In this document: positions 1-64,000 of the stretch, in pieces
Numbering within the stretch: the stretch's first letter is position 1
Layout of the letters: the number at the start of each line of letters is the position of its first letter
NCBI GenBank assembly: GCA_027627685.1
Contig: CP091241.1
Span: 1,799,191-1,863,190 of the forward strand
Source of the DNA: Hyphomonadaceae bacterium ML37
GTDB taxonomy: Bacteria; Pseudomonadota; Alphaproteobacteria; Caulobacterales; Maricaulaceae
DNA length: 64,000 nucleotides
Reading direction: 5' to 3'
Notes under the pieces: model-generated
Told to the model about the DNA's origin: nothing
Databases searched by the model: none
Seen by the model: the letters and a program-made list of their open reading frames with translations, nothing else
Position numbers and translations under genes: made by a program

Positions 1-1
1 C

Positions 2-622
2 GATGCGGCCGCCATGGTGGACGTGGCGCGCGGGGCCATGCCGCTGATCATGCGCATGGACCGGGCCAGCGATATCCGCCGGGCCATCCAGTTCGCCGAC
101 CGCTACCCCAATATCCGCCTGATCATCGTGGGCGGCGCCGAAGCCCATCTGATGGCCGATGAGATCGCGGACGCGGGCATCCCCGTCATCCTCGATCCCA
201 TGCGCAATCTGCCCGAAAGCTTCGACACGCTGGCGGCCTCCAACCGTGCGGCGGCCACGCTGCATGCAGCGGGGGTGCAGCTCGCATACACCACGCTGGG
301 CTCGGATTTATACTGGAACCCGCGCCTGCTACGTCAGCATGCCGGCATCGCCGTGGCCCACGGCGCCGACTGGGCGGATGCGTTCCGCGCCGTCACCCTG
401 ACACCCGCTGAAATCTACGGCGTCGCCGACCGGTTCGGTTCGCTGGAGCCGGGCAAGGCGGCGGACGTGGTGGTGTGGGACGGTGACCCGCTGGAGGTCT
501 TGAGCGCCCCCACCGCCGTGCTCATCGACGGTGAGGTCACCTCGCTGGAAACCCGCCAGACCCGCCTGCGCGACCGCTACGCGGTGATCCGCCGCGAAGG
601 CGAGCACGGGTATGCGCATTGA
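2..622 (+). CDS. Amidohydrolase family protein, C-terminal part (5' truncated)
   Basis: The reading frame is open from the window edge, so the N-terminal metal-binding half lies outside. What remains (about 206 residues) looks like the second half of an imidazolonepropionase-like amidohydrolase: part of the barrel with I-V-G-G-A-E-A-H, a strand ending in T-T-L-G-S-D-L where the family places its last metal-ligand aspartate, then the small beta-sandwich with L-E-P-G-K-A-A-D-V-V-V-W-D-G-D-P-L that closes these enzymes. Substrate cannot be told from this fragment. It may be a periplasmic or secreted enzyme, but the signal region is not visible. It converges on smpB. Confidence 0.85.
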   Translation, partial: DAAAMVDVARGAMPLIMRMDRASDIRRAIQFADRYPNIRLIIVGGAEAHLMADEIADAGIPVILDPMRNLPESFDTLAASNRAAATLHAAGVQLAYTTLGSDLYWNPRLLRQHAGIAVAHGADWADAFRAVTLTPAEIYGVADRFGSLEPGKAADVVVWDGDPLEVLSAPTAVLIDGEVTSLETRQTRLRDRYAVIRREGEHGYAH

Positions 623-688
623 TTGAAGGGGCAGCTGCACCCTCACCCTGCCCTTCACTCTTTCAGACTAAACGCCCCGTTCCAGCCT

Positions 689-713
689 CCTCTCCCCTCT
701 TTGAGGGGAGAGG
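689..713. repeat. GC-rich palindromic repeat, intergenic copy 1
   Basis: Perfect 11-base inverted repeat (689-699 and 703-713, loop TTT) followed by GGGTGGGGTGAGGGG. It sits between the convergent amidohydrolase and smpB genes. The sequence after the stem resembles the copy inside pdhC at 15088-15107, so it belongs to a dispersed family. It could also form a bidirectional transcription end. Confidence 0.75.
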
Positions 714-791
714 GTGGGGTGAGGGGTGGGGCGGTCCCGTCCAACGCGACGCAGGCAAGTTAACCGGAAAGGTCCGCCCCCTCACCTTTAT

Positions 792-817
792 CCTCTCCCC
801 GATGAATGGGGGAGAGG
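792..817. repeat. GC-rich palindromic repeat, intergenic copy 2
   Basis: Perfect 9-base inverted repeat CCTCTCCCC (792-800) and GGGGAGAGG (809-817) around an 8-base loop. It is the second unit of the same family as 689-713, in the 255-base space between the amidohydrolase and smpB. Nothing else was recognised in that space. Confidence 0.7.
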
Positions 818-877
818 GGGCCTCTCACGCTGCGTAACTCGCGGCGAGGCCGGGCGGTGGCTTTGCCGGAAAAACCC

Positions 878-1348
878 TCACCCGAAATTCTTCAAGATCC
901 GCTGTTTGCTGCGGTTCCAGTCGCGTTGCTTGATGGTTTCGCGCTTGTCGACGGTCTTCTTGCCTTTGGCCAGACCGATCTGGAGCTTGGCCATGCCACG
1001 CTCGTTGAAGAACAGGCGCAGGGGTACGATGGTGAGCCCTTCTTTCTGCACTGAACCGGCGAGCTTGTTCATTTCGCGCTTGTGCAGCAGCAGCTTACGC
1101 GCGCGTTTCGGGTCATGATTGAAGCGGTTGCCGTGGCCGTAGGGCGGGATGTCGCAATTGATCAGCCAGATTTCGCCCTTCTCCGGGCTGACATAGGACT
1201 CGGCGATATTGGCCTTGCCCATGCGCAGGCTTTTGACCTCGGTGCCGGTCAGCACCATGCCCGCTTCAAACGTATCTGTGATCTCGTAATCGAACCTGGC
1301 GCGGCGGTTGACGGCGACCAGGCCCTTGTCGGGTCCCGAACTGCTCAT
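878..1348 (-). CDS. smpB: SsrA-binding protein SmpB
   Basis: 156 residues, normal length for SmpB, which binds tmRNA and brings it to stalled ribosomes for trans-translation. Recognisable parts are N-R-R-A-R-F-D-Y near the N-terminus, the E-V-K-S-L-R loop, the [11 protein letters not shown] segment, the G-L-T-I-V-P-L strand and the basic tail D-W-N-R-S-K-Q. The ATG at 1348 overlaps the dapA stop as ATGA, so the two are translationally coupled. The open frame continues upstream inside dapA, but only this start gives a standard SmpB N-terminus. Confidence 0.97.
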
Positions 1349-2217
1349 ATCAGGCCGCAGCTTTCCATGGCCGCGCGCACGCGCGCCTTCACCGGCTCCG
1401 GGCACGGCGTGAGCGGCAGGCGCACCTCGTCCGAGCACAGACCCAGCAGGGACAGGCCATATTTCACCGGCGCAGGGCTGGGCGCAGCGAACAGGGCGGC
1501 GTGCAGGGGCGCGAGTTTGTCGTGCAGCGCGCGCGCCTCGTCCCAGCGCCCTTCCAGCGTGGCGGTCTGGAACCGCGCGCACAGCTGCGGCGCCAGATTG
1601 GACGTGACGGAGATGGCCCCCACCCCGCCATGGGCATTGAAGCCCAGCGCCGTGGCGTCATCGCCCGACAGCTGGATGAAGCGGTCGCCGATCAGCACGC
1701 GGTGATCGGTGACGCGCTCCATGCGCGCGCTGGCGTCCTTGCTCCCGATGACATTGGGGTGGCGCGCGAGGCGCGCCATGGTCTCTGGCAAGATGTCGAC
1801 CACCGAGCGGCCGGGGATGTTGTAAACGAAGATCGGCAGGGCGACCGCGTCGGCCACGGCCTCGATATGGGCGGCGATCCCATCCTGGGACGGCTTGTTG
1901 TAATAGGGCGCGACCACCAGGCCGGCGTCCGCGCCGACGGTCTTGGCGTGGCGCTGCACCTCGATAGTGGCGGCTGTCGCATTGCTGCCTGTCCCGGCGA
2001 TGACCGGCACGCGCGCGGCGCACACCTCGACGCACAGATCGATCACGCGCAGGTGCTCGGCGCGCGTCAGGCAGGGCGTCTCCCCAGTGGTGCCCGCGGG
2101 CACCAGGCCATGGGTCCCCGCCGCGATCTGGCGCTCGATAAGGTTGGCGAAGGCCGCCTCGTCCACGGCGCCATTCTTGAATGGCGTCACGAGAGCCGTC
2201 ATGGAGCCGCGCAGCAT
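1345..2217 (-). CDS. dapA: 4-hydroxy-tetrahydrodipicolinate synthase
   Basis: 290 residues, the usual DapA length. It condenses pyruvate with aspartate semialdehyde in the lysine/diaminopimelate pathway. Visible features: the N-terminal strand M-T-A-L-V-T-P-F, the G-T-T-G-E substrate loop, V-Y-N-I-P-G-R-S with the active-site tyrosine, and I-G-S-K-D with the Schiff-base lysine. The ATG at 2217 gives M-L-R-G-S-M; the open frame extends 23 codons further, but that stretch is not DapA-like. It is followed directly by smpB and is divergent from the lytic transglycosylase gene across about 140 bases. Confidence 0.96.
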
Positions 2218-2356
2218 GAAAAAGTCCGTTCTAGGCTTCGGAAAATCAGGGGCGCGGACCATACGACTGCAACCCCCGTGCGCCAAGGGCGTTCAAGCAC
2301 GTGGACAGACGGGCCGTCCTGCATCAGCATTGGGAGCGAGGGGCCTTGGAGGCGTT

Positions 2357-4555
2357 ATGTCTGCGATCATCGTGCGTTTTGTGACCGTGCTGGCCGCCAG
2401 CGCCGCCGTCGGCTCTGTAGCAGGCGCGCAAGAGCCCTCGCCCCGCCTGGCGCCGCCCGTGCCCAACCACATCGCCTCGCTGAGCGATGCCGATTTCGAC
2501 CTGTTCCGTCGCGCCATGCGCGCGGCCAATGACGATGAATGGGAGTTCGTGCGCGAGGCGGCCTACACTGTCAGCGACCCGGCGGCGCGCCGGATATTAT
2601 TCTGGCGCATGGCCACCAGCGATCCGCGCGCGTCCTTCTCCGACCTGCATCTCGCGCTCGACCAGCTGGCCGGCTGGCCGCGTGAGGCGGCGATCCAGCG
2701 CGAAGCCGAATGGAAGGTCGAAGAATCCGGCTTCAGTCCGGCCATGATCGCGGCCTGGTTTGAAAACCGCGATCCCCTGACCGGTGAAGGCCGCGTGGCG
2801 CTGGGCCGTGCGTTGCTTGCGCTGGGGCGCACCGATGAAGGGCGCGAAGAGATCCGCACCGCCTGGCGCAGCCAGTCCATGCGGCTGAGCTTCCAGACCG
2901 ATACGCTGCGCGAATTCGGCGATATCCTGACGCGCGAAGATCATGCCGAGCGGGTCGATTACCTGCTCTGGGCCGGTCAGCGCACCGCCGCGAGCCGCCT
3001 GATCCCGGAACTGACCCAGGGCGAGCAGCGCCTGGCCCAGGCGCGCATTTCGCTGGCCGCACGCCAGCCGGGCGTGGACGGCGCGGTCAACGCCGTACCG
3101 GCCTCGCTGCAGACCAATGCCGGGCTGATTTATGAGCGCGCGCGCTTCCGGCGCCAGCGCGGGGTGGGCGACGCCCTGCCCCTGCTGCTGGAACTGCCTG
3201 ATCAGCACCAGAACGACAATGCGCTGTCATCCATGTGGACCGAGCGCAAGTTGATGATCCTGGACCGCATCCGCGAACGCGACTGGGACTCCGCCTATCA
3301 GCTCGCCGCCAGCCATGGCATGAGTTCGGGCGTGGATTTCGCCGACGCCGAGTTCAACGCCGGCTGGATCGCGCTGACGGGCCTGAACCAGCCGGAAGTG
3401 GCGCTGGAACATTTTACGTCGTTGGAAAGCGGCGTGCGCACGCCGGTCTCTCTGGCGCGGGCCAAGTACTGGCAAGGCCGGGCGGCGGAAGCGGCCGGTC
3501 TGCTGGATCTGGCGCGCGAGCGCTTCCTGGCGGCCGCCGAGCATCCCACCGCCTATTACGGCCAGCTGGCCATTCTGGCGCTGGGCCCGGACGCGGCTGA
3601 AATCGTTTTGCCGCCCGATCCCGACCCCACGCCGGCGGTGCGCGCCGCCTTTGAAGCCCGCACCGAGGTGCGCGCCGTGCGCCTGCTGGCAGAGAGCGGG
3701 TCGGATTATTTCTTCCGGGTCTTCGTCTATCATTTTGCCAACGCCGTGGAGTCGGCCGAGGAAGTGGCCATGCTCGCTGATATCGCCATGGACCATATGC
3801 GCCTGCGCGAAGCGGTGCGCACCGCCAAGGCCAGCCGCACCGCCGGGACGGCGCTGGCCGAGCGCGCCTATCCGCTGATCGATCTGCCGCGCAATGCCCC
3901 GGTCTTTCCCGATGCCGCCCTGACCTTCTCGGTGATCCGTCAGGAGACCGAGTTTGACGCGCGCGCCATTTCCGGCGCGGGCGCGCGCGGCATCATGCAG
4001 ATGATGCCCGCCACGGCGCGCCAGACCGCCCAGCAATTGCGCGTGCCGTTTAATCTGGAATGGCTGACCGACGATCCCCAGTACAATATCATGCTGGGCA
4101 TGGCCCATCTCGATCAGGTGGTGAACGCCTATGACGGCTCGCTGGTGATGGCGCTGGCGGCCTATAACGCCGGCGGACACCGGGTGCGCACCTGGGTGGC
4201 CAATTATGGCGATCCGCGCACGGGCGATATCGACCCGATTGACTGGGTGGAGAGCATCCCGTTCTCAGAGACCCGCAACTATGTCCAGCGCGTGATCGAA
4301 AACGTCCAGGTCTATCGTGCGCGCATGTCCGAGAGCGGCGCAGCGCCTCTGACCCTGCAGACCGACATGGTGGGCGGCCAGTTCCGCCGCGACTTGCCGG
4401 CTTTGCCCGCAGACTTCGTCGCCGCCATGCGCGAGGCCGAGGCGCTCGAAGCGCTTCAGGCGGGCGAGGATGGCGGTGAAGACGGCGGCGCCGGGAATGG
4501 CGAAGGTGAAGCGACCGACGATGACGGCGCCACGCGCGGCCCCAGCGGGCGCTAG
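2357..4555 (+). CDS. Soluble lytic murein transglycosylase (family 1, Slt70-like)
   Basis: 732 residues. An export signal (hydrophobic stretch followed by A-G-A-Q) leads into a long alpha-helical superhelix region. A C-terminal SLT domain follows, with the catalytic glutamate in R-Q-E-T-E-F-D, then G-A-R-G-I-M-Q-M-M-P-A-T-A, N-I-M-L-G and M-A-L-A-A-Y-N-A-G. These enzymes cleave peptidoglycan glycan strands in the periplasm to 1,6-anhydro products. The tail (last 30 residues) is rich in Glu, Asp and Gly and probably disordered. The start at 2357 has GGAGG four bases upstream; the frame is open much further 5' but antisense to dapA. It converges on the UDG gene with a 4-base gap. Confidence 0.93.
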   Translation: MSAIIVRFVTVLAASAAVGSVAGAQEPSPRLAPPVPNHIASLSDADFDLFRRAMRAANDDEWEFVREAAYTVSDPAARRILFWRMATSDPRASFSDLHLALDQLAGWPREAAIQREAEWKVEESGFSPAMIAAWFENRDPLTGEGRVALGRALLALGRTDEGREEIRTAWRSQSMRLSFQTDTLREFGDILTREDHAERVDYLLWAGQRTAASRLIPELTQGEQRLAQARISLAARQPGVDGAVNAVPASLQTNAGLIYERARFRRQRGVGDALPLLLELPDQHQNDNALSSMWTERKLMILDRIRERDWDSAYQLAASHGMSSGVDFADAEFNAGWIALTGLNQPEVALEHFTSLESGVRTPVSLARAKYWQGRAAEAAGLLDLARERFLAAAEHPTAYYGQLAILALGPDAAEIVLPPDPDPTPAVRAAFEARTEVRAVRLLAESGSDYFFRVFVYHFANAVESAEEVAMLADIAMDHMRLREAVRTAKASRTAGTALAERAYPLIDLPRNAPVFPDAALTFSVIRQETEFDARAISGAGARGIMQMMPATARQTAQQLRVPFNLEWLTDDPQYNIMLGMAHLDQVVNAYDGSLVMALAAYNAGGHRVRTWVANYGDPRTGDIDPIDWVESIPFSETRNYVQRVIENVQVYRARMSESGAAPLTLQTDMVGGQFRRDLPALPADFVAAMREAEALEALQAGEDGGEDGGAGNGEGEATDDDGATRGPSGR

Positions 4556-4559
4556 GATT

Positions 4560-5216
4560 TCACGTCAGCGCCGCGCAGGCCTGTTCGAACACGTCGTGGA
4601 ACATGGCTTCGGTGAGCCGGCCCGTATTCGTGTTGTAGCGCGAACAGTGATAGCTGTTGATCATGATCAGGGGCCCGCGCGGGCCCTCCAGATCATGACG
4701 GGCCCCATGGCCAAAAGCGTAAGCTGACAGCTTCAGGCCCAGAGCTTTGAGCGTGTTGTCATGGGCGATGCGGCCCAGCGTGATGATCACCTGCAAATGC
4801 GGTAGGGCGGCGATGCGCGCGGCCAGGAAGGGCCGGCAATTGGCCATTTCCTCGCCCACCGGCTTGTTCTGGGGCGGAACGCAGCGCACGGCATTGGTGA
4901 TCATCGCGCCGGTCAGGCGCAGATCGTCATCGCCATCGGGATCGAAACGCCCGGTGCTGAGGCCGAACTTGGCGATGGTGGGATAGAGCAGATCGCCCGC
5001 CCAGTCGCCGGTGAAGGGACGCCCCGTGCGGTTCGCCCCGGTGCGCCCGGGCGCCAGGCCGACGATGAGCAGGCGCGCATCCGCATCGCCAAAGCTTGGC
5101 ACCGCGCCGTTGAACCAGTGCGGCTCATCACGGGCGTTCAGCTGGCGATAGGCGACCAGACGCGGGCACAGCGCGCAATCGCGCGCTGGCGCGGGCCTAG
5201 GCGTCATCGCCGTCAT
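4560..5216 (-). CDS. Uracil-DNA glycosylase, family 5 (UDGb type)
   Basis: About 218 residues. It removes uracil and related deaminated bases from DNA. The family-5 signature is clear: motif 1 G-L-A-P-G-R-T-G-A-N-R-T-G-R-P-F-T-G-D and a C-terminal S-Y-H-C-S-R-Y-N-T-N-T-G-R-L-T motif. C-x2-C near residue 15 plus later cysteines (V-R-C-V-P-P-Q-N-K-P and A-N-C-R-P) fit the 4Fe-4S cluster of families 4 and 5. The start is uncertain between GTG 5219, ATG 5216 and ATG 5207. All three overlap the 3' end of the upstream NYN gene, so the two are coupled; GAAGG lies just before 5216. Confidence 0.92.
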   Translation of the reverse strand: MTAMTPRPAPARDCALCPRLVAYRQLNARDEPHWFNGAVPSFGDADARLLIVGLAPGRTGANRTGRPFTGDWAGDLLYPTIAKFGLSTGRFDPDGDDDLRLTGAMITNAVRCVPPQNKPVGEEMANCRPFLAARIAALPHLQVIITLGRIAHDNTLKALGLKLSAYAFGHGARHDLEGPRGPLIMINSYHCSRYNTNTGRLTEAMFHDVFEQACAALT

Positions 5217-5784
5217 CACCTTCGTCTTCGGTGGTTTCGGTATAGTCGCGATAGCGACGCTCGCGCCCGACCAGCTTGCCCAGATCGGCCAGCTCGATGA
5301 AGGCGTCGGCCTGACGGCGCAGATCGTCGGACGCCATGGGGGGTGAAGATTTCAGGGTGGAAACCACCGACACCCGCACGCCGCGCCGCTGCACCGCCTC
5401 GACCACTTTACGGAAATCGCCATCGCCGGAGAACAGCACGATATGGTCGAGATAACCGCAGGCTTCCATCATATCGACGGCCAGTTCAACATCCATATCG
5501 CCCTTGATGCGCCGGCGACCGCTATCGTCGGAATACTCCTTGGCCGCCTTGGACACGATCTTGAAGCCGTTATAGTCCAGCCAGTCGATCAGCGGACGGA
5601 TCGGGGTGTATTCCTCGTTCTCGAGCAGCGCGGTGTAGTAATTGGCCCGGATCAGCCGGCCGCGCTTGCGGAATTCCTCCAGAAGCTTCTTGTAGTCGAT
5701 GTCGAAATCGAGCCCGCGCGCCGCCGAATAGAGGTTCGCGCCGTCGATGAAAATGCCAAGCCGCTCGTTGGGATAGAAGGTCAT
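5197..5784 (-). CDS. NYN-domain (LabA/DUF88-type) predicted nuclease
   Basis: 195 residues. The N-terminal L-G-I-F-I-D-G-A-N-L-Y, the central K-G-D-M-D-V-E-L-A-V-D-M and V-L-F-S-G-D-G-D-F supply the acidic cluster typical of NYN/PIN-fold ribonucleases, so a metal-dependent RNase role is inferred. The cellular target is unknown. The C-terminus is a very acidic tail (E-D-E-G-D-D-G-D-D-A) whose codons also carry the start of the downstream UDG gene. The start at 5784 lies five bases from the folK start on the other strand, so both 5' regions are very compact. Confidence 0.9.
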   Translation of the reverse strand: MTFYPNERLGIFIDGANLYSAARGLDFDIDYKKLLEEFRKRGRLIRANYYTALLENEEYTPIRPLIDWLDYNGFKIVSKAAKEYSDDSGRRRIKGDMDVELAVDMMEACGYLDHIVLFSGDGDFRKVVEAVQRRGVRVSVVSTLKSSPPMASDDLRRQADAFIELADLGKLVGRERRYRDYTETTEDEGDDGDDA

Positions 5785-5789
5785 CGCCT

Positions 5790-6350
5790 ATGCCTTTCGC
5801 TCAATCGATGATGGGTAATGCGTATCGCCGGGCCATTTATGTCGGACTCGGCGCAAACCAAGCATACCGGGGCCGCGCGCCCCTTCAAACGCTCAATTCA
5901 GCGCTGCGGTCTCTGGCCGCAGCCGGGGTGGAGACGATCGCCGCTTCGCGCCCCTGGCGTAGCCCGGCCTGGCCGGACCCCGGCGATCCGCCGTTTGTGA
6001 ACGCCTGTATCGCGGTGCGTACAGCTCTTGAGCCGCAGGCGCTGATGGCGGTGCTGCACGCAGTCGAGGCCGCTCACGGGCGTGCGCGCACAGTGCGCAA
6101 TGCGCCGCGCACGCTGGACCTGGACCTGCTGGACTATCAGGGCCGCACCGGACGGTCCGCTGGCGGGCCGGACCTGCCGCATCCGCGCCTGACCTCTCGC
6201 GCCTTTGTGTTGTTGCCGATGAAAGACATCGCGCCCCACTGGCGCGATCCGGCCAGCGGCGCCACACTGCAAAGTCTGATCGCCGCCCTGCCTCTTGCGG
6301 ACCGCCGCGCCTGCCGGCCGGCGGGCGGGGTGTTGTGCGCTGCGGCGTAA
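5790..6350 (+). CDS. folK: 2-amino-4-hydroxy-6-hydroxymethyldihydropteridine diphosphokinase (HPPK)
   Basis: 186 residues. It transfers pyrophosphate from ATP to the hydroxymethyl pterin in folate synthesis. HPPK marks: Y-V-G-L-G-A-N near the start, S-R-P-W-R-S-P-A-W with P-F-V-N-A, and R-T-L-D-L-D-L-L carrying the two magnesium-binding aspartates, then L-P-H-P-R-L. Three ATGs (5790, 5808, 5811) are possible; the later ones give a start closer to the conserved strand. It is divergent from the NYN gene and 72 bases upstream of rpoZ. Confidence 0.95.
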   Translation: MPFAQSMMGNAYRRAIYVGLGANQAYRGRAPLQTLNSALRSLAAAGVETIAASRPWRSPAWPDPGDPPFVNACIAVRTALEPQALMAVLHAVEAAHGRARTVRNAPRTLDLDLLDYQGRTGRSAGGPDLPHPRLTSRAFVLLPMKDIAPHWRDPASGATLQSLIAALPLADRRACRPAGGVLCAAA

Positions 6351-6422
6351 GGCTTGAAGGCGCCGCCCGCGTGGGGTATTTGCACGGGTTCACGTCTCGC
6401 TTGATTGTCAGGAGGCCTGCGC

Positions 6423-6788
6423 ATGGCCCGCGTCACCGTTGAAGATTGCATCAAGAAGGTGGAGAACCGCTTCGAGCTGGTTCTGCTGGCCGCCCATCGT
6501 GCGCGCACCATCGCCGCCGGCGCTCCGCTGGTGGTTGACCGCGACAACGACAAGAACCCGGTGGTGGCCCTGCGCGAGATTGCAGACGACCGGCTGGATC
6601 TAGACGGCCTGACCGAAAACCTGATTTCCGGCCTGCAGCGCGTCATCCCGTCGGACGACGAGGAAGAGGCCGAGCGCGAGCGTCAGGCCGAGGCCCGACC
6701 GGCCCTGCCCGCCCCGGAAATGGACGAAGCCGCCATGCTCAAGGCGCTGCAGTCCGACCGCGACGGACCGGCTGACGGCCGACTCTAA
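6423..6788 (+). CDS. rpoZ: DNA-directed RNA polymerase omega subunit
   Basis: 121 residues. It starts M-A-R-V-T-V-E-D-C with the conserved [14 protein letters not shown] and N-P-V-V-A-L-R-E-I segments, followed by an alphaproteobacterial acidic extension. Omega helps assemble core RNA polymerase and in many bacteria forms part of the ppGpp site, which suits its position three bases before the (p)ppGpp synthase gene. AGGAGG stands about eight bases before the ATG at 6423, which decides the start against the in-frame ATG at 6405. Confidence 0.97.
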
Positions 6789-6791
6789 GCC

Positions 6792-9050
6792 GTGACGGCG
6801 CTGGCGACCCCGTCTGCGCTTCTGCCCGCCGACGCCATTCCCAGCGCCGACGCCCTGGTGGCGCGTGTTCAGGCCTACGACCCCCGGGTCGATGGCGATC
6901 TGATCACGCGCGCCTATAATTTTTCCAAGCTCCATCATCAGGGCCAGTTCCGAAAATCCGGCGAGCCCTATTACGGGCACACGGTTGCAGTGGCGATGCT
7001 GCTGGCCGAGCTGCGCCTCGACGCGGCCACGATCTGTACCGGCCTCTTGCACGACACGGTCGAAGACACCGACGCGACGCCCGAAGATATCATCGAACAG
7101 TTTGGCGAGGACATCGCTCAGCTTGTGGACGGCGTGACCAAGCTGGGTCAGATGGAGCTCGGCTCCAAGCGCACCAAGCAGGCGGAAAACCTGCAGAAGC
7201 TCGTGGTGGCGATCACCCGCGATGTCCGCGTCCTGCTGGTGAAGCTGTGCGACCGCATGCACAATATGCGCACGCTCCATTTCCATTCACGCCAGGACAA
7301 GCGCGAGCGCATCGCACGCGAAACGCTGGAGATCTATGCGCCGCTGGCCCGGCGCATCGGCGTGAACCGGGTTTGCACCGAGCTGGAGGATCTGGCGTTC
7401 CGGAACCTCAACCCGGCCGCATACGAATCCATTCACCGCCGTCTTGAGGATTTGCGCGTCACGCGCCATGACGCCGTGGCGTCGGTTTCTGCCAAGCTGT
7501 CGGACTTGCTCGACGAGGCGGGGCTGGACTGTGTGGTGTTTGGCCGGGAGAAGCGCCCTTACTCGATCTGGCGCAAGCTGGAGCGCAAAGGCGTCTCGTT
7601 CGACGATATCGCCGACATCTATGCGTTCCGGATTCTGGTGGAGAACCCCATCGATTGCTACACCGCGCTGGGTCTCGTCCATCAGCGCTGGCGCAGCGTG
7701 CCCGAGCGCTTCCGCGACTATATCTCCACGCCCAAGCCGAATAATTACCGCTCGCTGCACACCACCATTATCGGCCCGTCCAACATTCGCATCGAGCTGC
7801 AGATCCGCACCCATGACATGGACCGGATCGCAGAGACCGGCGTGGCCGCGCACTGGCGCTACAAGTCAGGCGGATACGCCTATGACGCGGCGGCAGCCGA
7901 GGAAGCCGGCGGCGATCCGCTGGAACGCCTGCGCCCGCTGATGGAAATCCTCGAACAGGGCGGCGATCCGGAGGATTTCCTCGAGCACGCCAAGCTCGAA
8001 ATGTTCGCCAACGAGGTCTATTGCTTCACCCCCAAGGGCGAGCTGATCGCCCTGCCTGGCGGCGCCACGCCGCTGGATTTCGCCTATGCGGTGCACACCG
8101 AACTCGGCCACGCCGCCATCGGCGCGAAGATCAACGGGCGCGACCGCCCGCTGCGCACCCGGCTCAATAACGGCGACATGATCGAGATCATCAAGGGCGG
8201 CGTGCGCCAACCTCCGGCGGGCTGGGAAGATCTGGTGATCACCGGGCGCGCGCGCGCCGCGATCCGCCGCCTGATCCGCTCTTCGGAAGTCGAAGAATTC
8301 ATACGCATCGGCAAGGTGATCGCCGAGCACGCCTTCCTGCGCGAGGGCAAAGTGTTCCGCGAATCCGCGCTGGGCGACGCCCTGCGCCGTCTGGAGATGG
8401 ACAGCGTGGACGATCTCTACCACGCGCTGGGCAAGGGCCGGATTTCGTCCATCGGCTTGCTGGAAGCGGTCTATCCCGGTCATCGCGAAATGCGCGGGCG
8501 GCGGCCTCAGGACCGCGAGCGCATCGCCGACGCCAAGGCCGGGCTCTATGTCCACGGACGCGGCCTGACCCCGGGCGTGAGCCTGCATTTCGCGCCCTGC
8601 TGCTCGCCTATGCCCGGCGACCGGATCGTGGGCGTGATGCGCGAGGGCAAGGGCGTGGAGGTGCACGTCATCGACTGCGAGCGCCTGGCCGAGATGGAAG
8701 ACGAGCAGTCGCTGGAAAACTGGATCGATCTCAAATGGACCCCGGAAGCGGGCGCCCATGGCGTGTCCATCGGCCGGGTTCTGGCCACGGTGCGCAATGA
8801 GCCCGGCGTGCTGGCCGAGATCGCCGGCGCGGTGGGCGAGGCCGGGGGCAATATCACCGATGTGAAAACCCTGCAGCGCACGCGTGACTTTTTCGAGATG
8901 GCGTTCGATGTGGAAGTGTTCGACGCGCGCCACCTGAACAATATAGTGGCGGCGCTGAAAACCAGCGACAAGGTGGTCACTGCCGAGCGTGCGCGCCGGC
9001 CGGGCGACATCCCCGACTACGAACCGAGGACCGAGCAGGAGCCGGCATGA
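6792..9050 (+). CDS. Bifunctional (p)ppGpp synthetase/hydrolase (Rsh)
   Basis: 752 residues with the full RelA/SpoT layout. An HD hydrolase domain carries H-D-T-V-E-D-T near residue 87, so hydrolysis should be active. The synthetase domain carries [15 protein letters not shown] and Y-R-S-L-H-T-T. Then come TGS ([16 protein letters not shown]) and a C-terminal ACT domain. It is the single stringent-response enzyme usual in alphaproteobacteria. It starts at GTG 6792, three bases after rpoZ, and its stop overlaps the pyrE start (ATGA). Confidence 0.97.
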
Positions 9051-9634
9051 CGACGGACGACGTACTGGAAGAATTCCGCCAGGCGGGCGCGCTTCTGGAA
9101 GGGCATTTTATCCTCTCCTCGGGCCTGCGCAGCTCCGTCTTCCTGCAAAAGGCGCTGGTGTTCCGCGATGCGGCGCGCACGGGCCGCCTCTGCACGGCGC
9201 TGGCTGAAAAGATCAAGGCGGGCGGCCACGGTCCCTTCACCGCCATCGTGTCACCCGCGCTGGGCGGAATTATTCCGGGCTATGAGACGGCGCGGGTGAT
9301 GGGCCTGCCCTTCCTGTTCGTGGAGCGCGAGAACGGCGAGTTCGCCCTGCGCCGCGGGTTCGAGCTGAACGCCGCCGACCGGGTGCTGGTGATCGAGGAT
9401 ATCGTGACCACCGGCCTGTCCTCACGCGAGTGCATCGCGGCCATCCAGGCGACGGGGGCGAAAGTCGTCGCCCAGGGCTGTCTGGTGGACCGCTCGGGCG
9501 GCAAGGCGAGCGTGGGCGTGCCGCTGGTGTCGCTGGCGACGGTCAGCTTCCCGGCCTATCCGGCCGACCAGCTGCCGCCTGAGCTGGAACGCATACCGGC
9601 CATCAAGCCGGGCAGTAGGGGGCTGAACCCGTGA
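9047..9634 (+). CDS. pyrE: Orotate phosphoribosyltransferase
   Basis: 195 residues. It makes orotidine monophosphate from orotate and PRPP. The PRPP-binding signature [11 protein letters not shown] lies near residue 110, with [12 protein letters not shown] before it. The start ATG overlaps the rsh stop by four bases and the stop overlaps the pdxJ start as GTGA, so it is part of the coupled operon from rpoZ to recO. Confidence 0.96.
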
Positions 9635-10389
9635 GCGCACATCCGGTCCGCCTTGGCGTCAATATCGATCATGTCGCCACCATCCGGAACGCGCGCGGCG
9701 GCGCCTTGCCTGATCCCGTGCGCGCAGCCCATCTGGCCGTGGAAGCGGGCGCGGATGGCATCACCGCGCACCTGCGCGAAGACCGCCGCCATATCTCCGA
9801 CGCCGATATCGAGCGCCTGTCCAAAGAGCTATCGGTCCCGCTCAATCTGGAAATGGCGGCCACCGACGAGATGCTGGAGATCGCCCTGCGCCATGCGCCG
9901 CACGCGGTCTGCCTGGTGCCGGAAAAGCGGGAGGAGCGCACCACCGAAGGCGGGCTGGACGTGGCCGCGCACCACGCCCATCTGCGCCCCTTCATCGCCG
10001 CCCTGAACAAGGCCGGCTGCCGCGTCTCGCTGTTCATCGAGCCCGACCCGGTGCAGATCGCCGTGGCCGAGGCGCTGGGCGCATCGGTCATCGAGCTGCA
10101 TACCGGGACCTATTGCGAGCATTGCCATGCAGGACGGCGCAAGAAGGCGGCAGCCGAGCTCAAACGCCTGACCATAGCCGCGAAGGAAGGCGCGCGGCGC
10201 GGGCTGGAGATTCACGCCGGCCACGGCCTGACCTTCGACACGGTCCAGCCGATCGCCGCCATCCCTCAGGTGCGTGAGCTCAATATCGGTCATTTCCTGA
10301 TCGGCGAGGCGATCTTCACCGGGCTCGGCGATGCGGTGACCCAGATGCGCGCTTTGATCAACGCCGCCCGCGCTGAGCTGCCGGCATGA
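9631..10389 (+). CDS. pdxJ: Pyridoxine 5'-phosphate synthase
   Basis: 252 residues, a TIM-barrel enzyme that joins 3-amino-2-oxopropyl phosphate with deoxyxylulose 5-phosphate in the last ring-forming step of the DXP-dependent vitamin B6 route. Family marks: [15 protein letters not shown] near the start, [13 protein letters not shown], and E-I-H-A-G-H-G-L-T late. The GTG start at 9631 shares bases with the pyrE stop, and the stop shares bases with the acpS ATG. Confidence 0.97.
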
Positions 10390-10802
10390 TACTGGGCGTC
10401 GGAACCGACATTATCGATATCCGGCGGATCGAGCGGTCCATCGAGCGGTTCGGCGACAAGTTCCGCAACCGGGTCTTCACCGAAATCGAACGCGCCAAGG
10501 CCGCCAGCCGGCGCCGCTCGGCCGATACCTTCGCCAAACGCTTCGCCGCCAAGGAAGCCTGCGCCAAGGCGCTGGGCACCGGGATTTATCGCGGCGTGAC
10601 CTGGCAGCAGATGGAAGTGATCAATCTCAAGGGCGGCCAACCGACCCTAAAGCTGACCGGCGCCGCAGCCGAGCGCCTGCAGTCGCTGACGCCAGACGGT
10701 CTGGAGCCGCGCATCCACGTCACCCTGACCGATGATTATCCCTGGGCGCAGGCCTTTGTGATCATCGAGGCGCTGGACCCGGCCCGGCCGGGGGCCGCGT
10801 GA
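10386..10802 (+). CDS. acpS: Holo-[acyl-carrier-protein] synthase
   Basis: 138 residues. It transfers phosphopantetheine from CoA to acyl carrier protein. The N-terminal [14 protein letters not shown] holds the metal-ligand aspartate, and [18 protein letters not shown] is the conserved CoA-site helix with its glutamate. ATG overlaps the pdxJ stop and the stop overlaps the lepB GTG. Confidence 0.96.
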
Positions 10803-11599
10803 ACGCCGCCGACCCGGCCCGCGCGCGCCGCGCCCGGCGCATCGGGCGGGCCTTGCGCCGTGTGCGCGCCGACCAGCGTCTGATTGTCACCCTGATCCTC
10901 GCCGCCATTTTGGCGTTGGGCGTGCGCACGCTGGTGTTTCAGCCCTTCACCATTCCGTCGGACTCCATGCGCCCGGCGCTGGAGCCTGGCGACTATATCG
11001 CCGTGTCCAAATGGCCCTATGGCTGGTCGCGCGTCTCCCTGCCCCTGTCGCCGCCTGTGGGACCGGGACGGGTGTTCGGCTCGACGCCCCTGCGCGGCGA
11101 TATTGTGGTGTTCTCGCCCGCTCACGCGCAGGGCTCGGCCTATGTCAAACGCGTCATCGGGCTTCCCGGCGATATGATCACGCTGACCGGGGGCATGGTG
11201 TTCATCAATGGGGAACCTGCGCCGCGCGGCCTTCTGGACGAGGAGACGCGCATCGGACCCGATGGCGAGCTGACGCGCTATGCGCGCTGGCAGGAAATCC
11301 TGGGCGACGGGCGGGCCTGGGACGTGCTGCATGGCGCGCCGGGCGTATATGACGATTATGGCCCCGTGCTGGTGCCCGAAGGCCATATCTTCGTGCTGGG
11401 CGATAATCGCAGCGAGTCGCGCGACAGCCGCGCCGCGCCGCCTGAAGGTCCCGGCATGGTGCGCATCGATTCTGTGATCGGCCGCGCAGACCGGGTGCTG
11501 ATCTCGGTGCGCCCCGATTTCAGCCTGTGGCGTCCCTGGACCTGGGCGCGCATCCGCGCCGGACGCACCCTGGCGCCCCTGGACCCGGAGCCGAGATGA
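10799..11599 (+). CDS. lepB: Signal peptidase I
   Basis: 266 residues, type I leader peptidase of the inner membrane that removes Sec and Tat signal peptides. One N-terminal membrane segment (about residues 27-45) precedes the catalytic serine in P-S-D-S-M-R-P (Ser56). The catalytic lysine lies in [11 protein letters not shown] (about Lys117), and the late box is [15 protein letters not shown] start at 10799 inside the acpS end; stop shared with rnc (ATGA). A basic, arginine-rich cytoplasmic head precedes the membrane helix. Confidence 0.96.
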
Positions 11600-12276
11600 G
11601 CGACCGTTTCAAGGATGTCCAGGCGCGCATCGGGCACGCCTTCGCCGATCCGGCCCTGCTGGAGCGCGCCCTCACCCACGCCTCTCACGGCGACGGGCGC
11701 TCGCGCGACGCGTCCAATGAGCGGCTGGAGTTTCTAGGCGACCGGGTGCTGGGCCTGATGGCAGCAGAAGCCCTGCATGAGCGCTTCCCTGAACTAAACG
11801 AGGGCGGGCTGGCCGTGCGCCTCAATGCGCTGGTCAACAAGAACGCCTGCGCGCGCGCCGCGCAGCGCTGCGGTCTGGGCGAAGGCCTGCGCCTGTCAGC
11901 CGCCGAAGCGCGCCTGGGCGGACGCGAAAAAGCCTCCATCCTGGCCGATGCCTGCGAGGCGGTGATCGGCGCGCTGTTTCTTGATGGCGGGATGGACGCG
12001 GCGCGCGCCTTCTTCCTGACTCAGTGGGAAGAGGAGCTGGACGGCCTGAAACGCCGCCCGCGCGACGCCAAGTCCCGCCTGCAGGAATGGGCGGCCCAGA
12101 CCGGGCGCCCGCCCCCCGTCTACACGGTCCTCTCGCGCAAGGGTCCCGATCATCGCCCTAACTTCACCGTGGAGGTGCGCGTGGGCGAGCTTCGCGGCGA
12201 AGCCGAGGGTGCATCCAAACAGGGGGCCGAGCGTGCGGCCGCCGATCAGCTTCTGTCCGCGGAGACAAGCCTTTGA
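11596..12276 (+). CDS. rnc: Ribonuclease III
   Basis: 226 residues. It cleaves double-stranded RNA in rRNA and mRNA processing. The RNase III signature N-E-R-L-E-F-L-G-D-R-V-L-G lies near residue 37, with A-D-A-C-E-A-V-I-G-A-L-F-L-D-G-G supplying the other metal ligands. A C-terminal dsRNA-binding domain ends G-A-S-K-Q-G-A-E-R-A-A-A. The start at 11596 overlaps the lepB stop; the frame is open upstream but only as an out-of-frame copy of lepB. Its stop overlaps the era TTG start. Confidence 0.96.
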   Translation: MSDRFKDVQARIGHAFADPALLERALTHASHGDGRSRDASNERLEFLGDRVLGLMAAEALHERFPELNEGGLAVRLNALVNKNACARAAQRCGLGEGLRLSAAEARLGGREKASILADACEAVIGALFLDGGMDAARAFFLTQWEEELDGLKRRPRDAKSRLQEWAAQTGRPPPVYTVLSRKGPDHRPNFTVEVRVGELRGEAEGASKQGAERAAADQLLSAETSL

Positions 12277-13223
12277 CCGATACCCCTACCGACACCGCCC
12301 GCAAATCCGGTGCGCCGTCCCGCGCCGGCTTCGCCGCCATCATCGGCGCGCCGAACGCCGGCAAATCCACGTTGGTCAACGCGCTGGTGGGCCGCAAGGT
12401 CTCCATCGTCACGCCCAAGGTGCAGACCACCCGTTTCCAGATCCGCGGCGTGATGCTGCGCGGCGCCGCCCAGATCGTGCTGGTCGACACGCCCGGCGTG
12501 TTCCGCCCGCGCCGCCGGCTGGACCGGGCCATGGTCGCCGCCGCCTGGGACGGGGCGTCGGACGCCGACATCATCGTCCACGTGGTGGACGCAGCCGCCC
12601 AGCTCAAAGGCGGGGGCAAGAGCGTGGAGGATGTGGACCGCGTGATCGAGGGGCTGAAAGTCCATGACCTCAAGGCGATCCTCGCCATCAACAAGATCGA
12701 TCTGGTGCGCCGTGAAGAGCTCTTGGAGCTGTCGCGCCAGCTTTATGAGAGCGGCGTCTATACCGACGTGTTCATGATCAGCGCCACCAACGGCGACCGC
12801 ACGGCGGATCTGGCCGACGCGCTGGGCCGCGCCATGCCCGACAGCCCTTGGCTCTATCCTGAAGACCAGATCGCCGATCTGCCCGAGCGCATGCTGGCCG
12901 CCGAAATTACCCGCGAGAAGCTGTATCTGCGCGTCCACGAGGAGCTGCCCTACGCGCTCACCGTGGAGACCGAGGACTGGAAGGACCAGAAGGACGGGTC
13001 GGTCCGCATCGAGCAGACCATCTATGTGGAGCGCGAAGGTCACAAGCCGATCATTATCGGCAAGGGCGGCGCCACGCTGCGCTGGATCGGCGAGCATGCG
13101 CGCGTCGAGCTCGAAGGCGATCTGGGCCGGCGCGTGCACCTGTTCCTGCATGTGAAAGTGCGCCCGGGCTGGAGCGAGGAGCGTGCGCGCTTCTCCGCCC
13201 TCGGCCTTGAGTTTGACGTGTAA
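12273..13223 (+). CDS. era: GTPase Era
   Basis: 316 residues, ribosome-assembly GTPase that binds the 3' end of 16S rRNA. G1 is G-A-P-N-A-G-K-S-T-L, G3 is D-T-P-G, G4 is N-K-I-D. The C-terminal KH domain has H-K-P-I-I-I-G-K-G-G-A-T-L. The first in-frame start is TTG at 12273, formed across the rnc stop (TTGA); a weak start fits coupling to rnc translation. The stop TAA shares its last base with the recO ATG. Confidence 0.97.
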   Translation: MTDTPTDTARKSGAPSRAGFAAIIGAPNAGKSTLVNALVGRKVSIVTPKVQTTRFQIRGVMLRGAAQIVLVDTPGVFRPRRRLDRAMVAAAWDGASDADIIVHVVDAAAQLKGGGKSVEDVDRVIEGLKVHDLKAILAINKIDLVRREELLELSRQLYESGVYTDVFMISATNGDRTADLADALGRAMPDSPWLYPEDQIADLPERMLAAEITREKLYLRVHEELPYALTVETEDWKDQKDGSVRIEQTIYVEREGHKPIIIGKGGATLRWIGEHARVELEGDLGRRVHLFLHVKVRPGWSEERARFSALGLEFDV

Positions 13224-13951
13224 TGGAGTGGACGGCGTCAGGCCGCATCCTGGCGGTGCGTCCCCACGGTGAGACCAGCGCCGTGGTGGAGATCCTGACC
13301 GCCGAGCATGGCCGCCATGCCGGTCTGGTGCGCGGCGGGCGCTCGCGCACGATGCGCCCCGTGCTGCAGCCGGGAAACCGCGTGCGCGCGGTCTGGCGCG
13401 CGCGGCTGGAGGAACATCTGGGCGCTCTGACGGTGGAAGCCGAAGACCTCTCCACCGGCGCGATCATGGAGGACCCGCTGGCGCTGGCGGGCCTCAACGC
13501 ATTGTGCGCCATGGCCTCGCTCTGCCTGCCCGAGCGCGAACCGCACCCGCGCGTGGCCGAGGCCTTTGATCTGGTCACGGAGCATCTCACCGACCCACAG
13601 ATGTGGCCGGCGCTGTATGTCCGCTGGGAGCTCGGCGTGCTGGCCGATCTTGGCTACGGCCTCGATCTGCGCCATTGCGCGGCCACGGGCGTGACGGAGA
13701 ACCTCATTTATGTCAGCCCCAAATCCGGCCGCGCAGTCAGCGCCGAAGGCGGCGCGCCGTGGGCGGACAAGATGCTCGCCCTGCCCGGATTCCTCACAGG
13801 CTCCGGTGAAGTCCGGCCCGGCGATATCGGCGCGGGGCTGAGGCTCAGCGCCCATTTCCTGGAGCGCCGCGTGCTCTGGCCCGCCGACAAGCGCCTGCCC
13901 GACGCCCGCGCTCGCCTGATCGAACGGCTTGAGGCGGAGCAGCGGGTTTAG
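13223..13951 (+). CDS. recO: DNA repair protein RecO
   Basis: 242 residues, recombination mediator of the RecFOR pathway that loads RecA on gapped DNA. N-terminal OB fold (G-R-I-L-A-V-R-P-H-G-E, then G-L-V-R-G-G-R-S), followed by the helical C-terminal region with L-G-Y-G-L-D-L and G-A-P-W-A-D-K-M-L-A-L-P-G-F-L typical of alphaproteobacterial RecO. It is the last gene of the coupled operon; ATG overlaps the era stop (TAATG). It converges on pdhC with 16 bases between the coding ends. Confidence 0.95.
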   Translation: MEWTASGRILAVRPHGETSAVVEILTAEHGRHAGLVRGGRSRTMRPVLQPGNRVRAVWRARLEEHLGALTVEAEDLSTGAIMEDPLALAGLNALCAMASLCLPEREPHPRVAEAFDLVTEHLTDPQMWPALYVRWELGVLADLGYGLDLRHCAATGVTENLIYVSPKSGRAVSAEGGAPWADKMLALPGFLTGSGEVRPGDIGAGLRLSAHFLERRVLWPADKRLPDARARLIERLEAEQRV

Positions 13952-13970
13952 GGCGCGCCAGGCGCGCCTA
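13949..13970. terminator. Near-palindrome joining two convergent stop codons
   Basis: Two GGCGCGCC blocks (13952-13959 and 13961-13968) lie between and across the TAG of recO and the TAG of pdhC, making the whole 22-base stretch almost self-complementary. It could act as a compact bidirectional stop for transcription. There is no T-run, so Rho-independent function is uncertain. Confidence 0.4.
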
Positions 13971-15425
13971 CATCAACATCGTCACCGGGTCTTCGATGAA
14001 GCCTTTGAACGCCGCGATCCAGCGTGCGCCAGTCGCCCCGTCCACCACGCGGTGATCGCAGGTGAGCGTGACGGTCATGACGGTGGCTTTCGCCAGCGCG
14101 CCATCGGTGATCACCGGCCGTTCCTCGCCCGCGCCCACGCTCAAGATCATGCCCTGGGGCGGGTTGAGGATGGAGGCGAAGGAATTGATTCCGAACATGC
14201 CCAGATTGGACAGGGAGAAGGTGCCGCCCTGAAACTCTTCCGGCTTCAGCTTGCGGTCGCGCGCGCGGGCGGCGAGGTCCTTCATCTCGGCGGAGATTTG
14301 CGCCAGGCCCTTCTGGTCGGCGTCAAAGATGATCGGCGTGATCAGACCGCCCTCGATGGCCACGGCCACCGATACGTCCGCGTGCTTGTGCACCGCCACG
14401 CGCCCGTCCTCGATCCAGCTGGCATTGGCCTCGGGCACGCGTTTCAGCGCCAGGCCCGACGCCTTGATCAGGATGTCATTGACCGATACCTTCACGCCGT
14501 CAGGCGCCTTGTCATTGATCTGCTTGCGGAAAGCCAGCAGCGTATCGAGGCGGCAATCCACATTGAGCGGGAAGTGCGGCACGTCGCGGAAGGAGTCCGT
14601 GAGGCGCCTTGCGGAGATCTTCTGGATGCCGTCAGCCTTGCGCAGCTCATAACGCGACGCCGCAATGCCATAGCGCGCCAGCGGTTCGTGCTCGTCGATC
14701 TGCGGCTTGGGCGCGGGCTCTGGCGCCGGCCTGGCGCCTGGAGCGCCGGCGCGGGGCGCTTCTGCGAGGGGAGCGTCCTGTCTTTTCGCGGCGGGGGCCG
14801 CTTTGGAGGCCGCCTCCACATCGCGCTTGATGATCCGCCCGCCGGGGCCGGAGCCTTCCATGTCCGACAGGCTCAGCCCGGCCTGCTCGGCCAGGCGGCG
14901 CGCGAGTGGCGAGGCTTTGATGCGTATGGCGTCTCTCTCCTTTTTTTCTTTCCCGGTTTCGGAGCCGCCGCTCCCCCCACCCCGGCCCTCCCCCGAGGGG
15001 GAGGGAGAAGATGTGGAGCCGTTGGTCGATTTCTTGGCGGAGGGCGCATCATCCTTCGCGCCGCTCTCAGCTTGGCGGGACCCTTCTCCCTCCCCTTGAG
15101 GGGAGGGTCGGGGTGGGGTGTCGCCACCGGACGATGACTTCGGTCCGCCAGACCCAGCCCCCTCCAGCGCGCCCTTGTCCTCGCCCTCGTCCAGAAGCAG
15201 CGCGATCACCGCATTGACCTTCACGCCCTCGGTTCCGGCCTCCACGAGGATTTTGCCCATCACGCCTTCATCGACGGCTTCCACCTCCATGGTCGCCTTG
15301 TCGGTCTCGATCTCGGCGATGACATCGCCCGATTTCACCGCATCGCCTTCCTTGACGAGCCAGGACGAGAGCGTGCCCTCCTCCATGGTGGGCGACAAAG
15401 CGGGCATCAGGATTTTAATGGGCAT
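13968..15425 (-). CDS. pdhC: Pyruvate dehydrogenase complex E2, dihydrolipoamide acetyltransferase
   Basis: 485 residues. Order: lipoyl domain (residues 1-80, lipoylated Lys43 in E-T-D-K-A), a long Gly/Ser/Pro-rich linker (about 85-165), the E1/E3-binding domain (S-P-L-A-R-R-L-A to G-G-R-I-I-K-R-D-V), a second Ala/Pro linker, and the acyltransferase core ending with D-H-R-V-V-D-G. It transfers the acetyl group to CoA in the E1-E2-E3 complex. The first linker carries two in-frame palindromic repeats (15088-15107 and 14986-15005) that encode P-S-P-Q-G-E-G and P-S-P-S-G-E-G. It is the last gene of the pdhA-pdhB-pdhC cluster. Confidence 0.96.
14986..15005. repeat. Palindromic repeat inside pdhC linker, copy B
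   Basis: Perfect 9-base arms CCCTCCCCC (14986-14994) and GGGGGAGGG (14997-15005) around GA. Read on the minus strand it encodes residues 141-147, P-S-P-S-G-E-G, between the lipoyl and subunit-binding domains of E2. Same orientation and frame as the copy at 15088-15107. Confidence 0.85.
15088..15107. repeat. Palindromic repeat inside pdhC linker, copy A
   Basis: Perfect 9-base arms (15088-15096 and 15099-15107) around TG, followed on the plus strand by TCGGGGTGGGGTG. It encodes residues 107-113, P-S-P-Q-G-E-G. The flanking G-rich run resembles that of the intergenic copy at 689-713, so this is a dispersed element captured inside a gene. Confidence 0.85.
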
Positions 15426-15500
15426 GGGGGATTACTCGAAAATGGCGAAGGTTTAAGATCAGCTGTTCAAAGTGGCCGTCGTCGGGCTTAACGTCGTCCA

Positions 15501-15902
15501 TCATTCGGTCCTTACAGCTGCGGCGCGAGTGCGCCCATAAGCAGACAGGCAGCGCTCCGTCGACGGATCGTCATGCAGCCCAGGGCAAATCTCTACAATC
15601 CGGTCACCATCGAAACGAACCGAGATTAAACGCGTCGAGACATAGCCGTCATTGTCGAACGTGTTTGACCCATGCTGCGCCGCAAAAAGTTCGAAAGCTT
15701 CACGGTCATTATCGTTGCGCGCTAGCAATTCAGCCAGAATAGCGAGGTCTGAAAGCTGCTCCTCCATGTATGAGAGTTCGCTATACAAGTAGTGCTCTTC
15801 GACCGATCGATCGATTAAGTCTGCGAACCAGAACCATGCAACGCAGCCCGCGACCAAACCAAACAGCGCGCCGATCAGGAAAAGGAAAACTCTACCGAGC
15901 AT
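15501..15902 (-). CDS. Small membrane-anchored protein of unknown function
   Basis: 133 residues, not recognised. An N-terminal hydrophobic segment (about residues 3-27, F-L-F-L-I-G-A-L-F-G-L-V-A-G) looks like a single membrane anchor. A charged, probably helical stretch follows, with a C-terminal domain holding two cysteines (E-I-C-P-G and E-R-C-L-S) that could form a disulfide if periplasmic. It lies between pdhB and pdhC, four bases after the pdhB stop, in DNA visibly less GC-rich than its neighbours, which suggests later insertion into the operon. No function is proposed. Confidence 0.75.
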   Translation of the reverse strand: MLGRVFLFLIGALFGLVAGCVAWFWFADLIDRSVEEHYLYSELSYMEEQLSDLAILAELLARNDNDREAFELFAAQHGSNTFDNDGYVSTRLISVRFDGDRIVEICPGLHDDPSTERCLSAYGRTRAAAVRTE

Positions 15903-15906
15903 CGCC

Positions 15907-17400
15907 TCACTCCGCGTAGCAGACGGCTTTGGCCGCCTTCACAATATCCTCCACACCCGGCAGCGATAGCTTTTCCAGATTGGCGGCGTAGGGCAGCGGC
16001 ACGTCTTTCTGGTGCACGCGGGCGGGCGGCGCGTCGAGCCAGTCAAAGGCCTCGGCCACCACCACCGCGGCGATTTCCGCGCCCACGCCCATGCGGCCCC
16101 AGCCTTCCTCGGCGCAGACCAGGCGGTTGGTTTTCTTCACGCTGGCCACCACCGTATCAGTGTCCAGCGGGCGCAGGGTTCTGAGATCGATCACCTCGGC
16201 CTCGATGCCCTCTTCGGCGAGGATTTCGGCAGCTTTGAGCGCAAAGCCCACCATGCGCGAATGGGCGGTGATGGTCACGTCGCTCCCCTCGCGGCGGATT
16301 TTCGCCTTGCCGATGGGCAGGACCCAGTCGTCCAGGTCCGGGATGTCGAAGCTTTCGCCATACATCAACTCGTGTTCCAGGAAGACCACCGGGTTGGGGT
16401 CGCGGATCGCGGCTTTCAGGAGGCCCTTGGCGTCGGCGGCGTCATAGGGCGCGATGACTTTCAGGCCGGGCACATGGGCGTACCAGCTGGAGAAATCCTG
16501 GCTGTGCTGGGCACCCACGCGGCTGGCCGCGCCATTGGGGCCGCGGAACACGATGGGACAGCCCATCTGGCCGCCGGACATGTAGAGCGTCTTGGCCGCC
16601 GAGTTGATGATGTGATCGATGGCCTGCATGGCGAAGTTGAAGGTCATGAACTCGACGATGGGCTTCAGACCCCCGAACGCCGCGCCCACGCCCAGCCCTG
16701 CAAACCCGTGCTCGGTGATGGGCGTGTCCACCACGCGCTGCGGCCCGAATTCCTGCAGCAGCTCGCGCGTGACCTTGTAGGCGCCCTGATACTCGGCCAC
16801 CTCCTCGCCCATGACGAACACCGTCTCGTCGCGGCGCATCTCCTCGGCCATGGCGTCACGCAGGGCGTCGCGCACGGTGATGGAGACCATTTTGGTGCCT
16901 TCGGGGATGTCGGGATCGGCGGCCTGGGGTTGGGCGTGCCGCTTTTCGCCGGACTCCCCCCCTCCGGCCGCTTCGCGGCCACCTCCCCCGCGCGCGGGGG
17001 AGGATGAGGTGTCATTCTTCGACGCTTGGGGTTCTTGTCCTCCCCCGCCTGCGGGGGAGGTGTCAGCGTCGTCAGACGCTGACGGAGGGGGGGTCTTGTT
17101 TTTGGACTGAGACGGCTTCCCGCCAGACCCCGCCCCCTCCAGAGCACTCTCGTCCTCGCCCTCTTCCAGCAGCAGCGCGATCACGGCGTTGACCTTCACG
17201 CCCTCGGCGCCTTCCTCGACCAGCAGCTTGCCGACCACGCCTTCCTCGACCGCTTCAACCTCCATCGTCGCCTTGTCGGTCTCGATCTCGGCGATGACAT
17301 CGCCCGATTTCACCGTGTCGCCGGGCTTGACGGTCCATTTGGCCAGCGTGCCCTCCTCCATGGTGGGCGACAGGGCGGGCATGAGCACTTCGATGGTCAT
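15907..17400 (-). CDS. pdhB: Pyruvate dehydrogenase E1 beta subunit with N-terminal lipoyl domain
   Basis: 497 residues. Residues 1-80 are a lipoyl domain almost the same as that of PdhC (Lys43 in E-T-D-K-A), the fusion known from many alphaproteobacteria. After a Gly/Ser/Pro linker (about 88-165) comes the transketolase-like E1 beta domain, starting [11 protein letters not shown], with V-F-M-G-E-E-V-A and [11 protein letters not shown]. With PdhA it decarboxylates pyruvate using thiamine diphosphate. The linker contains three inverted repeats (16982-17003, 17039-17060, 17062-17083), so its sequence is set largely by repetitive DNA. Confidence 0.96.
16982..17003. repeat. Perfect 22-base palindrome inside pdhB linker
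   Basis: CCTCCCCCGCG and its exact reverse complement meet without a loop. Just before it is GGCCGCTTCGCGGCC, another inverted repeat. On the minus strand it falls at residues 133-141 and helps encode S-P-A-R-G-G-G-G. The layout matches the neighbouring copy at 17039-17060. Confidence 0.85.
17039..17060. repeat. Palindromic repeat inside pdhB linker, second copy
   Basis: Ten-base arms CCTCCCCCGC (17039-17048) and GCGGGGGAGG (17051-17060) around CT. It encodes the region of residues 114-121, T-S-P-A-G-G-G-G, and differs from 16982-17003 only in the centre. It is followed at once by the inverted repeat 17062-17083. Confidence 0.85.
17062..17083. repeat. Inverted repeat in pdhB linker, part of composite element
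   Basis: GTCAGCGTC (17062-17070) and GACGCTGAC (17075-17083) around GTCA, followed by GGAGGGGGGG. Together with the two upstream palindromes it makes a composite element of about 140 bases within the linker codons. On the coding strand this part gives [10 protein letters not shown]. Confidence 0.8.
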
Positions 17401-17406
17401 GGCGAT

Positions 17407-17808
17407 CTAGGCTCCGGAAAACGGAAGAATTTGGATAAGGACGAGCACGGTGCCCGCCAGCGCAATGACCCAGGCAAAAGAGCGCACCACTGGCACGCCA
17501 AGCCAGTAGAGCGGCGCGTAAACCGCGCGTCCGGCGACAAACAGCCAGCCGCCCAGCGCGGTCATGTCGTTGGCGCGGTCCAGCGCCAGCGCGACCAGCA
17601 CCAGCGGCGCGTGCATGAGCAGGGCTTCGATCATGTTCTGGTTGGCGCGCCGGGCGCGCGCCGTCAGCACGCTGGAATCGGTTAGGCCATCGCGCGCGCC
17701 CAGCAGATCCTTGGGCTTGTGCTCCAGATTGGAAAATACGCCTTGCACCATCACCATGATGATGAAGATCAGGACGGCGATGACCAGCAAGCTGGCGTCA
17801 ATGGGCAT
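17407..17808 (-). CDS. MAPEG family membrane protein
   Basis: 133 residues with about four hydrophobic segments (4-25, 60-78, 84-103, 108-128). The loop A-R-A-R-R-A-N-Q-N-M-I-E-A-L after the first segment is typical of the MAPEG family (membrane-associated proteins in eicosanoid and glutathione metabolism). Bacterial members are mostly uncharacterised; a glutathione-linked role is only a family inference. It sits between pdhA (3 bases upstream) and pdhB (6 bases downstream) on the same strand, so it is transcribed with the pyruvate dehydrogenase genes. Confidence 0.85.
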   Translation of the reverse strand: MPIDASLLVIAVLIFIIMVMVQGVFSNLEHKPKDLLGARDGLTDSSVLTARARRANQNMIEALLMHAPLVLVALALDRANDMTALGGWLFVAGRAVYAPLYWLGVPVVRSFAWVIALAGTVLVLIQILPFSGA

Positions 17809-17811
17809 CGC

Positions 17812-18858
17812 CTAACCCTCCACCAGCACGTCGGTATACAGCTCGCTCGGGTCGGGCTCGGGGCTGTCCTTGGCGAACTCGGCGCTCTCGTTGACGATCT
17901 GCTTGACCTCTTTGTCCATGGCTTTGAGCGCGTCTTCATCGCTCCAGCCGGCCTCGATGAGGTTTTTGCGGGCGAGATCCAGCGGGTCCTTGTGGTCGCG
18001 GAACTCGTTGACCTCCTCGCGGGTGCGGTATTTGGCGGGGTCCGACATGGAGTGGCCGCGATAGCGGTAGGTCTTCATTTCCAGAATGTACGGGCCATGG
18101 CCCTCGCGGGCGTGGGCGGCGGCTTTCTTGGCGGCCTCGTACACGGCGATCACGTCCATGCCGTTTACCGCTTCGCCGGGAATGCCAAAGCTGGCGCCGC
18201 GGCGGAACAGCTCGGTTTCCGAGCTGGAGCGCTTCACGCTGGTGCCCATGGCGTAGCCGTTGTTTTCAATGATGTAGAGCGCGGGCAGATTCCACAGCTT
18301 GGCCATGTTGAAGCTCTCATAGACCTGGCCCTGATTGGCGGCGCCGTCGCCGAAATAGGTCGCGCTGATCTTCCCGTTCTTCTTGTATTTGTTAGCGAAA
18401 GCGAGCCCGGACCCGATGGGCACCTGGGCGCCGACAATGCCGTGGCCGCCGAAGAACTGCTTCTCGCGCGAGAACATGTGCATGGACCCGCCCTTGCCGC
18501 GCGAATACCCGCCCTCACGGCCCGTCAGCTCGGCCATCACGCCATTGGCGGTCATGCCCGCCGCCAGCATATGCCCGTGATCGCGGTAGCCGGTGGTCAC
18601 CTGGTCGCCGGGCAGAAGCGCGCCCTGCACGCCCACCACCACGGCCTCCTGGCCGATATAGAGATGGCAGAAACCGGCGATCAGACCCATGCCGTAAAGC
18701 TGGCCGGCTTTCTCCTCGAACCGGCGGATGAGGAGCATGTCGCGATACCAGCCCAGAAGCTGGTCCTTGGTGACCGTCAGCTTGGTTGGCTTTTTCGCCG
18801 CGCTGCTGGCGGCGGGTTTTGAAGCGGACGTTTTCGGGGCGGTTGATTTGGAGGCCAT
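17812..18858 (-). CDS. pdhA: Pyruvate dehydrogenase E1 alpha subunit
   Basis: 348 residues. The N-terminal 30 residues are Ala/Ser/Lys-rich and probably flexible. The E1 alpha core follows with R-R-F-E-E-K, G-H-L-Y-I-G-Q-E-A-like F-C-H-L-Y-I-G-Q-E-A, Y-R-D-H-G-H and the thiamine diphosphate motif G-D-G-A-A-N-Q-G with the distant N-N. The Y-R-Y-R-G-H-S-M-S-D-P loop resembles the phospho-site loop of mitochondrial E1 alpha. It is first of the pdh cluster; the 125 bases between it and recG should hold the promoter. Confidence 0.97.
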   Translation of the reverse strand: MASKSTAPKTSASKPAASSAAKKPTKLTVTKDQLLGWYRDMLLIRRFEEKAGQLYGMGLIAGFCHLYIGQEAVVVGVQGALLPGDQVTTGYRDHGHMLAAGMTANGVMAELTGREGGYSRGKGGSMHMFSREKQFFGGHGIVGAQVPIGSGLAFANKYKKNGKISATYFGDGAANQGQVYESFNMAKLWNLPALYIIENNGYAMGTSVKRSSSETELFRRGASFGIPGEAVNGMDVIAVYEAAKKAAAHAREGHGPYILEMKTYRYRGHSMSDPAKYRTREEVNEFRDHKDPLDLARKNLIEAGWSDEDALKAMDKEVKQIVNESAEFAKDSPEPDPSELYTDVLVEG

Positions 18859-18983
18859 TTATTTCACACGCGAAATAGTTACTGCGCGCTCCCTGTTGAG
18901 GCTCCTTGGCGTGTAGCAGGCGCCGGGCCATGGCGTAAAGCCTTGAAGGTGATGCTGCGCTTGCGAAATATCGGTCTTGAGGC

Positions 18984-21074
18984 TCACCCCGACCGCATCA
19001 GGCGCACGCCCTCATCGCGCTCGAACAGATAGAGCAAGGTCCGCAGCGCCTCGCCGCGATCCCCGCCGAACACGTCCTCTCGCGCGGTTTCGTAGCGGGC
19101 TGCGTCGCTGGCCAGCTCGATAAGGTCGGCGTGGGCGGCGAGATCGGCCAGGCGATAGTCCGGCAGGCCTGACTGGCGCAAACCCAGCGGATCGCCCGAG
19201 CCGCGCAGGCGCCAGTCTTCCTCGGCGATTTCAAACCCGTCATCGGTGCGGCGCATGATGTCGAGGCGCGCGCGCGCCGTCTCTCCCGGCTGGCCGTGAT
19301 AGAGCAGCAGGCAGGTGGACGCCTTGTCGCCCCGCCCCACCCGGCCGCGCAGCTGGTGCAGCTGGGCGAGGCCAAAGCGCTCTGCATGCTCGATCACCAT
19401 GATGGTGGCGTCGGGCGCGTCCACGCCCACCTCGATCACGGTGGTGGCCACGAGCACGTCGATCTTGCCTGCGCGGAAATCCTCGGCCGCCTGCTGCTTG
19501 TCGCGCGCGGGCATGCGGCCATGGACGAGGCCCACGCGGCGGCCGGGCAGCATCTCGCCCAGCATGTGATGGCGCGCCTCGGCGGCGGCGAGGTCTGAGA
19601 TATCGCTCTCTTCGACCAGCGGACACACCCAGTAGGCGCGCTCGCCATTGGCCAAGGCGCGTTTGAGCCCGTCCACCACATCGCTCAGGCGCTGGGCGGA
19701 GACCACGCGCGTATCCGGCGCAATGCGCCCGGCGGGCTTTTCATCGAGGCGGGAGACATCCAGATCGCCAAACGCCGCCAGCGTCAGCGTGCGCGGGATC
19801 GGCGTGGCGCTCATGGCCAGCACGTCCGGCGCGGCGCCTTTCAGGGTGAGCCTGCGCCGGTCCGACACCCCGAAGCGGTGCTGCTCGTCGATCACCACCA
19901 GGCCCAGATCGTGAAATTCCACCGCCTCCTGGAACAGGGCATGGGTGCCGCACACGACGTGCGCCGCGCCGGACGCCAGCCCCTCCAGTATCTCCGCCCG
20001 GCGCGCGCCCTTGTCGCGGCCGGTCAGCACGGCGACGCGAATGCCGGCGGGCGCCAGCAGGGCCTCCAGCACGCCGGCATGCTGGCGCGCGACGATCTCG
20101 GTGGGCGCCATCAGGGCGGTCTGCACGCCCGCTTCCGCCGCATGGGCGGCGGCGAGCGCCGCGACGAAGGTCTTGCCCGATCCCACATCGCCGTGGATCA
20201 GGCGCATCATGCGCGCGGGCGCGCGCAAATCCTCGCGCACGGCCTCGAACGCGCGTACTTGCGCGCCGGTGGGGGTGAAGGGCGCGGCGTCGATCACCGC
20301 CCTCACCTTCGCGCCATCGCCATCCAGCGCGCGGCCCTTGCGGGCGCGGCGTTCGCGGCGGGCGAGCTTGAGGGCCAGCTGATGGGCGAACACCTCGTCA
20401 AAGGCCAGGCGCCGGCGCGCGGGCGCCTGGGGCTCCAGATCATCGCCGGACGCGGGCGCATGCAGCGCCGCCAGCGCGGCGCGCCAGCCAGGCCAGGCCT
20501 CGCGCGCGGCCAGCGGGGGATCGATCCAGTCGGGCAGGTCCGGCGCCGCCTCCAGCGCGCCGGTCACCGCCTTGCGCATCACCGCGCCCGACAGCCCGGC
20601 GGTGAGCGGATAGACCGGCTGCAGCAAGTCCGCATCCGCGATCTCGCCTGGCGCGGCGATCAGATCGGGATGCACAATCTGGATTTCAGAGCCGAAGCGC
20701 TCGGCCTTGCCCGACACCACCCGGCGCGCGCCCACGGGCAGCACACGCATCAGATAATCGGGCCGGGCGTTGAAGAAGACGAGATGCAGAAACCCCGTCT
20801 CGTCGCGCAGGCGCACCTTGTAGGGCTGCTTCATCGTTGGGCGCGGCACATGCGCCTCCACCTCCCCCTCCAGCGTCACGACGCCGCCCAGATCGCCTGC
20901 GTCAGAGATGAACAGGCGCCGGGTGCGGTCAATGAGGCCGGTGGGCGGCGTAAACAACACATCCTTCACCCGCGCCCCGCCCACCGCCCGCGACATCAAC
21001 TCCGCCAGCTTCGGCCCCACGCCCTTCAGCGTGGTGATGTCAGCGAAGAGAGGGAAGAGCGATTGCGGGCGCAT
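18984..21074 (-). CDS. recG: ATP-dependent DNA helicase RecG
   Basis: 696 residues. It remodels stalled replication forks and Holliday junctions. An N-terminal wedge/OB region precedes helicase motifs: Walker A H-G-D-V-G-S-G-K-T, DExH box V-I-D-E-Q-H-R-F-G, motif III A-T-P-I-P-R-T, and late Q-L-R-G-R-V-G-R-G. The ATG at 21074 gives M-R-P-Q-S-L-F-P-L-F, normal for the family; 116 more open codons upstream run through the BrnT region in antisense and are not credible. It is divergent from brnT. Confidence 0.96.
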   Translation of the reverse strand: MRPQSLFPLFADITTLKGVGPKLAELMSRAVGGARVKDVLFTPPTGLIDRTRRLFISDAGDLGGVVTLEGEVEAHVPRPTMKQPYKVRLRDETGFLHLVFFNARPDYLMRVLPVGARRVVSGKAERFGSEIQIVHPDLIAAPGEIADADLLQPVYPLTAGLSGAVMRKAVTGALEAAPDLPDWIDPPLAAREAWPGWRAALAALHAPASGDDLEPQAPARRRLAFDEVFAHQLALKLARRERRARKGRALDGDGAKVRAVIDAAPFTPTGAQVRAFEAVREDLRAPARMMRLIHGDVGSGKTFVAALAAAHAAEAGVQTALMAPTEIVARQHAGVLEALLAPAGIRVAVLTGRDKGARRAEILEGLASGAAHVVCGTHALFQEAVEFHDLGLVVIDEQHRFGVSDRRRLTLKGAAPDVLAMSATPIPRTLTLAAFGDLDVSRLDEKPAGRIAPDTRVVSAQRLSDVVDGLKRALANGERAYWVCPLVEESDISDLAAAEARHHMLGEMLPGRRVGLVHGRMPARDKQQAAEDFRAGKIDVLVATTVIEVGVDAPDATIMVIEHAERFGLAQLHQLRGRVGRGDKASTCLLLYHGQPGETARARLDIMRRTDDGFEIAEEDWRLRGSGDPLGLRQSGLPDYRLADLAAHADLIELASDAARYETAREDVFGGDRGEALRTLLYLFERDEGVRLMRSG

Positions 21075-21157
21075 GGCATGAGTTAAGCCGCGCCGGGGCG
21101 GGAGGGGAAGGGGTTGGGAAGGCGGCGTGGCGCCATGGGTCGGCAAGCGCCAATCTT

Positions 21158-21186
21158 GAAAATGGATAATTTCTATACTAATTTTC
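21158..21186. promoter_or_regulatory. Inverted repeat before brnT, possible autoregulatory operator
   Basis: GAAAAT (21158-21163) and ATTTTC (21181-21186) flank an AT-rich 17-base stretch containing TATACT. This is the only AT-rich patch between recG and brnT and lies just before the brnT ATG. BrnA antitoxins are known to repress their own operon, so this is the natural place for the operator; the assignment is inference. Confidence 0.35.
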
Positions 21187-21189
21187 GCC

Positions 21190-21450
21190 ATGATTTTTGA
21201 GCATGATCCCGTCAAGAGCGCGGCTAACCTCGCCAAACACGGAATCGATTTCCTTGAGGCGCAGGCTCTGTGGAATGACCCATGGATGCTGGAAGCGGCC
21301 GCGAGGACTGATGATGAGCCGCGCTTCATCTCGATTGGCCGGATCGGGCACAACCACTGGGCGGCTATCTGGACGCCAAGAGCCGGCGCCGTGCGGATCA
21401 TCTCGGTACGCCGCGCCCGCAAAGAGGAGATCGCCTATTATGAAGGCTAA
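21190..21450 (+). CDS. brnT: BrnT family type II toxin
   Basis: 86 residues, whole-length BrnT (RelE-like fold ribonuclease toxin). The N-terminus F-E-H-D-P-V-K-S-A-A-N-L-A-K-H-G-I-D-F is the family signature. The middle has R-F-I-S-I-G-R-I and the end R-I-I-S-V-R-R-A-R-K-E-E. It pairs with the overlapping brnA downstream. Located between recG and sdhE, on the strand opposite recG. Confidence 0.9.
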   Translation: MIFEHDPVKSAANLAKHGIDFLEAQALWNDPWMLEAAARTDDEPRFISIGRIGHNHWAAIWTPRAGAVRIISVRRARKEEIAYYEG

Positions 21451-21655
21451 TGAATTCGACAAGGCGTTCGACGCCGGTGAAGACGTCAGCGGCACCGTGG
21501 ACTGGTCCAGGGCGCAGCGCCCCAATGACCAGCCCCGCCGGGTGAACGTGGATTTCCCTGCCTGGGTCGTGGAAGCGCTGGACCGCCAGGCGCGCCATCT
21601 GGGCGTAACGCGGCAATCGCTCATCAAGCTGTGGATTGCGGAGCGGTTGGAGTAA
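21440..21655 (+). CDS. brnA: BrnA family antitoxin
   Basis: 71 residues. An N-terminal toxin-binding part (F-D-A-G-E-D-V-S-G-T-V-D-W-S) is followed by a ribbon-helix-helix-like C-terminus (R-V-N-V-D-F-P-A-W-V-V-E-A-L-D then L-G-V-T-R-Q-S-L-I-K-L-W-I). The ATG at 21440 overlaps the last 11 bases of brnT. Toxin-first order is normal for this family. The longer in-frame ORF starting inside brnT is rejected. Confidence 0.9.
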   Translation: MKANEFDKAFDAGEDVSGTVDWSRAQRPNDQPRRVNVDFPAWVVEALDRQARHLGVTRQSLIKLWIAERLE

Positions 21656-21750
21656 GGGGCGTCCGTGCATTATCGGCCTTGGCAAATTCGCTGAGCCCAA
21701 TACGCCAAAGCCCCTTCCCGCCGAGGTCATTCAAACCTAAATGCCCACCC

Positions 21751-22074
21751 ATGAGCGATGATCCGTTTTCTGATCCGAACCGTCCCATCAATCCGGCTGA
21801 CCGCAAGAAGCGGCTGACCTTCCGCGCCTGGCGGCGGGGGTTCAAGGAGGCGGATCTGATCATGGGGCGGTTCGCGCAGGCGCGGCTGGACAGCCTGTCG
21901 CCGGAAGAGCTGGACGCGTTCGAGCGCCTGCTGGATGCGCCGGACACCGATGTGTACGCCTGGATCACCGGCGCGGCCGAGACGCCACGCAATTACGACA
22001 CGCCGGTGCTGGATGCGCTGAAAGCCTTCCGCTTCCACGCCGATGCAGCGCGCGGCGACGGGCCGTCAGCGTAA
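21751..22074 (+). CDS. sdhE: SdhE family FAD assembly factor (DUF339)
   Basis: 107 residues. It promotes covalent flavinylation of succinate dehydrogenase SdhA. The conserved R-A-W-R-R-G-F-K-E-A-D-L-I-M-G-R-F contains the R-G-x-x-E motif; L-S-P-E-E-L-D-A-F-E-R-L-L and D-V-Y-A-W-I follow. An acidic N-terminal extension precedes the domain. In alphaproteobacteria it commonly neighbours recG, as here, but the BrnT/BrnA module stands between the two. Confidence 0.92.
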   Translation: MSDDPFSDPNRPINPADRKKRLTFRAWRRGFKEADLIMGRFAQARLDSLSPEELDAFERLLDAPDTDVYAWITGAAETPRNYDTPVLDALKAFRFHADAARGDGPSA

Positions 22075-22184
22075 GGCGCAGCGAATCACCGAATCACCTG
22101 ACCGAACTCGATTCGCCTAACGCTTCCTTTACCCTGCCCGGGCTAGGCTTCACGCCGTAACGATCCGCAAAAGGCGGACGGTGG

Positions 22185-22511
22185 ATGGAGACGGCCGTGA
22201 ACACGCTAAAGCGGTTCAGCCTGACAGCCGGACTGGCGATGCTGATCGCCTATTTCGGCTATCACGCCATGAATGGGGAACAGGGCGTATATAATCACGC
22301 CCGCATCCAGATCCAGATCGCAGCGGTGGAGGCGGAGCTGGCAGCCACCCGCGCCCAGCGCGAGCGCATGGAGGACCGGGTCGCCCGGCTCGACGAGCGC
22401 ACCGGGTCGGTGGATGTGGATTATCTGGAAGAACGCGCCCGCGCCGTGCTGCGCTTCGCCCACCCCAGCGAGATTGTCGTGCTGACTGAGACCCCCCGCG
22501 GCGGGCAATAG
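22185..22511 (+). CDS. FtsB/DivIC-like septum formation initiator
   Basis: 108 residues: a short cytoplasmic start, one membrane segment (about residues 13-30), a coiled coil (A-E-L-A-A-T-R-A-Q-R-E-R-M-E-D-R-V-A-R-L) and a C-terminal D-Y-L-E-E-R-A-R-A-V-L-R-F segment typical of FtsB-like proteins of the divisome. In many alphaproteobacteria this gene lies just before pdhA; here it is 3.3 kb away on the other strand, with recG and brnTA between. An alternative start is GTG 22197. It converges on the SDR gene with a 10-base gap. Confidence 0.88.
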   Translation: METAVNTLKRFSLTAGLAMLIAYFGYHAMNGEQGVYNHARIQIQIAAVEAELAATRAQRERMEDRVARLDERTGSVDVDYLEERARAVLRFAHPSEIVVLTETPRGGQ

Positions 22512-22521
22512 GAGTTCGCCC

Positions 22522-23304
22522 CTAGTCTGTCCCGCCCAGCGCCGCGAACACGTCGCGCGTCAGGCGCGGATCGAAATGCTGTCCGCCATCCACGCACACG
22601 ATCTGTCCGGATACGGATGGCGTAGCCAGGAAATAGCGCAGCGTGCGCACCAGATCATCCGGCTCCGGCCCGCATTCCAGCGGGTTGTCGTGATGCAGGC
22701 GCTCAAATTCTTCCTTGGAATGATAGGGGCTGGGCAGGGTCAGGCCCGGCGCCGCGGCGTTGACGCGCACTTTGGGCGCGAGCGCGCGCGCCAGCATCTG
22801 GGTCATGGTCATCAGCGCGGCTTTGGACAGCGTGTAGGAGAAGAAATCCGCGTTCATATTGAACAGCTTGTAGTCCAGAAGGTTGAAGATCATCGCGCCG
22901 TCAGGGGCCTGCGCGGCGAAGGTCTGGCTCAAAAGCGCGGGCGCCAGCGCATTGGCGTCCATATGGCGGCGGAAGCTGGCTGCGGTCAGGGTATCGTACG
23001 CATCGTCCTCGAACACCGAGGCGGAATTGACCAGCACGCTGACCGGCCCCAGCGCCGCGCGCGCCGCATCTATCAGGCCGGCTGCCGCGTCGGGATCAGA
23101 CAGATCCGCGCCCAGCGCCGCCGCGCGGCCGCCCTTCGCCTCGATCGCGGCGACGAAAGCGTCGGCCTCCTCGCGCGAGGCGTTGTAGTGGACCGCCAGC
23201 GCGTAGCCGTCCTCTGCCAGAGCTTCGGCCAGCGCGCGCCCGATGCGTTTGGACGCGCCGGTGACCAGGGCTGCGCCTTTACCGGCGGGATGTGTCGGGG
23301 TCAT
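22522..23304 (-). CDS. Short-chain dehydrogenase, pteridine-reductase-like (FolM type)
   Basis: 260 residues, NAD(P)-dependent Rossmann fold. The cofactor motif is V-T-G-A-S-K-R-I-G, the form found in pteridine reductases, with the V-N-S-A-S strand, the Y-T-L-S-K-A-A-L active-site Tyr-x3-Lys and a C-terminal G-Q-I-V-C-V-D-G-G-Q-H. The divergent neighbour is folB, which supports a dihydromonapterin or dihydrofolate reductase role. That assignment rests on motif plus context; a general SDR activity is the alternative. Confidence 0.88.
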   Translation of the reverse strand: MTPTHPAGKGAALVTGASKRIGRALAEALAEDGYALAVHYNASREEADAFVAAIEAKGGRAAALGADLSDPDAAAGLIDAARAALGPVSVLVNSASVFEDDAYDTLTAASFRRHMDANALAPALLSQTFAAQAPDGAMIFNLLDYKLFNMNADFFSYTLSKAALMTMTQMLARALAPKVRVNAAAPGLTLPSPYHSKEEFERLHHDNPLECGPEPDDLVRTLRYFLATPSVSGQIVCVDGGQHFDPRLTRDVFAALGGTD

Positions 23305-23405
23305 GGACGGGCTCCGGTCTGCTCAAAAGGGCGCCAGCCAGTGTTCACACGCGCCCGCACGGGGCATATAGCCTGAACGCCGCACAAGAAAGAGGCGCCG
23401 CGCCC

Positions 23406-23819
23406 ATGAAGCTTGAACCCGTCCGCCCCGGCGACGCCCCCTCGCCCCGCCCCGCCCATGCCGGCGAACGCGTCAGCGTACATGTGCGCGGCCTGCGCCT
23501 GGAGGCGGAGGTGGGCGTCTATGACTCAGAGCGCGGCCGGCGCCAGCCCGTCCGCATCGACCTCACCGCCGACGTCGACGCCACTGCCTGCCATCCCGAC
23601 GGGCGGCTCGCCGACACGGTCAATTATGCGGCTTTGGCCGAAGCCGTGCGCCAGATCGTGCTGGCGCGGCACCACGACCTGCTAGAAGACCTCGCCCAGA
23701 CCATCGCCGACACGCTGTTCGCCGACCCGCGCATCACCCGCCTCGCCCTGAGCATCGACAAGCTGACGGCGCTGGCTGATGCGGACAGCGTCGGCGTGAG
23801 CCTGGAGCGGTGGCGGTAG
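23406..23819 (+). CDS. folB: Dihydroneopterin aldolase
   Basis: 137 residues. It converts dihydroneopterin to the hydroxymethyl pterin used by FolK. After a 20-residue Pro-rich N-terminal extension it shows V-R-G-L-R-L-E-A-E-V-G-V-Y-D-S-E, D-T-V-N-Y-A-A-L-A-E-A-V with the conserved tyrosine, L-E-D-L-A-Q-T-I-A and a final K-L-T-A-L-like strand with the active-site lysine. ATG at 23406 follows an A/G-rich stretch. It is divergent from the FolM-like SDR, 101 bases apart, and close to the next toxin-antitoxin module. Confidence 0.93.
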   Translation: MKLEPVRPGDAPSPRPAHAGERVSVHVRGLRLEAEVGVYDSERGRRQPVRIDLTADVDATACHPDGRLADTVNYAALAEAVRQIVLARHHDLLEDLAQTIADTLFADPRITRLALSIDKLTALADADSVGVSLERWR

Positions 23820-23876
23820 GGGGTTCGCTTCGCCACCATATGGCTCGCGGGCCGCTCTTGCGGTAAACTCAGGCTC

Positions 23877-24119
23877 ATGTCTGCGCTCTCGCCCGAAACC
23901 GCCGCCCGCCTCGACGTGCTCGTACGCTCGGGCCGGTTCGCCAGCGCCGATGAGGCGGTGGCCTATGCGCTGGACCTGATTGAACGGCGCAAGGATGCGC
24001 TGGACGCCGCGCGCATCACACTGGACGATTTGCTGGATGACCGCCTGTCGGACGCTGTCGACACGGACGTGACGCTGAGCCTGGCGGAAGCCCAGGCGCG
24101 TTATGACGCGCAGTCCTGA
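23877..24119 (+). CDS. ParD/CopG-like antitoxin
   Basis: 80 residues. The N-terminal half (L-S-P-E-T-A-A-R-L-D-V-L-V-R-S-G-R-F-A-S-A-D-E-A-V-like ribbon-helix-helix) fits ParD-type DNA-binding antitoxins. The C-terminal half is acidic (L-D-D-L-L-D-D-R-L-S-D) and would wrap the toxin. It overlaps the following ParE-like gene by 17 bases. That toxin is frameshifted, so this antitoxin may now be an orphan. Confidence 0.82.
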   Translation: MSALSPETAARLDVLVRSGRFASADEAVAYALDLIERRKDALDAARITLDDLLDDRLSDAVDTDVTLSLAEAQARYDAQS

Positions 24120-24398
24120 CACTGTCCGGTTCAGCGTCAGGGCGCTGGCTGATCTGGACGCGATCCATGCTTACACGCTCGATAAATGGGGTCCGGAGCA
24201 GGCGCGGACCTATATGCTGGACCTGATCACTTTCGCCCGGCAGCAGCTCACAGCCACTACGCTTGGCGGAAGCTACGGCGAAGAGGTGAAAGCGTATTCG
24301 CAGCGCGGCGCGCATCGCATGTGCTGATCTTCGAGACGCGCCCCCAAACGCTCCGCATCATCGCTGTCGTCCACGCCCGGTCCGACTTCTCCCGATAA
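24103..24398 (+). pseudogene. ParE/RelE-like toxin, frameshifted
   Basis: The first frame (from 24103) reads 74 residues as a ParE-like toxin, V-R-F-S-V-R-A-L-A-D-L-D-A-I-H-A-Y-T, up to R-G-A-H-R-M-C and then stops at 24325-24327. The missing C-terminal strands continue in the -1 frame as [25 protein letters not shown], ending at 24398. This is the usual last part of the fold with its H-x-R-x-D-F. One base appears lost near 24316-24321. A sequencing error could give the same picture. Confidence 0.75.
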
Positions 24399-24453
24399 CC
24401 CCACCTGCCCCTCCCCGCTGACGGCGCGCGCGCAGCACCCTATCTTGCCGCTT

Positions 24454-26364
24454 ATGGTCAAAGCCGCCCGACCCGATGCGCCGCCTCTGGATGCGGCTGA
24501 CGACGCCGCCCCCGCTGGCGCGCCGGACGAGGCGCGTTCGGGGCCGCAGATCATCGCCGATTATGTGAAGCAATTGCCGATGAAGCCCGGCGTCTACCGC
24601 ATGTATGGCGCCGACGGGGAGGCGCTGTATGTGGGCAAGGCGAGACGGCTCAAAGCCCGTGTGGCGAACTACGCCAAGACCGGCGGCCATACCAATCGCA
24701 TCGCCCTGATGATCGCGCTGACGCGCACCATGGAGTTTGTGGTCACCAGCACCGAGACCGAGGCGCTTCTGCTGGAGGCCAATCTGATCAAGCGGCTGAA
24801 ACCGCGCTTCAACATCATCCTGCGCGACGACAAGTCGTTTCCCTACATCCTCATCCGCAGTGATCACGCGGCGCCCCAGCTGACCAAGCATCGCGGCGCG
24901 CGCAAGGCCAGGGGCGCGTATTTCGGCCCCTTCGCCAGCGCAGGCGCGGTGAACAACACGCTCAACACCCTGCAGAAGGCGTTCCTTTTGCGCACCTGTT
25001 CGGACAGCGTGTATGAGAGCCGCACCCGGCCCTGCATGCTGTACCAGATCAAGCGCTGCGCGGCGCCGTGCGTGGATTATGTGGACGCCGAGGAATACGC
25101 CGAGCTGGTGGCCGATGCGACGAGCTTCCTGCGCGGGCGCTCCAACGAGCTGCGCGAGGCGCTGCAGACCCAGATGACCGCCGCCGCCGAGGCGATGGAC
25201 TTTGAACACGCCGCGCGCCTGCGCGACCGCATCCGCGCCATCGCGGCGGTGACGACCCATCAGGACATCAATCCCGAAGGGTTGGAAGAGGCCGACGTGG
25301 TGGCCGTGCACTCAGAAGGCGGCCGCTCATGCGTGCAGGTGTTTTTCTTCCGCGCGGGCCAGAACTGGGGCAATCGCGCCTTCTATCCGCGCCATGAGGC
25401 CGATGCGGGCGAGGCCGGGGTGCTGGCCGCCTTCATCGCGCAATTCTATGACGACAAGCCCGCCCCGCGCCTGATCCTGGTGAGCCATGCGCCCGACGAG
25501 GCCGCGCTTTTGAGCGAAGCTCTGGCCCTGCGCGCCGGACATGGTGTGGAGATCCGCCAGCCCCAGCGCGGCGACAAGAAGCAGCTGGTGGAACAGGCCG
25601 CCCACAATGCCCGCGAGGCGCTGGCCCGCCAGATGGCCGAAAGCGCGTCCCAGGCCCAGCTCCTCAAAGGCGTCGCGCGGGTGTTCGGGCTCGACGCGCC
25701 GCCAACCCGCATCGAGGTCTATGACAACTCCCACATCCAGGGGACCAACGCCCAGGGCGCCATGATCGTGGCGGGGCCGGAAGGGCTTGAGAAGACCGGC
25801 TACCGGCGCTTCAACATGAAGGGCGATGATGCGGCCACCGATGATGACTACGCCATGATGCGCGCCATGATGCGCCGGCGCTTTGCGCGGTTGAAACGCG
25901 AGCGTGAGGACGGCGCCCCGGCGCCTGATCTGGTGCTGATCGATGGCGGCAAGGGACAGCTGTCGGCCGTGCAGGGTGTGATGGAGGAGCTGGAGCTGCT
26001 CGATATTCCGCTGGCGGCCGTGGCTAAGGGCCCGGACCGCGATGCGGGGCGCGAGGTGTTCTACCTGCCCGGCAAGCCGCCCGTGCGCCTGCCGCCCAAT
26101 GATCCGGTGCTGTACTACATCCAGCGCCTGCGCGACGAGGCGCACCGCTTCGCCATCACCGGCCACCGCGCCCGGCGCCAGCGCCAGATCCGCGAAAACC
26201 CGCTGGACGATATTCCCGGCGTGGGGGCCACGCGCAAGAGCGCGCTTCTGAAACATTTCGGCTCGGCGCGCGCCATCGCCCGGGCCAATCTGGCCGATCT
26301 GGAAGCCGTCGAGGGCGTCTCCAAAACCCTGGCGAGGACGATCTATGACCATTTCAACGAATAG
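24454..26364 (+). CDS. uvrC: Excinuclease ABC subunit C
   Basis: 636 residues. It makes the two incisions of nucleotide excision repair. GIY-YIG domain for the 3' cut (P-G-V-Y-R-M-Y to L-Y-V-G-K-A-R-R-L), then the cysteine region R-C-A-A-P-C, the UvrB-binding helix pair ([11 protein letters not shown]), the RNase H-like domain (Y-D-N-S-H-I-Q-G and L-I-D-G-G-K-G-Q-L), and C-terminal helix-hairpin-helix (I-P-G-V-G-A-T-R-K). A 40-residue Ala/Asp/Pro-rich head precedes the nuclease. ATG 24454 preferred to the in-frame TTG three codons before. Confidence 0.96.
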
Positions 26365-26956
26365 CCCCCTGCATCACCTGCCCAACGCCGTCACGCTGGC
26401 GCGCATGGCTGCGGGGGTGTTTGGCGCGTATTGCCTCGCGGTGAGCGTTTCAGGCGATGTGCAAGGTTCCGATCTGATTTGGGGTGCTGTTGCAGCCGTG
26501 ATTTACATCTTGGCAGCGCTCAGCGACTGGCTGGATGGCTGGCTGGCGGAGATTCTTGATGCACGCAGCGCGCTAGGAGCACTATTGGATCCGCTTGCCG
26601 ACAAGGTGCTGGTCGGCGGATATCTGATCGCGTTTCTGACCGTTCCCAGTTGGAGTGAGTGGCTCTTAGTTCCCGTTGCGCTCATCGTGGGCCGCGATCT
26701 GCTGGTAACAATTTTGAGGTTCACGAGACCGTCTACTGCGACGCTGAAAGTGACCAAAGCCGCAAAAGCAAAGACCGCATTCACCATGTCCGTTATTGCG
26801 GCTCCATTCGCGCTGGTGACAGTGGACCTTGCCACCCCGATCAATCTCGCTCCCGAGGCTTGGTTCGTCTATTGGGCGGTTGGAATCTGGTTCGCCGCTT
26901 TCCTGAGCGCGTGGACGGCGGTTCCCTATGTGCGGGGGGCCATGGGGCGGGGTTAG
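26345..26956 (+). CDS. CDP-alcohol phosphatidyltransferase (PgsA-like)
   Basis: 203 residues, several membrane segments. Family role: exchange of CMP on CDP-diacylglycerol for an alcohol, usually glycerol 3-phosphate. The signature runs D61-x2-D64-G65-x2-A68-E69-x8-G78-x3-D82-x3-D86, complete except that the usual arginine after the alanine is glutamate (codon GAG at 26549-26551). It overlaps the uvrC end by 20 bases, the uvrC-pgsA order being common. Base composition is less GC-rich than uvrC. It could be the main PgsA or a variant with another alcohol acceptor. Confidence 0.85.
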
Positions 26957-27141
26957 GCGGGCGCGTCCGGAAACGGGAATGCCGTCGTCTCCCCCGCCTC
27001 GGCCGCCGCGATGCTCGCGCGCAGGCGTTTGGCGTTGGCCGGGCTTTTCAGGAGATGCCAGGTTTCCTGAATGGATTCCCATTCAGAGGTGCGGCCAGCA
27101 ACATCTGGAGGGCAATACTCACTTTTGAACTCTTCGTGCAT
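26953..27141 (-). CDS. YefM/Phd-like antitoxin C-terminal fragment
   Basis: 62 residues. The second half, W-E-S-I-Q-E-T-W-H-L-L-K-S-P-A-N-A-K-R-L then S-I-A-A-A-E-A-G-E-T, matches the C-terminal part of YefM-type antitoxins (consensus as remembered: Y-x-S-L-x-E-T-x-x-L-L-x-S-P-x-N-A). The normal N-terminal DNA-binding half is missing and replaced by about 18 unrelated residues. No YoeB-type toxin is next to it. It overlaps the phosphatidyltransferase stop by four bases and follows a small membrane-protein gene. A decayed module is the simplest reading. Confidence 0.55.
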   Translation of the reverse strand: MHEEFKSEYCPPDVAGRTSEWESIQETWHLLKSPANAKRLRASIAAAEAGETTAFPFPDAPA

Positions 27142-27143
27142 CT

Positions 27144-27395
27144 CTAGTCACTCCCTCCACCCTTGCCGAAAGAGTAGGCCATAGCCGCAGCGATGAGTGT
27201 GGACGCCTCTCCGGTCAAAGCGCCATTTAGCGCGAGCAAGCCAGCTAGCGGTAGCGCCATCGCAATAACGTTGAAGCGAATAAATTGCCAGCCGATGCCT
27301 TTCTTGAGACAGATGCGCTGCACAATGCCCGCTACCGGAATTACCACCAAACTGACCGCCAACGCGACAGAGACGATTTCTTGAATCATTCCCAC
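27144..27395 (-). CDS. Small two-pass membrane protein, unknown
   Basis: 83 residues, not recognised. Two hydrophobic segments (about 5-28 and 44-75) are separated by a basic loop C-L-K-K-G-I-G-W-Q-F-I-R. The tail is G-K-G-G-G-S-D. It ends two bases before the YefM-like fragment and has the same lower GC as the phosphatidyltransferase gene and that fragment, so the three may have arrived together. No function is proposed. Confidence 0.6.
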   Translation of the reverse strand: MGMIQEIVSVALAVSLVVIPVAGIVQRICLKKGIGWQFIRFNVIAMALPLAGLLALNGALTGEASTLIAAAMAYSFGKGGGSD

Positions 27396-27474
27396 TCCCC
27401 CTGATGTTTGATGACAGTACGAGAACCGGCGACCATTATGGATAAACGGCTATTGCATAGACCGCCGTGCCCCC

Positions 27475-29463
27475 TCACCCCTCCGCCTCGCTCAACACCA
27501 CCAGCGCGGCGCCGTCGCTCACCTGCACGCCGGCGGCGGCGTTGACCGCCTCCACCACCCCGTCGCGCGGCGCGGCCAGGGCGTGTTCCATTTTCATGGC
27601 TTCGAGAACGACCAGGGTCTGGCCCTTTTTCACCGTGTCGCCGGGCTTGACGGCGACGGAGAGGACCTTGCCGGGCATGGGGGCGAGGATGGCGGCGCCG
27701 CCCTCCAGCGCGTCGGCCTGGGCGGCGGGGTTGTATTCGGTGATGAGGTGGGTTTCGCCCTGGGCGGCGACCAGCGCGCCGCCGCCTTGCCAGAGCTCGA
27801 AGCGGGCGCTGACCGGCTGACCTTTCAGGCGCGCAGTGAACAGGCCAGGTTCGAAATGTGGCTCGTCCAGCACAAGTGTCTCGTCGCCTGCCTGCGCCTC
27901 CAGACGGCCATCGCGCAAGGCCAGACGCACGGCTACGCGCGCGCCGGCATGGTCTAGCCCCACTTCAAACACCGGGTCGCCATTGACCCGGAAGCCGTCG
28001 CGCACATCCCAGGGATCGCGCGCGGGCGCAGCCAGCGGCCCGCCGCCTGCCAGCGCCAGCGCCCCGGCGATCCAGCTCAGGGCGGGGGGGGATTTGGGGG
28101 CCAACACGTCCAGGCGCTCGTCAATAAAGCGCGTGTCCACGCGGGCCGCACGGAAATCGGGATGGGTCAGAGCGCGGCGCAGGAATCCGGCATTGGTGCG
28201 CACCGGCCAGACCACCGTGCGATCATCCAGCCCCGCCACGAGGGTATCAATCGCCGCTTCGCGCGTGCCGCCCTGGGCGATCAGCTTGGCGATCATGGGA
28301 TCATAGTGCAGCGACACCTCGCCGCCCTGTTCCACGCCGCTATCAGTGCGCACGCCTTCGGCCTTGCCCGGCAGGACCAGGCGGTCCAGCGGACCGATGG
28401 AGGGCAGGAAGCCGGTAGCCGGGTCCTCGGCATAAAGGCGCGCCTCCATGGCCCAGCCCTTGAGGCCGATGCGGTCCTGTTCGGGAACCGATCCGCCCGC
28501 CGCCACGTGCAGCTGTAACTCGACCAGATCATAGCCCGTCACCGCTTCGGTCACCGGGTGTTCGACCTGCAGCCGCGTATTCATCTCCATGAAATAAAAG
28601 CCGTCTTCGCGTAGCGGCCCGGAGCCGTCCACGATGAACTCCACTGTCCCCGCGCCGACATAACTCACGGCTTCAGCCGCGCGCACCGCCGCCGAGCACA
28701 TGGCCGCGCGCACATTGGGGGTCATACCCGGCGCCGGAGCTTCCTCGATGACTTTCTGGTGGCGGCGCTGCAGCGAGCAGTCGCGCTCGAAGAAGTGCAC
28801 CACGCGCCCGCGCCGGTCGCCGAACACCTGCACCTCGATATGGCGCGGGCTGGTGATGTATTTCTCGATCAGCACATGGTCATCGCCAAAGCTGGACGCG
28901 GCTTCGCGCTGACAGCTGGCCAGCGCCTCGGCGAAGGCATCCGGCGCCTCCACCTTGCGCATGCCCTTGCCCCCGCCCCCGGCGACGGCCTTGATCAGGA
29001 CCGGATAACCGATCTTGCCGGCTTCCTTCGCCAAGAAGTCCGGGTCCTGATTTTGCCCGTGATAGCCCGGCGTCACCGGCACCCCGGCCTTTTCCATCAG
29101 CGCCTTGGCACGGTCTTTCAGACCCATGGCGTCAATGGCTTCAGGATCGGGACCAACAAAGATGATCCCGGCTTTCTGACAGGCGCGGGCGAAATCGGCG
29201 TTCTCTGACAAGAAGCCATAGCCGGGATGGATGGCGTCAGCGCCGGTTTGCTTCGCCGCTTCCAGGATCAGATCGGCTTTCAGATAGCTCTCGCGCGCCG
29301 GCGACGGACCCAGCCGCACCGCCTGCCCGGCCATGCGCACATGGAGCGCGCGCGCATCGGCGTCGGAGTACACCGCCACAGTGGCGATCCCCATGCGGTG
29401 CGCGGTGCGCATGATGCGGCAGGCGATCTCGCCCCTGTTCGCGATGAGCAGTGTGTTGATCAT
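27475..29463 (-). CDS. liuD: Methylcrotonyl-CoA carboxylase biotin-containing (alpha) subunit
   Basis: 662 residues. Biotin carboxylase domain: L-I-A-N-R-G-E-I-A-C-R, G-G-G-G-K-G-M-R, E-M-N-T-R-L-Q-V-E-H. A middle BT-like region follows, then a biotinyl domain with E-A-M-K-M near the end. It carboxylates biotin for transfer to 3-methylcrotonyl-CoA in leucine breakdown. Acetyl- or propionyl-CoA carboxylase alpha subunits look alike; the co-oriented methylglutaconyl-CoA hydratase gene upstream favours MCC. The beta subunit is not in the window. Start at ATG 29463, the frame being open 16 codons further. Confidence 0.88.
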   Translation of the reverse strand: MINTLLIANRGEIACRIMRTAHRMGIATVAVYSDADARALHVRMAGQAVRLGPSPARESYLKADLILEAAKQTGADAIHPGYGFLSENADFARACQKAGIIFVGPDPEAIDAMGLKDRAKALMEKAGVPVTPGYHGQNQDPDFLAKEAGKIGYPVLIKAVAGGGGKGMRKVEAPDAFAEALASCQREAASSFGDDHVLIEKYITSPRHIEVQVFGDRRGRVVHFFERDCSLQRRHQKVIEEAPAPGMTPNVRAAMCSAAVRAAEAVSYVGAGTVEFIVDGSGPLREDGFYFMEMNTRLQVEHPVTEAVTGYDLVELQLHVAAGGSVPEQDRIGLKGWAMEARLYAEDPATGFLPSIGPLDRLVLPGKAEGVRTDSGVEQGGEVSLHYDPMIAKLIAQGGTREAAIDTLVAGLDDRTVVWPVRTNAGFLRRALTHPDFRAARVDTRFIDERLDVLAPKSPPALSWIAGALALAGGGPLAAPARDPWDVRDGFRVNGDPVFEVGLDHAGARVAVRLALRDGRLEAQAGDETLVLDEPHFEPGLFTARLKGQPVSARFELWQGGGALVAAQGETHLITEYNPAAQADALEGGAAILAPMPGKVLSVAVKPGDTVKKGQTLVVLEAMKMEHALAAPRDGVVEAVNAAAGVQVSDGAALVVLSEAEG

Positions 29464-29533
29464 GGGGAATCCGCAATAGCGATTGAACTCGACGCGGGCG
29501 TTGTGGGCCAAGCGCGCCGCAGAGGCAAGGTCG

Positions 29534-30379
29534 TCACCGGTCGCGCTCGCGCACCAAGCAAGTGAGCACGAAGCTGATCAGCATCAACAGATACCAGCTG
29601 CCCTGCTTGGCCATATGCACCGGGCGCCAGCTGAACTCCTGTCCCGGATAGCTCCAGGCGCGCGCAAACGTTCCGATATTCTCGGCAAACCAGATGAACA
29701 GCGCCACCAGCACCAGCCCCAGCAGCAGCGGCATGGGCCGGTGGCGCTCATCTGGACGGAACCACACCACGCACGGTCCGTAGATCAGCGCGCTGGCGGC
29801 GAAGAGCAGCCATCTGGAATCGATGGTGTAGTGGTGGGTGAAGAAGTTCACATAGGCGGCGATGGCCAGCAGCGCCTGAAGCCAGAGCGGCGGGAAGCGG
29901 TGAAACCGGAAATGAAAGATGCGCCAGACGCGCACCAGATAGCTGCCCACCGCCGCATACATGAAGCCGGAAAAAAGGGGCACGCCCATGATCTGGAGCA
30001 CCGCGCCGTCGACTTCGGGATAGACCCAGCTACCCACGTGAACCTTGAAAATCTCCATCACCGTGCCGACGGCGTGGAAGACCAGGATCACCCGCGCCTC
30101 GGCCCAGCTTTCCAGCCGGAAGGCGAGCATGCCGGTCTGGATGAGCACCGCGCCAAGGGTGATGGCGTCATAGCGCCCGATCCAGGCGTCCGGCGGCCAG
30201 AACAGGAAGGTCGCCAGAAGAAGCGCGAGCATCAGCCCGCCGAACAGGCAGGCCCAGGCCTGCTTGATCCCGAAGGCGACAAATTCAAACAGCGCCCCTG
30301 ACAACGGGCCGCGCACGAACCGCCGGTGCAGCGCGCCGCGCCAGGCGTGAAGCGTGCGCTCGGCGCGCGGGCCCAGCAC
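29534..30379 (-). CDS. DUF817 family integral membrane protein
   Basis: 281 residues with about seven to eight hydrophobic segments after a basic N-terminus. Distinct family stretches are F-V-A-F-G-I-K-Q-A-W-A-C, M-E-I-F-K-V-H-V-G-S-W-V-Y-P-E, P-L-F-S-G-F-M-Y-A-A-V-G-S-Y and F-A-E-N-I-G-T-F. DUF817 has no established function that I know. GTG start nine bases after the liuC stop and 70 bases before the carboxylase gene, so it is carried inside the leucine-catabolism operon. Confidence 0.85.
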   Translation of the reverse strand: MLGPRAERTLHAWRGALHRRFVRGPLSGALFEFVAFGIKQAWACLFGGLMLALLLATFLFWPPDAWIGRYDAITLGAVLIQTGMLAFRLESWAEARVILVFHAVGTVMEIFKVHVGSWVYPEVDGAVLQIMGVPLFSGFMYAAVGSYLVRVWRIFHFRFHRFPPLWLQALLAIAAYVNFFTHHYTIDSRWLLFAASALIYGPCVVWFRPDERHRPMPLLLGLVLVALFIWFAENIGTFARAWSYPGQEFSWRPVHMAKQGSWYLLMLISFVLTCLVRERDR

Positions 30380-30388
30380 GCGGCGGCC

Positions 30389-31183
30389 TTAGTCGAGCCA
30401 GTACGGTTTGCGCTTTTCAAGGAACGCAGCGAGCCCCTCGCGGCCCTCATCGCTGACGCGGCGGTCGGCGATTTTATGGGCGGTCTTGCGCATCAGGCCA
30501 TCGTCGATGTCTTCGCCCGCCACCATGTCCACCAGCGCCTTGGCGTCGCGCACGGCGCCCGGCGCGGCGTCAAAGCCGAGTTTGGCGATGTGCTCCATCA
30601 TGTCATCCAGCTCTTCAGCGCTGTCGACGACATATTGGGCGAGGCCGATTTTATGGGCGAACTCGCCGTCAAACCCCTCGCCGGTAACGAACAGGGCGCG
30701 TGCGTAGCGCGGGCCGATGGCGCGCACCACGAAGGGCGAGATGGTGGCCGGGGTCAGGCCCAGGCGCACTTCGGAGAAGCGGATTTTCGCATCTTTCACC
30801 GCCACCGCGATGTCGCAGGCCGCCATCAGCCCCGCGCCGCCGCCCATGGCCGCGCCATGGACCAGCGCCACGGTGATCTGAGGCAGGTCGTAGAGCCGGT
30901 GCAGCATGCGCGCCAGGCCCAGCGCGTCTTCTTCATTGTCTGAATGGGTCCAGTCGGCCGCGGCCTTCATCCATTCGAGATCGGCGCCGGCGGAGAAACT
31001 GCCGCCCGCCCCGCGCAGAAAGACAATGCGCACCCGGGCGTTGGTGCGCAACGTTTCGAAGATGTCGGACAGGCGCGCGATGATGTCTGCGTTGAACGCG
31101 TTGTGTTTGGCCGGCCGGTTCAGCGTAATGACCGCCACCCCGGCGCGGGTCACATCAAGCTGGACATCGTCTTCCTGGGCCAT
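30389..31183 (-). CDS. liuC: Methylglutaconyl-CoA hydratase (enoyl-CoA hydratase family)
   Basis: 264 residues, crotonase fold. S-A-G-A-D-L-E-W-M-K with a following W-T-x-x-D-N-E-E-D-A is the pattern of AUH/LiuC enzymes, which hydrate 3-methylglutaconyl-CoA to HMG-CoA in leucine degradation. The oxyanion-hole strand H-G-A-A-M-G-G-G-A-G-L and the later glutamate in F-S-E-V-R-L-G-L are present. First of the group liuC, DUF817, liuD on the minus strand. Confidence 0.88.
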   Translation of the reverse strand: MAQEDDVQLDVTRAGVAVITLNRPAKHNAFNADIIARLSDIFETLRTNARVRIVFLRGAGGSFSAGADLEWMKAAADWTHSDNEEDALGLARMLHRLYDLPQITVALVHGAAMGGGAGLMAACDIAVAVKDAKIRFSEVRLGLTPATISPFVVRAIGPRYARALFVTGEGFDGEFAHKIGLAQYVVDSAEELDDMMEHIAKLGFDAAPGAVRDAKALVDMVAGEDIDDGLMRKTAHKIADRRVSDEGREGLAAFLEKRKPYWLD

Positions 31184-31249
31184 GGCGCGCTCTCCTGTCT
31201 GCGTGATGCAGGCTTAGCGCGCTCAAGGCCCTGCGCCAAGACGCACAAA

Positions 31250-31284
31250 GCCGCCGGGCGCGCAGTGACGCGGCGCCCGGCGGC
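31250..31284 (-). terminator. Strong hairpin between membrane-protein gene and liuC
   Basis: Perfect 12-base stem GCCGCCGGGCGC (31250-31261) and GCGCCCGGCGGC (31273-31284) with an 11-base loop. On the minus strand it follows the stop at 31311 and is followed by CTTTGTGCGTCTT, a weak T-rich tail. Likely an intrinsic terminator separating the membrane-protein gene from liuC. Confidence 0.6.
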
Positions 31285-31310
31285 GATGCAGGCTGTCAGA
31301 CTGTCGGCGC

Positions 31311-31691
31311 CTAGCGGCGCGGCAGCACCACCGACTTGATGATCGACAGCACGGTGATGGCGACGAAATATCCCAGCGCCAGGAAGGCGGCGTACTGCAG
31401 ATAGCTCATCTCGGTCACCGGCGGCAGGGCGAACTCGGCCCCCGCGCGCACCATCGGCAAGGCGACATCCACCACCACATGCACGATCACGCCGAGCACG
31501 GTGAAAATGAGGATCGCGCCGAATTGCTGCATCAGTAGCGCCATCACCAGCGCGATGACGCCCACTTGCAGGCCCAGAAAGGTCCAGTTGATCTCGCCGC
31601 CGGCGGTTTGCGGACCATGAACGGCAAGGCCGGCCACAAGCCAGTTCCAGACAGGAGCGATATAGCCCCAGATCATATCCACGAATTCCAT
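31311..31691 (-). CDS. Small membrane protein, paralogue A of tandem pair
   Basis: 126 residues, about three hydrophobic segments. The C-terminal half (H-V-V-V-D-V-A-L-P, L-P-P-V-T, a hydrophobic helix, then I-I-K-S-V-V-L-P-R-R) closely parallels the gene at 31843-32160, so the two come from a duplication. The N-terminus has a short amphipathic part (W-G-Y-I-A-P-V-W-N-W-L). Family not recognised and no function proposed. Confidence 0.75.
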   Translation of the reverse strand: MEFVDMIWGYIAPVWNWLVAGLAVHGPQTAGGEINWTFLGLQVGVIALVMALLMQQFGAILIFTVLGVIVHVVVDVALPMVRAGAEFALPPVTEMSYLQYAAFLALGYFVAITVLSIIKSVVLPRR

Positions 31692-31842
31692 AGCGTTCCC
31701 CTCGCTTAACGGCCTCCCTCAGGCCAAGCATGGCGGGGAGACTGCCAAAACCTTACCAGAAAGCAAGGAAAAATAAACCAATTCAGTGGGTGCGCACGCC
31801 TGCAGCGTGTCTTTCATGGCACGCTTGGGGACGACGGCAGGG

Positions 31843-32160
31843 TTAACGCCGCAAAACCACCCGCTTGATGAGGCCCAGGATGAGGATCACGATCAGATAA
31901 CCGGCCAGCAGCGTGGCCACATAGCGCCAGAAACTCTGCTCCAGAACCGGGGGCAAGAGGATGGCCGCGCCGCCCGACAGCACGGGCAGAAGCGCATCCA
32001 CGACCACATGCACCAGCGCGGCGCCCACGACGAACATGGGCAGGCGACCCAGGCTGGGCAGCAGGATGGCCGCGACCAGCGCGATGATCAGCCCCTGAAC
32101 TGCATTGACCTGATCAAACCCGGCGCGGAAAAAATCCAGCACCTGTTGAAGAAACTCCAT
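31843..32160 (-). CDS. Small membrane protein, paralogue B of tandem pair
   Basis: 105 residues, about three hydrophobic segments. It shares with paralogue A the start M-E-F, the block H-V-V-V-D-A-L-L-P, the L-P-P-V motif and the tail I-K-R-V-V-L-R-R. It lies 151 bases upstream of A on the same strand; the space between has an A-rich patch before A that may be its own promoter region. Both end in an arginine-rich tail expected to face the cytoplasm. Confidence 0.75.
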   Translation of the reverse strand: MEFLQQVLDFFRAGFDQVNAVQGLIIALVAAILLPSLGRLPMFVVGAALVHVVVDALLPVLSGGAAILLPPVLEQSFWRYVATLLAGYLIVILILGLIKRVVLRR

Positions 32161-32381
32161 GTCGCCCTCCCCGGCATAGCGTTAACGCCAGTGTCGCCGG
32201 TTTGGGGGATGTGATCAAGGTTCAGCGGGGGCGATCGCGCCGACGGGGCCGGTCTTCTGCGGCCTCCGGCCCTCAGATCCGCCGCTCCGCGCTGCCGTTG
32301 CCATGACGCCAGTCAAGATCGCGCCCAATCTGCCGCAGGCCCATCTTCCTGTGGCGCTGCGAAATCACCGGGCCGCCCGCT

Positions 32382-34364
32382 TCACTCCGACGCTTGCACG
32401 CCATCAGCCAACGAACCGAACACGCGCCTCGCTTCATCCGTCTGCACAAGTGCGCGTCCGACAGTCTCCGACCCTTGCGCACTGAGATGGCCCGCATCGA
32501 AATAAACCGGATAGCCGTTCAAGGTTGTCCGGCAAAGGCCGTCAACGCACAGGGCCTGATTGAAGTCATAATATTCGGCCCCGGCGCGCGTCGCCACCTC
32601 GGATACAATCGCATTCAATTCAGTGATTTCACTTTCTGGCACGCCTGAGCCTGCACCACATTCCAGGAACGGGACGCGCAATCGCTTCCAGTCGCAATCA
32701 CGATCAAATCCAGGCTGCGAAGGAACGCGGCCCAACACGATCACGCGCGCGCCGCCTGCCCTCAAGTCCTCAATTGTCTGCGTGAGCGCGTCTCGCACGC
32801 CGGCGTCGTCGCTGCGAAGATATGTGTTCCAGCTGGCTGCCAGAATAATGGTTTCATAATCACCAGCTGACTCCCGCACGATCTGCGCCGAGCGATTGCA
32901 AGCCTCCCGCCGGTCAGCGCCGGTGAAATGCCCCGGGTTCGAGACAAACGGCGGGCAAAGCCCGTGGGCGATGTTGAAAAATCCGAATCCGATTTCTTCG
33001 GCGTAAACCTTCAGCGCAGGGACATAGTGCGCCGCGTTCGAGTCGCCCCATAGCAGCACAGGCGGCGGCCCGTCCGCGTTGACACGGCACGCCGGGTTCG
33101 CCGCGTTTCTGCCAGCCCAGTCGGCGGCAAAGCAGACGAATGGAAGTGCGACCGTGTGGGTCGACGCTGTCGAAAAGGCCTCGACCGCGCGCCGGTAGTC
33201 GTCATTGAACGCACGCCACCCGAACCCTTGCGTAGCGAGAACCGCAGCGCATAGACCCGTCAGCAACAATGCCGGAAGGCCAAAGGCCTTGATCGACATC
33301 GTGCGGAAGCTTGCATGGCTCCGGCGAACTGGCGTCTCGATGAGATAATTGCCTGCAATCGCCAGCAAAAAGGTGGCGCTGATTGCCGCCAATTGATGCC
33401 ATATGTTCAAATCTCCAATCAGATACTTCAAGTACGCGAGCACTGGCCAGTGCCACAGGTACAAAGAATAGGACAGGAGACCAATCCACACCATCGGCTT
33501 CAGCGACAGAACTCTGCCGACAATATTGGGCCTACCGGCGCCGGCGAAGATGATCGCGGCCGCGCCAGCTGTCGCCGGGATCGCAACCAGCCCCGGGAAC
33601 ACGCTCTCATTATCGAGCGCGACAAAACTCCATACGATCCCGCCGAGCCCCAGCAGCGCAAGGCAATGCCGCAAGATTGGGGACAGGTTCTGTCCAACTC
33701 CGCGGCTGACCAGACCAAAGGCGAGCACACCCACAAGCAATTCGCCTGCGCGCGTCGGCAGCATGTAGTATGCGAACATCGGATGATCCCGCACGAGCCA
33801 TTCTGCCAGCAGGAATGACGATAATAACAGGACTGCAACGGCCGAAAGCCCCGCGCTGCGGCGAATCCATACGGCCCCGAAAACGCCGAGCACCACTGGC
33901 CAAATCAGATAGAATTGCTCCTCCACCCCCAGCGACCACAAGTGCAATAGGGGTTCAAAAGCGGCGTCAGGTGCAAAATACCCTGTATCCAGATTATAAG
34001 TAAAAAATACATTCGCTACAAATAAGGCGCCCGCTAGGGCAGAAATCGTGAGCCTTTCGTTTGCGCCCTCCTCCAGAATGAATGAACCCGCTATCATCGT
34101 CGCGACGATGACAGTGAAAAGGATCGGAAATAGCCGCTTTATGCGGCGCCGATAGAAATCTGCGTATGTAAAATCGCCAGCTTCTTTCTGAGCTGCAATG
34201 ACACCGGTTATCAGATAGCCAGATATGACGAAAAATACGTCGACTCCGACATAGCCGCCTGGAATCCAGCTGGCGTCGACGTGAAACAGCAGAACGGCCA
34301 GCACGGCGACTGCGCGCAAGCCATCGATATCAGCGCGATAGGCCGTATGGTTTGATGTGGGCAT
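32382..34364 (-). CDS. OafA/YrhL-type acyltransferase with C-terminal SGNH domain
   Basis: 660 residues. N-terminal acyltransferase-3 domain with about ten membrane helices begins Y-R-A-D-I-D-G-L-R-A-V-A-V-L, includes G-Y-V-G-V-D-V-F-F-V-I-S-G-Y and H-L-W-S-L-G-V-E-E-Q-F. A periplasmic SGNH-hydrolase-like domain follows with W-G-D-S-N-A-A-H and D-A-G-H-L-S. Such proteins O-acetylate surface polysaccharides, lipopolysaccharide or peptidoglycan; the acceptor is unknown. ATG 34364 chosen; open codons upstream are not family-like. The gene is less GC-rich than its surroundings and stands alone, hinting at transfer. Confidence 0.92.
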   Translation of the reverse strand: MPTSNHTAYRADIDGLRAVAVLAVLLFHVDASWIPGGYVGVDVFFVISGYLITGVIAAQKEAGDFTYADFYRRRIKRLFPILFTVIVATMIAGSFILEEGANERLTISALAGALFVANVFFTYNLDTGYFAPDAAFEPLLHLWSLGVEEQFYLIWPVVLGVFGAVWIRRSAGLSAVAVLLLSSFLLAEWLVRDHPMFAYYMLPTRAGELLVGVLAFGLVSRGVGQNLSPILRHCLALLGLGGIVWSFVALDNESVFPGLVAIPATAGAAAIIFAGAGRPNIVGRVLSLKPMVWIGLLSYSLYLWHWPVLAYLKYLIGDLNIWHQLAAISATFLLAIAGNYLIETPVRRSHASFRTMSIKAFGLPALLLTGLCAAVLATQGFGWRAFNDDYRRAVEAFSTASTHTVALPFVCFAADWAGRNAANPACRVNADGPPPVLLWGDSNAAHYVPALKVYAEEIGFGFFNIAHGLCPPFVSNPGHFTGADRREACNRSAQIVRESAGDYETIILAASWNTYLRSDDAGVRDALTQTIEDLRAGGARVIVLGRVPSQPGFDRDCDWKRLRVPFLECGAGSGVPESEITELNAIVSEVATRAGAEYYDFNQALCVDGLCRTTLNGYPVYFDAGHLSAQGSETVGRALVQTDEARRVFGSLADGVQASE

Positions 34365-34505
34365 GAACGCCTCCCACAACGCATAACCCGCTGGCGCCAA
34401 GAGCGTTCCGAATTGAAATTTTTTCTGGAGCCTTGTCCTGCAATGGCCTCGGGCTCTCGCCGTGAACAGCTGTAACGCCGGGCAATGCGGACCTTCCGGA
34501 GCCGC

Positions 34506-34599
34506 CTTCAATGCGGCCCCGATTTTTCTCGAATCGACAGGACCCGACCCCGGCCGCCATGGCCAATCGCGTGGGCATCGCTCGCGATCCGCATTGAAG
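34506..34599. repeat. Widely spaced 11-base inverted repeat
   Basis: CTTCAATGCGG (34506-34516) and CCGCATTGAAG (34589-34599) are exact complements 72 bases apart, in the 250-base space between the acyltransferase start and the hydroxyisobutyryl-CoA hydrolase stop. No coding frame or further terminal sequence suggests a mobile element. It may be a long-armed RNA structure or chance. Confidence 0.35.
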
Positions 34600-34614
34600 C
34601 GCTGCCCGCCAGAC

Positions 34615-35661
34615 TTATCCGTCCAGAAAGCTCATCTCTTCATCATCAGGCAGCGGCGCAAACCAGCTCGATACATCGCCCTTGGCCGGCGCCCAGCGCG
34701 GGGCGTTGTCCTTGTCCAGGATCACCGCGCGCACGCCTTCATAGAAGTCCGACCCGTCATCCAGGCAGCGCATCGATACGCGCAGATCCTGGATCATCAC
34801 CTCGCGGAAACTCAAATCCACGCCGCGGCGCAGGGCCGCCAGCGTCACCGCGCAGGCGGTGGGCGATTTGGACCGCAGAATGTCCAGCTGACTCGATGAC
34901 CAGGGGTCTCCCGCCGCTTCCAGCCGCCCGGCCATGGCGCCCACGTCGTCGCCCGCAAACGCGCTGTCGATCAGGGCCCGTGTCAGCGACAGGTCCGAAG
35001 CGCCGGGATCTGCAGCGAACCGGTCCAGCAGCGCCTCGACTTGCTCGCCGTCATGATCCAGCGCCGTGCCCTCCAGCGCGTCGATCAGCGCGCTTTGCAG
35101 CGCGCTGGGCACATAATGCGTCGCCACGCCGGTGAGGATGCAGTCGGCCGCTTTCAGGCGTGCGCCAGTCAGGCCCATCCAGGTCCCGATCTCGCCGGCC
35201 AGGCGCGGCAGGAAATAGGCCCCGCCCACATCCGGGTGAAAGCCGATGCCGGTTTCGGGCATGGCGAACATCGTGCGGTCACCGGCCACGCGGAAATCGC
35301 CATGCACCGACACGCCGACACCGCCGCCCATGGTGATGCCGTCAATGAGGGCGATATAGGGCTTGGGGTATTCCTGGATCAGCGTGTTGAGCCGGTATTC
35401 GTCGCGCCAGAAGCGCCAGGCGCGCCCGTCGCCGGCCTTACCGCTTTCGGTGAGCATGCGGATATCACCGCCGGCGCAGAACCCCTTCTCGCCCGCGCCG
35501 TCGACCACGACCGCCTTGACCTCCGCGTTATCGCGCCAGTCGAGAAGCGCTGATGTCATGCCATCGACCATGTCCTGATTGAGGGCGTTGAGCGCGCCAG
35601 GGCGGTTCAGCGTGATGCGCCCGCAATCGCCGGCGCGGCGGATGATCAGTTCGTCGGTCAT
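34615..35661 (-). CDS. 3-hydroxyisobutyryl-CoA hydrolase-like crotonase
   Basis: 348 residues, longer than hydratases and typical for HIBCH. L-N-R-P-G-A-L-N-A-L-N near the start, F-C-A-G-G-D-I-R, G-I-T-M-G-G-G-V-G-V-S-V-H-G, and M-P-E-T-G-I-G-F-H-P-D-V-G-G with the catalytic glutamate and aspartate. The family hydrolyses 3-hydroxyisobutyryl-CoA in valine degradation. The isobutyryl-CoA dehydrogenase-like gene 1.9 kb upstream on the same strand supports this. Start ATG 35661, 14 bases after the PIN-toxin stop. Confidence 0.88.
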   Translation of the reverse strand: MTDELIIRRAGDCGRITLNRPGALNALNQDMVDGMTSALLDWRDNAEVKAVVVDGAGEKGFCAGGDIRMLTESGKAGDGRAWRFWRDEYRLNTLIQEYPKPYIALIDGITMGGGVGVSVHGDFRVAGDRTMFAMPETGIGFHPDVGGAYFLPRLAGEIGTWMGLTGARLKAADCILTGVATHYVPSALQSALIDALEGTALDHDGEQVEALLDRFAADPGASDLSLTRALIDSAFAGDDVGAMAGRLEAAGDPWSSSQLDILRSKSPTACAVTLAALRRGVDLSFREVMIQDLRVSMRCLDDGSDFYEGVRAVILDKDNAPRWAPAKGDVSSWFAPLPDDEEMSFLDG

Positions 35662-35675
35662 AGGGTCCGTCCTGT

Positions 35676-36098
35676 TCAGCGCAAATCCAGACATGGCGCG
35701 CCCGCAAGCGCAGACGCCCTGACCAGCCCCGCATCGCGCGTCGCCAGCGGGGCGTCAAGCTCTGCGGCGAGCGCGAGATAGGCCGCATCGAAGAGGGAGA
35801 AGGCGTGTTTCATAGCCAACGCCAGGACTGCGGCTAGCTGGGTGTTGTCGAGGGCGTCCTGAATATTGATCTCAAGCCTTTCCAGAGCAGCCAAATCCCT
35901 CTCGAGATCGCGCCGGGCATGAAGGCTGTGGCGAGCCAGAATATTGAGTGTCTCCCACATGAATATATACGGCGCTGTCAGGTTGGCGGCCTCAATGGTA
36001 TCGAAGAAGGCGGCTGATGCCTGCGTCATGTTCGAAGGCAGGATGAAAGCGAGCGCGGCTGACGCGTCCAGCACGATCAGTTTCGGCTCTCCGCTCAC
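35676..36098 (-). CDS. PIN-domain toxin (VapC-like)
   Basis: 140 residues, predicted Mg-dependent ribonuclease toxin. First acidic residue in I-V-L-D-A-S-A-A-L-A-F, glutamate in M-W-E-T-L-N, and the late acidic pair in S-L-F-D-A-A-Y-L-A-L-A then P-L-A-T-R-D. The start ATG overlaps the antitoxin stop by four bases. With the Phd-like antitoxin it forms one half of a divergent pair of modules lying between two valine-catabolism genes. Confidence 0.88.
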   Translation of the reverse strand: MSGEPKLIVLDASAALAFILPSNMTQASAAFFDTIEAANLTAPYIFMWETLNILARHSLHARRDLERDLAALERLEINIQDALDNTQLAAVLALAMKHAFSLFDAAYLALAAELDAPLATRDAGLVRASALAGAPCLDLR

Positions 36099-36538
36099 GA
36101 GCGGGCAAGCTCTTTAAGCTCTTCCCAGCTCATGGCGTCCAGAACAGGATCGGTGGGCTGGGTTTCCCGCAATTGTCTGAACAGCTCAACCAGCTCCGGC
36201 CCGGAGAACTTGCGCGGGCGCGGCTCGAGGCGTTTAGCGTTGGTGGATGCGGCTTTCAGGCTGGCGCGCAGCCGGTCGCGCAGTCCGGGATCGGCCTTCA
36301 GCATAGCTTCGGCCTCGGCAAAGGGATCGGACTGCGCTTCGGCGTCGTCCTTGAACGCGGCCTGGCCATCACCATCGAACATCCCGCCCTTGAGCCCTTG
36401 CGGTTCGGCGCCAGCCCCATAGATCGTCGCCACCGGCTTGCCGTGACGGGTGATGACGAGCGGCTCGCCGGTGCGTTCCAGCTCGTCGAGCAGGCGCGAC
36501 AAATGGGTTTTGGCTTCCCGCACGCCGACGAATTTCAT
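36095..36538 (-). CDS. Phd/YefM-like antitoxin with long C-terminus
   Basis: 147 residues from ATG 36538. M-K-F-V-G-V-R-E-A-K-T-H-L-S-R-L-L-D-E-L then I-T-R-H-G-K-P-V-A-T-I-Y is the DNA-binding part of Phd-type antitoxins. The remaining 100 residues are charged and longer than usual. The frame is open to an ATG at 36589, but the extra 17 codons carry repeated TCTGACC elements that look like operator DNA, so the inner start is preferred. Coupled to the PIN toxin. Confidence 0.82.
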   Translation of the reverse strand: MKFVGVREAKTHLSRLLDELERTGEPLVITRHGKPVATIYGAGAEPQGLKGGMFDGDGQAAFKDDAEAQSDPFAEAEAMLKADPGLRDRLRASLKAASTNAKRLEPRPRKFSGPELVELFRQLRETQPTDPVLDAMSWEELKELARS

Positions 36539-36561
36539 GGGATCGAGCCTTTCCGCCTTCC

Positions 36562-36608
36562 GGTCAGACCTCTGGTTCTGGTCAGACATCCGATCAGAAC
36601 TCTGACCA
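36562..36608. promoter_or_regulatory. Repeated TCTGACC elements, probable antitoxin operator
   Basis: On the plus strand GGTCAGA occurs at 36562-36568 and 36580-36586, the variant GATCAGA at 36592-36598, and the inverse TCTGACC at 36601-36607. TGGTCAGA (36579-36586) and TCTGACCA (36601-36608) form a perfect 8-base inverted repeat. The array lies just upstream of the preferred antitoxin start, as expected for autoregulation. Confidence 0.5.
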
Positions 36609-36734
36609 CGATGACTTAAAATCGGGCCAGATTCAATCTAAAGGCCGTTGGCCAGCGCCAATCTTGTGGCGCAAAAAAGCCGCCGCACGGCCATTCCTGA
36701 ACGTCATCGGAGCGAGGCGGGATTGAGAAATGCA

Positions 36735-36763
36735 AGCAATGCAATCATAATGACGGCATTGCT
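36735..36763. promoter_or_regulatory. Inverted repeat before fitA-like gene, probable operator
   Basis: Perfect 8-base arms AGCAATGC (36735-36742) and GCATTGCT (36756-36763) around an AT-rich 13-base centre, 24 bases before the antitoxin ATG. TGCAATCA (36740) and TGCTATCA (36760) are also near-direct repeats. FitA-type antitoxins bind such paired sites to repress their operon; assignment is inferred from position. Confidence 0.5.
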
Positions 36764-36786
36764 ATCAAGTTCCGGAGGGCGTCATC

Positions 36787-37041
36787 ATGGCGGCTGTCAC
36801 CATTCGCAATCTTCCCGACGACGTGCACCGCGCGCTGAAAATCCGCGCCGCGCAGCATAATCGCAGCGCGGAAGCGGAAATGCGCGCCATTCTGGAAGCG
36901 GCGGTCCATCCCGAGGGCCGCGTGGGGCTGGGCACGGCGTTGGCGGAGACGAGCCGGAGATTGGGCCTGACAAATGCCGATGTTGAGGCGCTGGAACTGG
37001 TCCGCGACAGACGCCCGGCCGAGCCCATGAAGTTTGACTGA
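36787..37041 (+). CDS. FitA-like ribbon-helix-helix antitoxin
   Basis: 84 residues. A-A-V-T-I-R-N-L-P-D-D-V-H-R-A-L-K-I-R-A is the FitA/Arc-type DNA-binding start, followed by S-A-E-A-E-M-R-A-I-L-E-A-A-V. The C-terminal part should embrace the PIN toxin. GGAGGG lies about eight bases before the ATG. The toxin gene follows after 12 bases, and an inverted-repeat operator candidate precedes it. Confidence 0.87.
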   Translation: MAAVTIRNLPDDVHRALKIRAAQHNRSAEAEMRAILEAAVHPEGRVGLGTALAETSRRLGLTNADVEALELVRDRRPAEPMKFD

Positions 37042-37053
37042 CGGACGCCTCCA

Positions 37054-37476
37054 ATGATCGTCCTCGACACCAATGTGGTTTCCGAGGCAATAAAGCCCGA
37101 ACCTCACCCATTGGTTCGTGCGTGGATGGACGCGCACGCAGGCGAGGCGTTCTTCCTGTCCAGTGTCACAGTGGCGGAACTTCTATTCGGTGTTGGCGTC
37201 CTGCCGGAGGGCAAGCGGAAGGACCTGCTGGCGACCCGGGTTGACGCCCTGCTGCACGAATTCACCACCCGGATTCTGCCCTTCGACGTTCCTGCCGCGC
37301 AGAGTTACGCCGAACTCGCCGCCCGCGCCCGGGCGGCGGGGAAAGGCTTCCCCACACCCGATGGCTATATCGCCGGAACCGCCGCCGCCCACGGGTTCGC
37401 TGTGGCGTCGCGTGACGCAAGCGCGTTCAGGGCCGCCGGCCTGACCGTGATCAATCCCTGGACTGAAACGCCCTGA
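37054..37476 (+). CDS. FitB-like PIN-domain toxin
   Basis: 140 residues. M-I-V-L-D-T-N-V-V-S-E is the FitB/VapC start with the first metal-binding aspartate. L-S-S-V-T-V-A-E-L-L-F-G-V supplies the glutamate, and T-P-D-G-Y-I-A-G-T-A-A-A-H-G-F-A-V-A-S-R-D the late aspartates. Predicted RNase toxin neutralised by the upstream FitA-like protein. All catalytic positions appear intact. It converges on the acyl-CoA dehydrogenase gene. Confidence 0.88.
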   Translation: MIVLDTNVVSEAIKPEPHPLVRAWMDAHAGEAFFLSSVTVAELLFGVGVLPEGKRKDLLATRVDALLHEFTTRILPFDVPAAQSYAELAARARAAGKGFPTPDGYIAGTAAAHGFAVASRDASAFRAAGLTVINPWTETP

Positions 37477-37527
37477 CCCGCCCCGGCGCGTCCGCCTCTT
37501 GGGCTGGCCGGGCCGCGCCGCGCGACG

Positions 37528-38664
37528 CTATTTCAGCAATTCGCGGGCGATGATCACGCGCATGATCTCGTTTGTGCCTTCGAGAATCTGGTGGACGCGC
37601 AAGTCCCGCACGATGCGCTCGATCGGATAGTCTTTCAGATAGCCGTACCCGCCATGGATCTGCAGGGCCTCATTGGCGATGCGGAAGCCCAGATCGGTGG
37701 CGAAGCGCTTGGCCATGGCGCAGTACTTCGGCGCCGCCGGGTCCTTGCGGTCCAGCGCATCGGCGGCGCGCAAGAGCATGAGCCGGCTCGCTTCCAGCTC
37801 AGTGGCCATGTCGGCGAGCTTGAACTGGGTGGCCTGGAACTCGGCGAGCGGCTTGCCGAACTGGCTGCGCTCTTTTGCGTAGGCGATGGCCAGATCCGTC
37901 GCCTCCGCCGCCCCGCCCAGCGAGCAGGCGCCGATATTGATGCGCCCGCCATTGAGCCCGTTCATGGCGAACAGGAAGCCTTGGCCCTCTTCGCCCAGAC
38001 GGTTCGCCGCGGGCACGCGGCAGTCTTCGAATGACACCACGGCGGTGGGCTGGGAATTCCAGCCCATCTTCTTTTCGTTGGCGCCAAAAGACAGCCCCGG
38101 CGTGTCCTTCTCCACCACGATGGCCGACACGCCCTTGGGCCCGTCCCCGCCCGTGCGGCACATGACGATATAGAGATCGCTGGCCCCCGCGCCGGAAATG
38201 AAGGCCTTGGCGCCGTTGAGCACATAGTCATCACCGTCGCGCACCGCCTTTGTGCGCAGGCTGGCCGCATCCGATCCCGAACCCGGCTCGGTCAGGCAGT
38301 AGGAGCCGATCATGTCCATGGCGGTGAGTTTCGGCAGCCAGCGCTGGCGCTGGTCTTCGTCGCCCCAGGTGTCGATCATCCAGGACACCATGTTGTGGAT
38401 GGAGATGAAGGCGGCCGTCGACACGCAGCCGCGCGAGAGCTGTTCAAAGATCAGCGCGGCGTCCACACGGCTCAGGCCCGATCCGCCAACATCCTCGCGC
38501 GTGTAAATGCCGGCAAACCCCATGGCGGCGCTTTCCTTGAGCACATCGACGGGGAAATGCTTCTCCTCGTCCCAGCTGGCGGCATGGGGTTTGAGCCGGT
38601 CGTCGGCGAACTTGCGCGCGGCGTCCTGGATCATCGCCTGATCTTCGGTGAGTTCGAACCGCAT
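37528..38664 (-). CDS. Acyl-CoA dehydrogenase, isobutyryl-CoA dehydrogenase-like
   Basis: 378 residues, FAD enzyme of the ACAD family. Visible: F-E-L-T-E-D-Q at the start, [12 protein letters not shown] flavin loop, [27 protein letters not shown] and the catalytic-glutamate region [11 protein letters not shown]. The overall look and the nearby hydroxyisobutyryl-CoA hydrolase suggest the valine pathway (ACAD8-like). Start ATG 38664 is preceded by AGGAGG seven bases away; the longer frame runs antisense through hemB. Confidence 0.9.
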
Positions 38665-38743
38665 GGGAAAACCTCCTAGACAAGGGGCGCGCGGGCGGGT
38701 GTTGTGCGCGTGCAAGAGCTTACGCAGCGCGAGATACACCGTC

Positions 38744-39727
38744 ATGGCCCAGTTTCCCACCACCCGTCTGCGCCGCATGCGCCAGCATGACTGGTCGCGC
38801 CGGCTGATGCGCGAGAACACGCTGACCCCGGATGACCTGGTCTGGACGCTTGTCGTCACCGACAAGGCGCACAGCGAACCGGTGGCCTCCATGCCCGGCG
38901 TGACCCGGCTCACAGTGGCAGATGCCGCCAAAGCCGCTGTGGAGGCGCGGTCCCTGGGCATCCCCGCCATCGCGGTGTTTCCCCATATGGACGCCTCGCT
39001 GAAAGACGCACACGGCAGTCAGGCGGATAATCCGGACGGGCTGGTGGCGAAAGCCATCAAGGCGATGAAGGACGCCGCGCCGGAGGTGGGGATTATCTGC
39101 GATGTCGCCCTCGATCCCTTCACCGATCACGGCCATGACGGGCTGCTTGAGAACGGCGTCATCCTCAATGACCCCACGGTGGAGCGCCTGTGCTCGCAGG
39201 CCCTGACCCAGGCGCGGGCGGGCTGCGACGTGATCGCCCCGTCCGACATGATGGACGGGCGCGTGGGCGCCATCCGCGCGGCGCTGGACGGTGAAGGCTT
39301 CCAGCACGTGATGATCCTGTCCTACGCCGCCAAATACGCCTCGGCCTTTTACGGCCCCTATCGCGACGCCATCGGCAGCGCTGTGGCGCTCAAGGGCGAC
39401 AAGAAGACCTATCAGATGGACCCGGCCAATACCGATGAAGCCCTGCGCGAGATGGAGCTCGACATCGCCGAGGGCGCCGACATGGTGATGGTGAAACCAG
39501 GGCTTGCCTATCTCGACATCGTGGCGCGGGTGAAGACCGCCTTCGCCCTGCCCACCCTCGTGTTCCAGGTCTCGGGCGAATACGCCATGATCGAGGCGGC
39601 CGCCGCAAATGGCTGGATCGACGGTGAGCGCGCCATGCTGGAGAGCCTCTTGGCGTTCAAGCGCGCGGGCGCGGACGGGGTGCTCACTTACTTCGCGCCG
39701 CGGGCGGCGAAAATCCTCAATGGCTAA
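38744..39727 (+). CDS. hemB: Delta-aminolevulinic acid dehydratase (porphobilinogen synthase)
   Basis: 327 residues. It joins two 5-aminolevulinate molecules in heme synthesis. The metal site reads [14 protein letters not shown] without the cysteine triad, which marks the magnesium-type rather than the zinc-type enzyme. Schiff-base lysines lie in [14 protein letters not shown] and M-V-M-V-K-P-G-L. Its last eight bases overlap the start of the PLP-enzyme gene. It is divergent from the acyl-CoA dehydrogenase, 79 bases apart. Confidence 0.96.
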
Positions 39728-40856
39728 GCGCCCCGAAACTCTCGCCGCCCAGGCGCTGCACCGGATCGATGCGGAGACCGGGGCAGTCATTCCGCCCGTC
39801 CACACGGCGACCACCTTTGCGCGCGGCGCCGGCAACGCCCTGATCGGCGCCCATGATTATCTGCGCCCGGAAGGCCCGACCCAGGCCCATGCCGCCGACA
39901 TCCTCGCCGCGCTGGAAGGCGGCGCGGGCGCGCGCCTGTTCGCCTCAGGGCTCGCCGCCGCCATGGCGGTGTTCGCCACGCTCAAACCCGGCGCCCATGT
40001 GGCAGCCCAGACCAAGATGTATTACGGCGCGAAGAAGCTCCTGCATCATCTTGAATCCAGAGGCATTATCGCCCTTACCCTCTTCGATCCCGATGATCCC
40101 GATGCGCTGGCCCGCGCCGTGCGCCCGGGTGAAACGGAGCTGGTGTGGATCGAGACGCCTGCCAATCCGCTCTGGTCGCTGGTGGATATCGCGCGCGCCG
40201 CAGAGATCGCCCATGGCGCCGGCGCCATACTGGCCGTCGACGGCACCTGCGCCCCGCCCTGCACCACCCGCGCGCTGGATCTGGGCGCTGATCTGGTGAT
40301 GCATTCAGCCACCAAATACCTCAACGGCCATAGCGATGTGCTGGCCGGCGCGGTGATCACACGCGCGCAGGACGAGCGCTGGCAGGCCCTGTGCGATCAT
40401 CACAGCCTGACCGGCGCGGTGCCCGGCGCGTTTGAATCCTGGCTGCTCATCCGCGGCCTGCGCACCCTGTTCGTCCGCTTTGAACGCCAGAGCGCCAACG
40501 GGCTGAGGGTGGCGCAGGCGCTGACCGGTCACCCGGCCGTCTCCCAAATCCTCTATCCGGGCCTGCCCGATCACCCCGGTCACACCATCGCCGAGCGACA
40601 GATGACCGGCGGGTTTGGCGGCCTCCTGTCGATCCGCCTGAAAGGCGGCGCGCCCGCCGCCGCGCGCCTGTGCGCATCAACGCAAGTCTTCATCCAGGCC
40701 ACCTCCATTGGTGGCGTGGAAAGCCTGATCGAACACCGCAAACCCATCGAAGGCCCAATGAGCCCCACCCCGGACGATCTGGTGCGCCTGTCCTGCGGCA
40801 TCGAGGCGGCGGACGATCTGATCGGGGATCTGACGGAAGCGTTGGGGCGGAGGTGA
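39720..40856 (+). CDS. Trans-sulfuration family PLP enzyme (cystathionine beta-lyase type)
   Basis: 378 residues. P-P-V-H-T-A-T-T-F near the start, Y-Y-G-A-K-K-L-L in the cofactor region, E-T-P-A-N-P-L-W, and the PLP lysine in H-S-A-T-K-Y-L-N-G-H-S-D. The C-terminal S-L-G-G-V-E-S-L loop of the family appears as S-I-G-G-V-E-S-L-I-E-H. Beta-lyase (MetC) is the closest guess; gamma-synthase or gamma-lyase cannot be excluded. ATG at 39720 overlaps the hemB end. Confidence 0.9.
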   Translation: MAKRPETLAAQALHRIDAETGAVIPPVHTATTFARGAGNALIGAHDYLRPEGPTQAHAADILAALEGGAGARLFASGLAAAMAVFATLKPGAHVAAQTKMYYGAKKLLHHLESRGIIALTLFDPDDPDALARAVRPGETELVWIETPANPLWSLVDIARAAEIAHGAGAILAVDGTCAPPCTTRALDLGADLVMHSATKYLNGHSDVLAGAVITRAQDERWQALCDHHSLTGAVPGAFESWLLIRGLRTLFVRFERQSANGLRVAQALTGHPAVSQILYPGLPDHPGHTIAERQMTGGFGGLLSIRLKGGAPAAARLCASTQVFIQATSIGGVESLIEHRKPIEGPMSPTPDDLVRLSCGIEAADDLIGDLTEALGRR

Positions 40857-40876
40857 GGCTAGGGGGATCGCTCCCC

Positions 40877-41668
40877 TCAAAACTCCGTCCACCGGTCCCG
40901 CACGCCCAGCTCGCGGAACACCGCCTGCCAGTGGGCGCGGATGAGGGTGCGTTCCTCGGCGTTCCAGCCGGGCTGGTCCACGTAATACACGTCGAGCTCC
41001 AGCCCGCGCAGCCCGTCGCCATACTCGTTGCGGATGGCTTGCGCCACCTGATCGGGAGCGGGAAGGCGGTTGCGCAAATCCTGGCGCGTCGGGCTGTAAA
41101 CCGTGTAGAGCCGCGTGTTCTGGAACATGTCGGAGATCAGCACGATCCGGCGGCGCGGGACGGTGGGGTCGAATTCGGGCCGTGTGGTCAGCTCGGCCAG
41201 TGATTCCAGCAGCGGGGTGATCGGCGACTCGATGAGGTCGAACAGGCCTTCCAGCGCCAGGTCCAGCGGCCGGTCGAATAGCGCCTCATAGCGCGCCTGT
41301 ACGCGCTGGGGGTTGCGGTAGAGCGGGTTGATCTGGTCGCCGCGGCCCGGATTGCACACCGAGAACCGGTTGGTGTTGCGGATCTCGCCGCGGTGATTGA
41401 GCTCATACACTGACAGGCGCTCGCCGATGGCCAGGCCATTGCGCGCGTTCACGATGGTCTGGCGGATCTGGTCGGCCTGGGCGGGGGTGTAGATCACTTC
41501 GGTGCGGTCGATCATGACCACCACATGGGGCGGGGTCTCGCCGGCCAGGCACAGTGTCTCGGGATCGTATTCCTCGGGCTGCAGGCTGATCGCCGCATAG
41601 CTGATTGCGCCCAGCACCCCGATCACCACGGCTATGTTGAAAAAGCCTATCAGGTCTTTCGAGCGCAT
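40877..41668 (-). CDS. Membrane-anchored vWA-like protein, unknown
   Basis: 263 residues. One N-terminal membrane segment (about 9-28) precedes a domain that looks like a von Willebrand A fold: V-V-V-M-I-D-R-T-E-V where the MIDAS D-x-S-x-S would be (only the aspartate and a threonine kept), a long middle, and R-R-R-I-V-L-I-S-D-M-F-Q-N-T matching the late MIDAS strand. The fold is inferred from these strands. It follows the multi-pass membrane protein gene on the same strand with an 87-base gap. No known operon name fits. Confidence 0.7.
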   Translation of the reverse strand: MRSKDLIGFFNIAVVIGVLGAISYAAISLQPEEYDPETLCLAGETPPHVVVMIDRTEVIYTPAQADQIRQTIVNARNGLAIGERLSVYELNHRGEIRNTNRFSVCNPGRGDQINPLYRNPQRVQARYEALFDRPLDLALEGLFDLIESPITPLLESLAELTTRPEFDPTVPRRRIVLISDMFQNTRLYTVYSPTRQDLRNRLPAPDQVAQAIRNEYGDGLRGLELDVYYVDQPGWNAEERTLIRAHWQAVFRELGVRDRWTEF

Positions 41669-41755
41669 GGCGTCCTCCCCCGTCGTCCGCTGGCGTTAAC
41701 CGTGAGCATGGGGCGCCGGGGCGCTCAGCGCCAGCCCCGGCCGGTCACATTCAGC

Positions 41756-42727
41756 CTAGCGGCGCTCGTAGGGCGGCGGCTCTGAATCATAGGACGCGTC
41801 AGGCTCCCCCGCAGGCCCGGCCTTGCCCTGCGCCATGCGCTCATAGCGCGCCGCCGACCCGGCATAGTCGCGGGCGAAGAACTCATCCATGTCGATCTTG
41901 AGGCCCTCAGCCAGCTCCAGCGTGCGCAGGTCCGCGTCTTCCTTGCGGTACTGACGCTTCATCACTTCAGACAGATGGGCCGACGCCGCTACCGCCCGGC
42001 GCTGCACTGCGCCATAGCCGATCAGGGAGTCGTCAAACGTGGCGCCCTTGAACGCGGCGATGGCCGCAAACGTGATGCCGAGGATGAACAGCAACAAGGC
42101 CTCCAGCGTCTCGAACGGCTGGAAAGTCAGCGCGCGGGTCACAGGCGTCAGGATCTCGCCATTGGCCGCAAACTCGCCGGTCATCGCCATCGTCGCCGCC
42201 TGGATTTCCAAAAGGTCGCGATAATGTGCGGCGGAGAAGTTCAGGAACACGATGAAGGCCACCGCCAGCGGCACGCCCACCACCGCCACCCAGAAGGAGA
42301 AGGGCCGGCTGACCGGGTTCTGCAACAGGCGCAGGCCCAGAAACCCGATCAGGAAGAAGGCCGCGATGACATTGGTGAAGGCCACGGTGATGGCCTGGAT
42401 CCACCCGCCCAGCAGGCCCAGATCCGAGCCCTTGGAGAAGAAATACGCATTGGCCAGGCCCTCAAACAGCACCAGCGCCGCCAGGATCGAGAAATGCATG
42501 ATGTGGCTGTCAGGATAGGAGGCCGCGCGCGTCACCTTGTGGCGGGCGCGAAAGTCGGTGTAGGCGGAAAACGCGGCGGCCGCATTCTTCCACGCCGCGT
42601 CCAGCCGGTTGTCGACGCCGGGGCGCGCATCCAGCGTCAGCCCGTCCGGGGTCTGCGTATCCGCCGTCTGGCCCGGCGCCAGATAGCGCGGCCTCTGACC
42701 TTGTCGGCTATTGATTCCATCACGCAT
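41756..42727 (-). CDS. Multi-pass membrane protein of unknown function, partner of vWA-like gene
   Basis: 323 residues, not recognised. A soluble N-terminal 75 residues is followed by hydrophobic segments at roughly 77-97, 104-132, 143-165 and 207-228. A charged C-terminal cytoplasmic part ends with acidic and proline-rich residues (Y-D-S-E-P-P-P-Y-E-R-R). The region after the last segment (A-V-Q-R-R-A-V-A-A-S-A-H-L-S-E-V-M-K-R) is probably helical. Orientation and spacing suggest an operon with the vWA-like gene downstream. Confidence 0.7.
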   Translation of the reverse strand: MRDGINSRQGQRPRYLAPGQTADTQTPDGLTLDARPGVDNRLDAAWKNAAAAFSAYTDFRARHKVTRAASYPDSHIMHFSILAALVLFEGLANAYFFSKGSDLGLLGGWIQAITVAFTNVIAAFFLIGFLGLRLLQNPVSRPFSFWVAVVGVPLAVAFIVFLNFSAAHYRDLLEIQAATMAMTGEFAANGEILTPVTRALTFQPFETLEALLLFILGITFAAIAAFKGATFDDSLIGYGAVQRRAVAASAHLSEVMKRQYRKEDADLRTLELAEGLKIDMDEFFARDYAGSAARYERMAQGKAGPAGEPDASYDSEPPPYERR

Positions 42728-42949
42728 ATTCAGCCCCTTTTAGAGTCGGAAGGCACCCAGCGCCCATACATTAACCAAACAGCAGAATCGTCCAGAACGA
42801 AGGCAGTCTTTGAAGAATTTCGCGCCATTCCCGCCACAATTGGGTTTTGAGCCCGATGACTTGACGCCCGCCGCAACGCAGCCGTTCATGAACCTTAACG
42901 CCGCGCCGGGTGAACGCCCGGTGAACAGGTCTGATCCGGGGATATTTCA

Positions 42950-44689
42950 ATGACGAATCAAATTCTTGATCCACGCGCCACCCGCCGCGGCGTGCTCGCC
43001 CTGATGGCCGGGGCCGGCGCGGGCGGCGCGCTCGCCGCCTGTTCACAGCCCGCGCCTGTGCGCCCTGAAGGCCTGAGCGCGCAGACGCTGGCCTGCGCCG
43101 AGACCCTGTCGGGCGTCACCTATACCCCGGCGGAGCGCGAGCAGATGCTGACCGGGCTGGAGGCGTGGCAGGCGCGCGCCGAACGCCTGCGCGCGCTGGA
43201 AAAGCCCAATGGCCTGCACCCGGGCCTGATCTTCGAACCGCGCCTGCCGGGGCGAGCGTTCCGCGGACAGGCCAATGCGGTCACCGGCCTGCCAGCTGAT
43301 CCCGGCCCCCTGCCCTCCGATCCGGTCGACATCGCCTATGCCCCGGTCTGGCGCCTCGCCGGCTGGATGACCCGCGGCGCGATCACCAGCGCGCAGCTGA
43401 CCGAGCTTTATCTCGCCCGCATCACGGCCCACGCCGATCAGCTGGAATGCTTCGTCCATGTCAGCGCGGACCGCGCCCGGGCCGAAGCCGCCGCCCGTGA
43501 TTCCGAGCGCGCTGCGGGCCAGGTGCGCGGACCCCTGCATGGCGTGCCCTATGCACTCAAGGACATTATCGACGTCGAAGACCTGCCCGCCACCTGGGGC
43601 GCCAGCGTCTACGCGGACCGCATCGGCAGCGAGACCGCTGTCATCGCCCGGCGCCTGGAAGCCGCCGGCGCGGTGTTGCTGGGCAAGGCGACCAGCGGGG
43701 CCATCGCCTATGGCGATATCTGGTATGACGGGGTGACGCGCAATCCGTTCAATCCGGCGGAAGGCAGCTCCGGCTCCTCGGCCGGTCCGGCCTCGGCCAC
43801 GGCGGCGGCCCTGTGCGCCTTTGCCATCGGGACCGAGACGCTGGGCTCCATCGTTTCGCCCTCGCACCGCTGCGGATCGACCGGCCTGCGGCCCACCTTC
43901 GGGCGGGTGGCGCGCACCGGCGCCATGGCCCTGTGCTGGTCGCTCGACAAGATCGGCCCCATCGTGCGCTCGGCGCCCGACGCGGCGCTGGTGCTGGCCG
44001 CCATCAATGGCGGCGATGACGGCGATCCGGCCAGCCGCAATCACGGTTTTGAGGCCGATTTCACCCGCGACCTCACCGGCCTGCGCGTGGGCTATAACCC
44101 GGACTGGTTCGAAAACGCCGCCGATCCCGACCGCGCCGCGCTGGAGGCGGCGCGCAGCCTGGGCGTGACGCTCGTCCCGTTCGAGGTTGATGACAGGCCC
44201 TGGGACGCCATGCTGATGCAGCTTGAGGCCGAGGCCGCCGCTGCGTTCGAACATCTGACGCTGCAGGACCTGGATGACCGCCTGCGCTGGCAGGATGATG
44301 CGGCCTGGCCCAATACCTGGCGGCGCACGCGCTTTCTGTCTGCGGTGGATCTCATCAATGCCGACCGGCTGCGCCGCGAGGCCATGGAGATGATGGATGC
44401 GCGGTTCGCAGACCTCGACGCCGTGATCGGGCCGAACTTCGCAGGGTCCATGCTTCTGATCACCAATTATACCGGCCACCCCCAGCTGGCCTTCCGCTCC
44501 GGCTTTATCGAGGCGCCCACCCGCACCATTTTTGGCGAGCCGGCCGATGACAGCGGCACGCTGCACCGCGTGCCCTACGCCACCAGCCTGTGGGCGCCGC
44601 TCTATGAAGAGGGCGTGATCCTGGCGCTGGGCGCGGCGATCGAAGCGCGCCTGGGCGTGGCGGTCGCGCGTCCGGCGCAATTTTCCTGA
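42950..44689 (+). CDS. Amidase-signature enzyme, Tat-exported lipoprotein
   Basis: 579 residues. The N-terminus has a Tat signal (R-R-G-V-L-A-L) ending in a lipobox L-A-A-C at Cys31, so an outer- or inner-membrane lipoprotein is expected. The amidase-signature domain has the catalytic lysine in Y-A-L-K-D-I-I-D, S-S-G-S-S-A-G-P with the cis-serine, and the nucleophile region G-T-E-T-L-G-S-I-V. Compared with GatA in this window the glycine-rich loop is altered, in keeping with a different substrate. Substrate unknown. GST gene follows after 20 bases. Confidence 0.9.
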   Translation: MTNQILDPRATRRGVLALMAGAGAGGALAACSQPAPVRPEGLSAQTLACAETLSGVTYTPAEREQMLTGLEAWQARAERLRALEKPNGLHPGLIFEPRLPGRAFRGQANAVTGLPADPGPLPSDPVDIAYAPVWRLAGWMTRGAITSAQLTELYLARITAHADQLECFVHVSADRARAEAAARDSERAAGQVRGPLHGVPYALKDIIDVEDLPATWGASVYADRIGSETAVIARRLEAAGAVLLGKATSGAIAYGDIWYDGVTRNPFNPAEGSSGSSAGPASATAAALCAFAIGTETLGSIVSPSHRCGSTGLRPTFGRVARTGAMALCWSLDKIGPIVRSAPDAALVLAAINGGDDGDPASRNHGFEADFTRDLTGLRVGYNPDWFENAADPDRAALEAARSLGVTLVPFEVDDRPWDAMLMQLEAEAAAAFEHLTLQDLDDRLRWQDDAAWPNTWRRTRFLSAVDLINADRLRREAMEMMDARFADLDAVIGPNFAGSMLLITNYTGHPQLAFRSGFIEAPTRTIFGEPADDSGTLHRVPYATSLWAPLYEEGVILALGAAIEARLGVAVARPAQFS

Positions 44690-44709
44690 CACGGAGAAGG
44701 CTGATCCCC

Positions 44710-45342
44710 ATGATGACATTCTATGACTGCGCCACCGCCCCCTCGCCCCGGCGCGCACGCATGGTGATCGCGGAAAAGCGCGTGGATGTTGAGCGGGTGG
44801 AGATCGATCTGCGCTCCGGCGCGCACTTCGCCCCGGAATTCCAGGCCATCAATCCGCGCTGCACTGTGCCGGTATTGGTGACCGAAGACGGCGAGGCGCT
44901 GTGCGATAACGCAGCCATCGTGCGCTATCTTGAAGCCCTCTACCCCGACCCGCCTCTGCTGGGCCGGTCGCCTCTGGAGCAGGCGCGCACCGCGGAATGG
45001 GTGTGGCGGGTGGAGAGCGAAGGCCTGATGGCGATCATGGGGGTGTTGCGCAACACGTCCAAGGCCCTCAAAGACCGCGCCCTGCCTGGCCCCGACCCCG
45101 TGCCGCAAATCCCGCAGCTCGCCGAACGCGGCCGCGCCCGCGGCCAGCGCTTCTTCACAGTTCTGGACCAACGCCTGCGCCAGACCCCCTGGCTCGCCGG
45201 CGACGCGTTCAGCTTCGCCGATATCTCCGCCCTGGTCTTCGTGGACTTTGCAGGGTGGGTGAAGATGGAGCCCGAGGCGGAGCTGGAGGCGCTGAGCGCG
45301 TGGCGCGAGGCCTGCCGGGCGCGGCCAAGCGGGCAGGTCTAG
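44710..45342 (+). CDS. Glutathione S-transferase family protein
   Basis: 210 residues. N-terminal thioredoxin-like domain: M-T-F-Y-D-C-A-T-A-P-S-P-R-R-A-R with the serine/cysteine region, I-N-P-R-C-T-V-P-V-L with the cis-proline, and D-N-A-A-I-V-R-Y-L-E. The C-terminal helical domain has D-A-F-S-F-A-D-I-S-A, the N-capping box. Substrate unknown. A purine-rich stretch precedes the start. It follows the amidase and its TAG overlaps the TAG of the convergent TetR gene within CTAG. Confidence 0.92.
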   Translation: MMTFYDCATAPSPRRARMVIAEKRVDVERVEIDLRSGAHFAPEFQAINPRCTVPVLVTEDGEALCDNAAIVRYLEALYPDPPLLGRSPLEQARTAEWVWRVESEGLMAIMGVLRNTSKALKDRALPGPDPVPQIPQLAERGRARGQRFFTVLDQRLRQTPWLAGDAFSFADISALVFVDFAGWVKMEPEAELEALSAWREACRARPSGQV

Positions 45343-46574
45343 CCCGGCCCCAGCAGGTTAAGCCGGCCGAGCGTCCTGCCACGGACAAACGCGGCGCGCT
45401 CCCCGGGCGGCGTCAGGCGCAGGCGGGCCAGCATCCCGAACGTACACAGCGACCAGACGAAGGCATCGGTGCGCGTGACCGCCGCCGGCGGCTCGGCCAC
45501 GGCGCGCAATACGGCCAGGGACGTCTCGCCGCGCATGGCCACCAGAGACCGGGCGAGCCCCGACAGAGCCGCGTCGGTCTGGGCGAAAATGACCAGCTCC
45601 TCCATGATCAGCATGGATACGGCGATATCCCCGTTCGCCGTCAGCAGGCTGGACGCGCTGCCCTCGGCCAGCTGGCTGCGCGTCATCCGCCATGTGCCGC
45701 CCGACTGGGCGCGCGCGCCTTCGGACAGGGCGGCGTGGGCGTGTTCGAAGGCGCAGCGCAAAATGTCCGGGCGCGAGGTGAAATGCCGTGTGGTGGCCCC
45801 CAGGGGCACGCCTGCCTCGCGCGCCAGCACGCGATGGTTCACCGCGTCCGCGCCGTCGCGCGCGACGATGTCCAGTGCCGCCTGGATGATGCGCTGGCTG
45901 GCGCTGTGACCGGGCGCAGCGGGCGGGCGCTCATGGCTGCGCACCAGAGCGCCATGCAGGGCATCAAACAGGTCCGGGGCCGCATCGTCTCCGGTGCCCA
46001 CCCCCGACAGGCGCGCGGCAAACCGCCGGGCAGCCAGATTGGCCAGGGTCAGGCCCGCTTGGTCGGACATGGCGGGCGAGACCAGCAGATCACACGACAG
46101 ATAGAACTCCGCCAGATGGTCTTGCGCCTCGACACCCAGCTGGAACTGCGCCGCGATCTGGCCGGCAAAGGCCTCCACCGCGGCCATCCAGTCCTGTGCC
46201 AGGCCGGCCAGCCCGGGGACACGCCCGGCATTGATCCAGAGGATGCGCTCCAGCGCGACCGTATCGCTGTTCAGCGCGCGGCGCATGACAAAGGCAGACA
46301 GCCAGTCAGCCAGATGCTCCGGGCCGGTCACCGACTCGGCGAGCGCCCCGGCCGCATCCGCCAGCCAGGCCTGGTGCCGGACCAGCTCGTCTTCATAGAC
46401 CGCGCCGATGAGCCCGTTGCGGTCCTTGAAATGGTAATTGACCAGCGACACGCTGACCTGCGCCGCCTCGGCGACGCGGCGCGCAGTGGCCTCGCGCAGC
46501 CCGTGCCGGCTCATCAGCATGCGGGCGGACGACACAAGGCGTGCACGGACTGAAGACGCAGGGTCACACAGCAT
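45339..46574 (-). CDS. Transcriptional regulator with two tandem TetR units
   Basis: 411 residues, twice the normal TetR length. Unit 1: helix-turn-helix in A-R-R-V-A-E-A-A-Q-V-S-V-S-L-V-N-Y-H-F-K (about 30-50) plus a ligand-domain-like helical region. Unit 2: A-A-L-D-I-V-A-R-D-G then R-V-L-A-R-E-A-G-V-P-L-G-A-T-T-R-H-F (about 240-270) with its own helical domain. A fused pseudo-dimer is the likely form. It is divergent from the TonB receptor gene; an operator-like palindrome lies 51 bases upstream of its start. It probably controls itself and the receptor/phosphatase genes. Confidence 0.9.
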   Translation of the reverse strand: MLCDPASSVRARLVSSARMLMSRHGLREATARRVAEAAQVSVSLVNYHFKDRNGLIGAVYEDELVRHQAWLADAAGALAESVTGPEHLADWLSAFVMRRALNSDTVALERILWINAGRVPGLAGLAQDWMAAVEAFAGQIAAQFQLGVEAQDHLAEFYLSCDLLVSPAMSDQAGLTLANLAARRFAARLSGVGTGDDAAPDLFDALHGALVRSHERPPAAPGHSASQRIIQAALDIVARDGADAVNHRVLAREAGVPLGATTRHFTSRPDILRCAFEHAHAALSEGARAQSGGTWRMTRSQLAEGSASSLLTANGDIAVSMLIMEELVIFAQTDAALSGLARSLVAMRGETSLAVLRAVAEPPAAVTRTDAFVWSLCTFGMLARLRLTPPGERAAFVRGRTLGRLNLLGPG

Positions 46575-46624
46575 GCGCGCACGCTAACGCCATTCACCGA
46601 CCCGCGCCAGCACGCGCGCCCTTC

Positions 46625-46646
46625 GGTACATTCGTTCGAATTTACC
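46625..46646. promoter_or_regulatory. TetR-type operator palindrome
   Basis: GGTACATTCG-TT-CGAATTTACC: arms match at nine of ten positions around a TT centre. It lies between the divergent double-TetR and TonB-receptor genes, close to the regulator start. Length, symmetry and place suit a TetR operator. A related half-site occurs at 46793-46806. Confidence 0.55.
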
Positions 46647-46792
46647 CATTTGATTACAGCGTGACGCCGCCGCTTCACAATGCGCGGGCGCGACCCAAGC
46701 ACCGGTTTGGAAAGCTTTTTGGCGCGGTTAAACTGTCAGGATCAGGACATTTATTCGTAAAACTATCGCGAAATTGTCGAGAAAAATTGACT

Positions 46793-46806
46793 CGGTACGT
46801 TTGTTC
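46793..46806. promoter_or_regulatory. Second copy of the operator half-site near the TonB receptor
   Basis: CGGTACGTTTGTTC matches CGGTACATTCGTTC at 46624-46637 in 12 of 14 bases, 170 bases apart, and is 45 bases before the receptor ATG. Only the left half and the centre are conserved; the right arm (CAATG) is weak. It may be a lower-affinity site for the same regulator. Confidence 0.45.
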
Positions 46807-46850
46807 AATGGCGCGATATCGAGGGCTCCATTTGCGCCGGAGGGGCCCCC

Positions 46851-49403
46851 ATGAAACGCACTGCCTTGTTCTTGAGCATATCCACCGCAGCCCTGATGAC
46901 CGGAGCCGCCAGCGCCCAAAGCGCCGCGCCCGCGACCCAGGAAGATGCCAGCATGGACGTCGTGCGCGTCACGGCATCGCCGATCCGCGACTCCCAGGCA
47001 GCCTCGATCGCCCAGAAGCGCGATGCGGACAATTTCATCGATGTGATCGCGGCCGATACGATCGGACGCTTCCCTGACCAGAACGCGGCTGACGCGCTGG
47101 GCCGCCTGCCCGGCCTGGCCATCCAGCGCGACCAGGGCCAGGCGCGCTACATCAACTTCCGCGGCATGCCGGAGCGCTGGACGACCGTGGCGTTTGACGG
47201 GATCGAAGTGCTCGGTGCCGAAGGCGGGCGCGTGCCCCGGTTCGACTCCATTCCCACCGTGATCGTGGGTTCGATCGAGGCGATCAAGACCCTGACCCCG
47301 TCTCTCTCGGCCGAGGCTGTGGCCGGCACGATCAACATCAACACCTTCAACCCGTTCTCGATTGAAGGCTTCGGCTTCAATGGGGAAGCGGGCTATGGCA
47401 GCAATGATCTGGGCGACGGGCCCCAGCGCCAGCTGGCCGGCCGGGCCTCATGGTCGAACGACCGTTTCGGCGTCCTGGCGGCGCTGTCCCACTACCGCAA
47501 TAATCAGATTACGGACAATCGCGAGTATTCCTATGAAGAGGTTGGCGGCGTCATGCTGCCTGAAGACCTCGATTTCCGCACGTACTCGCTGGAACGCGAG
47601 ACCAATGCGGCCAACCTCCATGTGGAATTCCGGCCCGATGACACAACGCGCGTGTTTGTGTCGACCCTGTACAGCGAGTTCATCGACCGCGAGACGCGCG
47701 ACCAGTTCGTGTTCGATCTGGGCGGGCGCCCGGGCCGCGGCGTGCAGACCGGCACCGTGGTGGCGGTACCGATCCAGCGCCTGCTTCAGGACGGGCGCTA
47801 CAACAACAATACCTGGACGACGACTGCGGGGTCTGACTTTGACGCTGCCGGATGGCGCGTGGAAGCCCGCCTGAACTATACCGAGACGGAAAGCTCCACG
47901 ATCCTGCCCATCCCGCTGTCCGTTCTCGCTGTACCCAATGTCAGTCTGCCCACCGTGGTCTACGACCGCACCGACCCGCGCTTTGTGACGGTCAATCTGC
48001 TCCAGACCCGATTCACCCCCGCGCCGTCGGTGGGCGGCCCTCTGCCCGCCATCCCGCAATCGGGTCCGCTGGCAGCCAATCTGTCGATCCTGTTTGGCGA
48101 TGTGCTCGAAACCGACGCCTGGAAGCTCCAGGCCGATGCCAGCCGGGACATCGAGCTGGGCGGTCATGACACCACGATCGAGTTCGGCGTCCAGTACGAC
48201 ACACGCTCGGCCACCGGCGGCAATCCGGGCAGCAATCTGGGTGCCCTCCTGCGCCCCTTCCCGGCCTCGGTGAACATTGACGCTTTCCAGACAGACCGTC
48301 CGTGGACGTCGGACTTCCCGCGCGGTTTCGACGTCTTCCTGTATGACAATGAGGGCATTCGAAAAGCCTGGGCCGAAGCGGTGGGCGGCTTCAATCTGTC
48401 GATCGCTCCCGATCAGGCCATCAGCATCGAGGAAGACATCCTCGCTGCCTACGCTCAGGCGACCGTGAACTGGGGGCGGTCCACCCTGGTCACCGGCGCG
48501 CGCGTAGAGCACAGCGACTACACCACGGCCGGGTTCGCGGTGACTGCGGCCGGTCCCCAGCCGCTCTCGATCTCACAGAGCGATACGCGCCTCTTCCCCA
48601 GCGTGAACTACAGCTTCGACGCCAGCGAAACGGTCAAGCTGCGCGCCGGCCTGACCACCGGCATCAGCCGCCCGGACTACCGCGAGCTGCGCGCCAGCGC
48701 CGTGGTGGACGCCTCCAACAATGTGGTGATTGGCGGCAATCCGCGCCTGCAGGCCGAAGAGGCCTGGGGCGTGGACGCAGCGGTCGAGTGGTACCCCAAT
48801 GCCGGCGGCATCCTGGCGGTCAGCGCCTTCTCGCGCTGGGTGGACAATGTCATCTTTGATGCCTCCACAACCCTGGCCGACGACCGCTTCGGCCCGGGCA
48901 CGGCCGGCTTTGACTACGTCACCGTGGACAACGGGTCCGATGGCCGCCTGACGGGTGTGGAGCTGAACTATCAGCAGCAATGGACCTTCCTGCCCGGCCC
49001 GCTGGATGGCTTCGGCTTCCAGGGCAATATCACGCTCATCGACAGCGAGTTCACAGCGCCCGACGGCCGCGCCCTGCCCCTGCCGGGCACGTCGGACCTG
49101 ATCTACAACGCCTCGCTCTATTACGAGAATTACGGCCTGTCGCTGCGTCTCAACTATTCCTGGCGCGATGACTGGCTGTCCTCGATCGAGACCGACATCA
49201 ACGCCGACAATTACTGGGGTGCCTACGAGCGTCTCGATTTCTCGGCCCGCTACCAGGTCGCTGACTTTGCGACCTTGTATTTCGACGCCAACAACCTGAC
49301 CGACGAGCTGGGCGTGCGCTACCAGAACCGCGACCGCAGCCTGCCCACCGAGGTCGAAGGGTTCGGCCGCCGCTTCATGGCCGGCATCCGCGTCAGCTAC
49401 TAG
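46851..49403 (+). CDS. TonB-dependent outer-membrane receptor
   Basis: 850 residues. Signal peptide ending G-A-A-S-A-Q, a likely TonB box M-D-V-V-R-V-T-A-S, plug domain (D-T-I-G-R-F-P-D-Q-N-A-A-D-A-L-G-R-L-P-G), then a 22-strand-type beta barrel closing with the aromatic-rich end G-R-R-F-M-A-G-I-R-V-S-Y. The plug style resembles receptors of sphingomonads and caulobacters that take up larger organic compounds rather than siderophores. GGAGGGG lies six bases before the ATG. Followed after a strong hairpin by a secreted phosphatase, suggesting a phosphorylated substrate. Confidence 0.94.
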   Translation: MKRTALFLSISTAALMTGAASAQSAAPATQEDASMDVVRVTASPIRDSQAASIAQKRDADNFIDVIAADTIGRFPDQNAADALGRLPGLAIQRDQGQARYINFRGMPERWTTVAFDGIEVLGAEGGRVPRFDSIPTVIVGSIEAIKTLTPSLSAEAVAGTININTFNPFSIEGFGFNGEAGYGSNDLGDGPQRQLAGRASWSNDRFGVLAALSHYRNNQITDNREYSYEEVGGVMLPEDLDFRTYSLERETNAANLHVEFRPDDTTRVFVSTLYSEFIDRETRDQFVFDLGGRPGRGVQTGTVVAVPIQRLLQDGRYNNNTWTTTAGSDFDAAGWRVEARLNYTETESSTILPIPLSVLAVPNVSLPTVVYDRTDPRFVTVNLLQTRFTPAPSVGGPLPAIPQSGPLAANLSILFGDVLETDAWKLQADASRDIELGGHDTTIEFGVQYDTRSATGGNPGSNLGALLRPFPASVNIDAFQTDRPWTSDFPRGFDVFLYDNEGIRKAWAEAVGGFNLSIAPDQAISIEEDILAAYAQATVNWGRSTLVTGARVEHSDYTTAGFAVTAAGPQPLSISQSDTRLFPSVNYSFDASETVKLRAGLTTGISRPDYRELRASAVVDASNNVVIGGNPRLQAEEAWGVDAAVEWYPNAGGILAVSAFSRWVDNVIFDASTTLADDRFGPGTAGFDYVTVDNGSDGRLTGVELNYQQQWTFLPGPLDGFGFQGNITLIDSEFTAPDGRALPLPGTSDLIYNASLYYENYGLSLRLNYSWRDDWLSSIETDINADNYWGAYERLDFSARYQVADFATLYFDANNLTDELGVRYQNRDRSLPTEVEGFGRRFMAGIRVSY

Positions 49404-49414
49404 ACACACCGCCA

Positions 49415-49442
49415 GGGCCGGGGGGCACACGCCCCCCGGCCC
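49415..49442 (+). terminator. Strong GC hairpin between receptor and phosphatase genes
   Basis: Perfect 12-base stem GGGCCGGGGGGC (49415-49426) and GCCCCCCGGCCC (49431-49442) with loop ACAC, 11 bases after the receptor stop. There is no T-run, and the phosphatase ribosome-binding site follows within a few bases. It may be an attenuating or mRNA-stabilising structure rather than a full stop. Confidence 0.6.
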
Positions 49443-49463
49443 ACTGGCCGTCAGGAGGACATC

Positions 49464-50507
49464 ATGCGCCTATGGCTCGCCTGCCTTTGCCTGGTCATCG
49501 CCGCCCCGGCGGTGGAGGCCCAATATGCCCTGTCGCGGTCCGATGCGGGGCAGCTGACCCTGTCCTGGACCAACGTTCCGGCGCCCAGCGCCATTGCCGT
49601 CAGCAGCGATCCGTCTGATTTTGACGCCGCATCCTTCATGCCGGTGGCCGTGCAGGGTCAGTCTGTCGCCATCCCGGCCGATGCGATCGCCGGCCGGCCT
49701 TATGTGCGCGTGCGCACGTCGTCAGGGAGCGAGTACACCGTGGCTGAACGCCTGCTGCCGCTGGAAGGCGGGAAGAATTTCCGGGATCTGGGCGGGTATG
49801 AAACCGCCGATGGCCGCCGCGTGCGCTGGGGCCGCCTGTACCGCTCGGGCGTGATGACCGGCCTGACCGACAATGACTACCGCTATCTGAGCGGGCTCGG
49901 GATCGGTGTGGTCTGTGATTTCCGTGCCTCCAGCGAACGCGGCGCCGAGCCGACCGACTGGCGCGCCGGCACGGTGGAGACACTGGACTGGGACTACGAG
50001 ATCGACACCGCCGTGTTCGCAGAAGCCTTCGCCGGCGGCATGTCGGAGGCCAATTCGGCCGCTGCATTCGCCGGTTTTTACCGCGTGATGCCCACCGAGT
50101 TCGCCGGCCGGTTCGCGGCCCTGTTCCGCTCGCTGGAAACCGGTCCGCAGGCGACGACCTTCCATTGCTCGGCGGGCAAGGACCGCACCGGCGTGGCCGC
50201 GGCCCTGATCCTGAAGGCGCTGGGCGTGCCGCGCGAGGTGGTGCTGGCTGACTACGCCCTGTCCGACACATTCGTCGATTACATGGCCGATATTGAAGCC
50301 AGCCGCGCCTCGGTGGACGCGGACGATCCGGCCGCCTTCTGGGTCAATCTGCCTGATGAGGTCCTCGCGCCCTTCATGCGCTCGGACCCCGCCTATCTGG
50401 CCGCCGCCCTGGACCAGATCGAGGCCGACCACGGCAGCGTGGAGGCTTATCTGACCGAGGTTCTGGGCGCGGACCTGGAACGGCTCAGAGCGCTGTATCT
50501 GGAATAG
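49464..50507 (+). CDS. Secreted tyrosine-specific protein phosphatase / phosphatase of MptpB type
   Basis: 347 residues. Signal peptide (A-A-P-A-V-E-A-Q), about 80 residues of beta-rich N-terminal domain, then the phosphatase domain beginning G-G-K-N-F-R-D-L-G-G-Y with Y-R-S-G and D-F-R-A-S-S-E-R. The C-x5-R loop is H-C-S-A-G-K-D-R-T-G (Cys235, Arg241). This class includes lipid- and protein-phosphatases and phytase-like enzymes. Export and the TonB-receptor neighbour suggest it removes phosphate from an imported compound. AGGAGG stands before the ATG. Confidence 0.92.
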   Translation: MRLWLACLCLVIAAPAVEAQYALSRSDAGQLTLSWTNVPAPSAIAVSSDPSDFDAASFMPVAVQGQSVAIPADAIAGRPYVRVRTSSGSEYTVAERLLPLEGGKNFRDLGGYETADGRRVRWGRLYRSGVMTGLTDNDYRYLSGLGIGVVCDFRASSERGAEPTDWRAGTVETLDWDYEIDTAVFAEAFAGGMSEANSAAAFAGFYRVMPTEFAGRFAALFRSLETGPQATTFHCSAGKDRTGVAAALILKALGVPREVVLADYALSDTFVDYMADIEASRASVDADDPAAFWVNLPDEVLAPFMRSDPAYLAAALDQIEADHGSVEAYLTEVLGADLERLRALYLE

Positions 50508-50628
50508 GCACGGCACGAGGGGGGCGCGACGGCGTGCCCCCGCACCGCCGGCTGGATGCACGCCCGGCGCACGGGGGCAGGACCGCACAGCGCCGCCTGT
50601 CAGCGCCGCGCCGCAGGCACCGCCCGCC

Positions 50629-51600
50629 TCAATCGTTCGCGCTGGCCGCAGAATCGATCTCGGTCGCCGTGAAGGCCCATTCGCGATTGCAGTATTCGCA
50701 CGTCATCGCCACCGAGCCGTCGGCCGCGCTCATATGCTCGCGGTCATCGCTGGGAAAGCGCGCCAGCAGGCGGGCGAGCGCGGCGCGTTCACAGCTGCAG
50801 CGGCGCGGCGCCGGCCGTCCCGGCTCCACGCGCACGCCGTCCTCGTGGAACAGGCGGTAAAGCACCTCGCCGGCGCTGAGCTTGGGGTCGAGCAATTCGT
50901 CATCGCCCAGGGTTTCAAACAGGGCGCGCGCATGATCGAACGCCTCCTGACTGTCGCCGCGCGCCGCGTCACCGGCGATGCGCTGGATCAGCGCCCCGCC
51001 CGCGCGCCACACCGTGCGCCCGCCATCGAGCATTTCGCGGCCCACCGCCAGGCGCAGGCGCGAGGGCACCTGTTCGGACTGGTCAAAATAATGTTCCGCG
51101 CTGTCGGCCAACGTGTCGCCGGTGATCAGGGTCAGGCCCTGATAGCGCTCCATGCCCGGACCGGGATCCAGCGTCATGGCGAAATGGCCCTCGCCGCCCA
51201 GCAGATCGCGCGCGCCGGCCTTGCCCTCGGCTTCCAGCGCGGCCACACGCTCGGCATCGTATTTGGCGTAGGCGCGCACGCCCTCGCCCGGGACGAAATC
51301 GGCCACCACGAAGGACACCGCGCCCTCGCCCTCGATCTGGCGCCCGCCCGAACTCGGCCCGCTGGCCTGAATGATCAGCTTGCCGTCAAATTTGAGCGAA
51401 TCCCCGATCAGCACCACCAGCAAGGCCGCTTCGCCCACCAAGCGCGCGACGCTGTCAGGATAGGCGTGGGCGGACAGAATCTCGTCCGCCGCCGCGCCCA
51501 GACGCACCATGCGCCCGCGCACGGGGCGGCCCTCCAGCTGGAAGCTGATGACGCGATCATCACCCGCGCCAGCCTCGCCTGGCGCAACGGGGCGCATCAT
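50629..51600 (-). CDS. hslO: Redox-regulated chaperone Hsp33
   Basis: 323 residues. It is activated by oxidation to hold unfolded proteins. The zinc-binding cysteines are C-S-C (about 285) and C-E-Y-C near the C-terminus, as in the family. The N-terminal domain shows F-Q-L-E-G-R-P-V-R-G-R and L-K-F-D-G-K-L-I-I-Q-A. The first ATG overlaps the argD stop (ATGA); a second ATG follows at once. In alphaproteobacteria hslO often follows argD and argF; here argF is absent. Confidence 0.95.
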   Translation of the reverse strand: MMRPVAPGEAGAGDDRVISFQLEGRPVRGRMVRLGAAADEILSAHAYPDSVARLVGEAALLVVLIGDSLKFDGKLIIQASGPSSGGRQIEGEGAVSFVVADFVPGEGVRAYAKYDAERVAALEAEGKAGARDLLGGEGHFAMTLDPGPGMERYQGLTLITGDTLADSAEHYFDQSEQVPSRLRLAVGREMLDGGRTVWRAGGALIQRIAGDAARGDSQEAFDHARALFETLGDDELLDPKLSAGEVLYRLFHEDGVRVEPGRPAPRRCSCERAALARLLARFPSDDREHMSAADGSVAMTCEYCNREWAFTATEIDSAASAND

Positions 51601-52781
51601 TGCGGCTCCAGCGCGGTGAGCGCCGCATCCAGCGCCGCCACGGCCTCGCGCACATGGGTTTCGTCAATGATCAGCGGCGGCGCCAGACGCGCCACATTAT
51701 CCCCGGCCGCGCCCATCAACAGGTGATTGGCGCGCGCATGGGCGGCCAGATCCTTGTTCACAAAGCCGTCTTTCAGCTTCAGCCCGATCAGCAGGCCGCG
51801 CCCGCGCAGCTCCGCCACCTTATGCGAATGCGCATCCACCAGACCCGACAATTGCTGGCGCAGCGTGTTGGAGATGGCGTTGACGTGATCGAGGAAGCCG
51901 TCCCGGGTCAGTTCGTCATAGACGGCGTTGCCCACCGCCATGGCCAGCGGATTGCCGCCAAAGGTGGACCCGTGCGTGCCCACTTTCATATGCGCGCCCG
52001 CCGCATCGGTGGTCAGGCACGCGCCCATGGGAAAGCCCCCGCCCACGCCCTTGGCCACGGCCATGATGTCGGGCGCAGCGGAACCGGCCCACTCATGGGC
52101 CCACAGCTTGCCGGTGCGCCCGGCGCCGCACTGCACCTCGTCATAGATCAGCAAAAGCCCGTGATCATCGCACAACTCACGAAGCCCACGCAGGCAGACA
52201 TCGGGGATGGCGCGCACGCCGCCCTCGCCCTGCACCGGCTCGACCAGGATGGCCGCGGTTTCCTCGGTGACAGCGGTTTTGAGCGCCTCGTGATCGCCGA
52301 AGGGGACCTGGTCAAATCCCTCCATGCGCGGTCCGAAGCCTTCGAGATAGGCCGGATTGCCGCCCGCATTGATCGCCCCGAAGGTGCGGCCATGGAAGGC
52401 GCCGGTGAAGGTGATGATGCGGTAGCGGTCCGGGCGGCCATTGGCGAAATGGTAATGGCGCGCGGTTTTCAGCGCGCACTCCATCGCCTCAGTGCCTGAA
52501 TTGGTGAAGAACACCCGGTCAGCGAAGCTGTCGCGGCAATACTTGTCCGCCAGTTCGATCTGGCCGGGCACGCGGAACATGTTCGAGGTATGCCATAGCG
52601 TCCCGGCCTGCGCTTTGAGCGCCGCTACAGCGGCCGGGTGGCAATGGCCAAGCCCGTTCACGGCGATGCCGGAGATAAAATCGAGATAGCGCGCGCCGCC
52701 GCGCGCATGGAGATATACCCCCTCGCCCCGCTCGAAATCGATATCGGGCGGCGAATAGGTATCCATCAACGGTCTGGCCAT
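51597..52781 (-). CDS. argD: Acetylornithine aminotransferase family protein
   Basis: 394 residues, PLP class III aminotransferase. G-A-R-Y-L-D-F-I-S-G-I-A-V-N-G-L-G-H-C-H-P, F-T-N-S-G-T-E-A-M-E, H-G-R-T-F-G-A-I-N-A, D-E-V-Q-C-G-A-G-R-T-G and the A-K-G-V-G-G-G-F-P-M-G lysine are all as expected for ArgD. It acts in arginine (and possibly lysine) synthesis. ATG 52781 chosen over the TTG two codons earlier. Coupled to hslO. Confidence 0.94.
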   Translation of the reverse strand: MARPLMDTYSPPDIDFERGEGVYLHARGGARYLDFISGIAVNGLGHCHPAAVAALKAQAGTLWHTSNMFRVPGQIELADKYCRDSFADRVFFTNSGTEAMECALKTARHYHFANGRPDRYRIITFTGAFHGRTFGAINAGGNPAYLEGFGPRMEGFDQVPFGDHEALKTAVTEETAAILVEPVQGEGGVRAIPDVCLRGLRELCDDHGLLLIYDEVQCGAGRTGKLWAHEWAGSAAPDIMAVAKGVGGGFPMGACLTTDAAGAHMKVGTHGSTFGGNPLAMAVGNAVYDELTRDGFLDHVNAISNTLRQQLSGLVDAHSHKVAELRGRGLLIGLKLKDGFVNKDLAAHARANHLLMGAAGDNVARLAPPLIIDETHVREAVAALDAALTALEPQ

Positions 52782-52833
52782 GCGCAAAAGCCCCCAGGTT
52801 CAAAAATTCAGCCCTGATCTAGGCCCCTTCGCC

Positions 52834-53697
52834 TCAGCTCTTCAAGCGCCAGCCCGAGCGCAATAGCAGATAGCATGACGTGATCAGCACCAGATTGAGC
52901 CCCGCCGTCACCGCCATGCCGAGCCCCAGATGACTGTCGCCCGCCCCGATAAACCCGTACCGGAACCCGTCGATCAGGAAGAAGACAGGGTTGATATGGC
53001 TGATGGTGTAGAAAGGCTCGGGCAGGATTTCCACCGAGTAGAAAGTGCCCGACAGGAAGGCGAGCGGCAGGATGATGAAATTGGTCACCACGGCGAGATG
53101 ATCAAACTTCTCCGCCCACAGCCCCGCCATCACCCCGATCACGCCCATCATCAGCGCCGCCGATAGGCCGAAATAGGCCACCGCCCAGGGATGCGCCACG
53201 CTCATGTCGACAAACGGCGCGATGCACACCGCAGTGGCCACGCCCACCAGCACGCCGCGCGTCACGGCGCCGCCGATGAAAGCGGCAGCGAGCTCTGCCG
53301 GTGACAAAGGCGGCATCAGGAAGTCTGTGGTGTTGTTCATCATCTTCGCCCCGATGAGCGAGGAGGATGAATTGGCGAAGGCGTTGTTGAGCACGCCCAG
53401 CATGACCAGGCCCGGCGCCAGGAAGCTGGCATAGGCCACGCCGAGTATCTCGCCGCGCTGGGCGCCGATGGCCAGCGAGAACACGATCATGAACAGGAGC
53501 GAGGTGACCACCGGCGCCAGCACCGTCTGGAAATGCACCTTCAAAAAGCGGCGCACCTCCTTCTTGTAGAGCGTCCACAGCCCCAGCCAGTTAACCGCGC
53601 CAAACGCGCGCGGATGCGGCGTGGCCAAAGCGGCCGGCGCCGTCTTGGGGCGCGCCGCTGCGGCGGGGGCGGTGTTTGCAGGCCGGTCTTCAGGCAT
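52834..53697 (-). CDS. ABC-2 type transporter permease
   Basis: 287 residues. A 30-residue Ala/Pro-rich cytoplasmic head, then L-Y-K-K-E-V-R-R-F-L-K-V-H and six hydrophobic segments in the ABC-2 pattern, with L-S-P-A-E-L in the cytoplasmic loop and F-L-S-G-T-F-Y-S-V-E-I-L-P late. Such permeases export polysaccharides, drugs or lipids with a separate ATPase. No ATPase gene adjoins it, so the partner must lie elsewhere. Start at 53697 has AGGAGAGG upstream; the ATG at 53781 lacks this. Confidence 0.9.
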   Translation of the reverse strand: MPEDRPANTAPAAAARPKTAPAALATPHPRAFGAVNWLGLWTLYKKEVRRFLKVHFQTVLAPVVTSLLFMIVFSLAIGAQRGEILGVAYASFLAPGLVMLGVLNNAFANSSSSLIGAKMMNNTTDFLMPPLSPAELAAAFIGGAVTRGVLVGVATAVCIAPFVDMSVAHPWAVAYFGLSAALMMGVIGVMAGLWAEKFDHLAVVTNFIILPLAFLSGTFYSVEILPEPFYTISHINPVFFLIDGFRYGFIGAGDSHLGLGMAVTAGLNLVLITSCYLLLRSGWRLKS

Positions 53698-53850
53698 GGG
53701 CGACCTCTCCTGGCGTGTCAGCGCTGCGCGCACGGGCGGCGCAAAACTGTGCATGAGCGCGGAGAGATACCATGACAGCACGGCCCGCGGCGCCCCCGCG
53801 CTGCAGGCGCAGAGGGGCTGGCCTTGGGGAGAGATGGCGCCCGCGCCACG

Positions 53851-56800
53851 TCATATCAGCTCGACCTCCGCCACGCCGTCGAGGGCCTTGAAGGCGGCGC
53901 GCGCCACCGGGTCCACGCCATGTTCGCCGGGCAGGCGCAGCTCGGCCCGGCGCCCGTCGGCCAGCGGCACAATGAGATGCACCTTGCCGCGCGGTCCGGG
54001 CCGCGCCAGCGAATGCTCCAGGCGCGCGGGCAGCCCGGCCAGCGCCGACGGCCCGTCAAGATGGATGCGCAGGCCCCGCCCGTCCGCCTCGACCGCGGCG
54101 GTGTTGATGGCCTCGGCGCTCTCCATGATCAGGCGCAGGCCTTCTTCATTCTCTTCAATCTTCATGGCCGAGATCACGGCGCAGCCCGGCTCGATGAGAT
54201 CGCGCACCGAGAACAGGATTTTGGGCGGCACCAGCACGTCGAACTCGCCCGATGGGTCGGACAGGGTGAGGAAGGCGAATTTCTCGCCTGAGCGGCGCGA
54301 CACCTTTTCCTGGCGCCGGCGCACGATGGCGGCCATGCGCGCCGCCTTGGCGCCGTCGGCCACGCGGGCGGGCAGATCGGCGAACAGAACCACGCCGCGC
54401 CGCGCCAGCCCGTCGCGCAGATCGTCCAGCGGATGGCCCGACAGATAGAAGCCCACCGCTGATAATTCTTCATCCAGCCGGCGCACAGGGTCCCAAGCCT
54501 CGCGCGGCGGCAGGCGCGGACGCTCCAGAGCTTGCGCCGCCCCGGAAGCAGGCCCGCCGAACAGCGAGGCCTGATCGCTTTCACGTTCAGCGTGAGCGGT
54601 CTGGGCGTAGGCCAGCAGGGTTTCGGCAGCCGCCAGCGCCTGGGCGCGGTCGGGCTCCAGACTGTCGAACGCTCCGGCGCGGGCGAGATTTTCAAACGCG
54701 CGCTTGTTCACCAGACGCGGATCAACGCGGCCTGCAAAATCAAACAGATCGCGGAACGGCCCGCCCTCGGCGCGCACGGCACGCACATGCTCCATGGCCG
54801 AGAATCCCACATTGCGCACCGCGCCCAGGCCATAGCGCACCGCTTGGCCCTCCACTGAGAAATCAGCCTCGGAGCGATTGACGTCAGGCGGGCGCACCTC
54901 GATGCCCATGCGCCGCGCTTCCTGGAAGAACACGGCGAGTTTGTCGGTATTGGTGCGGTCGAGACTCATCAACGCGGCCATGAAGGCCACAGGGTGATTG
55001 GCTTTCAGCCAGCCGGTGCGATAGGCAATCACGGCATAGGCGGCGGCGTGGGACTTGTTGAAGCCGTAGCCGGCGAATTCATTGACCAGATCGAAGATGA
55101 AGGCCGCGCGCACCGGCGGCACGCCGCGCTCTTTCGCGCCCTCGAGGAAGCGGACGCGCTGCTGGTCCATCTCCTCTTTCTTCTTCTTGCCCATGGCCCG
55201 GCGCAACAGATCGGCCTCGCCCAGCGAATAGCCCGACAGGATCTGGGCGATTTGCATCACCTGTTCCTGATAGACGATAATGCCGTAGGTCTCTTTGAGC
55301 ACCGGTTCGAGATCGGGGTGGAGATAGTCAAGCTCGGCGCGGCCAAATTTCCGGTCCACGAAGCTGTCGATATTCTTCATCGGACCGGGGCGGTAGAGCG
55401 AGATCAGGGCGATCACGTCCTCAATGGTGTCCGGCTTCACCTTGCGCAGCGTGTCGCGCATGCCCGAGCTTTCCAGCTGGAACACGCCGATGGACGCGCC
55501 CGCCGCCATCAATTCGAACGTGGCCGGATCATCAAAGCTCAGGGCTTCCAGATCGGGCCGCTCCGCCCCGGCGCCCTCGATATAGTCCAGCGCACGCTGA
55601 ATGACGGTGAGGGTTTTGAGGCCCAAAAAGTCGAATTTCACAAGGCCCGCCGGCTCGACCCATTTCATGTTGAACTGGGTGGCGGGCAAATCCGCGCGCG
55701 GATCGAGATAGAGCGGCACCAGCTCGGTCAGGGGCCGGTCGCCGATCACCACCCCGGCGGCGTGGGTGGAGGCGTTGCGGTTGAGCCCTTCCAGCTGCAA
55801 CGCCACCTCGATGAGGCGCGCCACCATGGGATCTTCATCGCGCAGCGCCTGCAGCTTGGGCTCTGTGTCCATGGCCTGGGCGAGCGTCACGGGCGCCGCC
55901 GGATTGGCGGGCACCAGCTTGGCGATGCGGTCGACCAGACCGAAGGGCAGCTGCAGCACCCGGCCTACATCGCGCACCACGGCGCGCGCCTGCAGCGTGC
56001 CGAAGGTGATGATCTGCGCCACCCGGTCAGCGCCATAGCGCTTCTGGACGTAGCGGATCACCTCGCCGCGCCGGTCCTGACAGAAGTCGATATCGAAGTC
56101 GGGCATCGACACGCGCTCTGGATTGAGGAAGCGCTCGAACAGCAATCCAAAGCGCAGCGGATCGAGATCGGTGATGGTCAGCGCCCAGGCCACAAGCGAG
56201 CCTGCGCCCGAGCCCCGGCCCGGCCCTACAGGAATCCCCTCGGCCTTGGCCCACTGGATGAAGTCCGACACGATCAGGAAATAGCCGGGAAAGCCCATCT
56301 TGCCGATGACGTCGAGCTCGAAGGCCAGGCGCGCCTCATAGGTCTCGCGCGGCGCGGCCGGTTCATTGCGCGCCAGGCGCGCCTCCAGCCCGGCGCGGGC
56401 GCGCGCGCCCAGCTCCTCAGCCTCGTCGCGTCCGCCCTCGGTGGGAAAGCGCGGCAATATGGGCGCCGCCGTGTGCACCCGCACGGCGCAGCGCCGGGCG
56501 ATCTCCATCGTGGCGTCCAGCGCTTCGGGCAGATCGGCGAAGCGCGCGGCCATCTCGGCGCCGGATTTGAAATAGTGCTCGGGCGTCACCGTGCGCCGGT
56601 CGGTCTGGCTGACATAGGCGCCGCCCGCGATGCACAGGAGCGCGTCATGGGCGCTGTGCTGCTCGGGCCGCGCAAAGAAAGGCTCGTTGGTGGCGACCAG
56701 CGGCAGGCCGCGCGCGTAGGCGCGATCGATGACATAATCCTCCGCCGTCAGATCATCGGGCCGGCCATGGCGCTGCAGCTCCAGATACAGGCGATCGCCG

Positions 56801-57300
56801 AACGCCTCGGCCAGCTGGTCCAGCAGCGCGTCCGCCGGCCCCGCGCGCCCGGCGCAGACCAGACGATTGATCAACCCGTCATGGCCACCGGTCAGACAGA
56901 TCAGTCCCTCGGCGCGCGCCAGCACGGCGTCGAGGCGCACATGGGGCGGATCGGGCTGCTGGATGTCGAGAAAGGCGGACGAGGACAGCGCCATCAGATT
57001 GGCGTAGCCCGCCTCGCTCTGGGCCAGCAGGACCAGCGTGCCGTCAGGGCCGCCGCGATCACCGGGCCTGGGCTCGGCGATCTGGACCGAGAGCGTACAC
57101 CCGATGATCGGCTGCACGCCGGCGTCAGACAGGTATTCTGAATATTCCAGCGCGCCGAACAGATTATTGGTGTCGGTCAGCGCTGCGGCGGGCATGTCGT
57201 GGGTGCGGCATAATTCGGCGATTTCGCCGATGCGCAGCGCCCCTTCCAGCAGAGAATAGGGCGAGCGCACACGCAAATGGACAAAAGGGCGCTGGCTCAT
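53851..57300 (-). CDS. dnaE: DNA polymerase III alpha subunit
   Basis: 1149 residues, the replicative polymerase catalytic subunit. N-terminal PHP domain ([15 protein letters not shown], then A-L-T-D-T-N-N), polymerase aspartates in [25 protein letters not shown], helix-hairpin-helix and OB-fold region ([11 protein letters not shown]). Length and order fit DnaE1 rather than the shorter DnaE2 mutator polymerase. ATG 57300 follows a putative small peptide gene by 85 bases. Confidence 0.97.
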
Positions 57301-57385
57301 GGATCCGTCTCCGCGCGGCGGGATTCGCAACGCCGCCCACTCTAGACGCAGCCGGGCGATGCGGTCAGCCCGGCGCGCTCAGCCC

Positions 57386-57478
57386 TCACCCCGCCATTGC
57401 GGCGGAGACGGCGAGCGCGAGGGTGACGAAACCGGCGATGACCGCAGCCGAGGCGATGTCTTCAAGAGCGTGGCGCAT
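57386..57478 (-). CDS. 30-residue single-pass membrane peptide, SidA-like candidate
   Basis: Reads M-R-H-A-L-E-D-I-A-S followed by a 20-residue hydrophobic helix that ends A-M-A-G and a TGA stop. A purine-rich AGAAGGA (57487-57493) stands eight bases before the ATG at 57478; an ATG three codons earlier (57487) overlaps this site and is less likely. Two LexA-like boxes lie 40 and 65 bases upstream, and dnaE follows on the same strand. Caulobacter SidA is a 29-residue inner-membrane, SOS-induced inhibitor of division. Homology here rests on size, topology, regulation and place, not on a sequence match I can verify. Confidence 0.5.
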   Translation of the reverse strand: MRHALEDIASAAVIAGFVTLALAVSAAMAG

Positions 57479-57517
57479 GGCAGGCATCCTTCTGGTGGCG
57501 CGCCGCATTCAGCGGCT

Positions 57518-57557
57518 ATTCGCGTTTTGTTCCTCCCTATATTTTCGCCTTTTGTTC
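57518..57557 (-). promoter_or_regulatory. Tandem LexA-like (SOS) boxes
   Basis: TTCGCGTTTTGTTC (57519-57532) and TTCGCCTTTTGTTC (57544-57557) agree in 13 of 14 bases, 25 bases apart. Each fits the alphaproteobacterial box GTTC-N7-GTTC in seven of eight fixed positions (first half ATTC or TTTC). On the minus strand TTGACG at 57567-57562 could be the -35 element, placing both boxes over the promoter of the small peptide gene. Nothing else was seen in the remaining space up to lolD. Confidence 0.6.
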
Positions 57558-57684
57558 TCCGCGTCAAGCGCGAATCGTGCTGGCGCCAAAATGATTCGCA
57601 AAGCTGTGGAAAATCCGGGGGTTGGCGCGCCTGCTCAGCCCGCAAAAGCGGGTTCAGGCAGCCCAAATCGCAAGACAAAACGGC

Positions 57685-58377
57685 TCAGCTCTCGGCCGTC
57701 CACGCCGTCAACCGGCCCTGCTCCACCGTCACCACCCGGTCCATGCGGGCGGCCAGCGCCAGATTGTGGGTGGCGATCAGCGCGGCTGCGCCGGCTTCGC
57801 GGCAGGCGACAGCCAGGGCGTCGAAGACCTGGTCGGAATGGGCCGGATCGAGATTGCCCGTGGGCTCGTCGGCCAGCACCACGTGCGGATTATTGACGAG
57901 CGCCCGGGCGATCGCCACGCGCTGCTGCTCGCCGCCGGACAGCTGCCCTGGGCGGTGGGTGAGCCGCCCGCCGAGTCCGAGGGATTCAAGGCGAACGCGC
58001 GCCGCCTCATGGGCCTCGCGCACGCCCCTGCCCGCAATACGCAGCGGCAGGGCGACATTCTCCAGCGCGTTGAGCTCGGGCAGGAGGTGGTGGAACTGGT
58101 ACACAAAGCCAATCTCGCGCCGGCGCAAGGCCGTGCGCGCGCGTTCTGGCAGGGCGAGCCCGTCCTGCCCGGCGATGAAGACCTGACCCGAGGTCGGCGT
58201 CTCCAGCAGCGCTGCAGCATGCAGGAGCGAGGACTTGCCCGAGCCGGACGGCCCGACCAGCCCGACCAGCTCGCCGGGATAGAGGTCGAGATCGGCGCCC
58301 GACAGGACTTCCAGGCGCTCGGCCCCGGTCTCGTAGACGCGCGTCAGGGCGCGGATGGACAATACCGGCTCACTCAT
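57685..58377 (-). CDS. lolD: Lipoprotein-releasing system ATP-binding protein
   Basis: 230 residues, ABC ATPase. Walker A G-P-S-G-S-G-K-S-S-L-L-H, Q-loop Q-F-H-H-L-L-P-E, signature L-S-G-G-E-Q-Q-R-V-A-I-A-R-A-L, Walker B V-V-L-A-D-E-P-T-G-N-L-D. The F-H-H-L-L-P-E-x-x-A-L-E-N-V segment is typical of LolD. With LolC it extracts outer-membrane lipoproteins from the inner membrane. Its start overlaps the lolC end by eight bases. Confidence 0.95.
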   Translation of the reverse strand: MSEPVLSIRALTRVYETGAERLEVLSGADLDLYPGELVGLVGPSGSGKSSLLHAAALLETPTSGQVFIAGQDGLALPERARTALRRREIGFVYQFHHLLPELNALENVALPLRIAGRGVREAHEAARVRLESLGLGGRLTHRPGQLSGGEQQRVAIARALVNNPHVVLADEPTGNLDPAHSDQVFDALAVACREAGAAALIATHNLALAARMDRVVTVEQGRLTAWTAES

Positions 58378-59716
58378 TGCGCAGCGCCTCCACCGGATCG
58401 ATGCGCCCGGCCCGCCAGCTGGGGAAGAGCGTGGCCAGGAGCGCCATGGCGAAGCCCCACACCGAGACGAACACCACTTCGGTCCAGTCCACCCGCGCGG
58501 GCAGGCGGTAGAGCTTGTAGACGGTGGGATCGAAGATGTTGACGCCGGTCAGGAGCGCAATCCCGTCCTGGATCGGGCCGATGCACGCCACGAAGATCAG
58601 TCCCAGCACAATCCCGCACAGCGTCCCGAACGAGCCGATGGTCGCGCCCGCAATCAGGAAGATACGCATCACCGCGCCGCGCGTGGCGCCCATGGTGCGC
58701 AAAATGGCGATGTCGCGCGTCTTGTTTTTCACCAGCATGACCACGCCGGAAATGATGTTGAGCGCCGCAATGGCCACAATAATCGACAGGATGAGCCGCA
58801 TGGCGATGCGCTCCACCTGCAGCGCGTTCCAGAAGGCGGCGTTCTCCACGCGCCAATCGAACACCACCGTGGCGGGCGGCGCCAGCGCGTTGATGCGCGC
58901 GATGACCGCTTCGGGCGCGTCGGGATTGTCAAGGCGCACATCGATATAGTCCCCGGCTGACGACCGGTTGAAGAACAGGGCGGCCTGTTCAATCGGCATG
59001 TAGACGAGGATGGAATCAAGATCCTGCACGCCCACCGTGATGACGCCGCCCACCAGATAGGTCTTCGATCGCGGCGCCACGCCCAGCGCGGTCTGAGCGC
59101 CGCGCGGCGTCACCAGCGTTACATCATCGCCCGCCGAGACGCCGAGGCGCGCGGCCATGGCCGAGCCGATGACAATAATGTCGCCGCCATTGCGGCCCTC
59201 GCCAAAGCCCTCCGCCGTCCCGGACACCAGCCCGCCGCCCGCCTCCGCGACGCCGCCCGCGCCGGTGACAATGTCAAAATTGGCGAAATCCGAGGCGCGC
59301 ACCCCATTGACCTGCGCGAACGCCGCCTGCCCGCGCGCCGACGTCACAAGCGCCTGGCCCAGCGTCACAGGCCCCGCCTGACGCACGCCGGGCAGGGCGG
59401 CGATGGCGTCGGCCAGATCGCTGGTCTGGCTGTTCATGTCGGAGGCCAGCTGGACATAAACATGGGGCTGCACGCCCAGAAGCCGGGTCAGCAGCTCGTG
59501 GCGGAAGCCATTCATGATCGACATGACAGCGATCAGGGCGGTCACCGCCAGCATGATCCCGACAAAGGAAATGGTCGCCACCAGCGTCACGCCGGCCTGC
59601 TGGCGCCGGGCGCGCAGATAGCGGAACGCGAGCATGAATTCGAAGCTGCTGAACGGCCCGGCCCCGCCCGCATTCGCCCCGCTTGGCGCCCGCTCTGTGT
59701 CCGGCGCGGCGCTCAT
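58370..59716 (-). CDS. lolC: Lipoprotein-releasing system permease (LolC/LolE)
   Basis: 448 residues. Four membrane segments: one after residue 40 ([16 protein letters not shown]) and three in the last third, with a large periplasmic domain between, as in FtsX-like permeases. F-R-Y-L-R-A-R, I-M-N-G-F-R and [11 protein letters not shown] are LolC/E marks. One permease gene only, so it probably forms a homodimer (LolF-like) with LolD. ATGA overlap with proS upstream. Confidence 0.94.
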
Positions 59717-61044
59717 GCGGTGCTGGCCTCCACGATCCGCGCGACGGCATCTTGCAGGCTCAGCTCCACGCGCTCGCCGGTGGCGCGGCGTTTGAGCTCC
59801 ACCTTGCCTTCTTTCACCCCGCGCGGGCCGATCACCAGCTGCCAGGGCAGACCGATCAGATCCATGGAGGCGAACTTGGCGCCCGGCCGGTCGCCCGTAT
59901 CGTCCAGCAGCGGATCAAGCCCGGCCAGCGACAGCGCGTCATAGGCCTGCGCGCAGGCCGCATCGGTGTCCGGATCGCCGGCTTTGAGATTGATGATCCC
60001 CGCCCCGAACGGCGCCACGGCGTCGGGCCAGACAATCCCCGCCTCGTCATGATGGGCCTCGATGATGGCGCCCAGAAGCCGCGACACGCCCACCCCGTAA
60101 GAGCCCATGTGCACCGCCCGGTCCTGACCGTCGGGATGGGTGACGAAGGCCTTCATGGGATCAGAATACTTGGTCCCGAAATAGAAGATATGACCCACCT
60201 CGATCCCGCGCGCCGACAAGCGGCGCTCTTGCGGCGTCTCGGCCTCGAAGCGGGCGGCATCGTGCATGTCTTCGGTGGCGGCGTAGAGCGCGGTGCGCTG
60301 ATCGACCAGCGCCTGCAGATCGCCGTCAAAATCGACGTCCAGACCCGGCGCGCCCATCTCCACCAGCGCGCTGTCGCAGAACACTTCGCTCTCGCCGGTC
60401 TCGGCCAGAATGATGAATTCATGGCTCAGATCGCCGCCAATCGGCCCGGTGTCGGCGCGCATCGGCACGGCTTTGAGCCCCATGCGCGCGAACGTGTTGA
60501 GATAGGCGATGAACATGCGGTTATAGGCCGCGCGCGCCGACGCCTCGTCCAAGTCGAACGAATAGGCGTCCTTCATCAGGAACTCTCGTCCGCGCATGAC
60601 GCCGAAGCGGGGCCGGGTCTCGTCGCGGAACTTCCACTGGATGTGATAGAGGTTTTTCGGCAAATCCTTGTAGGACTTGCAATAATTGCGGAAGATGGCG
60701 GTCACCATCTCCTCGTTTGTGGGTCCGTACAGCAGGTCGCGCTTGTGGCGGTCGACGATGCGCAGCATCTCGTCGCCATAGGCCTCATAGCGCCCGCTCT
60801 CGCGCCACAGATCGGCGGGCTGAAGCGTCGGCATCAGAATCTCGATAGCGCCGGCGCGGTTCTGCTCCTCGCGGACGATTGCCTCGATCTTGCGCAACAC
60901 CCGCAGCCCCAGCGGCAGCCAGGAATAAATCCCCGCCGCCTCCTGGCGGATCATGCCCGAACGCAGCATCAGCCGGTGCGAGACGATCTTCGCGTCGGCG
61001 GGTGTTTCTTTCAGGACGGGAAGCAGAAATCGGCTGAGGCGCAT
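59713..61044 (-). CDS. proS: Prolyl-tRNA synthetase (short bacterial form)
   Basis: 443 residues, class II synthetase. [15 protein letters not shown] at the start, the T-N-E-E loop ([10 protein letters not shown]), [20 protein letters not shown], and a C-terminal anticodon domain. The editing insertion found in E. coli ProS is absent; this short form is usual in alphaproteobacteria, which often edit with a separate protein. Its stop overlaps the lolC start. Confidence 0.96.
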
Positions 61045-61130
61045 GGCGGCGGCGTGTCCGTATGGGGGGCGTGATCAGCTTCGACCCTTAGCCCGCCCGG
61101 CCTGCGAGAACAAGGCATGCGCAGCGGGTC

Positions 61131-61346
61131 TCACCGCTCCTCGCGTTGCTCGTCCGCCATGCGGTCCAACGCCGCTTTGAGCCGCCGGAAGAAGATGACG
61201 TTCAGCACGCCCACCGCCCCCGTCACAATCAGGGTAATGCCTACCGCCAGCAACCAGCCGGACTCGCCCATGTGCCCGCTGGCCATCAGCGCGCCCAGAA
61301 TGGCCAGAAGCCCGAAAGCGGGGATGAGGAAGCGGACGAGGGTCAT
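61131..61346 (-). CDS. Small two-pass membrane protein, unknown
   Basis: 71 residues. Hydrophobic segments at about 4-22 and 31-52, then a charged helical tail (F-R-R-L-K-A-A-L-D-R-M-A-D-E-Q-R-E-E-R). Not recognised. It lies between gatA (13 bases after its stop) and proS on the same strand, so it is probably transcribed with them. No function proposed. Confidence 0.65.
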   Translation of the reverse strand: MTLVRFLIPAFGLLAILGALMASGHMGESGWLLAVGITLIVTGAVGVLNVIFFRRLKAALDRMADEQREER

Positions 61347-61359
61347 GACGCCCGCCCGA

Positions 61360-62838
61360 TCACCACCACTTATCCGCTTTGGCCGTGAACCCGGCGGCGC
61401 GTTCCAGCGCGCCGGCGACGGCGAACATGGTTTCCTCGTCCAGCGCCGGGGCGATCACCTGCAGGCCCAGCGGCAGGCCGTCCTTGTCCAGGCCCGCGGG
61501 CACGCTCATGGCCGGGATGCCGGCGATATTGGCGGTGACGGTGAAAATGTCATTGAGATACATCTCGATGGGGTCGGCCTTGGCCTTGGACCCGATCTCG
61601 AACGCGGCGCTGGGCGTGGCGGGGGTGAGGATGGCGTCCACTTTTTCAAAAGCCTGCGTGAAGTCTTCATAGATGCGCCGGCGAACTTTCAGCGCCTTGA
61701 GATAGTACGCATCATAATATCCTGCCGACAACACATAAGTGCCAATCAGGATGCGGCGCTGCACCTCCTTGCCGAAACCGGCGGCGCGCGTCTTCTCGTA
61801 GGTCTCGGTGAGGTCGGCCCCCTCCACCCGTGCGCCAAAGCGCATACCGTCATAGCGCGCAAGGTTCGACGAAGCTTCCGCCGGGGCGATGATGTAATAG
61901 GCCGGCAAGGCGTACTGCGTCATGGGCAGGGAGATATCGACGATTTCGGCGCCCTGGGCTTTGAGCCATTCGGCGCCCTCGCGCCACAGCGTCTCGATCT
62001 CGCCGGGCATGCCGTCAACGCGGTATTCCTTCGGGATGCCGATGCGCAGGCCCTTGATCGGGCGATCCGCCGCCGCGGCAAAATCCGGAACCTCGCTGGC
62101 CAGCGAGGTGGAATCCTTCGGGTCGTGGCTCGACATGACCTGGGTCAGCAGAGCCGCATCCTTCACCGTCTTGGCGAACGGGCCGGGATGGTCCAGCGAG
62201 CTGGCGAACGCCACCACGCCCCAGCGCGAGCAGCGGCCGTAGGTCGGCTTCACGCCCACCAGGCCGGCGAACGCGGCGGGCTGGCGGATCGAGCCGCCCG
62301 TGTCAGTGCCCGTGGCGCCATAGCTGATCCCGGCGGCGAGCGCCGCGGCCGACCCGCCCGAGGACCCGCCCGGCGTCAGCTTGGCGTCAGAGCCCTTTGC
62401 CCGCCACGGATTGACCACCGGTCCGGTGGCCGCGGTCTCATTGGACGAGCCCATGGCGAACTCGTCCATGGCGGTCTTGGCGAAGTAAACTGCCCCAGCG
62501 TCCCACAAATTCTGCGTAACGGTGGATTCGTACTCCGGCTTGAAACCTTTCAGGATATTGGACGAGGCCGTGGTCTCCACGCCCCTCACCGCGAACAGAT
62601 CCTTGATCGCCACCGGCACGCCTTCCAGCGCCCCGCCCTCGCCCTTGGCCAGGCGCGCATCGCTGGCGCGCGCCATGTCCAGCGCGCGGTCCCCATCGAT
62701 GGAGGTGAAGCAGTTGAGCGGCCCCTGCGCGGCCTCCGCCGCCGCCACCGTCGCTTCAGCCAGCTCCACAGCGGAGAATTTTTTGGCGCGCAGGCCCTCG
62801 AAGGCCTCGTGCAGGGTGAGGGAGGAGAAATCGGTCAT
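61360..62838 (-). CDS. gatA: Asp-tRNA(Asn)/Glu-tRNA(Gln) amidotransferase subunit A
   Basis: 492 residues, amidase-signature enzyme that releases ammonia from glutamine for tRNA-bound Glu or Asp. Catalytic lysine in P-V-A-I-K-D-L-F, serines in [13 protein letters not shown] and [25 protein letters not shown] is a GatA hallmark. gatC lies six bases upstream; gatB is not in the window. Confidence 0.97.
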
Positions 62839-62844
62839 GCGCGC

Positions 62845-63132
62845 CTACTCCACGCTCTTGGGAACGACGAAAAAGCCTTCTTCGGCTTTCGGCGCGTTTT
62901 TCAGGATTGAGTCGCGCACGCCGCCATCGGTGACCGCGTCATCGCGCAGGGGCAGCGGCGTCTGGACCGCCGTGCTCATGGGCTCGACATCGGAAACATC
63001 GACCTCATCAAGCAGCTCCACCCATTTGAGAATGCCGTTGAGCTCGCCGGTCAGGGCGTCGATACGGTCGGCAGGCTCGGCGATGCGCGCCAGCTTGGCG
63101 ATGCGGCGCACGTCGTCAGGGGTCACCGGCAT
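62845..63132 (-). CDS. gatC: Asp-tRNA(Asn)/Glu-tRNA(Gln) amidotransferase subunit C
   Basis: 95 residues. [17 protein letters not shown], then [22 protein letters not shown] and a final F-F-V-V-P-K-S-V-E, all standard for GatC, the small subunit that holds GatA and GatB together. ATG 63132 chosen; 27 further open codons upstream do not belong to the family. Upstream 225 bases separate it from the divergent exported protein. Confidence 0.95.
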
Positions 63133-63357
63133 GGGCGGGTCTCCGGAAAAATCGGGGCGGACGTCAGTGAACAGGCTGACACGTCGAGTAGCAATCACCG
63201 TGTTGCGGCGCAAGGTGAAGGGGCGGCGGGGGCGGCACCATCAAGCCGCTTGTCCGGGCAGCGGCGTCCGGCGACAGTGTAAGAAGGGCGCGCGGGCGGC
63301 CAAAACCCGGGCCGGGGCCGACGGAACCGCGCGGCGCGGCGCGTAACAGACTCAGCC

Positions 63358-64000
63358 ATGACGGAGACGACGATGATCCGGCGCGCCATCGCCGCCTTCT
63401 GCCTCGCCGCGCCGCTGGCGGCTGCCAGCGCGCCCGCACAGGCGCAAGTGCGCCTCGCCGCGGCCACCCTGCCCACCACGCGGGCGGTGGAGGCGGGCGA
63501 GCCGGCCACCGTCTTCGCCACGCTGCTCAATTCAGGGAGCACGGACGCCACCGCCTGCCGGGTGGAGCTGGACACGGGCTATTCGGGCGCCGTGCCGGTG
63601 TCAGTGACGTTCCAGACCACGGGCGCCGCGAATGTCCTGACCGGATCGCCCGGCGCGCCCGTGGACATACCGGCCGGCGCCGCCCAGACCTTCCTCGTCA
63701 CCCTTGAAACCTCCGGCGTGATCGCCGCACGCGAGATCGGCCTGGCCTTTGTCTGCGCCGAGGGCCGCGCTCCGGTCACCGCCGGGGCTAATACCGTGCG
63801 CCTGACCGCCACCGCCGCGCCCGGCCCCGATGTCATCGCCATAGCGGCGACCGCCAGCGGCGACGGCGTGCTGCGCGCCGATTCCCCGGCGCGCCGGGGC
63901 GCCATGGCGGTCGCGGCGCTCAATATCGGAGCGCCCTCGCGCCTGATCGTGCGGCCCGGGACCGGCGTGTATCGATGGCCGGTGGAGCTGACGGTCTGCG
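63358..64000 (+). CDS. Exported protein of unknown function (3' truncated)
   Basis: The frame is open from ATG 63358 to the window edge (214 codons). A signal peptide (M-I-R-R-A-I-A-A-F-C-L-A-A-P, cleavage after A-P-A-Q-A) is followed by Ala/Thr/Gly-rich beta-sandwich-like sequence with two cysteines (T-A-C-R-V and F-V-C-A-E) that may pair. Repeats of the type T-x-x-x-L-N-S-G suggest an extracellular or cell-surface adhesive domain (CARDB-like), which is only an impression. An inner ATG at 63373 is the alternative start. Confidence 0.7.
   Translation, partial: MTETTMIRRAIAAFCLAAPLAAASAPAQAQVRLAAATLPTTRAVEAGEPATVFATLLNSGSTDATACRVELDTGYSGAVPVSVTFQTTGAANVLTGSPGAPVDIPAGAAQTFLVTLETSGVIAAREIGLAFVCAEGRAPVTAGANTVRLTATAAPGPDVIAIAATASGDGVLRADSPARRGAMAVAALNIGAPSRLIVRPGTGVYRWPVELTVC

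Follow-up and report, generated by a model that had tools for sequence, protein, structure and literature searches.

What is the very short gene that precedes dnaE in this genome, and is it a counterpart of the division inhibitor SidA of Caulobacter? SidA is described as a 29-residue inner-membrane protein that acts on FtsW (PMC4211646). In the window (the whole stretch of 64,000 nucleotides that we analyzed), a 30-codon gene at positions 57386..57478 (stop codon included) is located on the minus strand between a lolD-like ABC ATPase gene (57685..58377, minus strand) and dnaE, which encodes the alpha subunit of DNA polymerase III (53851..57300, minus strand, ATG at 57300). The three genes share one strand. 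The peptide gene is upstream of dnaE and on its strand, as an earlier examination of the nucleotides (below, the sequence-only reading) had stated. The lolD-like gene has LolD as its best NCBIfam match, at 249.4 bits, which is below the model cut-off of 307.75. We propose that the encoded peptide is, with high probability, this bacterium's form of SidA, and we hold with considerable confidence that its gene is a sidA ortholog, which would be repressed by LexA and whose product would act on FtsW as a brake on division after DNA damage.

The frame translates as MRHALEDIASAAVIAGFVTLALAVSAAMAG and has a ribosome-binding site, AGAAGG (57488..57493, minus strand), that ends nine bases before the ATG, which confirms the 30-codon frame with a ribosome site proposed earlier. 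An alternative in-frame start at 57487 would give 33 residues, but it abuts AGAAGG, and the 30-residue start is common to relatives in the window's family. In line with the single membrane helix of the sequence-only reading, the 30 residues contain one hydrophobic stretch, with a best 15-residue hydropathy mean of 2.33 (calculated on the identical peptide of locus L003). The genes of three congeners show 8, 11, and 8 synonymous differences and no change in the encoded peptide, and dN is lower than dS in each of the 18 pairs tested. The peptide frame is under amino-acid selection, which acts on residues of the helix. Neither Pfam nor NCBIfam has a match to the peptide.

Upstream of the gene are two LexA-type boxes on the minus strand, box 1 (GAACAAAAGGCGAAA, 57543..57557) and box 2 (GAACAAAACGCGAAT, 57518..57532), whose starts are 25 bp apart. 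Both boxes are imperfect, and each has seven of the eight fixed bases of GAAC-N7-GAAC, which on the other strand reads GTTC-N7-GTTC, the published LexA motif of Caulobacter (PMC12700426). They agree with each other in 13 of 15 bases, and in 13 of 14 over the shorter stretch in which two LexA-like copies, each matching at 7/8, had been noticed; that description holds on the sequence. Single boxes with 7 or 8 of the 8 fixed bases are common and are found 32 times in the window on both strands, versus 24 times for the mirrored pattern. By contrast, the window has just one pair of boxes on the same strand at a distance of 12 to 60 bp, and no such pair of the mirrored form. Across the genome (3,038,461 bases), only the window locus matches the tandem pattern perfectly; a second match is GC-rich and carries a mismatch, and the reversed control gives none. 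Since approximately 97% of Caulobacter SOS promoters are reported to carry one box (PMC12700426), several boxes would be unusual if all of them bind. The tandem is kept in relatives, and at least one box is perfect in 91 of 128 loci. The motif TTGACG directly before box 1 (57562..57567, minus strand) is a presumed −35 element. A sigma-70 scan of the region reported no promoter, so the −35 reading rests on conservation: 71 of the 128 loci have TTGAC in the 30 bases that precede the first box, and in 36 of those 71 it is 10 bases before the box, the commonest distance.

The box motif of the peptide locus is shared by other SOS genes of the same genome. Perfect boxes number 47 genome-wide (26 for the reversed control), and we inspected 19 stretches, which together contain 22 of these boxes. 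A perfect box is located 59 bases before recA and another 58 bases before lexA (domains confirmed on fragments in both cases). One perfect box is positioned between two genes that, reading by eye, we take to be uvrA and ssb, and another is upstream of a frame, presumably imuA, about 2.4 kb upstream of dnaE2. Several other of the 19 inspected stretches have no obvious SOS gene.

The sequence-only reading had let its case depend on the conservation of the peptide and the boxes in relatives with the same gene order. To survey relatives, we looked for the start of DnaE in 61 genomes, in 149 genomes of family f3 (which holds named Caulobacter records), and in 120 genomes of the order, which together are 272 distinct genomes; the DnaE start was unmatched in one of them (G130). 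The upstream stretch was read in a non-random 166 of the 272, namely the best-listed ones and 90 regions chosen for genus spread, four of which repeat a genome. A uniform test, framed after the first loci had been seen, asked for a box with at least 7 of 8 fixed bases and an A/T-rich start, followed after 20 to 110 bases by a frame of 25 to 34 codons with a hydrophobic stretch. Box and peptide precede dnaE in 41 of 43 genomes of f1 (the window's family), 68 of 71 of f3, 13 of 15 of f5, and 7 of 13 of f4. The lack of conservation that would have spoken against the sequence-only reading was thus not observed: both are kept in 129 of 142 genomes in four families, although family f2 has them in 0 of 24. 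A near-identical second test found 67 of 71 in f3 and left the other families unchanged. Its controls gave 6 of 3,320 when two-base blocks were shuffled (each locus being shuffled 20 times), 8 of 166 when the boxes were mirrored, and 2 of 166 when the opposite strand was read. Some of the misses reflect the limits of the test: in G048, a frame of 25 codons follows a GC-rich box, G524 has a helix frame without a good box, and the boxes and peptide of G100 were found in another scan. Both box and peptide are missing upstream of dnaE in G004, a 1.7-Mb genome of the window's genus (locus L018). In f2, the gap between lolD and dnaE is short, 58 to 199 bases in the 15 loci, of 22, that allowed a measurement, and the lack of a box-peptide pair at dnaE suggests either loss in that family or gain elsewhere. 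In most of the relatives that we examined in the order, a sidA-like gene with boxes is beside dnaE.

Is this locus the sidA locus? A scan of named records gave 37 loci, of which 26 are Caulobacter-like (matches with at least 67% identity). Box and peptide are present in 24 of the 26; the other two have cut flanks, and one of these still has the peptide. None of the remaining 11 loci of the scan has a box-peptide pair. C. vibrioides DSM 9893 and OR37 have a 29-residue peptide with multiple boxes at this position upstream of dnaE, and the next gene upstream of it is divergent; in DSM 9893, this divergent gene belongs to the inosine-uridine nucleoside hydrolase family. Published tags identify sidA as CCNA_02004 (PMC10769358), an inosine-uridine preferring nucleoside hydrolase as CCNA_02005 (PMC3667746), dnaE as CC1926 and lexA as CC1902 (PMC1839093), and LexA as CCNA_01979 (PMC11535069). 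An offset of 77 between the two tag series would make dnaE CCNA_02003, next to sidA. In the literature that we found, there is no direct statement that sidA adjoins dnaE, and it is from the neighbors and the published tags that we infer the C. vibrioides peptide at dnaE to be SidA. Given this 29-residue peptide, its dnaE and hydrolase neighbors, and the tags, we take the window gene to be the syntenic ortholog of sidA. What had been called SidA-like by size, topology, control, and position is thereby placed, by the gene order of C. vibrioides and the published tags, at the sidA locus itself. The same literature describes sidA only in Caulobacter, and the founding paper (Modell 2011) may already report relatives. 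At one Caulobacter locus (L155), the tandem boxes are separated from the divergent nucleoside hydrolase gene by an additional perfect box, GAACATCTTGTGAAC, some 190 bases upstream of the dnaE match; the divergent hydrolase gene of Caulobacter may also be SOS-controlled.

Comparison of the peptide with a SidA profile, which the sequence-only reading had suggested as a check, gave a divided answer. In its favor, a profile-profile alignment of 24 f1 peptides with 24 f3 peptides spans columns 1 to 23 without a gap (probability, 94.2%; identities, 17%). Peptides of both families share a G-F pair, and f1 members such as MRRVLQDVSAATAILGFAWMITLWGSVLGAA form a bridge to the GFVWM of f3. Against it, scores of single sequences are weak and a genome search misses the gene. 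When f1 peptides were scored against the f3 profile, 7 of 24 exceeded 99% of shuffled peptides and 11 of 24 exceeded 95%; for f3 peptides against the f1 profile, the numbers were 12 and 16 of 24. Scored against the f3 (Caulobacteraceae) profile, the window peptide itself exceeds 95% of its shuffled counterparts but falls short of the 99% level, and a search of the window's genome with the f3 profile did not find the peptide gene. Over 290 genomes of the class, the Caulobacteraceae peptide profile matched 3 Caulobacteraceae genomes and, weakly, one unrelated sequence (E 0.005). Similarity of residues is insufficient to identify SidA; gene order and boxes carry the case. While the profile search makes SidA look narrow, confined to Caulobacteraceae, gene order and LexA boxes reveal a checkpoint peptide in the 129 genomes of four families, and the same combination offers a route to other short checkpoint peptides that sequence searches miss.

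The window peptide resembles Caulobacter SidA in its length (30 versus 29 residues), its one hydrophobic helix, its LexA-type boxes, its location immediately upstream of dnaE, with lolD beyond it, and the gap-free profile alignment that includes the G-F pair of the helix. It differs in that few residues are identical, in that box starts are 25 bp apart rather than 16 and 18, in that no divergent hydrolase gene intervenes between lolD and the boxes, and in that a pair of GANTC sites precedes the promoter. Another Caulobacter protein, DidA, is likewise a small damage-induced division inhibitor with one helix, but it has 71 residues, binds FtsN, and is induced via DriD and not LexA (PMC4211646). 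YneA, ChiZ, and SosA are also small membrane inhibitors of late division that are induced by the SOS response or by damage. Models place these three and SidA at TM7 of FtsW, with confidence that is not high (PMC13396833). YneA and ChiZ carry a LysM domain and SosA an extended helix, whereas SidA is modeled on the opposite side of TM7. We rejected a YneA/ChiZ type for the window peptide, which lacks a LysM domain: 30 residues leave no room for one, and there is no Pfam match.

The position directly upstream of dnaE admits a different explanation, in which translation of the frame, as a leader peptide, would modulate dnaE and the helix would be a mere by-product. The gap between peptide stop and dnaE start is 85 bases in the window, and no terminator-like site was found in the region; read-through into dnaE is therefore plausible at this locus. 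In relatives, where the nearest ATG or GTG was taken as the dnaE start, 57 of the 116 loci measured have a gap shorter than 40 bases (8 of 37 in f1, 46 of 61 in f3, 3 of 13 in f5, and 0 of 5 in f4), and the peptide gene and dnaE are likely to be co-transcribed in some lineages. This closeness would suit a leader peptide, but the gap ranges from a 4-base overlap (one locus) to 300 bases, selection acts on the residues of the helix, and the region has no Rfam family, attenuator, or known RNA in addition to having no terminator-like site. The fold of the gap is also no better than that of shuffles (z 0.62), and the product of sidA, the counterpart in C. vibrioides, works in trans (PMC4211646). 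We regard a leader peptide as very improbable. Chance matches in a GC-rich gap could be imagined for the frame and boxes, given that single boxes are nearly as frequent when mirrored; this is scarcely credible, because the tandem is unique and both conservation, which already refutes it, and selection speak against it.

A more serious alternative concerns the target. FtsW substitutions F145L and A246T suppress SidA in Caulobacter, in the authors' view by hyperactive division rather than by lost binding (PMC4211646); A31K is another published suppressor. Among 46 FtsW proteins (that of locus L201 in G000 and 45 from relatives, numbered on C. vibrioides), F145 is found in 13, all from genomes with the peptide, and L145 in 19 of the 19 genomes without a strict peptide call. 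The 27 genomes with the peptide also include 11 with L145 and three with M or V at this position. T246 occurs in five of the 46, which are all five examined genomes of genus g23 in f5, and residue 145 of FtsW in f5 is L, M, or V. No pattern emerged at position 31 among the 46. The split at 145 and 246 follows families, and descent explains it as well as co-evolution does. Together with a helix whose letters have drifted far from those of Caulobacter, the natural occurrence of such residues in f5 would fit an SOS membrane peptide that has kept the locus and changed its target to another division protein or to the membrane potential, in the manner of DinQ of E. coli, an SOS-regulated toxic peptide with a single helix (PMC3567139). 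However, locus, length, and control are the same, and the window's FtsW keeps F145 and A246 as in Caulobacter (with V instead of A at 31), and we consider a changed target unlikely.

For the preferred reading, a SidA ortholog that targets FtsW, we infer the following course of events. LexA bound to the two boxes would cover the promoter, box 1 following TTGACG and box 2 starting 25 bp further on, and would keep the peptide gene silent. After DNA damage, RecA would trigger cleavage of LexA and the promoter would open. The induced 30-residue peptide would insert into the inner membrane, its N-terminus probably facing the cytoplasm, contact FtsW, and keep the late division complex from working until the damage has been repaired. 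If transcription reads through into dnaE, the amount of replicative polymerase may increase as well.

Sites of the CcrM type (GANTC) add a possible second layer of control. One is located 5′ of the presumed −35 element (57572..57576), another at 57593..57597, and a third in the gap between the peptide gene and dnaE (57322..57326), all on the minus strand; three sites thus fall between 57322 and 57597, whereas the window as a whole has 1.2 per kb. In the 60 bases that precede the first box, GANTC is found in 21 of 41 f1 loci, compared to 4.3% of other 60-base pieces and 19% of base shuffles; in f3 (10 of 68), f4 (0 of 7), and f5 (2 of 13), it is no more frequent than in shuffles. Within 90 bases of the peptide stop, it is found in 28 of 41 loci in f1, 43 of 68 in f3, 4 of 7 in f4, and 4 of 13 in f5 (25 to 27% in shuffles). 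These counts come from related loci, which are not independent. The enrichment, seen around the promoter in f1 and downstream of the peptide stop in both f1 and f3, suggests cell-cycle control on top of LexA. A CCNA_02005-type hydrolase gene is divergent from sidA in C. vibrioides, and CCNA_02005 is listed among promoters bound by GcrA (PMC3667746).

We tentatively suggest, as a possibility well short of probable, that sidA and dnaE form an order-wide unit linking damage and the cell cycle, in which LexA and CcrM sites set both brake and polymerase and the peptide co-evolves with FtsW. Under such co-evolution, the f2 genomes examined, which are without the peptide, carry the SidA-resistance leucine at FtsW 145, and the g23 genomes of f5 combine T246 with a strongly altered peptide, which must then act differently. 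The many natural variants of SidA and their FtsW partners would make it possible to map how about 30 residues stop septal wall synthesis.

Two further box arrangements were seen elsewhere in the genome. At locus L148 (G000:C1:2324400-2326800), a perfect LexA-type box, possibly there by chance, is about 159 bases before a frame that resembles MraZ, whose gene usually opens the cluster for division and cell-wall synthesis. At locus L138 (G000:C1:108900-111300), two perfect boxes in opposite orientation, 34 bases apart, are positioned at the start of a 106-codon frame.
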